DNA from: a virus
Length of the DNA stretch: 37,960 nucleotides
IMG/VR virus record: IMGVR_UViG_3300020312_000093
Location: 1-37,960 of that record
Strand: one strand, 5' to 3'
Below are positions 1 through 37,960 of the stretch, one piece after another; position 1 is the first letter of the stretch, and the number at the start of each line of letters is the position of its first letter. The position numbers and the translations under genes were made by a program. The notes beneath the pieces are model-generated. The model was not told the origin of the DNA. It saw only the letters and a list, made by a program, of their open reading frames with translations, and made no database searches.

Positions 1-2428
1 AACCATACGACACAGTAGAACCACCTTGATAAATTGCTCTGACTTTATATACATCTGGAACACCTAAAGAAATATCTTCGTGTTGGTATCCTAATCCATA
101 AATTGTTGGGTCAGCAGTATTAACATTTATTACTGTTGACCTCTTCATGGTCTTAGTTGCATGACCAGTAGATGATCTTACAACTGTATAAACAACTTTA
201 CAAATTACACCATTTGCTGGAACAGCACCACCACTAATTTCTAAAGCATCTGTACCAGCACCACTGAATGTTGTTGCACCTACTGGAATAGCTGCACCAG
301 TTGATTCGTTTGTTATTACATAATCTGTAACACTTTTCGCAGCAAATGTTTCTCCAGTGTCAGCACCAAGTGAAAGTTTACTACCTGCTACTGTAACCAG
401 TTCTTGTCGTCTTACTACTTCTCTAGTTGCACTAATTGTTTTAACACCTTTATGTGGTACTCCAGAGATTGCGACTGTTTGGTCTGGTTTATATAATTTT
501 GGTCTTGACCTAATGATAGTACCATCAAAGGCAGCTGTTAGGTCTGCTGTTAAGTCAGCAGAAGTATCTGATGCAACTGTATTAACAATTCCAGTTTCAC
601 CATGTGGGAATAAAATCTTATCTCCCTCTTCTAATTGATTTGTAAATTTGGATGCAGTACCAACCAATGCATCTAAATCACCAGACGCAATATATGCTGT
701 ACCAGTCAATGAAACATTGTCATCCAATACTAAGTCTGCACCAAAGGCAGCTGCACCACCTTGATTAGCAGCAGTTTGATGTATTCTTCTTACTCTATGA
801 ATGTTGTATGATCTTGGTTTTGTCCCACTAATTGTTGCAGTATTTGATGAATCGTCTTGTCTTGTTATTGTTTCATCTGCTTGGAACACACCAGTAACAT
901 TGGTAACATTTACTACTGCACCAGATTGACTGTAAACTGTTCCTATTGCATTACTTGACGAACCTTTAATCTTAGCACCAGCGGCAAAAGTAACTGAACC
1001 AGTGTTTGTAATCTTAGTAAACATCTGTATATCGAACAGATATACTCTATAGTTCGTACCATCGTTATCTACTGCACGAACCCTAGCAGTACCTATTGCA
1101 CTACCACCACCATTACCAGAACCAGATGAACCCAATGCAGTATCATATAATAAAACTGTATTATATGGGTTAATGGTTCCTTCATCACCAAAGTCTGGTG
1201 AACCATACATGTTTTCTACTTTAATGAAGTTACCAATTCTAAATGGTGATTCAACACCAGTATGTGATTTAGTATCTCTTGCCTTATCGAATGTAACAAA
1301 ACTTTGTGATGATTTGTTTACTCGATACCCTTTAACATATGCTGTACCAGCAGATATGTTTGCAATAAACTTACTATGGTCTCCTTTAGGTGTATCTGTT
1401 GATTTGTAGATACCATTGTTCGTTTCGTTATTAAAGTGTTCTCTAAATGAAACTGAGAAAGGTTTTAGTGAATAGTCTCCACTCTCATCATATGTTCTTT
1501 GTGCAAGAGAGTCTTGTAATCTTGCATATTCTGTTATTTCTGTCTTTCTTGTTACAATACCTTTTTCAACTCTCATCAATTCGATGAAGTTAGTTGAGTC
1601 TGTTGCAGTTATAGATTTCTTTGCAAGAGTTAATGTTATTTGAAGTCTGTTTGCGCCTGGAGCATTTTCATTTGTCGATCCAGCTGCATTATCTAACAAA
1701 CTTGTATCTAATGTAGAATCTATTAAAGTTTCTGCAACATCTAATCCAATCTTGTAGGATGGTGTATTAGAATATTTTTCTAGAATTAATGTTTGTTTAG
1801 GTACTCGAACAAAATGTCCTCTAGTGTATACAATACCTTCTGCAATACTTACTGCACTACCTTGTACAGAACCCACATCTGATAAACCAGTTTGTGAGAA
1901 TACTTTAAATTCATTATTGTCGGATGCAGAAGTGTATGCACCAGTGGATGCATTTGCAGTTACACGAGATATCTCTTCTCCATCTTGGAATTCATCATAG
2001 AATGTAGAACCAGAGTTTCCAGTTCTAAGATATTTTACGAATAGTGTTAGTGGGTCAGAAGTTGTTTTGGCAGCTGTTTCTACGACCTTTGCAACTACTC
2101 CTGTAGTTTCACCTTGATATATTTTACTATTTGCATCTGCACGAAAGGATTCGGTAGATGTAGTTCCACTTCCATTTGGATTAGTATCTTCAACCTTTAC
2201 TGCAAAATACTTATCGTCATAAGTGCATCTTGCACCCATAACGATTGCACCTTCTTTAAATACATGGTTACCAAATCTTTCGATTTGAGCCTGCAATATC
2301 GATTGTAATTGTGTTAGTTCCCTTGCCTGTATGGCAACTGATGGTTTAAACAGAACTCTATGAAAATTCTTAGAGTCTGAGTAATCATCATAATAGGGAC
2401 TAACATTAAGGTCTGTCTTTTGAGCCAC
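1..2428 (-). CDS. DUF4815-type virion structural protein, 3' end cut off
   Basis: About 809 codons are visible and the reading frame runs off the left edge. The start is GTG at 2428, giving MAQKTDLNVSPYYDDYSDSK, the typical N-terminus of the DUF4815 structural proteins of marine T4-like phages; it is followed by the family's ARELTQLQSILQ and QIERFGNHVFKEG segments. An AGGA ribosome site formed by the end of the gp8 gene lies about 10 nt upstream. Later parts contain the family-typical VRAVDNDGTNYRVYLFDIQM and a beta-rich, Gly/Thr-rich body with a GVFQADETI segment like those in gp53 and gp7. The gene follows gp8, where T4 has gp9 to gp11, so a baseplate or fibre-attachment role is likely, but this is inferred from position only. 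Confidence 0.85.
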   Translation of the reverse strand, partial: MAQKTDLNVSPYYDDYSDSKNFHRVLFKPSVAIQARELTQLQSILQAQIERFGNHVFKEGAIVMGARCTYDDKYFAVKVEDTNPNGSGTTSTESFRADANSKIYQGETTGVVAKVVETAAKTTSDPLTLFVKYLRTGNSGSTFYDEFQDGEEISRVTANASTGAYTSASDNNEFKVFSQTGLSDVGSVQGSAVSIAEGIVYTRGHFVRVPKQTLILEKYSNTPSYKIGLDVAETLIDSTLDTSLLDNAAGSTNENAPGANRLQITLTLAKKSITATDSTNFIELMRVEKGIVTRKTEITEYARLQDSLAQRTYDESGDYSLKPFSVSFREHFNNETNNGIYKSTDTPKGDHSKFIANISAGTAYVKGYRVNKSSQSFVTFDKARDTKSHTGVESPFRIGNFIKVENMYGSPDFGDEGTINPYNTVLLYDTALGSSGSGNGGGSAIGTARVRAVDNDGTNYRVYLFDIQMFTKITNTGSVTFAAGAKIKGSSSNAIGTVYSQSGAVVNVTNVTGVFQADETITRQDDSSNTATISGTKPRSYNIHRVRRIHQTAANQGGAAAFGADLVLDDNVSLTGTAYIASGDLDALVGTASKFTNQLEEGDKILFPHGETGIVNTVASDTSADLTADLTAAFDGTIIRSRPKLYKPDQTVAISGVPHKGVKTISATREVVRRQELVTVAGSKLSLGADTGETFAAKSVTDYVITNESTGAAIPVGATTFSGAGTDALEISGGAVPANGVICKVVYTVVRSSTGHATKTMKRSTVINVNTADPTIYGLGYQHEDISLGVPDVYKVRAIYQGGSTVSYG

Positions 2429-2439
2429 TGTTAGTTATC

Positions 2440-3864
2440 CTACATTTCTATAATTAATTTGATGTCCTCAATCTGGTCAGCAGCCCTTGCTACTGCACCA
2501 CGATTTTCTATGTATACAATGTCCCCAGAGTTTCTTTGAACTTCTGGTCTTGTTGAATCTACACTAGAGATTGTTCCAAGATTGTCCCCAGCAGAACTAT
2601 AAACAGTATCACTTGCACTAAAGTCATTGTATAGGTCTGTTGAACCAGTAGATGGTAAATAAGATACAATCCTATTTGTTGAGTCTACTGAAACTACGAT
2701 ACCCGCTGCACTACCAGCTGCAAGAGTAGATGCATTTCTAATCTTGTCATCAACTGATGGCATAGTAGCACCAGATGCCATTGTAAAGGCATTAGTTGCA
2801 CTTAATGTACTTGCACTTGATAAAGTAGTTGTTCCTAAATTGGTTGGGTTTACAATAAGACCTATTTGTCTGAAATCGTTATCAGTTGGGAAGTCTCCAC
2901 TTCCTTCTGCATACTCAAGTCTTGAGTTAACGATAACATAGTTTCCACCTAGTTCTTCAACTGGGTCTGCACCATGTCCATTCTTAGGACTTACTATAAC
3001 ATCAAAGGTTGCACCATTTCCAGAACCAGCAGCTGCAACAAAAGTTGCATTGTTTATACTTGCTACTGAATATCCAGAACCTACTGCATTAATTGTTGCC
3101 GCTGATACTGCACCAGATGATACTGTTATACTTGCAGTTCCAGAAGAACCATCCCCTGCGATTGCAACTGTATAAGTTCCATTCGTATATCCAGAACCAC
3201 CAGCAGTTACTCTGATATGTTCTATAGTTCCATCGACTGCACCATTTTCTACATCCCATTGTGCTGAACCATCATCAGAAGCTGCAGTATTCAATGCACC
3301 AGCATCACCTTCTACAGCAGCCTTTGCACCAAGTGTTTTAACTGGTATAAAGTCTGATGTTACGAATTTGATAACTTCTGATGCAGATAAAGAATACATA
3401 AATTTCCATTTGTATCCATCTGATTCGGTTGGTATTGCAACAGTAGTGTGGTCTGGTTTAGCAGTAGAGTTTGCCCCACTGTTATTTGAGATACATTTGT
3501 AGACATTATAGTCATCTGTCATTACATAGAATGTAGATGCCCATAGTGTAGATGCACCACTTGTTGCTGTATTAGAAGATGAGTAATTGTGTCTATACTC
3601 ATCGTATGCTGTTCCACTTGTCCAATCTCGTCTTACAATGGCATGACTTACATCTGTGGAAGCTACTTTCTTAAGTGCTACCATATTTGCATATGCGTCA
3701 AACTCATCATTTAAAGAGTCTACTGGAGTCGGCGGGTTTGAATCGTCTGACCATGCAGATGGTCTACCAATAAACATATACATGTCATTTCCAGACTCCG
3801 AAGCAACTTCACGAAATTGCTTTGCATTGTGCAAACGAAATTTTTCGGTAATAATCGCTGCCAT
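2440..3864 (-). CDS. 8: Baseplate wedge subunit gp8
   Basis: 474 aa against 334 in T4. The gp8 signatures are present: HAIVRRDW near residue 75 (T4 AVIPRRDW), FRQIGLIVNPTNLG near 331 (T4 FRQISIITNPL), and the C-terminal SGDIVYIENRGAVARAADQI (T4 SGEMIYMENRPPIIMAMDQ). gp8 is a dimeric wedge protein between gp7, gp10 and gp6. The extra length is two insertions: residues about 210-295, with Gly-Ser-rich GSGYTNGTYTV-type repeats as in phage fibre beta-rolls, and about 345-440, carrying a module shared with gp53 and the gp7-position protein. The start is ATG behind GAGGAAGG, 50 nt downstream of a TATAAATA late promoter. DUF4815 follows 11 nt later. Confidence 0.9.
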   Translation of the reverse strand: MAAIITEKFRLHNAKQFREVASESGNDMYMFIGRPSAWSDDSNPPTPVDSLNDEFDAYANMVALKKVASTDVSHAIVRRDWTSGTAYDEYRHNYSSSNTATSGASTLWASTFYVMTDDYNVYKCISNNSGANSTAKPDHTTVAIPTESDGYKWKFMYSLSASEVIKFVTSDFIPVKTLGAKAAVEGDAGALNTAASDDGSAQWDVENGAVDGTIEHIRVTAGGSGYTNGTYTVAIAGDGSSGTASITVSSGAVSAATINAVGSGYSVASINNATFVAAAGSGNGATFDVIVSPKNGHGADPVEELGGNYVIVNSRLEYAEGSGDFPTDNDFRQIGLIVNPTNLGTTTLSSASTLSATNAFTMASGATMPSVDDKIRNASTLAAGSAAGIVVSVDSTNRIVSYLPSTGSTDLYNDFSASDTVYSSAGDNLGTISSVDSTRPEVQRNSGDIVYIENRGAVARAADQIEDIKLIIEM

Positions 3865-3913
3865 TTGTTTTTCCTTCCTCTATTTTTAAAATAAAAATTT
3901 AATTAATATAAGG

Positions 3914-3921
3914 TATTTATA
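3914..3921 (-). promoter_or_regulatory. Late promoter TATAAATA for gp8 and downstream genes
   Basis: Exact T4-type late box TATAAATA on the minus strand in the AT-rich 63-nt gap between the gp7-position gene and gp8. It leaves a leader of about 44 nt that contains the gp8 ribosome site. T4 late boxes are read by a gp55/gp33-modified polymerase; gp33 is encoded in this window. Confidence 0.75.
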
Positions 3922-3927
3922 TAACTT

Positions 3928-6900
3928 TTAAGCACCAGATTGAACTGATGCAGAAAAAGTTAGACTTGTTCTCATACCATCATTAATTTCTAATTCTGAT
4001 ATAGGTATATTTCCATATAAGGTACTTATATCACTAATTTTAACACCCTCGTAAGGTGCTTCGACTAAGAGTTTACCAGTTTCATTTTCCATAAGGATAT
4101 CATCACCCTTATCCCAATTATTGCCTTCTGTTGGAGTTGTTCCAACTGCATTACCAGACTCTTGTCTAAGTCTTTCTTCAAATTCAAGGGTTGAAGAGAA
4201 CCCCATTTTAGATATATCACCCAGTGTTGGCCCAACTGCTATTGTAGGAGTTGGTATTATACTAGATGCCATCTCTTGTACTAAGACACTATCATCCTCG
4301 AATATTATTCTTCCATGATCTTCATGTCTTAGGTACATACTTCCAAAGTTTGGTGTTCTTTCAGTTACTAATTTAACTGCAACTTCTATATCTGTTGCAT
4401 CTTCTATTTGTATCTTACCACCATCCTCTAGTAATAATTCTTCTGTTGGGTCTACTACCCAACCATTGTTGTAATATTGTTTTCCATCTGTAGTAACACT
4501 TGCATTGTATTCTTCCCATTTAGGTTCTAACATTAGATGTCCATGATCTGGTTCTGCAACTAATCTAGAACCATCTTCTGCAAGTAGTTGTTCGTGGTCT
4601 GAAATCCTAACTGAGTTATATCGTTTTGAATCAGATGGAACTTTATGTTCTGTTCTTCCTGTTGCAAGGTTATTCAATATTGAATCTCTACTTGCACTTT
4701 GTATTGTATCACCCCAATCTAAACCACCAGTTATGTTTAGGGTTGTTGCTGTATTAGATGCAGACTTGTCTTGTCTTGTTCCTTGTTGGTTTGCATCTTC
4801 CTTTGCAGAAGGAACTGGGTTTAGTGTTCTACCAGATTTAGTATTTGCACTTGCAAAGGTTTGAGTTACAATAATATTCTTAGTTCTATTCTTCATTACA
4901 GTGTCATAGAACTCGTTAGGTTCTGATGCATCAAGAACCTTACCTCTACCTATAAATCCATTTAGATAATCTGCATGTGCATAAGGTTCTGCACCACCTT
5001 GTGTTGCTGTCTTACCACTTACTGATGTAACTGGTTCTGTTTGTATTTGTTCTACTGGTTCTGACTCGAATGCATAATGTATCTCTGCTTTAGTCGCAGT
5101 AAAGTATGTTGTAGATAATGCAAGATTCTTAATTGCTTCTGTTGTAAAGTCTTCTCCATTATGGTTTGAATCCCATTTTAATGCACCACTATAAAGTACA
5201 AAGAATTTGTTCTCTGTATCGTGTTCCATAACACGAGCTTTTACTCCAGATGTTGCACCTACAACTTCTGTACCTATTGGTAAAGTGTTATCTAATGTGG
5301 TATAATACATTCTATGATGTGTATAGTGTGGAAGAATATCAAGTTCTTTAATGACTTCGTGTCCACCTGCTTTTACATTTGCACGAATTATTCTATCGTA
5401 CAATCCAACATCTGATTCAACAATGTCTTCTCCAGCAATAAATGCTTGTCCAGAACCTTGATCTTTTTTAACATTTTGTTGTACTACTGAAGCAACCTCT
5501 GCTTTCTTTCCAGATGACTCACCAATAATACCCCAAGGCAAGTGTAATGCATTTTCAGATGTTTGGTTAGTCTGCCATGCTTCTTTACTTGGTACTGGTA
5601 GGTTCCACCCAGAGAAGTGATTATTATCTTCGTCAAAGTTTGAACTTACATTAACTGGGTCTTCGAGTAAGTATTGTTTTATTGCTGTGTTGTCTGGTAT
5701 TAAATTTTCTACAATTATAAATGTTGGGTCTGCAACTAAGTCTCCTTCCGAATCTCTTTCTCTATCTACAACCTTCATCCTCAATGTACTTAAATCACCA
5801 CTTGCAGTTTTAAATTGATTCTGGTATACTATTTCACCAATTGTAAAATCTCTTGCACCAGCAGGACTCATTGAATCTAATTCTAATGTTAATTTCATTC
5901 TATCATTAACTAAGAATCTTTCTGATGTCATTACACCTTCATCATTTTCTAGTAGGATATTATCACCCTCTCCATAGAATGTGTCTACAGTTGTACCTGT
6001 CTCTGTTCCATCTTCCAGTATAATTTTAACTGGGTCAATCTTAGAACCAATGTATAGAATAGGTACGAATGACCTTGTAGTTCTTGTTCCATCAAAGTTT
6101 GCATTATAGATGTCTGCACGAGAATCTATATCTGAACTAATTGCAACTTCTCCAAAGAAGATTGTACCTGCTGGGTTTAATAACTGTTTGACAATGGAAC
6201 GATATTTGTTTATACTCTCACCAACCTTAATAACATATGAGAAGTCTTGGTAGTAATAAGAGTCATGAATTCTTTGTGATGTTACAGATGGGAATCCTTT
6301 ATCGTCTGTATAGTTTCCATCTATTTTTGCAACTACTGGATTTGTTGCACGAGATGTAGCAACATTTGTTCTTACTATATCGAATGTTTTTGAATCTGAT
6401 GCAGTTACAGTTTCACCTTCTTTGAATACACCACTTATACTTGATATGTAAAGTAACTTTCTATCTCCATCAAAATCTTTTATTGTTCCTGTTGCACCAG
6501 ATATTCCACCAGTTATAGTTGTGTCTGCAATTAATGGAGCACTTATATTTTCTATGACCATTCTTTGAGGCCATGATGGAAGACCACCAGACTTGTCAAA
6601 GTGGTTACCTTCTGTTATAATTCTTAGTTTACCTGCTGTACCAATGTCTTTACCAAAACAACTTAAGTGTACTCCAATACCAGTTGTTAAATCTGTATCT
6701 TTAACTGATGCAGTAATATTACTTCCAACTCCCCTTGATACTTTTATGGTGTCATCAACTGATGGTATTGTTGTAACTGTTGAAGTACGATCTTTTGCAA
6801 TTACTAATTTTTTAATTTCAGCATCGTGTTCTACAATAGTTCCCCAAGTAGTTGAACCACTACTGTCTACTAGAGTGTCTCCTACCCTAAAATCGTTATT

Positions 6901-8970
6901 TTTTCCTAGACCAGAAAGTGGTGCATAATCTTTATAGAATATATGACCACCAGCAAACACTTTAGGTAATGAAGTATAACCATATCCTTTATCAAGAACA
7001 TTAACTCTTGCAACCGATCCTGTTGGAGACGGCCCAGATTGGTCATAAATTAAATTACCTTCTCCAGTTCCCTCTTCCAGAACTAAATGTGTTTCTTCTG
7101 GTTGTGCAAAAATAAGAATGTTTGTTCCAGCATTACCAACATAATTGGCATGTGTATTGTCTGCATAGTCTCCAGTAAATGTTACTGAACTACCAGTAAG
7201 TGTAAGATTAGCATCACCTTTTACATGTTCGTATACAGTAAATGAAATAGCACCACCTTGAGATGCAATGGTTTGACTTTCATTTGATCTTTTAACCAGA
7301 ACCATAACTTTCTCTGGGTCATAAACCATCATAGAGTTATGAGCATCTCTACCAGTAAATGTTACTTGTCCACTAGTTGCAATATATTCAAATGAACCAA
7401 ATGTGGTTCCAGATTCCAACATAATGTTTCCAGATGTTGAACTAATTTGTCCTAATGCAAGACTACCACCAGAGTCCCTATCATCAAAGACAACATAATC
7501 TCCACTAGAATATCCAGTACCTTTGTTTGCACTGTCTACAAATATTTCTTCTATACCACCAGATGTAATCTCTCCAACCATTGCTGTTGCAGCTTGTCCA
7601 ACACCTTGTTCTGATTGTGGAAGATTAATTGGTACTTGATCGGATACCACATACAAAGAACCTTTAGAGTATTCTTCTGAATACATTGAACCTTGTGATA
7701 CTGATTCTGTACTTGTTGTATTAACTGTTTCTCTAACCATCTTAGGTAAAGAACCATGTACTTCATTTAGATCAGTAATACCTGTGGTTGCTTCTTCTAA
7801 AACTAAACTACTTCCTGTCAGTCCTAGATATTTTGGAACCTGTGTTGTTTGTAAGTCATCTTCTAATAAGAACCCTTCTGATACTTCTGATTCTGCACCA
7901 ACATTACCTGTCCCATCTTCCATTTGTATTACAACAGAACCCTCTGTATCAGATGCCCCACCAGCAATACCTCTGACAGTAGCATAGTGGAACTTTAAGG
8001 GGTTTTCTCTACTCTGGAGTTCTACAGTATCCCCTATGGATAAAGTCCCTAAGAATGGAGTTTCTACCCTTATAGCATATACATTATCACCTTCACCAGA
8101 TGTAACCCTTGTGGTCTTATCTACTTGAATATTGGTAATAATATCTTGGGCTGCATCTCTCTTGATTATTCTACCAAGAGGATAGTCCAATAGATTATAA
8201 GGTGAGTATAAGTGTAATAGTTCGGTTTCTACCCATCCAGATGTAGATGGTTGTACTACATTATCTTGTGGGTAAACAATTGAAATGTCTTCACCATATA
8301 ATATCCTAAAAAGGAATTGATATGATGCAAGACTACCTTTTGCATTGTATATCTCTGAGATATGTTTTGCAAGAATTCTTTTATCTGCAATGACTGAATC
8401 ATCAATCATTGGCATGAAGTCTTCTCTAAAGTATTGTAAGAAGTCTCCAGTGGTCTTATCTACATCTGCATATGAGAGTAGATTATTACCTGCCATTAAT
8501 GAGTTACCTGTAAAGGAACTTACCTTTGCAGTGTACCCACTATTCTGTCCTACGATTTCTTCATCTATTAAGAAATGGGATTCGGTAAACAACTCTATGT
8601 AGAGTTTATGATTACCATTTCCTAATACATCAATTCGTGCTGTTGCACCAGATGTAGAACCTACGACATATTCTCCTACTTGCCAACTACCTTGTTGAGT
8701 TATATCAGTAGCAGAATTTCTTTCTAATAGAAACTTAGTAGTAACAACTGGAGAAGGTGCATAGGTTGCTGTCTCTTGGACAAGACTCCCATCACCATCT
8801 TCCAGTGCTACTGTTTCTAATTCAGTTCCTTCCTTGTATACTAATATTCCTTTTTCAAGAAAGTCAAAGTATGCTTCAAGGAAGGTCTGAAAACCCTGCC
8901 CTTCTTCGGACATATAATTAGGCAACAACTCTGAGAGTTGGTCTTTAATTCTGTCATGAAGAATAGGCAT
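3928..8970 (-). CDS. Giant baseplate protein in the gp7 position
   Basis: 1680 aa (T4 gp7 has 1032). The order gp25, gp6, small gene, this gene, gp8 matches T4 25, 6, 7, 8, so a gp7-like wedge role is the best inference; I see no clear gp7 sequence motif. The N-terminus (residues 1-45) has DRIKDQLSELLPNYM and FQTFLEAYFDFLEKG, a pattern I associate with large structural proteins of marine T4-like phages. The body carries many short acidic-hydrophobic motifs, such as ALEDGDGSLVQE, LLLEDGGKIQIED, IIFEDDSVLVQE and NILLEND, and several copies of a GExVxGxTSGAxA module also present in gp53. It could also be a fibre or tail-extension protein. Confidence 0.65.
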   Translation of the reverse strand: MPILHDRIKDQLSELLPNYMSEEGQGFQTFLEAYFDFLEKGILVYKEGTELETVALEDGDGSLVQETATYAPSPVVTTKFLLERNSATDITQQGSWQVGEYVVGSTSGATARIDVLGNGNHKLYIELFTESHFLIDEEIVGQNSGYTAKVSSFTGNSLMAGNNLLSYADVDKTTGDFLQYFREDFMPMIDDSVIADKRILAKHISEIYNAKGSLASYQFLFRILYGEDISIVYPQDNVVQPSTSGWVETELLHLYSPYNLLDYPLGRIIKRDAAQDIITNIQVDKTTRVTSGEGDNVYAIRVETPFLGTLSIGDTVELQSRENPLKFHYATVRGIAGGASDTEGSVVIQMEDGTGNVGAESEVSEGFLLEDDLQTTQVPKYLGLTGSSLVLEEATTGITDLNEVHGSLPKMVRETVNTTSTESVSQGSMYSEEYSKGSLYVVSDQVPINLPQSEQGVGQAATAMVGEITSGGIEEIFVDSANKGTGYSSGDYVVFDDRDSGGSLALGQISSTSGNIMLESGTTFGSFEYIATSGQVTFTGRDAHNSMMVYDPEKVMVLVKRSNESQTIASQGGAISFTVYEHVKGDANLTLTGSSVTFTGDYADNTHANYVGNAGTNILIFAQPEETHLVLEEGTGEGNLIYDQSGPSPTGSVARVNVLDKGYGYTSLPKVFAGGHIFYKDYAPLSGLGKNNDFRVGDTLVDSSGSTTWGTIVEHDAEIKKLVIAKDRTSTVTTIPSVDDTIKVSRGVGSNITASVKDTDLTTGIGVHLSCFGKDIGTAGKLRIITEGNHFDKSGGLPSWPQRMVIENISAPLIADTTITGGISGATGTIKDFDGDRKLLYISSISGVFKEGETVTASDSKTFDIVRTNVATSRATNPVVAKIDGNYTDDKGFPSVTSQRIHDSYYYQDFSYVIKVGESINKYRSIVKQLLNPAGTIFFGEVAISSDIDSRADIYNANFDGTRTTRSFVPILYIGSKIDPVKIILEDGTETGTTVDTFYGEGDNILLENDEGVMTSERFLVNDRMKLTLELDSMSPAGARDFTIGEIVYQNQFKTASGDLSTLRMKVVDRERDSEGDLVADPTFIIVENLIPDNTAIKQYLLEDPVNVSSNFDEDNNHFSGWNLPVPSKEAWQTNQTSENALHLPWGIIGESSGKKAEVASVVQQNVKKDQGSGQAFIAGEDIVESDVGLYDRIIRANVKAGGHEVIKELDILPHYTHHRMYYTTLDNTLPIGTEVVGATSGVKARVMEHDTENKFFVLYSGALKWDSNHNGEDFTTEAIKNLALSTTYFTATKAEIHYAFESEPVEQIQTEPVTSVSGKTATQGGAEPYAHADYLNGFIGRGKVLDASEPNEFYDTVMKNRTKNIIVTQTFASANTKSGRTLNPVPSAKEDANQQGTRQDKSASNTATTLNITGGLDWGDTIQSASRDSILNNLATGRTEHKVPSDSKRYNSVRISDHEQLLAEDGSRLVAEPDHGHLMLEPKWEEYNASVTTDGKQYYNNGWVVDPTEELLLEDGGKIQIEDATDIEVAVKLVTERTPNFGSMYLRHEDHGRIIFEDDSVLVQEMASSIIPTPTIAVGPTLGDISKMGFSSTLEFEERLRQESGNAVGTTPTEGNNWDKGDDILMENETGKLLVEAPYEGVKISDISTLYGNIPISELEINDGMRTSLTFSASVQSGA

Positions 8971-8979
8971 GATAAGTTA

Positions 8980-9450
8980 TTAAGCTATTGCTCCACCTTG
9001 ATTAGATAGAACTACCCAACCATAGGTTGCACCAGTGTAAAGCATAATTACACAATCGCCTGGATCGGCAACAGTGATTTTTGTACCACCAGTGAAAGTT
9101 CCAGAAGGAGTAATCTCACAACCAGTACCACCACCATCTGCAACTACACAAATGAACTTGACCTGTCCAGTGCTTCCATTAGGAAGTGTAAGGACATCAG
9201 TACCAGAACCACTGATAGTTACATAGTGAGCAAATTTACCAGCAGTTGCTGTAGCAGCATTACTACTGAAAGTAATTGCTTCTGCACTTTGTGCGAAACC
9301 CAGATAATCTGGAAGATTCTGTAAAACATTACTCATAGATACTTTCTTGTTTACTGGAGTTCCAGATGGGTCGTCAATAACATGTAGCAAGTCTTCACCT
9401 GCTATACCTGTGCCCAAGTCTGTTAGGGCTGTTACTTTTTTATCCGCCAT
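8980..9450 (-). CDS. Small virion protein with KKVTALTDLG N-terminus
   Basis: 156 aa. The N-terminus (residues 3-40, KKVTALTDLGTGIAGEDLL then NKKVS) is of a type I recognise at the start of many marine phage structural and fibre proteins, where it probably attaches the protein to the virion. The rest is beta-rich with Gly, Thr and Val (TLPNGSTGQVKFICVV, VADPGDCVIMLYTG), suggesting a small beta-sandwich. It lies between gp6 and the gp7-position gene with its own GCGAGGAAA ribosome site. A decoration or baseplate accessory role is inferred; the exact function is unknown. Confidence 0.7.
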   Translation of the reverse strand: MADKKVTALTDLGTGIAGEDLLHVIDDPSGTPVNKKVSMSNVLQNLPDYLGFAQSAEAITFSSNAATATAGKFAHYVTISGSGTDVLTLPNGSTGQVKFICVVADGGGTGCEITPSGTFTGGTKITVADPGDCVIMLYTGATYGWVVLSNQGGAIA

Positions 9451-9484
9451 TTTAGTTTCCTCGCTAAATAAGCATTAATTTAAA

Positions 9485-9499
9485 CCCACACCATGTGGG
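9485..9499 (-). terminator. Hairpin CCCACA-TGG-TGTGGG after gp6
   Basis: A perfect 6-bp stem with a 3-nt loop, read on the minus strand after the gp6 stop and followed by TTTAAATT. A second small hairpin, CCATG/CATGG (9509-9524), precedes it. The T-run is weak, so this may be a partial terminator or an RNA-stability element rather than a full stop before the small virion protein gene. Confidence 0.45.
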
Positions 9500-9532
9500 A
9501 ATTCTACTCCATGCATATACATGGATCATAGT

Positions 9533-11398
9533 TTAGGAGTGTGAACTAGAGGATGTGTATCCTACTCCAGCACTCGTATCACCAGATGCAATAGAGTCTG
9601 CGACTCCAGTTGCACTTATCAAAGATGCATTTATATCTAGAAGGTTATTTCTAAATGCAACTGCATCGTATGAACTTGGTACGATGGTAAAGTAAATGGT
9701 ATCATCTGTATTAGATGTTTCTGTTATGTGTATACCATTAATAGTTATTTTACCATTCGTATAATCTACAGTTCCCGCTTCGGAATCTGCATAAACTCTT
9801 GTGGAACCAGAGAAGTAATATCGTCTTAGAACTCCAGTACCATCATCGTCAAAGAAAGATGTAAACGCATCTCCACTCTTGACAAAACCTGTTGTTGTTA
9901 ATATACCACCATTTGCTTTATTGTAACCAGAATGTGGATTGTGGAATTTGTTTCCAGCACCAAACTCTACAGTATAACCTTTAGACTCTCCCAGAGTTGG
10001 AGAAAGAGTTTTTCTTAACTTAGTTGTGGTTACATTAGATAGTATACTTGATTCTGCATTATCTATATCAGATTGTAATACAGATGATCTGAATACTGAA
10101 TCGAATCCAGATAGATGTTTTGTATCGTGTGCAATCATGGCAGCCTTAACTAGTGTTTCTAATTCACTAGATGTCTTAGTTGTTGCACGAGGATTAAATT
10201 TGAAATTGGATGTTATAATTACTTCTATCACTTCTGCATCAACAATGTTTGGTCTTACTGTCAACATATTTAGTCCTCTTAAAGAGGTCTTTAAATTTGA
10301 CTTCTCTGTTGATGTTAATGTGTTTACTGTTTGTGAAGGTTTAATAGAAATAAAGACTTTACCATATTGTGGTGGTTCGTTATCTTCACCACCCCAGACT
10401 GCAATAGAATCTGCGCCTGGATATAAAGTTTGTAGTTTAGACTTGTAGTCATCTACTGTAACTAGTCTGTTCTGAGATGTATAGAACTTAGAGGCTGCAA
10501 ACTTAATTGATTCTATAGACTCTTTATCCTTACCACCAGATGCATTGATACCAGTAGTAATAGTTACATCGGAATTACCATTTATGTTATCAGTCATGGA
10601 GAAGGTTTTTGCACCATTCGCATGAACTGGATTTGTAACAAGGTAAGAGATATTAATTGTATCACCATCTAAAGGTTCTGCACTGACATTACCATCACCA
10701 AAGTATATCTCAAAGTAACCTTCGTCATTTTCTTGTACATACCAAACTTTGGATTTAGAATTTACAGAAGAGATATCTTTTGCTTGAGTCCATGCAGAAG
10801 TAGAAGTACCAGAAGTAATAGTAATCGAAATACTAGAGGTATCAACATTTGCTTCTGTCATTGGGAATCTTTGGTTTTGTATTTGAGAGTTATACTTATA
10901 GATATCTGTATTCATACTTCCTTGATGAACCTCTAGGTTCTCGAATAGGAATACATTGTTATTAGGTGATATTGTTTTTGTGTTAAGTACCACGAAAGGG
11001 TAGTTTACACCATCAAAGGTTGTCTTGAACTTATGTCCTCTATTAATCGTTAGAGATGTCGGTGTAGTTCCACCTACTGTCGGTGAGTTAACTTGGACAT
11101 TCAATGAAGCCTTACTTGCAGTTGCAGAAGTAGGTGTGTAACCTATTTCTTTCGCACGAGAAACTACATTCTTTCTTATTTGTGCTGTATCTAAGAACAT
11201 CTCAGATGCAACCATATTCGCATTAAATGCACTCACATGAGAACTGTATGAAAGAAGGTCTAATAATAAACTTATATTACTTCCTTCAAAGTCGTAGTCC
11301 TTAAGTGCAGTCTGACCCTTAAGATATTCTTTAAGGTTTGCAGAGATGGAATCAAAATCCAAATCTGTTATATTTACTTGATTACTTTTAACCGCCAT
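9533..11398 (-). CDS. 6: Baseplate wedge subunit gp6
   Basis: 621 aa (T4 gp6 has 660). The N-terminal KEYLKGQTALKDYDFEGSN (residues 22-40) matches T4 IEWLNGQNEFLDYDFEGSR, followed by LLLDLLSYSSHVSAFNANM (T4 NVLCDLLAYNTLYIQQFGN) and a GYTPTSA element (T4 GYLPTSK). gp6 belongs to the gpJ-like family and its dimers form the wedge ring that holds gp25 and gp53. The C-terminal part (about 480-600) is beta-rich. It starts 2 nt after the gp25 stop and so is probably cotranscribed from the promoter before gp25. Confidence 0.93.
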   Translation of the reverse strand: MAVKSNQVNITDLDFDSISANLKEYLKGQTALKDYDFEGSNISLLLDLLSYSSHVSAFNANMVASEMFLDTAQIRKNVVSRAKEIGYTPTSATASKASLNVQVNSPTVGGTTPTSLTINRGHKFKTTFDGVNYPFVVLNTKTISPNNNVFLFENLEVHQGSMNTDIYKYNSQIQNQRFPMTEANVDTSSISITITSGTSTSAWTQAKDISSVNSKSKVWYVQENDEGYFEIYFGDGNVSAEPLDGDTINISYLVTNPVHANGAKTFSMTDNINGNSDVTITTGINASGGKDKESIESIKFAASKFYTSQNRLVTVDDYKSKLQTLYPGADSIAVWGGEDNEPPQYGKVFISIKPSQTVNTLTSTEKSNLKTSLRGLNMLTVRPNIVDAEVIEVIITSNFKFNPRATTKTSSELETLVKAAMIAHDTKHLSGFDSVFRSSVLQSDIDNAESSILSNVTTTKLRKTLSPTLGESKGYTVEFGAGNKFHNPHSGYNKANGGILTTTGFVKSGDAFTSFFDDDGTGVLRRYYFSGSTRVYADSEAGTVDYTNGKITINGIHITETSNTDDTIYFTIVPSSYDAVAFRNNLLDINASLISATGVADSIASGDTSAGVGYTSSSSHS

Positions 11399-11399
11399 T

Positions 11400-11822
11400 T
11401 TATCTTACTCTCTTTAATAATACTGTTAATTCTTGTGGTTCTGGAGAACCAGTTACACCATAGTGAATTGTTAGATTTAACGCATTGTCATCTTGGTCTG
11501 CATAGAAGATATCGTATATCTTAATACGAGGTTCCAATTCCTGTATGGTTGATTTAATTTCTTTTGTAATACTCTTTATAGTTATTGCATCATTGGGTTC
11601 AAACAATTCACCTATTAGGTTCGCACCAAAGGATGGTTTGAAAGGTCTCTCATAATGATTTGTCAATAGAATGTTTCTTAATGACCTTTTAATTGCTTCC
11701 TTGTCTTGTTTCAGCACCAAGTCTCCAGACTGAGGATGTGCTGTTAAATTAATATCTAGGTCGGTGTACCACTTTCGTGCTACATTCTTACCTTTATTCG
11801 GAGTTACATTCATTTGTGCCAT
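11400..11822 (-). CDS. 25: Baseplate wedge subunit gp25
   Basis: 140 aa (T4 gp25 has 132). The gp25/gpW-type fold is seen in DINLTAHPQSGDLVLKQD, AIKRSLRNILLTNHYERPFKP, FGANLIGELFEP and EPRIKIYDIFYA. gp25 helps nucleate sheath assembly on the baseplate. The start at 11822 lies exactly 5 nt after TATAAATA, so the mRNA would begin at the A of ATG with no leader and no ribosome site. The alternative is Met4, which also lacks a ribosome site. It is the first gene of the 25-6-7-8 unit. Confidence 0.92.
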   Translation of the reverse strand: MAQMNVTPNKGKNVARKWYTDLDINLTAHPQSGDLVLKQDKEAIKRSLRNILLTNHYERPFKPSFGANLIGELFEPNDAITIKSITKEIKSTIQELEPRIKIYDIFYADQDDNALNLTIHYGVTGSPEPQELTVLLKRVR

Positions 11823-11827
11823 ACTAT

Positions 11828-11835
11828 TATTTATA
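11828..11835 (-). promoter_or_regulatory. Late promoter TATAAATA, leaderless, for gp25
   Basis: TATAAATA followed by ATAGT and then the ATG of gp25. In T4 late promoters the box covers about -13 to -6, which puts +1 on the A of the start codon. Two other genes in the window, starting at 19565 (plus) and 32368 (minus), have the same 5-nt geometry. Confidence 0.75.
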
Positions 11836-11853
11836 CGACTTTATTGAAAGGGA

Positions 11854-11883
11854 TTGACATAGGGGTACATAAAAGTGTATAAT
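11854..11883 (+). promoter_or_regulatory. Strong sigma70-like early promoter for the island ncRNA
   Basis: TTGACA (11854-11859), an 18-bp spacer and TATAAT (11878-11883), both hexamers perfect. The spacer carries AGGGGTACAT at 11861-11870, starting 1 bp after -35 and 7 bp before -10. The same GGGTACAT at the same place occurs in the promoters at 29888-29917 and 37528-37557. It faces the plus strand, away from gp25, and transcription should start near 11890. Confidence 0.8.
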
Positions 11884-11889
11884 AGTATT

Positions 11890-12117
11890 CTAGTTTGGGA
11901 TTGAATCTAAATTAAGTAGGTTCCACAGAAGGTGCCCGAGGAGTAGTCTCCCTTGACTTGAAACAATAGTAACCAAGAGCTGATGACGACAGTGAGGTAG
12001 GAGTCCCAACCAGAGAGTCGATTCGACAACAGTGAAGACTGGTTTATGCAGACGACTCTCGAAAACGACCCATCGATCTAGGTCAACAAGTAGTTGCATT
12101 TCGGTGGGTCTTTTTTT
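11890..12117 (+). ncRNA. Probable structured noncoding RNA, about 228 nt
   Basis: It is bounded by a perfect sigma70-type promoter and an intrinsic terminator, with no convincing ORF between them (the longest ATG frame on this strand is 11 codons). Paired elements visible: GGTT 11919-11922 with AACC 11971-11974; GGAG 11940-11943 with CTCC 11948-11951; an 8-bp stem GAGAGTCG 12013-12020 with CGACTCTC 12053-12060, enclosing CAGT-GAAG-ACTG; and the terminator stem. It contains the first TAGGAGTCCCA copy at 11998. I could not match it to tmRNA, 6S, RNase P RNA or a known riboswitch. Its last bases overlap, antisense, the end of the 24-aa gene. The 5' end is inferred. Confidence 0.6.
12067..12117 (+). 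terminator. Intrinsic terminator of the island ncRNA
   Basis: A 9-bp stem, GACCCATCG (12067-12075) with CGGTGGGTC (12102-12110) including one G-U pair, a 26-nt loop containing a small CAAC/GTTG hairpin, then seven T at 12111-12117. Confidence 0.75.
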
Positions 12118-12190
12118 ACGCTATTATCTTTCGTAGGAAGGTCAGACAGACCATTATCCCAATTAGACTAATTGCGTTGTACCACTTCAT
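12116..12190 (-). CDS. 24-aa membrane peptide
   Basis: The frame gives MKWYNAISLIGIMVCLTFLR plus KIIA, a single hydrophobic helix with a basic end. Its ATG overlaps the stop of the 34-aa gene as TAATG, the arrangement of a translationally coupled gene. Its stop codon lies inside the T-run of the opposite-strand ncRNA terminator. Function is unknown. It could be a chance frame, but coupling and hydrophobic pattern favour a real gene. Confidence 0.4.
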   Translation of the reverse strand: MKWYNAISLIGIMVCLTFLRKIIA

Positions 12191-12294
12191 TAGAAATGTT
12201 TCTCAATGTATCGATGGATACCAATGTATGCAACAATAGCAATGCAGATTACTATTTCCTTTAGGAGTCCCAGAATTTCTGTAAGTAAGACCAT
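12190..12294 (-). CDS. 34-aa membrane peptide
   Basis: Begins MVLLTEILGLLKEIVICIAI and ends HRYIEKHF: one transmembrane helix (about residues 7-26) with a charged tail. It starts one base after the lipoprotein stop and overlaps the next tiny gene by TAATG, so the three appear to form one late operon. Repeat copy 2 (12262-12272) codes for GLL here, in the same frame as copy 3 in the lipoprotein gene. Function is unknown; lysis or inner-membrane modulation is possible. Confidence 0.5.
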   Translation of the reverse strand: MVLLTEILGLLKEIVICIAIVAYIGIHRYIEKHF

Positions 12295-12295
12295 A

Positions 12296-12472
12296 TTAGA
12301 TTACATATTCTTGACATGTAAGATGCTTGGGACTATGCCCTGTACAGACTGTAACAGTATCTTTTTCAAATTGTTTAAATTCAAAATCATTTTGAGTAGT
12401 TGCACATCCAAATGCGAAGAAAACAACTAGGAGTCCCATAAAGATATGAGTCCAAGTTTTTGAAGGTTTCAT
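12296..12472 (-). CDS. Small lipoprotein, 58 aa
   Basis: The N-terminus is MKPSKTWTHIF followed by a hydrophobic core MGLLVVFFAFGC: a basic start, a hydrophobic stretch and a lipobox-like FAFG-C, so cleavage before Cys23 would leave a 36-residue lipoprotein starting CATTQNDFEF. The mature part is polar with two more cysteines (43 and 53). AAGGA sits 7 nt before the ATG, and a TATAAATA late promoter lies about 62 nt upstream. A small late lipoprotein could be an outer-membrane spanin subunit, but no partner is obvious next to it, so this remains a suggestion. Repeat copy 3 codes for its GLL. Confidence 0.65.
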   Translation of the reverse strand: MKPSKTWTHIFMGLLVVFFAFGCATTQNDFEFKQFEKDTVTVCTGHSPKHLTCQEYVI

Positions 12473-12515
12473 TATTTTTCCTTAGATTTAATAAGATTAA
12501 ACACAAGTGTATTAC

Positions 12516-12543
12516 TTGACTAACACACCCAAATATTTATAAT
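12516..12543 (+). promoter_or_regulatory. Sigma70-like promoter for the Bfd-like gene
   Basis: TTGACT (12516-12521), 16-bp spacer, TATAAT (12538-12543). Repeat copy 4 (12547-12557) covers the expected start site, so a protein bound there could control transcription. It lacks the GGGTACAT spacer element. Confidence 0.5.
12534..12541 (-). promoter_or_regulatory. Late promoter TATAAATA for the lipoprotein operon
   Basis: Exact late box on the minus strand, overlapping the -10 of the opposite-facing sigma70-like promoter, so the two promoters are back to back and mutually exclusive. The leader to the lipoprotein ATG would be about 55 nt with an AAGGA ribosome site. Confidence 0.7.
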
Positions 12544-12569
12544 GGATAGGAGTCCCAATAGATATAATT

Positions 12570-12746
12570 ATGTACATTTGTTTATGCAATGCAATAACAG
12601 AATCAGACTTAGAGAAAGACCCATTTCTTATTAATGTAATAGGAAATAAATGTGGTACTTGTATTAGGAGTCCCATAGAAGTCAAAGATGCTGTCTATGT
12701 AGTAGATAATCGTGATATTGACTTTCTAGAGAGACATTCGGAATAA
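12570..12746 (+). CDS. Bfd-like [2Fe-2S] protein, 58 aa
   Basis: The N-terminus MYICLCNAITESDLE closely resembles bacterioferritin-associated ferredoxins (E. coli Bfd MYVCLCNGISDKKIR), and IGNKCGTCIRSPIEV resembles VGNQCGKCVRAAREV. The four cluster ligands would be Cys4, Cys6, Cys28 and Cys31 (CxC...CxxC). Bfd proteins pass electrons to bacterioferritin to release stored iron. This one is shorter between the cysteine pairs (21 residues against 31 in Bfd), so helices are trimmed and the usual partner may differ. It is the only plus-strand protein gene in this minus-strand area, has its own promoter and no well-spaced ribosome site, and contains repeat copy 5. Confidence 0.65.
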   Translation: MYICLCNAITESDLEKDPFLINVIGNKCGTCIRSPIEVKDAVYVVDNRDIDFLERHSE

Positions 12747-12878
12747 TTCTTCGTAGGAGTCCCAACTCCGAAATGCTTATCGAATTCTCAAAAGAAGAAC
12801 TACTTACCCCTTAAGGACTATGCTAGGAGTCCCATAATAGGTATACCCCCCCTATAAGCTCAGAGAGGCATCAAAGCG
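12747..12878. other. Noncoding end of the island
   Basis: Holds repeat copies 6 and 7, a possible 13-codon plus-strand frame at 12772-12813 (MLIEFSKEELLTP) without a good ribosome site, and a CCCCCC run near 12846. Copy 6 can form a local GGAGT-ccca-ACTCC hairpin. I see no other gene. Confidence 0.5.
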
Positions 12879-14024
12879 TTACTCTGGTACTGTCCAGTTA
12901 GGATTGTATGGTGTACTACCATCTGGGTTGACATCTGAGTTAGGATTACTATTATACTCTATAGCAGGAGAGGTCGTTGAGGTTAACTCTGCGACTGCTT
13001 CAAGGCCTTCTGGTAATGCAATACTCTTAGGCAGTCCTATTATACCAAAGAGGTCGCAGAATGTAAAGGGAATAAATGGTATCTTTATGCCTATCTTCTC
13101 CAATAGACTCATTACCTTCTCTATCCATAGCTCTAACTGTAGGATAGGCCAATCGATTGCAAACTTCCTAAAGTTCTCCATCATTCGTGATACTCTTCTT
13201 GCAGTAGATTGTACTTTCTCCTCTATACTACCACCCATGATGTCCATGATGGAGAAACCGAATACACTAAAGGCCTCTAGCTGCTTCTCCACTTCGGCCA
13301 ACCAGTCCCCACCTTGTTTCTTTGCATCCTCAATCATGGCCTTGAAGAAACTCTCTGGGTCAAAGGACAACAGGGCTGGCAATGGGAGAATCCCCAGAGA
13401 CAATTTCTCTACTAGCTCTATGGCCTTTGCAAATGCTTTCATCAGTAGACCATAGATGCCAAGAGAGAGTTGCTGGATGATATATTCCATCATCTTTCTT
13501 ATACCCATCTCATCATGCACTATACCCATCTCTTTCCACATATCACCCATAGAGGATGGAAGCATCTTCCTATACTCCTCAAAATTGTCTTTGATTTTCT
13601 GAATTAATTGGGCCTTGTATTCTGGGTCTTTAAAAAGGGCCACTATATCTACAGTAAACCCTAGAGGTGTAGGTACATTGATGTCTATAGGGATAACCTT
13701 CGTTACAATCTCCACAATTTTGACTTGACAAATGAACTTGAACTCGTTATGTATACACTGTGCTAAATCTTGCTTTTCCCATTCGGGGCATTTTACACTA
13801 CCATCTGGTATATACGACAAAGGGAAATTACCTAGTGCATCTTCGATACCATCTACAACTGCTTGCACAGCTGACACTTTAGTTAGTAGTTTATCATCCA
13901 GTGTGAGAGTTGCGATTCGTTCCAGTTCGGCAGGGAGAGCAGCCAGAGAACCTAGAGTCTGTTGCAAATCCTTTACTGATGGGAGTAAAGTATCTGGACA
14001 ATCCATCTGTGGTATACTAATCAT
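12879..14024 (-). CDS. Unidentified protein of the baseplate hub region, 381 aa
   Basis: I do not recognise a family. The open frame extends up to a GTG at 14072, but I chose ATG at 14024 (MISIPQMDCPDTLLPSVKDL) because a purine-rich GAGGACGAAGAGAGAG lies just upstream. The protein is largely helical, with long amphipathic stretches (residues about 20-70 and 130-330), several hydrophobic segments (PIDINVPTPLGFTVDIVALF, LGIYGLLMKAFAKAIELVEK, IGIKIPFIPFTFCDLFGIIG) and a Pro/Asn-rich end PYNPNWTVPE. It sits between gp5 and gp25 among structural genes and is probably a virion or assembly protein. Confidence 0.7.
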   Translation of the reverse strand: MISIPQMDCPDTLLPSVKDLQQTLGSLAALPAELERIATLTLDDKLLTKVSAVQAVVDGIEDALGNFPLSYIPDGSVKCPEWEKQDLAQCIHNEFKFICQVKIVEIVTKVIPIDINVPTPLGFTVDIVALFKDPEYKAQLIQKIKDNFEEYRKMLPSSMGDMWKEMGIVHDEMGIRKMMEYIIQQLSLGIYGLLMKAFAKAIELVEKLSLGILPLPALLSFDPESFFKAMIEDAKKQGGDWLAEVEKQLEAFSVFGFSIMDIMGGSIEEKVQSTARRVSRMMENFRKFAIDWPILQLELWIEKVMSLLEKIGIKIPFIPFTFCDLFGIIGLPKSIALPEGLEAVAELTSTTSPAIEYNSNPNSDVNPDGSTPYNPNWTVPE

Positions 14025-14090
14025 CTCTCTCTTCGTCCTCTCATCAATCTCTGCGTCTCTCTCTCGATGCACATAAGGTTTTCAGTTTTA

Positions 14091-14169
14091 TTTTTGCTAT
14101 ATTTTGACATATTTTCCACTACAAAAATATTATTTTTTATTATTTTTGCTGTTTTTGGTACTACAAAAA
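14091..14169. repeat. Imperfect AT-rich direct duplication
   Basis: The pieces TTTTTGCT...ACTACAAAAA appear twice (14091-14127 and 14143-14169), with different spacing and changes. The repeat overlaps the end of the 53-aa gene and the leader of the 381-aa gene. It looks like an old slippage duplication. Confidence 0.4.
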
Positions 14170-14291
14170 GGTCTCTTAGATGTCTCAGAGTTGTTTTTAC
14201 CGAATATATTGTCCCAATTCTCACTAAATTTATTAAAATCTTTGATTGGCCTTGGTCTATCACCCTTACCACCAATCCATTTACCACTCAT
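14130..14291 (-). CDS. Small conserved-type protein MSGKWIGGKGDRPRP, 53 aa
   Basis: The frame begins MSGKWIGGKGDRPRPIKDFN and continues with KFSENWDNIFGK. I recall similar small proteins, with a GGKGxRxRP start and a W-x-x-IFG element, in T4-like marine phages, without a known function. It starts 3 nt before the gp5 stop would begin its next spacing, directly behind gp5 on the same strand. The tail is Lys/Asn-rich and low complexity. A longer overlapping frame (14021-14287) is less likely because it lacks this family-like start and its sequence is AT-driven. Confidence 0.65.
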   Translation of the reverse strand: MSGKWIGGKGDRPRPIKDFNKFSENWDNIFGKNNSETSKRPFCSTKNSKNNKK

Positions 14292-14293
14292 AA

Positions 14294-15376
14294 TTACTCT
14301 TCTTCTAAGGTACTATTCAGTCCTATTCTCTTACCTTTAAGGTCTATATCACCCTCTGCGGTTACTTTACAGTCCTTCTGAGCAGTTATATTGACATTCT
14401 CTGTAGCAGTTATATTGGTACTACCAGTGGTTACTAGGTTATAATTACCATTCTTTAACTCTATATCTGCACTCCCAGCAATAAGTACCTTATGGTCTTT
14501 GAGTATTATCTCTACATGGTCATTGACTATCTTAGTAATCTTCGTACCATCTGCAATAATCTCTTCTCTAGTACCACTCCTATGGTAAGTGTGTATTCTC
14601 TCTGCACCAACACTATCATCTACCTCAAAGACATGTCCACTTTCTGTCTCTGTAACCTTATTATATGGGTATACTGGTTTATAGATATTGTCTCTATTCT
14701 TCTTCTGATATAACTCAGATTCCTTCACAATCGTACCATCGTGGCTAATAATCATACTATTGGGGTACTGGGAATAGTCTCCTCTACCAGCAGGATTGAT
14801 GTCTGATTGGTCGTAATACTCTTCTTTAGGGTAGTTTGTAGGGTCTTGGGTCTCTATGATAGTCCCTGTGCCGTCTAGTTTTTGGTCTATATTTTTAGGT
14901 CTCGCAGGCGTATCTGATAACTTAATAGACAGTCCGAATCCCCTTGTTATGTGTTGTGGGTCTTTTCCATCTGGTGTGCCTTCGTAGTCTTCTCTTCTTG
15001 GGTCGTTAAATCCCTTGTCTGGAGCCCTTAATACTCCTTCTCCTCTGTCGTCCAACTTGTAATATTTGCCTGGCGTACCGAATAATGTACCTATGACCAC
15101 TGGGTCTTGCATGTCGTTTCCATCTCTAAAGAACCCCATTACAGTGGTTCCTTCTACTAGTCCATGTGGTGATACTCCTAATCCAGACAATGAACTACCT
15201 GTATTTGGCATTAAAACATCACTCCACGGCAGGTCTGGTGTTGCAATATCTTGTTTATCATCACTATGCAACCCATATATTCTTACTCTTACTCTACCTA
15301 GAAACATAGGGTCAAAACGATCCTCTACTACACCAGTAAAGAATGACATTTCATTTAATCCACCGAATTTAATCAT
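14294..15376 (-). CDS. 5: Baseplate central spike gp5 without lysozyme domain
   Basis: 360 aa against 575 in T4. The N-terminal OB-fold (about 8-130) is clear: FFTGVVEDRFDPMFLGRVRV matches T4 WFVGVVEDRMDPLKLGRVRV, followed by LPWSDVLMPNTGSSLSG. The C-terminal part (about 240-355) has YPYNKVTETESGHVFEVDDS (T4 YPYVHTMETESGHIQEFDDT) and then octapeptide-type beta-helix repeats (DIELKNGN, NITATENV, NITAQKDC). The T4 lysozyme domain between these parts is absent. It forms the trimeric membrane-piercing spike on the gp27 hub. It overlaps the 77-aa gene by ATGA. Confidence 0.92.
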   Translation of the reverse strand: MIKFGGLNEMSFFTGVVEDRFDPMFLGRVRVRIYGLHSDDKQDIATPDLPWSDVLMPNTGSSLSGLGVSPHGLVEGTTVMGFFRDGNDMQDPVVIGTLFGTPGKYYKLDDRGEGVLRAPDKGFNDPRREDYEGTPDGKDPQHITRGFGLSIKLSDTPARPKNIDQKLDGTGTIIETQDPTNYPKEEYYDQSDINPAGRGDYSQYPNSMIISHDGTIVKESELYQKKNRDNIYKPVYPYNKVTETESGHVFEVDDSVGAERIHTYHRSGTREEIIADGTKITKIVNDHVEIILKDHKVLIAGSADIELKNGNYNLVTTGSTNITATENVNITAQKDCKVTAEGDIDLKGKRIGLNSTLEEE

Positions 15377-15606
15377 CTTTGATACCTATATGTTCCCTCG
15401 ACTTGTCCATCCCAATTTAAGTCTGTTAATCGTCCTTGTTGTTGTTTAAAATCACTATTATATTGTTTATTATATTGTTCTAATAACCAGTCATGATGTT
15501 TATTTCTATATTCTTCTTCACTCATATGGTCTAGTGTGAGATTATCCTTGTATTCCAACCACATTTGTGTACAGAAATAATTAAAATCCTTTGTGCCGTC
15601 TATCAT
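15373..15606 (-). CDS. Hypothetical protein between hub and spike genes, 77 aa
   Basis: Polar, helical, aromatic-rich (DFNYFCTQMWLEYKDNL, HDWLLEQYNKQYN). Its start overlaps the end of the gp27-like gene and its end overlaps the start of gp5, both by 4 nt, so it is translated as part of the hub operon. I do not recognise a family. The position suggests a small hub accessory or chaperone, which is inference only. Confidence 0.7.
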   Translation of the reverse strand: MIDGTKDFNYFCTQMWLEYKDNLTLDHMSEEEYRNKHHDWLLEQYNKQYNSDFKQQQGRLTDLNWDGQVEGTYRYQR

Positions 15607-17126
15607 GATAATTGTCCTTCTAGGTCTTCGTTAGGTGGTACTGGTGGTGCATCGTATCCATCTATATTGACTTCTGCACCATCACTTGCACATGTTAACT
15701 GACATACCAGTTCGTCTTTTGTTGCTTGAAAGGTTAATCCAGTGATTAACATCTCTCCATTCTGTATTATTTCTGGTTCTACTCCATCTCCGCCTGGGAT
15801 TGGTTGTCTTAAATCTAGGTTTATTACCATACCAGCATTGATATTTGTTCGTCCAGAGATAACTATATTCATACTATTGGTCTCTAACATTCGTCTGACT
15901 GCATTCCTTCTAAAATTATGCAGTCCAGTATCAGTATGAATACCGACTGTATTTTTATTCACTCCATTTATATTATATATTGGTTCGTATCCGAAATCTA
16001 TTACTGCATCCTTATAGGTGATAATACTGTCATTTAATCCATCTACATCCTGTACCATTGCATTACCTATATCACCTTCACCTTCAAATCCATCCGATGG
16101 TTGATGATATTTCTCTTTACCTATCCTAAATGGTGGGGCTTTACTGATATGAACACCACCTTCCCATTCACCTTCTCCATTTATTTTATATTCTTCCTGT
16201 CCCAATACACTATATTCTATCTCTTGATACAATTTAAGTGTAGGATTGTAGGTTATTCTTGTACCAGAATATACTCCATCTCCTGTATTATCTTCAACAT
16301 TAAATAAACCTGCTCTTGTTATATCGTAGATATCCATTCCTGGCCCTGGCCTTCCCTCTTTACCATCGTCATCATATGTGGCGTCAATATCTCCTGTACC
16401 ACCTTCTGGTACACCAAATACTACTTCACCATTCAAATATTTAATACCCATCATGTCATCGACTGAATTTAATTTATATCCATTCCTTGCAGTCTGATAA
16501 AAATAATAATTATTCTTTGTAGTACCTTCTTCCTTAGACATATTATGCACCAACCAATTAATAGTTGAATTAATTGTCATCTTAGGGACTACTACATGAA
16601 TATTTTGTGGTTCAGACTGTTCTCTTACTGACATGAATAAACCAGATGGTACTTTCTCGTCATTATCTTGAATAGATAATTCGTTCTTTAATATTTTTGC
16701 AGTGATATCTGATAGTGAACCAGAATAGGCCTTGGATAATCGTTTTCTTTTACCTGCTAAGGATTGAGGTGAGATAAAGAATATTCTATATTGTTGTGTA
16801 GTTCCAGTATTATCTTTAGTTATTCCATCTACTTTAAATATTCTACAAGTAATGTCTACTTGTTCTTCAAAAGGGACTTCTGAGTCAATACCTTCTATAC
16901 CAGAAAAATGTATACGAATATATTCCTGTCCAGAGAAACCTATACGATTAAATAGGTTTTGACCATCTAATATTGTAACATAACCACCAATATAATTAGT
17001 AAATATAGACTCACTAATCTCAAAGTCTACATAAAGTGATTTAATATCTTGTTGCACTCCTTCATTATTACTAATGGTCATGGAATGCATGATATATCTA
17101 TTGGGAGTATTTCCACCCTCTGGCAT
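15603..17126 (-). CDS. 27: Baseplate hub protein, gp27-like
   Basis: 507 aa (T4 gp27 has 391). The N-terminal part (residues 10-130), with IKSLYVDFEISESIFTNY then LDGQNLFNRIGFSGQEYIRI, resembles the first tail-tube-like domain of gp27. The C-terminal FRRNAVRRMLETNSMNIVIS, GMVINLDLRQP and GEMLITGLTFQATKDELVCQ matches the hub pattern of gp27/gpD proteins (T4 [40 protein letters not shown]). It is encoded beside gp5, its partner in the spike-hub complex. The middle (about 230-400) is Gly/Asp-rich and longer than in T4. The family call rests on pattern and context. Confidence 0.78.
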   Translation of the reverse strand: MPEGGNTPNRYIMHSMTISNNEGVQQDIKSLYVDFEISESIFTNYIGGYVTILDGQNLFNRIGFSGQEYIRIHFSGIEGIDSEVPFEEQVDITCRIFKVDGITKDNTGTTQQYRIFFISPQSLAGKRKRLSKAYSGSLSDITAKILKNELSIQDNDEKVPSGLFMSVREQSEPQNIHVVVPKMTINSTINWLVHNMSKEEGTTKNNYYFYQTARNGYKLNSVDDMMGIKYLNGEVVFGVPEGGTGDIDATYDDDGKEGRPGPGMDIYDITRAGLFNVEDNTGDGVYSGTRITYNPTLKLYQEIEYSVLGQEEYKINGEGEWEGGVHISKAPPFRIGKEKYHQPSDGFEGEGDIGNAMVQDVDGLNDSIITYKDAVIDFGYEPIYNINGVNKNTVGIHTDTGLHNFRRNAVRRMLETNSMNIVISGRTNINAGMVINLDLRQPIPGGDGVEPEIIQNGEMLITGLTFQATKDELVCQLTCASDGAEVNIDGYDAPPVPPNEDLEGQLS

Positions 17127-17128
17127 AA

Positions 17129-17863
17129 TTAAGTCCTAATAACTTCTCTAAATTCTTGGAATATTCTATTTGAGAATTTAGCAGGAATATATTTAATAAA
17201 CCTCTTGTCGTCATTTAATTTTCTTTCATATTCAGCATTGGTTTGAATGTCATATGTTGCATTATATTGTGTTGTTTTATTACCATTTGCATCAATATAA
17301 TGGTGTGGTCTGTCTTTGTAGTCTGCAAGTGCATGTAGTGTGAATGATTTTCCAGATTTAATACCTTCTACAGTCTCACCTACTTGGAATACTCCTTTTA
17401 CATCGTTAACTATCACATGATTAAATGTTGGGTCAACTTTAATTGCATATCCTAATGCACCAGATGTTGCACCATGAACCTTTTCACCCATTAGGAATTT
17501 ACTGGTACTAGATTGTACTATAGATGTAGAATATTCTGCAACCAATGCCTTACCAGCATATTTCCTATCAATATATTTCTCTTGTAGTTGATTTGACCTT
17601 GGCCAATCTGCATGAGTTGTTAATTCATCATTAACTAACCAGAATAACCAATATAATGTTGAGTCTCCATATACCCTTGCTGAAAGTGTATCTGGTCTTT
17701 CACCATTATCTATATGTAAGTATTCATATCCTGTTGCACCATCATCTGAGTCATCGAATACTCTTACTTGTCTGAATAAATCCTTTGCTCTAACCAGATT
17801 ACCATCATTCTTGATGTCATAATCCATACTAGGAAAGTGTCTAAAGTAATTTGAAGTTGCCAT
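17129..17863 (-). CDS. 53: Baseplate wedge subunit gp53
   Basis: 244 aa (T4 gp53 has 196). The core motif is RPDTLSARVYGDSTLYWLFW (residues 57-76), matching T4 PEELANAIYGNPQLYWVLLM, and the N-terminal FPSMDYDIKN...DLFRQV fits T4 FFDPIEYA...DIFRNY. gp53 links wedges to each other and the hub. The extra length is an insertion at about 123-176 (FLMGEKVHGATSGALGYA...VFQVGETVEG), a module also found in the gp7-position protein, DUF4815 and, weakly, gp8. It overlaps the start of gp48's stop region by one base and precedes gp27-like by 2 nt. Confidence 0.9.
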   Translation of the reverse strand: MATSNYFRHFPSMDYDIKNDGNLVRAKDLFRQVRVFDDSDDGATGYEYLHIDNGERPDTLSARVYGDSTLYWLFWLVNDELTTHADWPRSNQLQEKYIDRKYAGKALVAEYSTSIVQSSTSKFLMGEKVHGATSGALGYAIKVDPTFNHVIVNDVKGVFQVGETVEGIKSGKSFTLHALADYKDRPHHYIDANGNKTTQYNATYDIQTNAEYERKLNDDKRFIKYIPAKFSNRIFQEFREVIRT

Positions 17864-19074
17864 TATCCTGTATCCTCAGTTGTCTCAGTAGATGGTGGTG
17901 GTTTCTGGTTTGCATCTGCATTACTTGTCATGACACCAGCATCCCTACCAAGACCACCCGCACCCATCAGACTATCGATATTATCAGTTCTGTGTATAGA
18001 TACAAACTTCTTATATCTCTCACTATCCATTGTGATAAGTTCACTAAACTCTAATGATAGTGTTATTCCATTTGGATATATTCCACCATCAAATACCATA
18101 TCTGGGTTATCTTCATCCCCTTGATTAACCATATTTGGACTACCGATAAATGACATATCTGAACCACCAGAATAATCAACACTAACCTTAGTTAGTCCAG
18201 CAGGTAATGGTTTTTCTAACTGACCACTAATAGGCCCGAAATAATCCAACTCAAATGTGTATGGAATATGGAATCTTCTTGGGTTTACATCATCAACTGT
18301 AGGTAACGAACAAAGTTTTAATATGTATACTATCTCTGCAATTGCTTCTGAATCTGCCTGATTATATGGATGTAAATCGAATGAATATGAATGTGTTCTG
18401 AACCCTGTTCCTTCAAATAATTGGAATTTAACTGGGTTTTGTACTTCACCTTGTGCAATTGGTGTTAATGGTGCAAGTTGTTCCAGTACATTTCTACCTA
18501 CTTCACTACCAGCTGTTCCAGCAGCATCACCACTGTTCAATAGGGTTTCCCAGAATCCAGTACCACCTTCATTACCCCAAAAGTCTATGTCCATGAGACT
18601 ACCTGTTACAGCCTGACCTAAACCTATCTCTTCTGTCTTATATGATACTGAGATATCATCTTGTATCTTAGGTAGTGGTAGTGCAATCTCATATCCTCTT
18701 CTATTAGCAACCTTCTTACCCATTTGTTTCATTGTTCTAATGATTAGGAAGTTGTTAACAAAGGATTGGTTTTGATCTGTAGGGAACTGTAATCTGACTT
18801 TCTTTTCTGGTGTTTCTGATGTTGAGTTAGCACCCAGTTGTAGTTTCCTGTTAACTGAATTTTGTTGTTTCATTATCTCTGCATGAGAGTCAATAGAAGA
18901 TGGAACATTAGATATATTCACACCAAATTTGGCTGCAAATAAATCATCCAATGCATTTGATATGTTTGCATTGAATAAGTTTCTTTGTCCTTCTAATGCA
19001 GAGTTAAGGTCTGCTTTAACTGAACCTATAAGTTGTCCCTTAAGACCTTTGAATAAACCTTTAAATAATGACAT
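17863..19074 (-). CDS. 48: Baseplate tail tube cap gp48
   Basis: 403 aa (T4 gp48 has 364). Segments in gp48 order: VRLQFPTDQNQSFVNNFLII (T4 YTAQFPTGRASGND), IALPLPKIQDDISVSY (T4 NILLPRSKSDV), RTHSYSFDLHPYNQADSEAI (T4 KVFTWDLTPRSTEDLMAI) and the C-terminal GITLSLEFSELITMDSERYK (T4 STFTLEITMREIITLNRASL). gp48 caps the hub and, with gp54, starts tube polymerisation. The N-terminus is Leu/Lys/Gly-rich (MSLFKGLFKGLKGQLIG), probably helical. It is the first gene of a minus-strand late unit, 38 nt from TATAAATA. Confidence 0.82.
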   Translation of the reverse strand: MSLFKGLFKGLKGQLIGSVKADLNSALEGQRNLFNANISNALDDLFAAKFGVNISNVPSSIDSHAEIMKQQNSVNRKLQLGANSTSETPEKKVRLQFPTDQNQSFVNNFLIIRTMKQMGKKVANRRGYEIALPLPKIQDDISVSYKTEEIGLGQAVTGSLMDIDFWGNEGGTGFWETLLNSGDAAGTAGSEVGRNVLEQLAPLTPIAQGEVQNPVKFQLFEGTGFRTHSYSFDLHPYNQADSEAIAEIVYILKLCSLPTVDDVNPRRFHIPYTFELDYFGPISGQLEKPLPAGLTKVSVDYSGGSDMSFIGSPNMVNQGDEDNPDMVFDGGIYPNGITLSLEFSELITMDSERYKKFVSIHRTDNIDSLMGAGGLGRDAGVMTSNADANQKPPPSTETTEDTG

Positions 19075-19112
19075 ATAGTACCCTAAATAGTTTTATATTG
19101 AATTCTATAGAG

Positions 19113-19120
19113 TATTTATA
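19113..19120 (-). promoter_or_regulatory. Late promoter TATAAATA for gp48 and downstream genes
   Basis: Exact late box in the 45-nt divergent gap between gp48 and gp4. Its first base overlaps the A of the gp4 ATG on the other strand. For gp4 itself I see only a poor box (TATAGAGT) and a weak GAG, so its promoter is unclear. Confidence 0.75.
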
Positions 19121-19548
19121 TGAGTTACAAAGGAAGATTTAAACCAAAACACTATAATAAGTATAAAGGTGATCCTACAAAGATTATCTATCGTTCTTTA
19201 TGGGAAAGAAGATTTATGAAATATTGTGATGATAATCCTAATATACTTAAATGGTCTAGTGAAGAAGTTGTTATACCCTATAGAATGGATGATGGTTCTC
19301 TCCATCGTTATTTCCCAGACTTCATGATAGAATATAGGGATAAAGATGGTAACATGCAAAGAGAGATAATTGAAGTCAAACCCAAAAAACAATGTTCCCC
19401 ACCAGTTCGTGGTAAGAAATCGTATGGTCGTTATATTGCAGAGGTGAAAACCTATCGTAAGAATGAATGTAAGTGGGATGCAGCCAGAGAGTATTGTGTC
19501 GATAGAGGATACAAATTTCGTATATTAACCGAAGACCACTTGACTTAA
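19120..19548 (+). CDS. 4: Head completion protein gp4
   Basis: 142 aa (T4 gp4 has 150). Nearly collinear with T4: YKGDPTKIIYRSLWERRFMK (T4 YRGDPKKITYRSNWEKFFFE), SSEEVVIPYRMDDGSLHRYF (T4 GSETAVIPYFCN...RYF), PDFMIEY, EVKPKKQCSPPV (T4 EIKPKKETQPPV) and RGYKFRILTEDHLT (T4 RGIKFRILTEDGL). The D...E-x-K arrangement is that of a PD-(D/E)XK nuclease fold; gp4 acts on the filled head before tail joining. It opens the plus-strand block, divergent from gp48. Confidence 0.94.
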   Translation: MSYKGRFKPKHYNKYKGDPTKIIYRSLWERRFMKYCDDNPNILKWSSEEVVIPYRMDDGSLHRYFPDFMIEYRDKDGNMQREIIEVKPKKQCSPPVRGKKSYGRYIAEVKTYRKNECKWDAAREYCVDRGYKFRILTEDHLT

Positions 19549-19551
19549 GAG

Positions 19552-19559
19552 TATAAATA
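19552..19559 (+). promoter_or_regulatory. Late promoter TATAAATA, leaderless, for the 198-aa gene
   Basis: TATAAATA, then ACTAG-type 5-nt spacing (CTAGT), then the ATG at 19565, so the predicted +1 is the start codon. It lies between the gp4 stop and this gene. Confidence 0.75.
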
Positions 19560-19564
19560 CTAGT

Positions 19565-20161
19565 ATGGCAGGTAAACTATTTGACAGGTTAGAGAGAGAA
19601 GCGTTTCGTGGTGGTATTCAGGCAAGAACTGCTGAGTCCATGAAGTGGTTTCGTACTCGTGTATCTCAAATTAAAAGAGTTAGTGGTAAACAAGTACACT
19701 CTGAACAAAGACAAAAATCAAGACATCTATTTGGTGAAATGTATATGATGTTCTATGACCCTAAACACAAGAAAACCCTTCCTTATTATGATAGGTTCCC
19801 TCTTGTAATACCTTTCCAGAAAGCAAAGAATGGGTTCTTAGGACTAAACTTACATTACTTACCACATAGTCTTCGTGCAAAGTTCCTTGATGAGTTGTAT
19901 GATACTGTTAATAATGATAAGTTTGATGCAACTACAAGGTTTAAGATAACATATGATATCCTACAAAGGGTATCACAAAACAATGCATTTCTACCATGTG
20001 TTAAACACTATCTTAGTGGACATATTAGAAGTAAACTTGCAGTAGTTGATAGTGCAGACTGGGAAATAGCAATATTCCTACCAACAGAACAATTTAAGAA
20101 GGCTAGTCTCTCATCAGTTTATAGAGATTCTAGACGAATCATGAGACAGGCAAATAACTAA
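19565..20161 (+). CDS. Conserved T4-like protein with FYDPKHK-LPYYDRFPLV motif, 198 aa
   Basis: I recognise the pattern MYMMFYDPKHKKTLPYYDRF...GFLGLNLHYLPHSLRAKFLD (residues about 58-115) as conserved in marine T4-like phages but cannot firmly assign its function. In T4 gp4 is next to gp2 (DNA end protector) and gp3, so a head- or tail-completion role is possible. The N-terminus is basic (RLEREAFRGGIQARTAESMK...RTRVSQIKRVSGK) and could bind nucleic acid. It starts at a leaderless-type late promoter and ends in a TAATG overlap with gp54, so the two are coupled. Confidence 0.7.
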   Translation: MAGKLFDRLEREAFRGGIQARTAESMKWFRTRVSQIKRVSGKQVHSEQRQKSRHLFGEMYMMFYDPKHKKTLPYYDRFPLVIPFQKAKNGFLGLNLHYLPHSLRAKFLDELYDTVNNDKFDATTRFKITYDILQRVSQNNAFLPCVKHYLSGHIRSKLAVVDSADWEIAIFLPTEQFKKASLSSVYRDSRRIMRQANN

Positions 20162-20769
20162 TGAAAGTAGATAGATTAAAATCCCAAGTCAATTCAATGG
20201 CTAGAACTAACCGATATAATGTTGCAATGTTTGGAACTGGGTCAGCAGTTAGTGGTCTTGCAGTAAGAGGTATACATTGTATTTCTGCAACTATGCCTGG
20301 CAGAGGATTCATGACCAAGACTCCAATAGAGTTTGGCCCAAGACGAACAGTTCCTACTGCACCACAATTCGATGCATTCGATTGTACATTCCGATTAGAA
20401 AACCACATGGAAGATAGAGAATTAATAGAGAAATGGCAAGAAGCTATCTACAGTCCTGCCCCAGATTTTTATATGCATTACTTTGATGACTACAAAGGAA
20501 TGCTTTACTTAGAACAATTAGATATGTATGACCAAGTTACATATAGAGGTATACTGGTTGATGCATGGCCTATGCAAATGGGAGTAATGCAGTTTAGTGC
20601 TGACAGTGTAAATGATGTACAGACAATGACTGCACAATTTAATTACAGATTTTGGTATTCAGAGTTTACTAACTCGAAACCAGACACCTTCATTGGTGGA
20701 ATTATCCAGAAGTTTGGAAAGAAACTAGGAAGGAAGATAACATCCAAGATTGAGGATGTTTTATTTTAA
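20161..20769 (+). CDS. 54: Baseplate tail tube initiator gp54
   Basis: 202 aa (T4 gp54 has 320). It has the tail-tube fold shared by gp19 and gp54: NRYNVAMFG, CISATMPGRGFMTKTPIEFG, FDCTFRLENHMEDRELIEKW (T4 gp54 VISFRMDSEACNYRAMQDWV), YRGILVDAWPMQMGVMQFSA and VQTMTAQFNYRFWY (T4 ITTFDVTFAYRVM). A tail after the tube domain (FIGGIIQKFGKKLGRKITSK) resembles the extra helix of gp54 rather than gp19. It partners gp48, encoded 1 kb away. The N-terminal domain of T4 gp54 is reduced here. It could be gp19, but position and tail favour gp54. Confidence 0.75.
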   Translation: MKVDRLKSQVNSMARTNRYNVAMFGTGSAVSGLAVRGIHCISATMPGRGFMTKTPIEFGPRRTVPTAPQFDAFDCTFRLENHMEDRELIEKWQEAIYSPAPDFYMHYFDDYKGMLYLEQLDMYDQVTYRGILVDAWPMQMGVMQFSADSVNDVQTMTAQFNYRFWYSEFTNSKPDTFIGGIIQKFGKKLGRKITSKIEDVLF

Positions 20770-20770
20770 G

Positions 20771-20778
20771 TATAAATA
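20771..20778 (+). promoter_or_regulatory. Late promoter TATAAATA for the hub chaperone and tape measure unit
   Basis: Exact box, leader of about 22 nt with GAGG before the ATG at 20806. It can drive genes to 24183. Confidence 0.75.
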
Positions 20779-20805
20779 CTTAGAAATAATAGTGAGGAAT
20801 ATATT

Positions 20806-21528
20806 ATGGCATTACCAAAGGTAAACCAAGTAGAATATACTGCTGAATTACCATTAAGTAAGATTGAAGTAGGGTATCGTCCATTCTCAGTTAAAGAACA
20901 AAAAATCTTTTTAACTGCAATGGAAGATGGTACAGCTGCTGTTATCAGTAAGGCATTAATAAATGTTACACAAGGATGTGTTGTTACTGAGAAAGTAGAT
21001 GTTAGGAAGATACCAGGCCCAGACCTCGAATGGTTGTTTTTACAGATAAGATGTAAATCTGTAGGTGAATCAACAGAAGTGAAGTTCAAGTGTGAACAAT
21101 GTGGACACATGAATGACACCGAAGTTGACCTAACAGAAGCAACTGTTGGAAGAGGTGAACAAGATTGGGAAGGTACTACTAAGGTACAAATCAATGATAC
21201 TTTAGGTGTTAAGTTATCTGCACCATCGTTTGGGATTGTAGAATCTAAACTGATGGAAGTGCAGAACTTATCTGCTCAAGATTTATATGATATAGTTTGC
21301 TTGTGTATATCACAAGTGTATGATGAAGAGAATGTTTGGGACAGAACAGACTTTAGTCAAAAGGAGTTACATGAATTTGTTGACAGTATGTCATCAGAAC
21401 AGTTCAATAGAATGATTGAATTCTTTGATGATTTACCAAGACTCCAGTTGATTAAAGAATTTGATTGTACTGAATGTGGTCATCATAATGAGATTGATAT
21501 ACAAGGGTTACAGAATTTTTTCGTATAG
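20806..21528 (+). CDS. gp26/gp51-type baseplate hub assembly protein, zero frame
   Basis: 240 aa. I place it in the T4 baseplate hub chaperone family (gp26-type, PF12322-like) from its length, its place before the tape measure and its pattern: PLSKIEVGYRPFSVKEQKIF near the start, two zinc-ribbon-like knuckles CEQCGHMN (Cys96, Cys99) and CTECGHHN (Cys221, Cys224), and MSSEQFNRMIEFFDDLP. The frame ends LQNFFV at TAG, immediately after a run of six T and one C. A second frame that continues beyond the stop looks like its extension by -1 frameshifting. Such chaperones bind the tape measure in other tailed phages. Confidence 0.7.
   Translation: MALPKVNQVEYTAELPLSKIEVGYRPFSVKEQKIFLTAMEDGTAAVISKALINVTQGCVVTEKVDVRKIPGPDLEWLFLQIRCKSVGESTEVKFKCEQCGHMNDTEVDLTEATVGRGEQDWEGTTKVQINDTLGVKLSAPSFGIVESKLMEVQNLSAQDLYDIVCLCISQVYDEENVWDRTDFSQKELHEFVDSMSSEQFNRMIEFFDDLPRLQLIKEFDCTECGHHNEIDIQGLQNFFV
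21516..21522 (+). promoter_or_regulatory. Candidate -1 frameshift site T_TTT_TTC
   Basis: The zero-frame codons are AAT TTT TTC GTA TAG, so the heptamer T_TTT_TTC fits the X_XXY_YYZ rule for tandem -1 slippage, six bases before the zero-frame stop. After slipping, decoding continues CGT ATA GCC (RIA) for 62 codons. Confidence 0.6.
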
Positions 21529-21710
21529 CCCTTTCTCATGAAACATTAGCAAACTATATGAACACAAACTTTGGGTTGATGCAACACCATAATTATAGTC
21601 TTGCAGAACTGGAAAGTATGTTGCCTTGGGAAAGGGAAATATATATTGCTCTTCTAATGCAATGGCTTGAAGAAGAGGAATTAAGAAGAAAACAAGAAAA
21701 GAACCGATAG
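21522..21710 (+). CDS. -1 frame extension of the hub assembly protein
   Basis: From the slip site this frame reads RIALSHETLANYMNTNFGLM and, later, ELESMLPWEREIYIALLMQW followed by LEEEELRRKQEKNR. No ATG, GTG or TTG precedes residue 15 of the extension in this frame, and the first ATG (NY-M) has no ribosome site. The segment is amphipathic and protein-like, and its LPWEREIYIALL part resembles the second half of frameshifted tail chaperones (lambda G-T logic). The fused product would have 301 residues. Alternatively it is a separate small protein of about 48 residues starting at 21564. Confidence 0.6.
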   Translation, partial: RIALSHETLANYMNTNFGLMQHHNYSLAELESMLPWEREIYIALLMQWLEEEELRRKQEKNR

Positions 21711-21726
21711 GTTCGTAGGAGAGAAA

Positions 21727-22110
21727 ATGGCAGATAATGTAGTAATGGATACTACCAGAAATGAAGTCCAGATCGATCTGGATAAGTTCATGGCAATGTC
21801 CGAAGAAATATCCGAACTCAAAGACAAATTGAGAGAGGCTACTGACCCAGAACTACAAGACAAAAGAAATCCTTGGCAGAGATGGATTCATCTTGCAAAA
21901 GCAGTGGATGCATGGAGAATATGGCCAAGAGCATTCTTAAGTGTCTATATCTTTCTAATTTATTTCGTTGTAATGTGGTTTATAGATTTAGAAGCACCTA
22001 CAATGGAACAAAGTGGATTGATTAGTATACTGGTTGGTGCTGGAGCTGCATGGTTTGGACTGTATGTTAACAGTGCATCTAAAGATCATGCTGCTGACAA
22101 CAACAAATAG
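21727..22110 (+). CDS. Holin-like membrane protein, 127 aa
   Basis: An N-terminal polar coiled-coil-like region (residues 15-45, DLDKFMAMSEEISELKDKLR) is followed by two hydrophobic helices, AFLSVYIFLIYFVVMWFIDL and GLISILVGAGAAWFGLYVNS, and a charged tail. The GAGAAWFGLYV helix is of a type I have seen in marine phage holin-like or tail-associated membrane proteins. It has a GTAGGAGAG ribosome site and stands between the hub chaperone and the tape measure, so a role in lysis or DNA injection is equally possible. Function inferred. Confidence 0.6.
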   Translation: MADNVVMDTTRNEVQIDLDKFMAMSEEISELKDKLREATDPELQDKRNPWQRWIHLAKAVDAWRIWPRAFLSVYIFLIYFVVMWFIDLEAPTMEQSGLISILVGAGAAWFGLYVNSASKDHAADNNK

Positions 22111-22122
22111 TTAGGATAACCA

Positions 22123-24183
22123 ATGACGAATACCACTGACAAATCAGTTGACCCTATGTCTCTACAGAGAACAAGAGGAGAAAAGGGTAAATTTGATACA
22201 AATGAAAAATGGCAGAAAAAGGTCGAAGAATCTAATAAAGTACAGGAAACTGAACTTAAGAACAACAACAAAGAACTTCAAAAACAAGGTAAGTTAACAG
22301 AAGACCAAGCCAAAAGATCAGAAGACCTTCTGGAATCACTCCAGAAGGTTCAGATGGATGCAAGAGCAAAAATGATGAACCCAGAAGTTCATCAAGAAAT
22401 GGCTGCATCTATTGGTATTCAAAAAGATGCATTCATAATGCATACTAAACAACAAGCAGATGCAGAACAGCAGAAACTTGAACTCCAAAATCAAATAAAA
22501 GCAATAGAAGAGAATAATCTTCAATCAACTCAAGCAGGTTGGGAGAAGAGAAATGAACTTCAATCACAAATTGATGCAATCGATAAGAAGAATGAAGATT
22601 GGGGTAAGAACAATAACAGTATTCTATTTGGAATTAAATCATGGACTAAAAAGACTTGGGAAGAGATTGGTAAACAATCTTATGGTGATATCCTTAGTTC
22701 TGGATTTGGTGATTTAAAATCTGACTTCATGGGTCTTATGGGGCCTGCAAGTTCAGTATTAGCAAACATTCCATTCCTTAAACCTATCGCATCTATAACT
22801 GGTAAACTTCTCATGAAGACTATCCATGCTCTTACTAGAACTGAGTTCTGGGAAAAGACCAAGATGGCAATGGCAAAACTCCGAGACAAACTCACACTAA
22901 AACAGTGGAGAATGGAAAGGAGAGATAAGAAGAAAGAGAAGAAGAAACCTATGAAGGTCGAAATCGAACAGAAAGGTGGAGACAAAGGTGATAAAGATGG
23001 TGGTGGTGGAATGGGCATGGTCATGAAACTTAGAGGACTTGCTATGGTTCTACCAATGTTGGCTGCACCAATAAGACTCTTAGGTATGACTCTTGCTTCT
23101 ATGGCACCAATTGCAGGGCCAATGGTGGTAGGTGCTGGTGCATTAGGACTTGCACTTGCAGCGTTAGGTGCTGGTGCTGGTGTTGGACTAATGGTACTAG
23201 GTGCTGGTCTTGTAGTAGTTGGTGCTGGTATGGTTAAACTTGCAGATGGATTTGAAGCATTCACTGAGTTAGAAGGTGAAAAGATTCGTGCAAACATATC
23301 AGAGATTGGTAAGTCTATGGGATGGTTACTTGCAATGGCATGGATAGGAACAATAGCATCTATTGCTGGTAAATTATCTGGTGGTCTACCAGACCTTGCA
23401 AACTCATTCAAATCATTTGACCCTACTATAGAAGGTAATGTAGATGGTAAAGAAGTTGCAGCGAATATCAATGCACTTGGTACTGCAATGGAATCATTAG
23501 GTTCAATTACATCTACTTCACTAGGTGCATCATTTAAAGGTTGGGTTGGTAGTTTCTTCACTGATGATGGTGAATCACCAATGCAGAAATTAGCAAATGA
23601 CCTTAAAGCATTTGAAACAGTAGATGGAGAAAAACTTGCACTTGCAGCTCCTGGCATCATAACCCTATCGTCTGCAATGAATGAATGGGGTAAGAATGCA
23701 CCAGAAACAGGTGTATGGGATGCAATAGGTGCTGGTTTAGGTTCCTTGTTTGGTACTGATATGATGTCTACTCTAGACAAGGTTGCAAACTTACCGCCAG
23801 GCATTGATAAGAAAGCAGAAGCACTTAAGTCTGTTGGAGAAGCATTTGATTCTCTTGGACAAGGTATTAAAAACCTCAATGACCAAGATTTAGATAGGTG
23901 GTGGAAGTATGTAGTTAAAGGTTTAGAAAGAGTAGACCATGTAACCATTACACCATCTGTTGCAGTTGCAAATGTTGAAGGGATGATGACTATGGGAGCA
24001 AAACATGGTGTCGTAATCAACCAAGCAGCTGGAGTAGCATCCTCATCAGCACCAACAGTAAACACAATGGCAATGCAAAGTGTTGCTAACAATGTAGTTA
24101 ATGCAAACACTAGAAAAACCTATGTTGCACAAGGTGTTAAATCAATTCAGGCACAAAATATCTCTGACCAGAGATTAAGATAA
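22123..24183 (+). CDS. 29: Tail tape measure protein, gp29-like
   Basis: 686 aa (T4 gp29 has 590). The N-terminal third (about 10-165) is a charged coiled coil rich in Lys, Gln and Glu. A Lys/Gly-rich linker (about 265-298, RRDKKKEKKKPMK then GGDKGDKDGGGG) leads into a long Gly/Ala-rich hydrophobic region (about 300-385, e.g. MVVGAGALGLALAALGAGAG) able to cross a membrane. The rest has repeated amphipathic units with KLADGFEAF, LANSFKSFD and LANDLKAFE. These traits and the position behind the chaperone are those of tape measures, which set tail length and help DNA cross the inner membrane. Direct similarity to T4 gp29 is not obvious. Confidence 0.85.
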   Translation: MTNTTDKSVDPMSLQRTRGEKGKFDTNEKWQKKVEESNKVQETELKNNNKELQKQGKLTEDQAKRSEDLLESLQKVQMDARAKMMNPEVHQEMAASIGIQKDAFIMHTKQQADAEQQKLELQNQIKAIEENNLQSTQAGWEKRNELQSQIDAIDKKNEDWGKNNNSILFGIKSWTKKTWEEIGKQSYGDILSSGFGDLKSDFMGLMGPASSVLANIPFLKPIASITGKLLMKTIHALTRTEFWEKTKMAMAKLRDKLTLKQWRMERRDKKKEKKKPMKVEIEQKGGDKGDKDGGGGMGMVMKLRGLAMVLPMLAAPIRLLGMTLASMAPIAGPMVVGAGALGLALAALGAGAGVGLMVLGAGLVVVGAGMVKLADGFEAFTELEGEKIRANISEIGKSMGWLLAMAWIGTIASIAGKLSGGLPDLANSFKSFDPTIEGNVDGKEVAANINALGTAMESLGSITSTSLGASFKGWVGSFFTDDGESPMQKLANDLKAFETVDGEKLALAAPGIITLSSAMNEWGKNAPETGVWDAIGAGLGSLFGTDMMSTLDKVANLPPGIDKKAEALKSVGEAFDSLGQGIKNLNDQDLDRWWKYVVKGLERVDHVTITPSVAVANVEGMMTMGAKHGVVINQAAGVASSSAPTVNTMAMQSVANNVVNANTRKTYVAQGVKSIQAQNISDQRLR

Positions 24184-24380
24184 GTTGATTGACTGGCCCC
24201 TTCACCCGCCGTCTAATCCGATACTACTCTGCCGCTGTTAGTATCTTTCCTCGTTTCTTATACCTAACCCTCGACCCTTCGTTGGTATAGAATCTCCAGA
24301 TTCCATTGGTGGTTTATCTGGCCCCCGCAATAGTTTTAGTCGTGCATAATATTTATATAAAATTCAAGTTTGACTAAAAC
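24184..24380. other. Convergent gap with inverted repeat, late box and possible micro-ORF
   Basis: 197 nt between the convergent tape measure and gp32 genes. It has a perfect 9-bp inverted repeat GTTTTAGTC (24333-24341) / GACTAAAAC (24372-24380) just after the gp32 stop, which may act as a terminator on either strand. The part 24190-24325 is richer in G and C than its surroundings. A minus-strand frame (about 24239-24329) reads RGPDKPPMESGDSIPTKGRG and ends GLGIRNEERY. It looks protein-like, but its only ATG gives 22 codons and no ribosome site is evident. Confidence 0.45.
24350..24357 (-). promoter_or_regulatory. Late box TATAAATA after gp32
   Basis: Exact TATAAATA on the minus strand, inside the loop of the inverted repeat. 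A transcript from it would cover the GC-richer part of the gap and then run antisense to the tape measure gene. No standard gene lies downstream, so it drives a micro-ORF, an ncRNA, an antisense RNA or nothing. Confidence 0.4.
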
Positions 24381-25277
24381 TTAATTTACATCATTCGCAA
24401 GTTTTTCAAAGTACGACATGTTGTCGTCCTCATCTGCATCTGTACTTGGTATAGAAGTTTCAGATACACTTGGCATTGGTGATGGTTGTGCAACATCAGT
24501 CATATCTTCTGACCTACTCGCTGCAGTAGCAGTTGGAACTGCAAGTCCTAAAACTCTATCGAGTTTCTCTTTCAGTTCGTCATAAGATTTAAACTGGTCT
24601 GGTGCGATTACACCTTGCAGTGAATGTTGTGAATTCCAAGTTGCTTCCAACTGGTCATCATTATCAAACAATGGAGCAGCAGCACTGAACTCTGACTTAT
24701 CATAGTTCCAGAAACCATCTACTTTTCTTAGTTTGATTTTAAAGTTTGCACCTTCCCACAAGTCAAAAGGATTAACTGGTGTTTCATCCTCAAATTGTGG
24801 TTGCATTTTATCTTTCAACATCTCGAAGATTTTCTTCCCAAATCTGTATAGGAATACTTTACCTTCATTCTCTGGATGTGCTGGGTCAGAAACAACATAT
24901 ATGTTAGAAACATAATGTAGTCTTCGTTTCTGTTTCCTTGCAATATCCTTATTGGCTTCAACACCAGAGTTCCAGAGTTCAGTATTGTACTCTGATACTG
25001 GGTCTTGTTTATTGAGAGTCGTTAAACTTTTCTCAATATACCAACCACCTGGCCCTTGAAAACCATGATCCCAATACTGAACCCAAGGCATGTCTTCACC
25101 AGTTGGTGCAGGCAAGAACCTTACTTCAGCATAACCATTACCAGATTTATCCATTTCTATTTTCCAGAAACGATCATCAGCAAAGGATTTTTGGGTATTA
25201 TTACCACCAGAGGTCTCTAGTGATTTTTGCAGTGTATCGAACCCACTGCGGGATTTCTTTAAGTCTTGAAAAGACAT
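24381..25277 (-). CDS. 32: Single-stranded DNA-binding protein gp32
   Basis: 298 aa (T4 gp32 has 301). N-terminal basic KKSRSGFDTL corresponds to the LAST region for cooperative binding. The core has DDRFWKIEMDKSGNGYAEVR and FLPAPTGEDMPWVQYWDHGF (T4 FWKL..DKAGNGYAVIRFLPA), then DPVSEYNTELWNSG. The C-terminal acidic tail (about 270-298, STDADEDDNMSYFEKLANDV) fits the partner-binding tail. There is no cysteine in the whole protein, so the zinc site of T4 gp32 is lost. A GAGGAG ribosome site precedes the ATG and a variant box GATAAATA lies at 25291-25298. It coats ssDNA in replication, recombination and repair. Confidence 0.95.
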   Translation of the reverse strand: MSFQDLKKSRSGFDTLQKSLETSGGNNTQKSFADDRFWKIEMDKSGNGYAEVRFLPAPTGEDMPWVQYWDHGFQGPGGWYIEKSLTTLNKQDPVSEYNTELWNSGVEANKDIARKQKRRLHYVSNIYVVSDPAHPENEGKVFLYRFGKKIFEMLKDKMQPQFEDETPVNPFDLWEGANFKIKLRKVDGFWNYDKSEFSAAAPLFDNDDQLEATWNSQHSLQGVIAPDQFKSYDELKEKLDRVLGLAVPTATAASRSEDMTDVAQPSPMPSVSETSIPSTDADEDDNMSYFEKLANDVN

Positions 25278-25301
25278 AATTTACTCCTCGTATTTATCGT
25301 A

Positions 25302-26150
25302 TTAATCGTATAACACTTCGTGTGTCAGAAGGTGAACACTAAGTTCATCCTTCATATAATAATAATTTATGTTTTGGAATCTGTCAAGCAAAACTTTCAG
25401 TTGATTTGTCTGAGACATCCAACCTCTTTCGTCTTCCTCTTTCAGTCTAGTGTTCTCTGGGTCATCTAATGTCCCATAACATCTAGTTCCAGCATAAATA
25501 TTATTATAAGTATTTATATCATAGTTCCAGATGGAATCGAATCCAACATAAACTATGTTATCATACTTTCCTGTCATGGATGCCATTGCACTTGCAGTGG
25601 TTCCACAAAAGAAATTCTCGAACAAGAAAGGGTCATCTTCTGGCCCTCTCACTTCTGTAATTCTGTAATCTTCTTCTATACCTATCGCTTGCATTTCTAG
25701 GATACCTACATTCCCATTACCCTTTCCATGCATAGTGATATGTGTATGTTCTGGTCTTATCCATTCTCTCACTGGGACATCCATTGTTGATTTAATCACT
25801 GGATATTCTTCATCCCTATGTAATGGTTCTGTCCATTCTCCAGAGAAATAACATTTGTTGTACTTAGGGTATGCTGATTCAGCACACTCACCCATGATAC
25901 TAACATCTACTATTGTAAGGTAGTCTGGAGTATAGTCTCTAAACAGTGCATTACAACCCCATACATCCCCGCCAAGCACATCTAAGTTCAATCCTATCCT
26001 AGACTGTCCATTACCTATGATATATGCAGTCCTTAATTGGTCTAACATTAGGTATGATGTATGTGGTAAATTCTTATTCAATGTCTCTAGTGCAGTTGGT
26101 TGTAGACTGCTGTAATCAAAGTGTAAAGGTTTGTCATTTCGTCCAAACAT
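25302..26150 (-). CDS. Rossmann-like protein of unknown function, 282 aa
   Basis: Residues about 40-90 read RTAYIIGNGQSRIGLNLDVL then GGDVWGCNALFRDYTPDYLT and IVDVSIMGE. A nucleotide-binding GNGxSR loop followed by GCNALFRDY and a D at the end of a strand resembles the DUF115/MptE-like or glycosyltransferase-type Rossmann proteins seen in some phages. Further on, FENFFCGTTASAMASM and YVGFDSIWNYDI would form another nucleotide- or sugar-binding half. It is inserted between gp59 and gp32, which are closer neighbours in T4, and overlaps gp59 by 17 nt. A nucleotide-sugar or modification enzyme is possible but unproven. Confidence 0.7.
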   Translation of the reverse strand: MFGRNDKPLHFDYSSLQPTALETLNKNLPHTSYLMLDQLRTAYIIGNGQSRIGLNLDVLGGDVWGCNALFRDYTPDYLTIVDVSIMGECAESAYPKYNKCYFSGEWTEPLHRDEEYPVIKSTMDVPVREWIRPEHTHITMHGKGNGNVGILEMQAIGIEEDYRITEVRGPEDDPFLFENFFCGTTASAMASMTGKYDNIVYVGFDSIWNYDINTYNNIYAGTRCYGTLDDPENTRLKEEDERGWMSQTNQLKVLLDRFQNINYYYMKDELSVHLLTHEVLYD

Positions 26151-26727
26151 CTATCATTATCTCACTCACTTTCTTTTTATCATATGGAAGAAATGGTATC
26201 AATTTCTTCATTCTTGTTTTAAATTCTGGCCAAACATACTCTTCTTCTATAGGTAAGGCATCGGTGAATTGTAACCTTGATTCAATGAGTCCATATGTAA
26301 TGGGACTAATAGTTCTGGATAAGACACTACGACAAATAACTGGATGAGTATTATTATCGCAAGTAAATAAAGTATCCAACCCCTCTGTAGATGATTCCAG
26401 AACTTCACAATCTCTTCTGAAACTGTATGTAAGACTTTGTATGTACTTCTTATAAGATTTGTAATTGTTTTCACATTCTTTTCCTAACATGTCGCCTATC
26501 CATATATCCTCATGGATAAAATTAGATATAAAGAAGTCCTTAAGTTCTCCTTTATACTTTTTGCCGACCTTCGCAAAATGGTATTTATCTTTTCTCTTAA
26601 GGTAACTATCAAATGTGGCACTCTTAACTTTTCCATTATACTTCACCCAATCATAATCAGATGTAAAATGAAGTTTAAGTGATAAGTAAAGTGTATATGC
26701 ATCAAATCCTTGTCTTGAGTCTACCAT
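26134..26727 (-). CDS. 59: DNA helicase loader gp59
   Basis: 197 aa (T4 gp59 has 217). GFDAYTLYLSLKLHFTSDYD and WVKYNGKVKSATFDSYLKRK followed by DKYHFAKVGKKYK match T4 VYKLYLMIKQHMNGKYDVIK, YNWCMRVSDAAYQKRRDKYF; FFISNFIHEDIWIGDM matches IFISNLVANQDAWIGD. gp59 loads the gp41 helicase onto gp32-coated forks and holds back the polymerase. It overlaps bS21 by 7 nt. Confidence 0.93.
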   Translation of the reverse strand: MVDSRQGFDAYTLYLSLKLHFTSDYDWVKYNGKVKSATFDSYLKRKDKYHFAKVGKKYKGELKDFFISNFIHEDIWIGDMLGKECENNYKSYKKYIQSLTYSFRRDCEVLESSTEGLDTLFTCDNNTHPVICRSVLSRTISPITYGLIESRLQFTDALPIEEEYVWPEFKTRMKKLIPFLPYDKKKVSEIMIDVWTK

Positions 26728-27002
26728 ATTGAAGTTTGTTTTCTTCTCATTTCTGCTTCTGCTTCACGAATCTTCTGTAACTGAATCTTTCGTTTCTTAT
26801 CGTTAATCTTCTTCTGTCTCAATTCAGAAGGTTTAACATAATACTGTCTTCGTCTAACTTCTTGGATGATTCCATCCCTTTCGACTTTCTTCTTGAATGC
26901 CCTCAACAGTTGGTCAAAGGATGGTTTCCTATTCTTCTTCTGGAACTTCTTATTCCTTTGGTAACCTTTTTGTTGTTGTGGTCTTCTATATGGTTTTGAC
27001 AT
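26721..27002 (-). CDS. rpsU: Ribosomal protein bS21, phage-encoded
   Basis: 93 aa. The bS21 core lies at residues 27-72: SFDQLLRAFKKKVERDGIIQ, EVRRRQYYVKPSELRQKK, matching E. coli [36 protein letters not shown]. A basic Gln/Arg-rich leader (MSKPYRRPQQQKGYQRNK) extends the N-terminus. bS21 sits near the anti-Shine-Dalgarno on the 30S subunit and can exchange, so a phage copy may bias initiation to phage mRNAs. To my knowledge bS21 genes are reported in marine phages including a SAR11 myovirus. It is coupled by TAATG to the 54-aa basic gene and lies between gp33 and gp59. Confidence 0.92.
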   Translation of the reverse strand: MSKPYRRPQQQKGYQRNKKFQKKNRKPSFDQLLRAFKKKVERDGIIQEVRRRQYYVKPSELRQKKINDKKRKIQLQKIREAEAEMRRKQTSIW

Positions 27003-27166
27003 TATCTTCCTTGGCCCCTATACGCCTTATGTGATCTTTTTTTCGATTTGTTCATCGTTGACATGGCAATCTTTACCTTTCTACTTCTACCACCTGTACC
27101 CTGTGATGAACACTTTCTGGTTGGTGTTACTGCTTTAATCGTAAATGCACTTCTTCTTTTTGCCAT
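27002..27166 (-). CDS. Small basic protein with YRGQGR end, 54 aa
   Basis: Reads MAKRRSAFTIKAVTPTRKCS then SQGTGGRSRK and ends MNKSKKRSHKAYRGQGR. About a third of residues are Lys or Arg. I recall similar KCSSQG...MNKSKKRSxKxYRGQG proteins in T4-like marine phages, without a function. Its stop overlaps the bS21 ATG (TAATG), so both are made together. The composition suits rRNA or nucleic-acid binding, so a joint action with bS21 is an attractive inference. A tract of AAAAAAA lies within the gene. Confidence 0.75.
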   Translation of the reverse strand: MAKRRSAFTIKAVTPTRKCSSQGTGGRSRKVKIAMSTMNKSKKRSHKAYRGQGR

Positions 27167-27169
27167 GTT

Positions 27170-27409
27170 TTATGTTTCAAATTTTGTTAAAGTTCCTTTA
27201 CCTCTCTTTGTGTTGGGTTTTAAGAAATTTAGGTTAGTTGCATCCGCCTCTATCTTTTCTTTTAGTGGTGGAGTTATAAGATGCTTGACCGATTGTGGGT
27301 CTAGATAATGTTGTTCACAAAAGACTACTATCGCATCAATGTAGTTCATGTTTTTGTCTGCAACTAATTCCTCTATTGCAGCTGTGAATCGTTTTTTCGT
27401 AATTATCAT
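27170..27409 (-). CDS. 33: Late transcription coactivator gp33
   Basis: 79 aa (T4 gp33 has 112). IEELVADKNMNYIDAIVVFC matches T4 MVEEFGMSYLEATTAFLEEN; LDPQSVKHLITPPLKEKIEA followed by DATNLNFLKP matches T4 IPETQFAKFIPSGIIEKIQS, EAIDENLLRP. gp33 binds the RNA polymerase beta flap and links the sliding clamp to late promoters, which fits the TATAAATA boxes seen here. The N-terminal extension of T4 gp33 is missing. Gene order 33 then 59 then 32 is kept from T4 with insertions. Confidence 0.88.
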   Translation of the reverse strand: MIITKKRFTAAIEELVADKNMNYIDAIVVFCEQHYLDPQSVKHLITPPLKEKIEADATNLNFLKPNTKRGKGTLTKFET

Positions 27410-27427
27410 TTTTTTATCTACTATATT

Positions 27428-27455
27428 ATTATCTCATGGATTCTTTATTTGTCAA
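27428..27455 (-). promoter_or_regulatory. Sigma70-like promoter for the gp33-bS21-gp59 operon
   Basis: TTGACA (27450-27455), 16-bp spacer, GATAAT (27428-27433), 19 nt before the gp33 ATG. No GGGTACAT element. It faces away from the plus-strand late promoter at 27472. Confidence 0.6.
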
Positions 27456-27471
27456 GTAAAAAGTTTTGCAT

Positions 27472-27479
27472 TATAAATA
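27472..27479 (+). promoter_or_regulatory. Late promoter TATAAATA for the 42-aa membrane protein
   Basis: Exact box on the plus strand. The leader of about 55 nt contains AAGGAG. Confidence 0.7.
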
Positions 27480-27539
27480 ATATCGATGTGTTGGAATAAA
27501 CCAGCATTATAATACTAAGGAGTTTTACTAAAATATAAA

Positions 27540-27668
27540 ATGGGCCACCTAAGAAGTGTACTGGCCAAGAACAAAGATGAATTGGAAACATTAAGGGATA
27601 TCCTAGAATTTACATTCTGTCTGATAACACCGCTTGCAATCCCAGTCCTACTAATGTATCTTGCATAA
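27540..27668 (+). CDS. Tiny membrane protein, 42 aa, lone plus-strand gene
   Basis: Reads MGHLRSVLAKNKDELETLRD then ILEFTFCLITPLAIPVLLMY and LA. A charged amphipathic N-terminus (1-20) is followed by one transmembrane helix. AAGGAG is about 17 nt before the ATG, rather far, but the late promoter TATAAATA points at it and its stop abuts the convergent nuclease gene without a gap. Function is unknown; a late, single-pass peptide could serve lysis. Confidence 0.6.
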   Translation: MGHLRSVLAKNKDELETLRDILEFTFCLITPLAIPVLLMYLA

Positions 27669-28340
27669 TTATTTACCATACTGTTCTCTATACTCGTTTC
27701 TAAGAGTAACCAATTGGTCTACCCAACGATCACTTGGTTCATCAATAAACAATTGAGAAGTACCATCGGACACTGCAATTAGTGTAACGATAGATTCAAC
27801 ACGCTCTCCAGTTCTTTCCTCAAACATTTTTGCATATGCAGTCTCTTGACAAAAGTAATTTGTTATCCATTCTGGTTTCTTTGGTTTAGCACTCGTTTTA
27901 AAATCGATGACTGCAAGTTTACCATGCCACTCTGCAATACAATCTACTCTACCAGCAAGTTGTAGTTCATCACCATAAAGTGGTGCCTCAAGTGCATGGA
28001 CTGTTCCAATCTCATCCAGAAGTTGTTTTACTGAATTGAATGCAAGTTGTGTTGTAGGCATTGCAGTCTTATACTTCTCTTCAAAGTTATCACTTCTGAT
28101 ATAATCTTCAAATAATTGGTGTGCAGATGTACCATGTCTACTTGCTTGAGTTGATATCTTATTTGCTTTCTTTTCACCAACTCTCTTTCTCCACTGTTTG
28201 ATTGCTTTCTTATTTGCAAGTCCAGTAACAGATGTTACTGATGGGTAGTTGTTACCATCTGGTGTGGTATAATATCTTTTCCCATCTATATTTGTTGTAG
28301 GAAGTTTCTGAAAGTTGTAGTCTAATATTGTATGTGTCAT
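27669..28340 (-). CDS. PD-(D/E)XK exonuclease, RecB/Cas4-type fold
   Basis: 223 aa. Nuclease motifs in order: SRHGTSAHQLFEDY (His69, His74, Glu78), GRVDCIAEW (Asp133), LAVIDFKTS (Asp146, Lys148) and YFCQETAYA (Gln165, Tyr169). These are motif I, II, III and the QxxxY element of the RecB nuclease family. No Cys cluster for an Fe-S centre, unlike Cas4. The N-terminal YPSVTSVTG (32-40) is common in phage members. It probably trims or degrades DNA in recombination or host DNA breakdown. It overlaps the FmdB-like gene by ATGA-type contact. Confidence 0.85.
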   Translation of the reverse strand: MTHTILDYNFQKLPTTNIDGKRYYTTPDGNNYPSVTSVTGLANKKAIKQWRKRVGEKKANKISTQASRHGTSAHQLFEDYIRSDNFEEKYKTAMPTTQLAFNSVKQLLDEIGTVHALEAPLYGDELQLAGRVDCIAEWHGKLAVIDFKTSAKPKKPEWITNYFCQETAYAKMFEERTGERVESIVTLIAVSDGTSQLFIDEPSDRWVDQLVTLRNEYREQYGK

Positions 28341-28645
28341 GTTAATTTATCTAATCCATGTTTTTTAATTACTTGGTCTCTCTTCACTTCTGATGCAGTT
28401 CTAGTCTTGACTTGTTTTGCAAGTGCAGATTGTGGATGTTTATCTGCAACCTTATGTAATACTTCGTTGAATCCACCTTTACCACCCATGTTGGTTCTGT
28501 CTCCAGACTTACTAATAATCTGTGGTGCTTGAACCATTCTTTTAATATGTGGGTTCTCTTCTAGGTAAGTATCTGCTTCAGATATACCCATAAACTTTTC
28601 AAACTCTTCACCTGTTTCAGTGTTTTGAAATACATAAGTAGGCAT
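28337..28645 (-). CDS. FmdB-like small protein, 102 aa
   Basis: MPTYVFQNTETGEEFEKFMG matches the start of FmdB-type zinc-ribbon proteins (MPTYxY-C-x-x-C-G), but the cysteines are replaced, so no zinc site remains. The rest (GGFNEVLHKVADKHPQSALA) is a conserved-looking segment I have seen in T4-like marine phages. It overlaps the 26-aa gene by TAATG upstream and the nuclease downstream. Function unknown. Confidence 0.7.
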   Translation of the reverse strand: MPTYVFQNTETGEEFEKFMGISEADTYLEENPHIKRMVQAPQIISKSGDRTNMGGKGGFNEVLHKVADKHPQSALAKQVKTRTASEVKRDQVIKKHGLDKLT

Positions 28646-28725
28646 TAATCTCTATCCTCTTTACTGAATATACTCCAGAAGAGTATCCAGATAGTTCTGA
28701 GGATAGGAAGTCGTTCTATGTTCAT
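28645..28725 (-). CDS. 26-aa membrane-type peptide
   Basis: Reads MNIERLPILRTIWILFWSIF then SKEDRD: a short hydrophobic helix with charged ends. It is joined to both neighbours by overlaps (ATGA upstream, TAATG downstream), so it is at least translated through. It may be a real micro-protein or only a coupling device. Confidence 0.5.
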   Translation of the reverse strand: MNIERLPILRTIWILFWSIFSKEDRD

Positions 28726-28865
28726 GATACTCTTATCCTCTTCTCTAGGGTCTCAATCTGTTTGAGTTGTTCTTTGGTGGGTTCTTTTATAGTCTGTAGT
28801 CTTTCTAATGCTCTAGACCTTCTTGCTTGTCTTCCACCTGTATGACTAAATTTTCTTAACTTCAT
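28722..28865 (-). CDS. Small basic protein, 47 aa
   Basis: MKLRKFSHTGGRQARRSRAL followed by ERLQTIKEPTKEQLKQIETL. An Arg/Lys-rich N-terminus precedes a short amphipathic helix. It overlaps the 163-aa gene (ATGA) and the 26-aa gene (ATGA). Too small for a family call; it could bind nucleic acid. Confidence 0.6.
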   Translation of the reverse strand: MKLRKFSHTGGRQARRSRALERLQTIKEPTKEQLKQIETLEKRIRVS

Positions 28866-29353
28866 GCTGTTTCTCTAAACCAATATGGTGTAGGTCTATT
28901 CTTCCATGTGGAGAATGAACCTTTGTCGTTGATATAATACTTTCTGTATGCAAGTATAGAACTTGTCATCTTATACTCTTCTGGCATACATTGTGGTGGT
29001 GGGTTCCATGTAACTTGTGGTATGTTGTCTGGTGCTTTTGCAAGTGGTACTCTGAGTTGTCTATCACTTGCATGTTGTTTACCATATCTATATGTGTACT
29101 CATCACTTAATGCAACAAACAAGTCATAAAGATATCTGTAATGCATATGTGAAGACCTCACCCATATAGTTGATGGATGGTTCACATGTGCATTCTTATA
29201 AAGTTTGTGGGTATCTGCATATTCATCACCATCTAACTGACGATGTGCAGTAGATAACATTTGTGCAGACTCTAGTATCATCTTGACACAATGTTTGTCG
29301 TTGTGCATCTTAGCACATATGGTTGGATCACTGTCTAAATAAAATATATTCAT
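28862..29353 (-). CDS. Conserved phage protein MNIFYLDxDP, 163 aa
   Basis: MNIFYLDSDPTICAKMHNDK followed by HCVKMILESAQMLSTAHRQL is a pattern I have met in many phages without a known function (usual form DKHVVKMILE-AQ-LSTAHR). Conserved His and Asp (DKHC, STAHR, NHPSTIWVRSS, HYRYLYDLF) suggest a helical metal-binding enzyme. The C-terminus has YRKYYINDKG...WKNRPTPYWF. A consensus sigma70 promoter sits directly upstream. It is first in the operon that ends with the nuclease. Confidence 0.75.
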   Translation of the reverse strand: MNIFYLDSDPTICAKMHNDKHCVKMILESAQMLSTAHRQLDGDEYADTHKLYKNAHVNHPSTIWVRSSHMHYRYLYDLFVALSDEYTYRYGKQHASDRQLRVPLAKAPDNIPQVTWNPPPQCMPEEYKMTSSILAYRKYYINDKGSFSTWKNRPTPYWFRETA

Positions 29354-29359
29354 AATATA

Positions 29360-29388
29360 ATTATACTAGCAAAATGGATTTTTGTCAA
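29360..29388 (-). promoter_or_regulatory. Consensus sigma70 promoter
   Basis: TTGACA (29383-29388), 17-bp spacer, TATAAT (29360-29365): a perfect consensus with optimal spacing. The TGA in the -35 is also the stop codon of the upstream 60-aa gene. It lacks the GGGTACAT element. Confidence 0.75.
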
Positions 29389-29567
29389 TCAGAATCTTTT
29401 TGCATTTGGTCATCGTATTCATTAGACTTCATCTTCTTGACTTTATCTAATTCTTTCTCAATTGCATTCTTCTCTGCAACTAATTCTGCAATACGAACCA
29501 TCAATTCTCTGTTCTGTTTTTCCATTTCACGAACATTACCTTCAAGAATTTGGTAAGTGTTTGGCAT
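29385..29567 (-). CDS. Small coiled-coil protein, 60 aa
   Basis: MPNTYQILEGNVREMEKQNR followed by ELMVRIAELVAEKNAIEKEL and a charged tail: heptads through residues 8-48 predict a coiled coil. It overlaps the 103-aa gene by 26 nt in another frame. No family recognised. Confidence 0.6.
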   Translation of the reverse strand: MPNTYQILEGNVREMEKQNRELMVRIAELVAEKNAIEKELDKVKKMKSNEYDDQMQKDSD

Positions 29568-29853
29568 TTCTTTTATCTCTTACTTTAAGTTGTGCTTGGA
29601 TTATAACCTTCTCTTTCTCTGTAAAAACATCGATAGATTTAGGCCCCCAGACTGTTCCAAATCTCGTAAGTTTATCACATGCAGATAACATATTATTCCA
29701 TACATCATCTTCTGCACAACCCTTCCGATCTTTCTCGAACAGTTTACGACTAAACCTTAATGATTTGGTCTTATTCTTTTCTGCATATTCAGCTATTTCC
29801 CTGCCGATTTCTGCCAGTTTTAACTCTCCCTCAGTCATATCATAATATCCCAT
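29542..29853 (-). CDS. Hypothetical protein, 103 aa
   Basis: Helical and charged (KLAEIGREIAEYAEKNKTKS, KLFEKDRKGCAEDDVWNNML, VFTEKEKVIIQAQLKVRDKR). CAAGGAG lies 8 nt before the ATG, and an early-type promoter with GGGTACAT stands 35 nt upstream, so it is the first gene of an early unit. Function unknown. Confidence 0.7.
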   Translation of the reverse strand: MGYYDMTEGELKLAEIGREIAEYAEKNKTKSLRFSRKLFEKDRKGCAEDDVWNNMLSACDKLTRFGTVWGPKSIDVFTEKEKVIIQAQLKVRDKRNAKHLPNS

Positions 29854-29887
29854 TATATACTCCTTGAGTTAATTATAAATTGTTACC

Positions 29888-29917
29888 ATTATACAAGAAT
29901 ATGTACCCTACAGTCAA
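29888..29917 (-). promoter_or_regulatory. Early-type promoter with GGGTACAT spacer element
   Basis: TTGACT (29912-29917), 18-bp spacer, TATAAT (29888-29893). The spacer has TAGGGTACAT (29901-29910 on the minus strand), 1 bp from -35 and 7 bp from -10, the same geometry as at 11854 and 37528. The TGA of the -35 is the stop codon of the upstream 144-aa gene. Confidence 0.8.
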
Positions 29918-30348
29918 TTGTTTTCTGGAAACAAAGGAACAACCTTTGCACCTTTTTGTCTCTGTAGTTCTTCTTCATCTTGTTTTTTAATTTCTTCAAT
30001 ATCTTCTTCTAATTCTGAGGGAACTGGATAACCGAAATTTTGTAATAGTTCCTTGATATGTTGTGGTTCCATAAAGAGTTTATCAATACTGTCTTCATCT
30101 TGCCATTCAGTAAAGATATCTTCATTAGACTCTTGCATTATGGATTGTCTTGTTCTTAGGTAGGTATCACTGATAAGTGATAAATGTGTGATTGCTTTAT
30201 ATAATGACAACCAATTAGGATTTATATCCAATGGGTCGAGGTCTGGGTCGTCTGCATATGCAACTGATATCTTCTGAAACCAACCATCGTTTTGGGTTAT
30301 GACAAGAGCAAGATCACCCTTGTTCATCTTTAAAATGTGTTCTGTCAT
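29914..30348 (-). CDS. Hypothetical protein, 144 aa
   Basis: An acidic, helical protein with DGWFQKISVAYADDPDLDPL and a C-terminal run of Glu/Lys (LEEDIEEIKKQDEEELQRQK). It overlaps the end of the 259-aa gene by one base. No family recognised. Confidence 0.7.
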   Translation of the reverse strand: MTEHILKMNKGDLALVITQNDGWFQKISVAYADDPDLDPLDINPNWLSLYKAITHLSLISDTYLRTRQSIMQESNEDIFTEWQDEDSIDKLFMEPQHIKELLQNFGYPVPSELEEDIEEIKKQDEEELQRQKGAKVVPLFPENN

Positions 30349-31127
30349 TAACTTGCTAATGGATGTCCACTTGGGTAGACTGTTGAATTTGGAATTGTTC
30401 CATCTTTATTGGTAGAATATTTGTCTTCATTCCATACACCATTTCTAGATAAATGTGCATATCCATTTCTATTCCACCAGTCTTCTAATTTGGTAACTTG
30501 TTCTAAACTACCACCAGTTACCATTTCATATTGTATTTTCATGTTCATAGATGATATTAGGAAACCATCTGCACATGATTGTTTTTGGGTTAACCTTCCT
30601 GCCTGATACTCTCTTAGATAGTCGTCTGCATATCTCCAGTAGACAGTTACTTTTGTTGAACCATCACCTTGTTTTTCAAACTCTTTCCAAGATGGGTTTA
30701 CAACTCCAGTTCTAACACTCCAGTTAACTGCAGCCATATGGCCTGGGTCAAATGTCTCTGATTCTGGCCCTGCATTTTCAGCAACATTGTTTGCATCTGC
30801 AATTCTTGTTGCTTCGTCTCTACCATCTGTCCTTGTTGCACCTTTAGCACTACCATCATGGAATGTCCATGAATCACCATGAATTGAATTCTCATTGTGG
30901 TCTGGCCATTCTGCATCAGATGGTGAAATTTGAGCTGCACCCTGTCGAGTATCAGTTAAAGTAAATGTACCAGCAGATGGATCGAGAATTCCATTAGGTG
31001 CAGTTGCATCATCATCTGCCCTTTGTGTTAAAATTTTATCTAGAACAGTATAATCTGAACCAGACCTTAATGCCATATGTTTAGTAAATACTACTTCTGC
31101 ATCATCTTTCCAACTTGGTGCTGCCAT
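30348..31127 (-). CDS. Hypothetical protein, probably structural, 259 aa
   Basis: Reads like a secreted or virion protein: Asp-, Gly-, Thr- and Ser-rich (ILDPSAGTFTLTDTRQGAAQ, DSWTFHDGSAKGATRTDG) with ratio of aromatic residues high in WRYADDYLREYQAG and LEDWWNRNGYAHLSRNG. The N-terminus MAAPSWKDDAEVVFTKHMAL has no signal peptide. It follows the 138-aa and 107-aa genes in one run with gaps of 3 nt. I know no family. Confidence 0.65.
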   Translation of the reverse strand: MAAPSWKDDAEVVFTKHMALRSGSDYTVLDKILTQRADDDATAPNGILDPSAGTFTLTDTRQGAAQISPSDAEWPDHNENSIHGDSWTFHDGSAKGATRTDGRDEATRIADANNVAENAGPESETFDPGHMAAVNWSVRTGVVNPSWKEFEKQGDGSTKVTVYWRYADDYLREYQAGRLTQKQSCADGFLISSMNMKIQYEMVTGGSLEQVTKLEDWWNRNGYAHLSRNGVWNEDKYSTNKDGTIPNSTVYPSGHPLAS

Positions 31128-31130
31128 TTT

Positions 31131-31547
31131 TTAACCCCTTGTTACTTTTTTAACTCTATCAATCTGTTGATTGATAATTGCCTTTCTGTTAGGCCAATAG
31201 ATGTATTCTTTATCCTCATTCTCCATAAGTTTGTAGAGTAGTGGTAGGATAAGTTCTTCTGCTTCTGCAAGACTTGATTTCAATTTACTAACTGCAACAT
31301 CTGTTGAACTACCGATGTTTGATTTTGCATCTTCTAGTTCATCAAGTGCAGATGAGACCACTTTAGTAAGTACATCTACCTTACTATCAAGTTCCTCAAT
31401 TTGTTTTACATTCACAGCACTCTTAGATGACTCTGCAACTTGTTTAAGGTCTTCTGCAATCTTCTCTTGAATTGCAGCTGCTTCACCAGTCTTAGTTACT
31501 AGTTCATCTTGGTCTACTGCGGTAAAACCGAAATCTAAATCTGCCAT
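31131..31547 (-). CDS. Coiled-coil protein of T4-like marine phages, 138 aa
   Basis: MADLDFGFTAVDQDEL then a long helical region (25-100) and LILPLLYKLMENEDKEYIYW, PNRKAIINQQIDRVKKV at the end. I have seen the WPNRKxxI-x-x-QIxK ending in marine T4-like phages, with no known function. It is between the 107-aa and 259-aa genes with tight spacing. Confidence 0.7.
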   Translation of the reverse strand: MADLDFGFTAVDQDELVTKTGEAAAIQEKIAEDLKQVAESSKSAVNVKQIEELDSKVDVLTKVVSSALDELEDAKSNIGSSTDVAVSKLKSSLAEAEELILPLLYKLMENEDKEYIYWPNRKAIINQQIDRVKKVTRG

Positions 31548-31550
31548 TTA

Positions 31551-31874
31551 TTATTTCCTCTTAGGTTTTCTATTTGCCTTAGGTACATCTTTCTCATCGT
31601 CTTCCTCTGCTACTGTGTCGCCCTCTTCTGGGGTCGCCTCTTCAAAGGAAGCACCACCAAACTGTTCAGTATTGGTTGCACCTTGAGCCTGTTGTATCAA
31701 TTGACTCTGATGTTGGGATTCTGCAAGAACCTTATCTCTGAGATTACCTATTGCAGTAAACTCTTCTGCCTTGAATGCACCCCTATTAGCAGCAGTGTCA
31801 ATAATTGCAATCATAGATGTAAAATCTTGAAGATTTATAAATCTTAGTTGCATCGCATTTTGCTGTTCAGCCAT
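31551..31874 (-). CDS. Hypothetical protein with acidic and basic tail, 107 aa
   Basis: A helical N-terminus (LRFINLQDFTSMIAIIDTAA, FTAIGNLRDKVLAESQHQSQ) is followed by a low-complexity acidic part (EEATPEEGDTVAEEDDEKD) and a basic end KANRKPKRK. TGGAGTTATT ribosome site. It shares 8 nt with the 37-aa gene. Possibly a scaffolding or assembly factor, judged only from composition. Confidence 0.65.
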   Translation of the reverse strand: MAEQQNAMQLRFINLQDFTSMIAIIDTAANRGAFKAEEFTAIGNLRDKVLAESQHQSQLIQQAQGATNTEQFGGASFEEATPEEGDTVAEEDDEKDVPKANRKPKRK

Positions 31875-31980
31875 AATAACTCCATTCTAAATGTGGTGGA
31901 TACTGGAATAGTTTTGTACCCACTCTTAAATGATTAATTGACTCCTTACTATCCCAACTGGTTAAAGTTAATACCTTCAT
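31867..31980 (-). CDS. Short ORF, 37 aa
   Basis: MKVLTLTSWDSKESINHLRV followed by GTKLFQYPPHLEWSYYG: well-mixed, protein-like composition, overlapping the next gene by 8 nt. An AAGGGGG about 16 nt upstream is too distant to be a normal ribosome site, and the start could be a GTG or TTG further up. The 31981-32062 stretch before it holds nothing I recognise. Confidence 0.4.
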   Translation of the reverse strand: MKVLTLTSWDSKESINHLRVGTKLFQYPPHLEWSYYG

Positions 31981-32062
31981 AACGACAGTTAAGATCACCC
32001 CCTTATCTTTCAAGTTGGTTTTTCAGTCCTCACTCACTCATTCTAAAAATTACCCCATCACC

Positions 32063-32368
32063 CTAAAAAGGGCCAGATGGGAATCTACTTATTGGATTAG
32101 GACTTGTACTTCCTACATCCACCTTTTTCTCTACTGGAACTTCCCAGTCTGGATTGGCACATGACCAACCTCTGCCTGGCACTTTCCAAGTAGAAGAATT
32201 CTTATCGTATAAAAATTCAATTACCTCATCATTCTTTGGATCAAATAATTTTACTAGACCATAGATTGGGTCAAAGTGTCTTACTTCTGCAATGGTACTA
32301 ACACCATCCCTATCATAAGTTACACTTCTCTCTAAATCTGTTACACCTAGTTTATTTGTTGAATCCAT
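32063..32368 (-). CDS. Hypothetical late protein, 101 aa
   Basis: SVTYDRDGVSTIAEVRHFDP, IYGLVKLFDPKNDEVIEFLY and a WKVPGRGW element suggest a small beta-sandwich; the end is Pro/Ser-rich (GSTSPNPISRFPSGPF). TATAAATA lies exactly 5 nt before its ATG and there is no ribosome site, so its mRNA should be leaderless. No family recognised. Confidence 0.7.
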   Translation of the reverse strand: MDSTNKLGVTDLERSVTYDRDGVSTIAEVRHFDPIYGLVKLFDPKNDEVIEFLYDKNSSTWKVPGRGWSCANPDWEVPVEKKVDVGSTSPNPISRFPSGPF

Positions 32369-32373
32369 AGTAG

Positions 32374-32381
32374 TATTTATA
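32374..32381 (-). promoter_or_regulatory. Late promoter TATAAATA, leaderless
   Basis: TATAAATA, CTACT, then the ATG at 32368. The predicted +1 is the A of the start codon. The box overlaps no coding sequence but touches the stop of the gene at 32383. Confidence 0.75.
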
Positions 32382-32382
32382 C

Positions 32383-33123
32383 TTATTGAGGTGTTAGATT
32401 GAACCCAGCAGCCTCACAAACTTCTTTTGTGATGTTCTTAAATGGCATTTTCTTTTGTCTAATTTCATTTAAGAATTCTGCTTCTGATGTTTCCAAAGAC
32501 CTTAGAGTATCCAAGAATATCTCTTCTCTCTTAGCAGGTTTTGCTTGTGAACGACCACCTTCTACCCAATACTGCATTCTTTTATAAACACGAATGAGTC
32601 TTTCTGGTGCCATATCCATAGCACCTGCTGGTGTATCTGGGTCTCCGATTACAAAATTATCTGGTAATCCTTCTGGTAAAGTGAACACAACTCTATCATC
32701 AAATGCAGCCTTTAAACAATAAACTACATCTGCCCTTTCAGTAAACTTAGATAGTTGTGCAACTTGGTCTTTCTTACCTCTTAATGAGTTAACACCCTTA
32801 AGTATTTCTACAACACTTGGGTTTCTAGGTAAAGTATCAGCAGTCCATTTCTTAGGTGCAGACGATTTCTTAGGTTCTTCAACCTTGTCTGGGCCCTTAA
32901 GAACTTTCTCTTTGGTAGAACCTTTTTCAATTGGTTCTATAACTGGTGAACCATTTCCATCATAACCGAAGTCCTCTTCTTTGATTCCATTAGAACTCTC
33001 ATCGAGTTGTTCAATCATTTCTTGAGCAGCAGCCATTTGATCACCAATATCTACTTTTTTCTGTTTTTCTAAAGTTTTTTTGTTTAAGGAACCTTTAGGT
33101 CGTCCCCTTCCTCTTTTCGCCAT
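32383..33123 (-). CDS. DUF6433-like protein with AT-hook N-terminus, 246 aa
   Basis: I chose the ATG at 33123 (MAKRGRGRPKGSLNKK) over the TTG two codons upstream because CGGAG lies 10 nt before it. Residues 4-10 (RGRGRPKGS) are a textbook AT-hook that binds the minor groove of AT-rich DNA. After a Lys/Glu/Pro-rich linker, the C-terminal half (FTERADVVYCLKAAFDDRVV, FTLPEGLPDN, RVYKRMQYWVEGG) resembles the DUF6433 family of marine T4-like phages. It follows RNase H closely. A DNA-binding accessory role in replication or packaging is inferred. Confidence 0.7.
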   Translation of the reverse strand: MAKRGRGRPKGSLNKKTLEKQKKVDIGDQMAAAQEMIEQLDESSNGIKEEDFGYDGNGSPVIEPIEKGSTKEKVLKGPDKVEEPKKSSAPKKWTADTLPRNPSVVEILKGVNSLRGKKDQVAQLSKFTERADVVYCLKAAFDDRVVFTLPEGLPDNFVIGDPDTPAGAMDMAPERLIRVYKRMQYWVEGGRSQAKPAKREEIFLDTLRSLETSEAEFLNEIRQKKMPFKNITKEVCEAAGFNLTPQ

Positions 33124-33125
33124 AA

Positions 33126-33971
33126 TCAAAAATCTCCGATATGTTCTTGCAATTCCATTAACCTATTCTTAATAAAGTAGTTGAGTAGACCACTTCTTGG
33201 TTTTGGATTAAAGTTCTCAAACTCTTCCAGAATTGCATCTTTATATTGTTTAGGTATATAGGTGAGATCAATAAGTGTTCTATTTCTCTGGAAGTTTCTT
33301 TCTACCTCACTGTCTTTTTCAACCAGTGGGTCTAATAAGATACCTCTTTTCTTTTTAGAAATAGGTCTCTGCCTAATACCTTCTACTATACAATCATCTT
33401 GACTTAAAACATTAGGAACTCCATCCCCTTTGTCTCCACTTATAATGTGGTTTGCAAGATATTCTGTTGCCTCATTATTATTTAGTGTGATAGTTTTTCT
33501 TGTTATTGGTGAATACTGATTGACTTTCTTGTATCTCTGTAACTGTTGAAAGTCTTTATCACCACTAACTATCATAATGTTCTCAGAGTCCCCATATCGT
33601 TCACAGAGAACCCCTATAACATCATCCGCTTCACAACCCCATACATTGAGATACTTGTATGGGAAATTGTCTCTCAGTTCGTCTCTAACTTTGTTGAGAC
33701 ACTCAAATACTAGATTCCAATCTAAATCAGATTCGTCTCTACCTTTTTTCCTATGTGCTTTATACAGAGGAAAGAAATCTTTTCTCCAATAATGTATAGA
33801 ATCCGAGCAGAGAACTACTTCTCCAAACTTCTTAGTATATTGTTTTCTATAATTCGCAATTGATTTAAGACAGATATGTCTTACCAAGTCCTCAGAGATT
33901 GGGTCTTTTCCACCCCTAGTCTGAGCCATAAGTGATGCAATCATCACTTGAGTCAAGTCTATTAGTATCAT
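33126..33971 (-). CDS. rnh: RNase H, T4-type 5'-3' exonuclease
   Basis: 281 aa (T4 RNase H has 305). FEN-1 family acidic residues are all in place: ILIDLTQ (Asp5), VVLCSDSIHYWRKDFFPLYK (Asp57; T4 VLCIDNAKSGYWRRDFAYYY), CEADDVIGVL (Glu114, Asp116), IVSGDKDFQQL (Asp138, Asp140) and SGDKGDGVP (Asp180, Asp183). The C-terminal FNPKPRSGLLNYFIKNRL matches T4 YKLPPRGKIYSYFVKAGL. It removes RNA primers with help of gp32. Confidence 0.95.
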   Translation of the reverse strand: MILIDLTQVMIASLMAQTRGGKDPISEDLVRHICLKSIANYRKQYTKKFGEVVLCSDSIHYWRKDFFPLYKAHRKKGRDESDLDWNLVFECLNKVRDELRDNFPYKYLNVWGCEADDVIGVLCERYGDSENIMIVSGDKDFQQLQRYKKVNQYSPITRKTITLNNNEATEYLANHIISGDKGDGVPNVLSQDDCIVEGIRQRPISKKKRGILLDPLVEKDSEVERNFQRNRTLIDLTYIPKQYKDAILEEFENFNPKPRSGLLNYFIKNRLMELQEHIGDF

Positions 33972-35087
33972 TTAATTCACTTTCAATAATATAGTGTGTT
34001 GGTTTATTCTTCCTGTTGGAATGGACGATTTTGTGTTTATTTCATCCATTACTTTACTTAATACTATTTTACCACCTTTCTGTATTCTGTCAAGGAAATA
34101 ATCTGTCTTGTTTCCTATCTTCTTAGTGGTTCCTCTAAAATTCTGTAATGTAGTTCCTTTGATACCAATTCCACCTCTATCCAGTGCAAGGTATCTGGTG
34201 ATTTCTTTTGTCTTGGTGTTGAATGCCCAGAACTCCATAGAACCGACAATCATTGTAGGGTCAAGTGATGTTAGTTGGTAGTCTGCATCACTCCACTTGT
34301 ACTTTAGGTTCTTAGATTGTTGTTCTGCACTGTAAATCTTTTTCTTTCTTGGTTTTCTCTTCGATTTACCATCGGCATATTTCTCTATTGATTCAATAAT
34401 ATCTTCATGAAACTTTTTAAACTTTCTTAATTGTGGTTTAGTTAGGAATGAATATCCTTCTTTAAGTTGTGGGTCAGTACCATCTAATGCTTCTGTAACT
34501 TCTGCAAGATTAGGTCTAAAGATATCTGCAATCTTTAATGCAACTGGCCCAGATACTTTCAAATCTTGTAGATATGCAAATGTGTTAAAATCTGATTTCA
34601 TGTTTGTAGATTCTAATACACAATCTATTGCATAGTCTATCTCACCACTCAATACATTTGCTTTATTCTGTATTCTTTCTTGAATGGATACAAATGGTTT
34701 CTTAGGTTCGTATTTCCTTTTCTCTTTTGTAGTGTTAATCTTTTTAACGATACTATCGATTAATGGTTTAATCTTTTCTTCTACAGTCATACCACCCAAG
34801 TTTGGTGGTTCTGGGAAATCTGGGTCTGTTATACATGGGACTTGTCTTAACTCCATACGAGCAAGACTTGCTGTTGAATTAGGAATGTGGTCTGAATACT
34901 TTCTGACTTTATCAATATACTCTGAATGATACTCATTATGTTTCATCCAGTCTGCCAACCAACCACTTAGTTGTTCTTTTTTAGACATATAAGAGTACCA
35001 TTGAAAACATGCATGGATGTTTCCTTGATAGTTTTCATCTGGTTCTGGCCCATAATGAATTTCGTCTATTGTCTTTTTTCTTCCCAT
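33972..35087 (-). CDS. Hypothetical protein, 371 aa
   Basis: No family recognised. A mostly helical N-terminal half includes YKWSDAD-like tryptophan elements (HACFQWYSYMSKKEQLSGWL, ADWMKHNEYH) and a Lys-rich stretch around 115-135. A Lys/Arg-rich linker (SKRKPRKKKIYSAEQQS) precedes a beta-rich domain: YQLTSLDPTMIVGSMEFWAF, NTKTKEITRYLALDRGGIGI, KGTTLQNFRGTTKK. It starts one base after nothing else and its stop abuts RNase H (33971/33972), so the two are coupled. A nucleic-acid-binding function is suggested only by charge and neighbours. Confidence 0.65.
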   Translation of the reverse strand: MGRKKTIDEIHYGPEPDENYQGNIHACFQWYSYMSKKEQLSGWLADWMKHNEYHSEYIDKVRKYSDHIPNSTASLARMELRQVPCITDPDFPEPPNLGGMTVEEKIKPLIDSIVKKINTTKEKRKYEPKKPFVSIQERIQNKANVLSGEIDYAIDCVLESTNMKSDFNTFAYLQDLKVSGPVALKIADIFRPNLAEVTEALDGTDPQLKEGYSFLTKPQLRKFKKFHEDIIESIEKYADGKSKRKPRKKKIYSAEQQSKNLKYKWSDADYQLTSLDPTMIVGSMEFWAFNTKTKEITRYLALDRGGIGIKGTTLQNFRGTTKKIGNKTDYFLDRIQKGGKIVLSKVMDEINTKSSIPTGRINQHTILLKVN

Positions 35088-35104
35088 AATAAATTAATTA
35101 TTAA

Positions 35105-35716
35105 TTAAGTATCATCTGAATAAAACAGATGGTCTTGGTGAACTGCCACTTGGTGATATACTTCACTCCAAAATGGTTTCACCTTCTTAGAATGATACCA
35201 CAATGCACCCTCTGTATTATCCTTTGGTCTTTTAAAAATAACCGAAGTCGCAAGTGCATGGGATTCATTCCACGCAGTCATTTCATGTTCAAATGGTTCA
35301 TCTGACTTTCCATCGCAGTACCACGAGAACTGACATGAATGTAAATCAATTCTACCACTAGGGTAGTATTTTGTTTGTTTTACAACACCACAAATGGTGT
35401 TAGGGAATCTTGGGTCTTCTACTCTATTCAGAGTAACTTGAGCAACTGCAAGTCTTCCCTCTTTACTTTGATTCCTTGCCTCCCAGTATATATTTTCTGC
35501 AAGGCAACGAATCTCTTCTTCCGAAGCATCCAGAGCAAGTCGTTTAATTTCTTCTTCTCTCCGAATTTTTTCCAATTCTATATGTTCTTCAATTCGATCA
35601 ATTTGTTCTTGTTGAATCTCATTCTCTGTTTTGATATTATGCGTATGTACTATTACTGCAAGAATCAAACCAGCCGTAAACATTACAAGTGCTGGAAATC
35701 TATCTCTCTTATCCAT
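35105..35716 (-). CDS. Cell wall hydrolase, SleB-type, with N-terminal membrane anchor
   Basis: I chose the ATG at 35716 (MDKRDRFPALVMFTAGLILA), with GAGGTG 5 nt upstream. Residues 6-28 form one hydrophobic helix, a signal anchor (possibly SAR type). After a coiled-coil linker (30-58) comes the SleB/CwlJ hydrolase domain: IRCLAENIYWEARNQSKEGR with the catalytic Glu region, LAVAQVTLNRVEDPRFPNTI, CGVVKQ, CQFSWYCDG and ALWYHSKKVKPFW. It should cut peptidoglycan and act as the endolysin, since gp5 has no lysozyme. A GATAAATA box is near 35748. Confidence 0.88.
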   Translation of the reverse strand: MDKRDRFPALVMFTAGLILAVIVHTHNIKTENEIQQEQIDRIEEHIELEKIRREEEIKRLALDASEEEIRCLAENIYWEARNQSKEGRLAVAQVTLNRVEDPRFPNTICGVVKQTKYYPSGRIDLHSCQFSWYCDGKSDEPFEHEMTAWNESHALATSVIFKRPKDNTEGALWYHSKKVKPFWSEVYHQVAVHQDHLFYSDDT

Positions 35717-35765
35717 AGGCACCTCTTTTTTACAGTGTCGAATTTTATTTATCACTTTTAAGATT

Positions 35766-36077
35766 TTAAGATACTATAAAGGTTATCAAATTTTTAACTA
35801 AAAAGAGTAATCCGACCCCATTTAGTATAATTAATGCCCTATCTTTCCATAATAAGGACACTACCAACCATAAGGATACACCCACAATTGATAGAACTAA
35901 ATCGTACATTTCTAACCCTACAACACCTCTTAGGGACATTGCCATCAACACAAATGCAGATGCAATCCATTTAATATACCAGTCTAAAGTATACTTTGGT
36001 GTTGCAGATTTAAAAATCCTTTTTGACTTTAATATTTCTTCTTTCTTAAAGTCTCCTATTTTAACTTCCTTCGTCAT
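35766..36077 (-). CDS. Three-helix membrane protein beside the endolysin, 103 aa
   Basis: Start chosen at ATG 36077 (MTKEVKIGDFKKEEILKSKR), which overlaps the end of the 64-aa gene. Hydrophobic helices: WIASAFVLMAMSLRGVV, YDLVLSIVGVSLWLVVSLLW and IILNGVGLLFLVKNLITFIV. I associate the pattern LDWYIKWIAS...SLRG...DRALIILNGVG with a small membrane protein family of marine T4-like phages (DUF6552-like). Being next to the endolysin, it is a holin or antiholin candidate. Confidence 0.7.
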   Translation of the reverse strand: MTKEVKIGDFKKEEILKSKRIFKSATPKYTLDWYIKWIASAFVLMAMSLRGVVGLEMYDLVLSIVGVSLWLVVSLLWKDRALIILNGVGLLFLVKNLITFIVS

Positions 36078-36255
36078 AAGTCTTAGTCCATGCTGTAAAC
36101 ACTTCCATTGCTCTCTGTTTTGAGAGATTAAACTCATCTTCCAGTACCTTTGGGGCACCAAACATATTCATCAATCCACTTTCACGCAGAATGTCTAGAA
36201 AGATAAAAAACCTTTCATTTTCGGCACCTTTAGATGCCACATTTTCACTTATCAT
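36061..36255 (-). CDS. Small conserved-type protein, 64 aa
   Basis: MISENVASKGAENERFFIFL then DILRESGLMNMFGAPKVLED and EFNLSKQRAMEVFTAWTKTY. The ESGxxNMFGA...L-x-x-EF-L element occurs in small proteins of T4-like marine phages that I recall, function unknown. AGGAGAAG ribosome site. Overlaps both neighbours. Confidence 0.7.
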   Translation of the reverse strand: MISENVASKGAENERFFIFLDILRESGLMNMFGAPKVLEDEFNLSKQRAMEVFTAWTKTYDEGS

Positions 36256-36383
36256 AATTCTTCTCCTAATAAGTTGACTCTTCGTACTCTCTTATTTGAG
36301 AGTTGTTTGTTCTTTTTTGTCTCTTTCCTTGAAAGAGAATTAATAACTTCTTTTTTTGCTCTTGGTACTCTTTTCTTTGTCAT
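36252..36383 (-). CDS. Lys/Arg-rich micro-protein, 43 aa
   Basis: MTKKRVPRAKKEVINSLSRK then ETKKNKQLSNKRVRRVNLLG and EEL. Its ATG overlaps the stop of the 63-aa gene (ATGA) and its stop overlaps the ATG of the 64-aa gene (ATGA). Its end carries the next gene's ribosome site. Highly basic; nucleic-acid binding possible. Confidence 0.6.
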   Translation of the reverse strand: MTKKRVPRAKKEVINSLSRKETKKNKQLSNKRVRRVNLLGEEL

Positions 36384-36571
36384 CTTTTTAGTTTGATAAA
36401 TTTCCTTCGTGCTTTGGAAAACAACTTGGATGGTTTTTTATAAAAGATTTCTTCTTTTGTTCCTGTCTTGATATAACCTACATTCTGATTCTGTTCATTA
36501 AAGATGTAAGTATGATTGGGAACTTTTTGGTTTCCCCAATCTGTTATCTCTTTTAAATATGTTAAACTCAA
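36380..36571 (-). CDS. Hypothetical protein with TTG start, 63 aa
   Basis: Starts TTG at 36571 and reads MSLTYLKEITDWGNQKVPNH then TYIFNEQNQNVGYIKTGTKE; a basic end SKARRKFIKLKR. No other start is available in frame. The TTG overlaps the stop of the 29-aa gene (TTGA). It looks like a small beta-domain with basic tail. Function unknown. Confidence 0.6.
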   Translation of the reverse strand: MSLTYLKEITDWGNQKVPNHTYIFNEQNQNVGYIKTGTKEEIFYKKPSKLFSKARRKFIKLKR

Positions 36572-36657
36572 AATATACCTAATGCGATTAATAGGATAAG
36601 GATGAATTCATCGATTATCATTATTCCTACAAAAATCTTTACTAATAATAATTTCAT
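36568..36657 (-). CDS. 29-aa membrane peptide
   Basis: MKLLLVKIFVGIMIIDEFIL followed by ILLIALGIF: almost entirely hydrophobic with one Asp-Glu pair in the middle. GGAGTAGAGAT ribosome site. Overlaps the TTG-start gene. Likely a single-pass membrane micro-protein. Confidence 0.5.
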   Translation of the reverse strand: MKLLLVKIFVGIMIIDEFILILLIALGIF

Positions 36658-36676
36658 ATCTCTACTCCAAAATGGT

Positions 36677-36787
36677 GAGAATTGCATGTCGATTGATGAT
36701 AGGGAAGGAGAGAGTTAAACCCATCTGTCAACCAGCACCTTTAGGAAATAATCCAATTTACATCTGCCATGTTGACATGCAATTCTC
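36677..36787. repeat. Perfect 14-bp inverted repeat with 83-nt loop
   Basis: GAGAATTGCATGTC (36677-36690) and GACATGCAATTCTC (36774-36787) are perfect reverse complements. Extra wobble and A-T pairs extend the stem on both sides. It fills the noncoding gap between the 66-aa and 29-aa genes. No T-run follows, so it is not an ordinary terminator. Confidence 0.8.
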
Positions 36788-36794
36788 GTAACTG

Positions 36795-36995
36795 TTAATA
36801 TTTCATATTGTCTTCTGCACAATAGTTGTACTTCATATCGAAAGCAGTCTTGAACTCTTCATAAGTTTCAGCTTTACTTCCATAAATTTCTTGAACTTCT
36901 TCAAAACATGGATGTGAATCATCACAAAGATATCCCATATTGTTAATCTCTTTGATTCGTACATCCTTCCATTCTTGTGTTTTAAATCCTGCCAT
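36795..36995 (-). CDS. Hypothetical protein, 66 aa
   Basis: MAGFKTQEWKDVRIKEINNM then GYLCDDSHPCFEEVQEIYGS: acidic, with three cysteines (24, 30, 59). AAGGAG 8 nt before the ATG. Eleven bases after the 161-aa gene, so in its operon. Family unknown. Confidence 0.7.
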   Translation of the reverse strand: MAGFKTQEWKDVRIKEINNMGYLCDDSHPCFEEVQEIYGSKAETYEEFKTAFDMKYNYCAEDNMKY

Positions 36996-37005
36996 TACAC
37001 TCTCC

Positions 37006-37491
37006 TTATGCTGCTAAATTGTCCCTATACTCACAGGCAGTTTTATTATCTACCCATTGTCCATTGTCAAGTTCATACTCAGACTTATATGAACCATCTT
37101 CCCTACCACCTTCTAGGGTAGGAATCCAAAATTCTCTTTGCCTAATGATACCACGAACATGATCCATCATTAAAGGACTTCCAAGTTTCTTACATTGCCA
37201 ACCACGACCAATTGCAAAGTTCTCTTCAAAGATAACAGGTGCTTCCCATTCTTCACAAACTACTTTGTCGTCTTCGACAACATCTATATCGATGATGTAC
37301 TCTTTAGACATAACATCATCGTACTCGATTAATTTCTTAATCTCAGGCACGATACGAATTCGTGCATCACGAGGATCAACATCTTCAACCACATAAGTGG
37401 AACCACCTTTAGGTTTCCAGTAATCATTACCCTCGCCAGGATTATCACAATTATAATTCTCTAGATATTGGGTTTGTATTACTAATTTCAT
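37006..37491 (-). CDS. Hypothetical protein, 161 aa
   Basis: MKLVIQTQYLENYNCDNPGE then YWKPKGGSTYVVEDVDPRDA. The start MKLVI-TQYLENYG and KGG-TYVV are familiar from phage proteins of unknown function. A WEAPVIFEE and GRGWQCKKLG follow, and a C-terminal half with SEYELDNGQWVDNKTACEYR. GAGAGGAC ribosome site and an early-type promoter are directly upstream. Confidence 0.7.
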   Translation of the reverse strand: MKLVIQTQYLENYNCDNPGEGNDYWKPKGGSTYVVEDVDPRDARIRIVPEIKKLIEYDDVMSKEYIIDIDVVEDDKVVCEEWEAPVIFEENFAIGRGWQCKKLGSPLMMDHVRGIIRQREFWIPTLEGGREDGSYKSEYELDNGQWVDNKTACEYRDNLAA

Positions 37492-37527
37492 ATGTCCTCT
37501 CTTTTTAAGTTATTTCTCTATGTTTCT

Positions 37528-37557
37528 ATTATACGAAAAAATGTACCCTAGTGTCAA
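37528..37557 (-). promoter_or_regulatory. Early-type promoter with GGGTACAT spacer element
   Basis: TTGACA (37552-37557), 18-bp spacer, TATAAT (37528-37533), with TAGGGTACAT (37541-37550) 1 bp from -35 and 7 bp from -10. The TGA in the -35 is also the stop codon of the upstream 111-aa gene. It serves the 161-aa and following genes. Confidence 0.82.
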
Positions 37558-37889
37558 ATGTTCTCTGCTAAGAGTTCTTCCAAATCCCACTCTGCTTCAT
37601 CTTTATCGTTATCAACAGACCTTTTTAAATCCTCAAATGGTTCAACCAAGTCGTAAATTGCAGACTCTAATTTGTTTACACATTCACGAACTTCTTTGAT
37701 TTTCCACTCTAAATCGTCTTTATCGATACCATACTCTTCTGCATAAGACTCAACTTTTAAGTAAATATCAGAAGGTACATCGTTGTACTTAATCTCTTTA
37801 GTCTTTGCATTGACTAAACCAATAGCAGAATCAAGGTTATCAGATTTCTCTTCTAATGCCTTGATTTTCTTTTCTAACTCAATTTTCAT
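37554..37889 (-). CDS. Coiled-coil hypothetical protein, 111 aa
   Basis: MKIELEKKIKALEEKSDNLD, then LEWKIKEVRECVNKLESAIY and an acidic end EAEWDLEELLAENI. Strongly helical and charged with heptad-like spacing. AAAGGAG 7 nt before the ATG. Its stop codon forms part of the next promoter. Family unknown. Confidence 0.7.
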   Translation of the reverse strand: MKIELEKKIKALEEKSDNLDSAIGLVNAKTKEIKYNDVPSDIYLKVESYAEEYGIDKDDLEWKIKEVRECVNKLESAIYDLVEPFEDLKRSVDNDKDEAEWDLEELLAENI

Positions 37890-37960
37890 TTAAAACTCCT
37901 TTTTTTATTTCAATTCCTTTTTTAATCCAATCGATTATTGAAGGTTTTAATGCAAATGCA
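37879..37960 (-). CDS. C-terminal end of an upstream gene, partial
   Basis: The last 26 codons of an open frame entering from the right edge: AFALKPSIIDWIKKGIEIKK then GVLNEN. It overlaps the start of the 111-aa gene by 11 nt and carries that gene's AAAGGAG. Too short to identify. Confidence 0.4.
   Translation of the reverse strand, partial: AFALKPSIIDWIKKGIEIKKGVLNEN

Follow-up and report, generated by a model that had tools for sequence, protein, structure and literature searches.

At the MotA/AsiA-dependent middle promoters of T4, a phage-specific block upstream of the sigma70 -10 box sets the temporal class. This MotA box reads TGCTTtA at -30 (PMC1524935), 11-13 bp before the -10, and occurs with no sigma70 -35. 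The early promoters of T4-type phages (T4, RB49, RB69, Aeh1) are described there as strong host-sigma70 promoters that precede novel ORFs and tRNAs, with conservation in the -35, -10 and A-rich upstream regions (PMC1524935). For cyanomyoviruses, early and middle control was stated to be unclear in a review, as was the separation of early from replication (middle) genes in marine T4-like phages without MotA/AsiA (PMC2984593). No identifiable middle promoters were reported for Melnitz, a cultured OM43 phage whose sigma70 promoters were all treated as one early class (PMC9004378). Cluster A mycobacteriophages (L5, TipsytheTRex) have asymmetric, oriented operators or stoperators, which are repeated through the genome, and a monomeric repressor (PMC9283540).

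We analysed promoters in a window of 37,960 bp that is an entire IMG/VR record; the genome-wide search for further copies was therefore run on relatives. The promoter class studied here, class A, is like the T4 middle promoters in carrying a block upstream of a sigma70 -10. As the original prediction had it, place and sequence set it apart from the MotA box, and so does the retained -35: TTGAC is kept, and the word GGGTACAT lies at -27 to -20 with a 7-bp gap to the -10. Moreover, class A marks orphan and tRNA genes, whereas MotA promoters mark replication genes. A search for MotA/AsiA (PF09114, PF09010) gave no match in four contigs of the clade (G006, G026, G014, G009), which may be incomplete, and was positive for the T4 control. 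Like the T4-type early promoters, class A is of the strong host-sigma70 type before novel ORFs and tRNAs, but a fixed 8-bp spacer word and a spacer-defined replication class are features that the accessible part of that source does not mention for them (PMC1524935). Like the operators of L5 and TipsytheTRex, the class A site is asymmetric, oriented and repeated through a phage genome; unlike L5-type stoperators, it shows no excess of sites outside promoters, and no repressor homologue was found in the proteins screened.

A word in the spacer defines a discrete promoter class

The GGGTACAT promoter class is real and discrete, and not a local coincidence. All three promoters of the form TTGACW-N3-GGGTACAT-N7-TATAAT that had been predicted in the window were found in place, with 0 mismatches over the three 30-bp sites. 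One lies at 29888..29917 on the minus strand (TTGACT-N3-GGGTACAT-N7-TATAAT, word at 29901-29908, predicted +1 at 29881), one at 11854..11883 on the plus strand (word at 11863-11870), where it drives a putative non-coding transcript, and one at 37528..37557 on the minus strand (word at 37541-37548). These 3 matches to 19 fixed positions compare with 0.02 expected, and as many were reached in 0 of 100 dinucleotide shuffles of the window. Exact copies of the word in the window also number 3, every one inside these promoters, while copies with 1 mismatch were at chance level (28 seen, 26.8 expected). The sites put forward as lacking the word do lack it: 27428-27455 is a promoter of another class (class B), 12516 reads TTGACT-N16-TATAAT, and the homologue of 29360 (G004:13960-13988) reads TTGACA-N17-TATAAT. 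At two of the class A promoters, the TGA stop of an upstream ORF falls within the -35 TTGAC, namely that of ORF 29914-30348 at 29912-29917 and that of ORF 37554-37889 at 37552-37557.

The window encodes T4-type baseplate, gp32-like, RNase H-like and helicase-loader-like proteins. By gp32, the nearest phages are Kyanoviridae and other marine T4-likes, with at most 57.5% identity among the matches listed; one further gp32 relative, outside the matches listed, falls in the 60-80% identity band. Megablast of window bases 1-25000 against phages gave no match.

Further copies had been expected beyond the window, and the exact pattern occurs in 33 stretches of IMG/VR contigs. Every one of the 27 source contigs has class A sites at up to 3 mismatches (as many as 11 per contig), and the reversed control gave 0 in each. 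A class A matrix matched 83 times in 0.91 Mb, a count that did not change as the threshold was varied between 10 and 20 bits; the reversed matrix gave 0, Melnitz 0-1 and HTVC008M 0. Most of the contigs belong to one uncultured genus-level clade of marine T4-like phages, with at least 75% nucleotide identity where aligned. G024, which also carries GGGTACAT, is a different phage outside this clade, and class A sites were absent from nine related phage records (HTVC008M, Mosig, Melnitz, P-SSM2, S-H9-1, three AG-345 viruses and XG4). Counts of a late-promoter motif in the class A contigs were at control level.

The logo of 57 non-redundant sites reads TTGAC-a-[CGT]-A-t-GGGTACAT-WWWWT-n-G-TATAAT-R-nnn-a-YAT-R. 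Class A thus has the features of a sigma70-type promoter (TTGAC, an 18-bp spacer, TATAAT, YAT at +1), with -35 and -10 boxes near consensus, and the word holds more information (13.1 bits) than the -35 (8.7) or the -10 (8.5). It hardly varies, in contrast to spacer position 23 and the flanks, where the letters are close to random, and its offset from both boxes is fixed across the 83 sites. At a constant distance of 7 nt from the -10 the sites keep Y(-1)A(+1)T(+2), the common form of initiator with A at +1, which supports the predicted start at that point. When promoters were picked by -35 and -10 alone, 68 of 94 had the word at up to 3 mismatches and the other 26 stood at 5-8 mismatches, a similarity at chance, with none between. 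None of 80 promoters with 17-bp spacers carries the word at 0-1 mismatch.

When class A backbones were scanned with the word left free, a few contigs (L358, L362, L386) proved to carry GGGTACAT displaced by 1 bp. A few sites with a poor -35 (TTGCAT, TTTAC) retain the word. Some word variants are common to unrelated promoters of one lineage, AGGTACAT in G026 and GGGTGC in G014, and sharing within lineages was as extreme in 20 of 2000 permutations. A second TACAT, 21 bp downstream and over -3 to +2, is present at 10 of 57 sites against 2.4 expected. The sites are asymmetric and contain no inverted repeats, unlike those of G024 and XG4. The positive contigs hold 62 exact words, 50 inside promoters and 12 elsewhere, with 19.6 expected overall; a role as stoperators was rejected, the 12 non-promoter copies being fewer than the 19.6 expected by chance. 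DNA methylation at GTAC was also rejected, because the G014 sites read GTGC.

Two sigma70 classes divide the genes

The best support for a regulon marked by the word is a complementary class on replication genes, a partner that the original prediction did not include. Class B, with 78 sites in the same phages, reads TTGACArAT-N5-TT-n-TRTRG-TATAAT, with a 16-bp spacer and no word. In the window, one such promoter at 27428..27455 on the minus strand precedes a gp33-like late coactivator gene (27170-27409), and another at 34066..34093, also minus, precedes an RNase H/exonuclease-like gene (33126-33971). Protein clustering found no downstream family shared by the two classes. Class B families comprise DNA polymerase, primase, UvsX, UvsY, clamp loader, exonuclease/RNase H, the late sigma gp55, the gp33 coactivator and Hsp20. 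Class A families comprise orphans, a CobS-like AAA ATPase, a phage peptidase, a 5'-nucleotidase and, weakly, a SprT-like protein; class A also precedes tRNAs, with tRNA-Asp beginning about 20 nt past the promoter in G006 and G009. Two of the orphan genes lie in the window on the minus strand, at 29542..29853 (103 aa), whose family follows a class A promoter in 11 contigs and a class B promoter in none, and at 37006..37491 (161 aa), whose family stands behind class A in 4 contigs. The AlphaFold model of the former is helical, of moderate confidence (pLDDT 71), and matched no PDB entry at E <= 0.001. The claim of a distinct class was thus borne out both by the conserved block at -27 to -20 and by a coherent gene set. 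We infer from gene content alone that class A is early.

With two sigma70 classes that differ in spacer content and length and whose gene families do not overlap, the question of how early and replication genes are separated becomes directly testable. A word that stands before one gene set and never before replication genes points to a switch protein in phages where the known T4 switch was not found. Promoters with a regulator element are of a known kind; the split of two sigma70 classes by a spacer word in this lineage is, as far as we found, new, and a search of the open-access literature, which included the word itself, found no published description of class A.

A putative non-coding RNA and possible leaderless starts

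No ORF of at least 35 aa lies downstream of the promoter at 11854..11883. A putative non-coding RNA of about 228 nt (11890..12117, plus strand) would run from the predicted +1 to a GACCCA...TGGGTC stem with a T7 tail. Parts of it are conserved in contig G012 at 75% identity, and no Rfam match was found in the window. The regulon had been said to include this RNA, and the class A gene set does include it as a putative member. Elsewhere, class A promoters with no downstream ORF are found at G017:3599, G012:26951 and 27030, and G026:125805.

Of the 83 class A promoters 28, and of the 78 class B promoters 33, have an ATG that begins just 6 nt past the -10 and coincides with the predicted +1. Such promoters in G006, G026 and G014 (e.g. 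L206, L191, L200) include those of primase, UvsY, gp55 and DNA polymerase genes. With an ATG at the predicted start in more than a third of the promoters, leaderless mRNAs are suggested, and they may be systematic in the T4-like phages of this clade.

A candidate regulator site and competing readings

The word is specific to one class and one clade, sits in near-consensus promoters and is absent from the sister class, and for these reasons we read it as a regulator site. We tentatively prefer, as close to an even call, the reading that GGGTACAT is the site of a regulator, probably phage-encoded, that most likely represses class A as a block. A sequence-specific DNA-binding protein would recognise the word at -27 to -20 within consensus sigma70 promoters and would switch the orphans, CobS-like ATPase, peptidase, tRNAs and ncRNA together, apart from the replication and late-control genes of class B. 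Host RNA polymerase alone would fire the strong class A promoters at infection; a phage protein would then bind the spacer and exclude polymerase, silencing class A while class B comes into action. What we infer here is the existence of a protein bound to the word, its origin in the phage, its repressive sign and its timing. A phage-encoded factor is favoured because drift of the word is shared within lineages, as expected of a co-evolving factor, although a lineage-specific host factor would give equal drift. Conserved clade-specific proteins were screened, not exhaustively, and none looked like a convincing DNA-binding regulator.

Repression is more likely than activation. Since the -35 and -10 of class A are near consensus, help in recruitment is not obviously needed on sequence grounds; in a subset of sites TACAT recurs two helical turns further on, across the start, where an activator would be badly placed; and two unrelated phages, G024 and XG4, place clear operators there. 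The asymmetry of class A, which has none of the inverted repeats of those two phages, counts against an operator, but asymmetric operators read by a monomeric repressor do exist in phages (PMC9283540). The main argument for an activator is the strictly fixed register to both boxes in 83 sites, since activators need a fixed register more than repressors do. Copied promoter cassettes (ancestry) could also explain part of that register, which speaks against any regulator site. Such an activator or specificity factor on RNA polymerase (MotA- or GcrA-like), injected or made from class B, would direct polymerase to class A. A substitute is conceivable where MotA and AsiA were not found, and the few poor -35 sites that keep the word fit this idea. 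Against it, nearly all class A promoters have consensus boxes, unlike MotA promoters, core mismatches are not compensated by a better word (of 61 sites with an intact core 41 have the perfect word, as do 9 of the 22 whose core has a mismatch), and the conserved proteins screened offered no candidate; we rank it next, as possible though not likely. It is unlikely, too, that a polymerase-associated specificity factor of a kind not yet described reads the word in place of the MotA/AsiA logic in marine T4-like phages, where early and replication promoters would be told apart by a spacer code particular to each lineage.

The original prediction had invoked a factor or a polymerase feature. The promoter class itself is upheld, while reading by RNA polymerase is not, given a strong TTGACA/TATAAT class that has no word and the rarity of the full pattern in cellular genomes. 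Adoption of a host regulon signal, read by a host factor or host RNA polymerase, we regard as improbable. The clade does share one promoter design, and host-adapted word changes between phage lineages would resemble those seen. However, class B promoters of the same phages have no word, and 84,980 genomes of bacteria and archaea yielded just 5 exact matches to the full pattern, roughly the chance level. The test was strict (both boxes perfect), and a weaker host regulon could escape it. Of the 5 matches, 4 represent one locus in Nitrososphaerales archaea (L143, L144, L146, L147), a shared conserved stretch with near-identical flanks and likely a coincidence. We give hardly any weight to the idea that the clade merely copied a promoter cassette in recent times and that its word has no function. 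The identity of the positive contigs is what such copying would leave, but the word stays almost invariant next to flanks and a spacer position 23 that vary nearly at random, non-promoter copies are not enriched, and a partition by gene function is unexpected from copying.

Spacer elements in other phages

In G024, a 72 kb contig (L401-L404), GGGTACAT...ATGTACCC forms a palindrome around the -10 of promoters. Palindromes on GGGTACA or close variants are found in 13 of 28 promoters with 17-bp spacers, and at least 11 promoters have GGGTAYA-N12/13-TRTACCC around the -10 (e.g. G024:11277-11302). Judged by their letters, they evidently form an operator array over small early-type genes. Many promoters of Pseudoalteromonas phage XG4 (PP712099, L280-L286) read TTGACATGATGATTCTATTTGATATAATAGAATCATCA, a different palindrome in the same place. 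Its site list is mirrored about one centre, from about 64 to 97 kb, which suggests an inverted duplication within the record. In both phages the element lies in the spacer as in class A, the G024 half-site being the identical word, but these are inverted repeats around the -10, whereas class A is asymmetric.

Similar lineage-specific spacer words are visible in two cultured phages. Melnitz has 11 promoters with a fixed spacer of its own, CCTTGACW-TTTGTT-N4-AAACATG-TATAAT, mainly before small hypothetical proteins and a nucleotidase-like gene. The SAR11 phage HTVC008M has 8 matches to GCTTGACTTTT-N7-ATTGTGA-TATAAT, before genes that include gp55-, DNA polymerase-, UvsX- and primase-like ones, named by resemblance to annotated class B proteins. 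Both thus have a spacer-conserved sigma70 class, as here, but with other words; in P-SSM2, Mosig and AG-345-L05 no spacer word was obvious by eye. The scan for class A boxes with any word returned mostly single orthologous promoters and terminator-promoter fusions, in which a GC-rich hairpin around TTGAC is followed by a T-run as spacer and then GTATAAT (L317, L347, L339, L291, L298), for example AATAGGGGCC-TTGACA-GGCCCCTATT.
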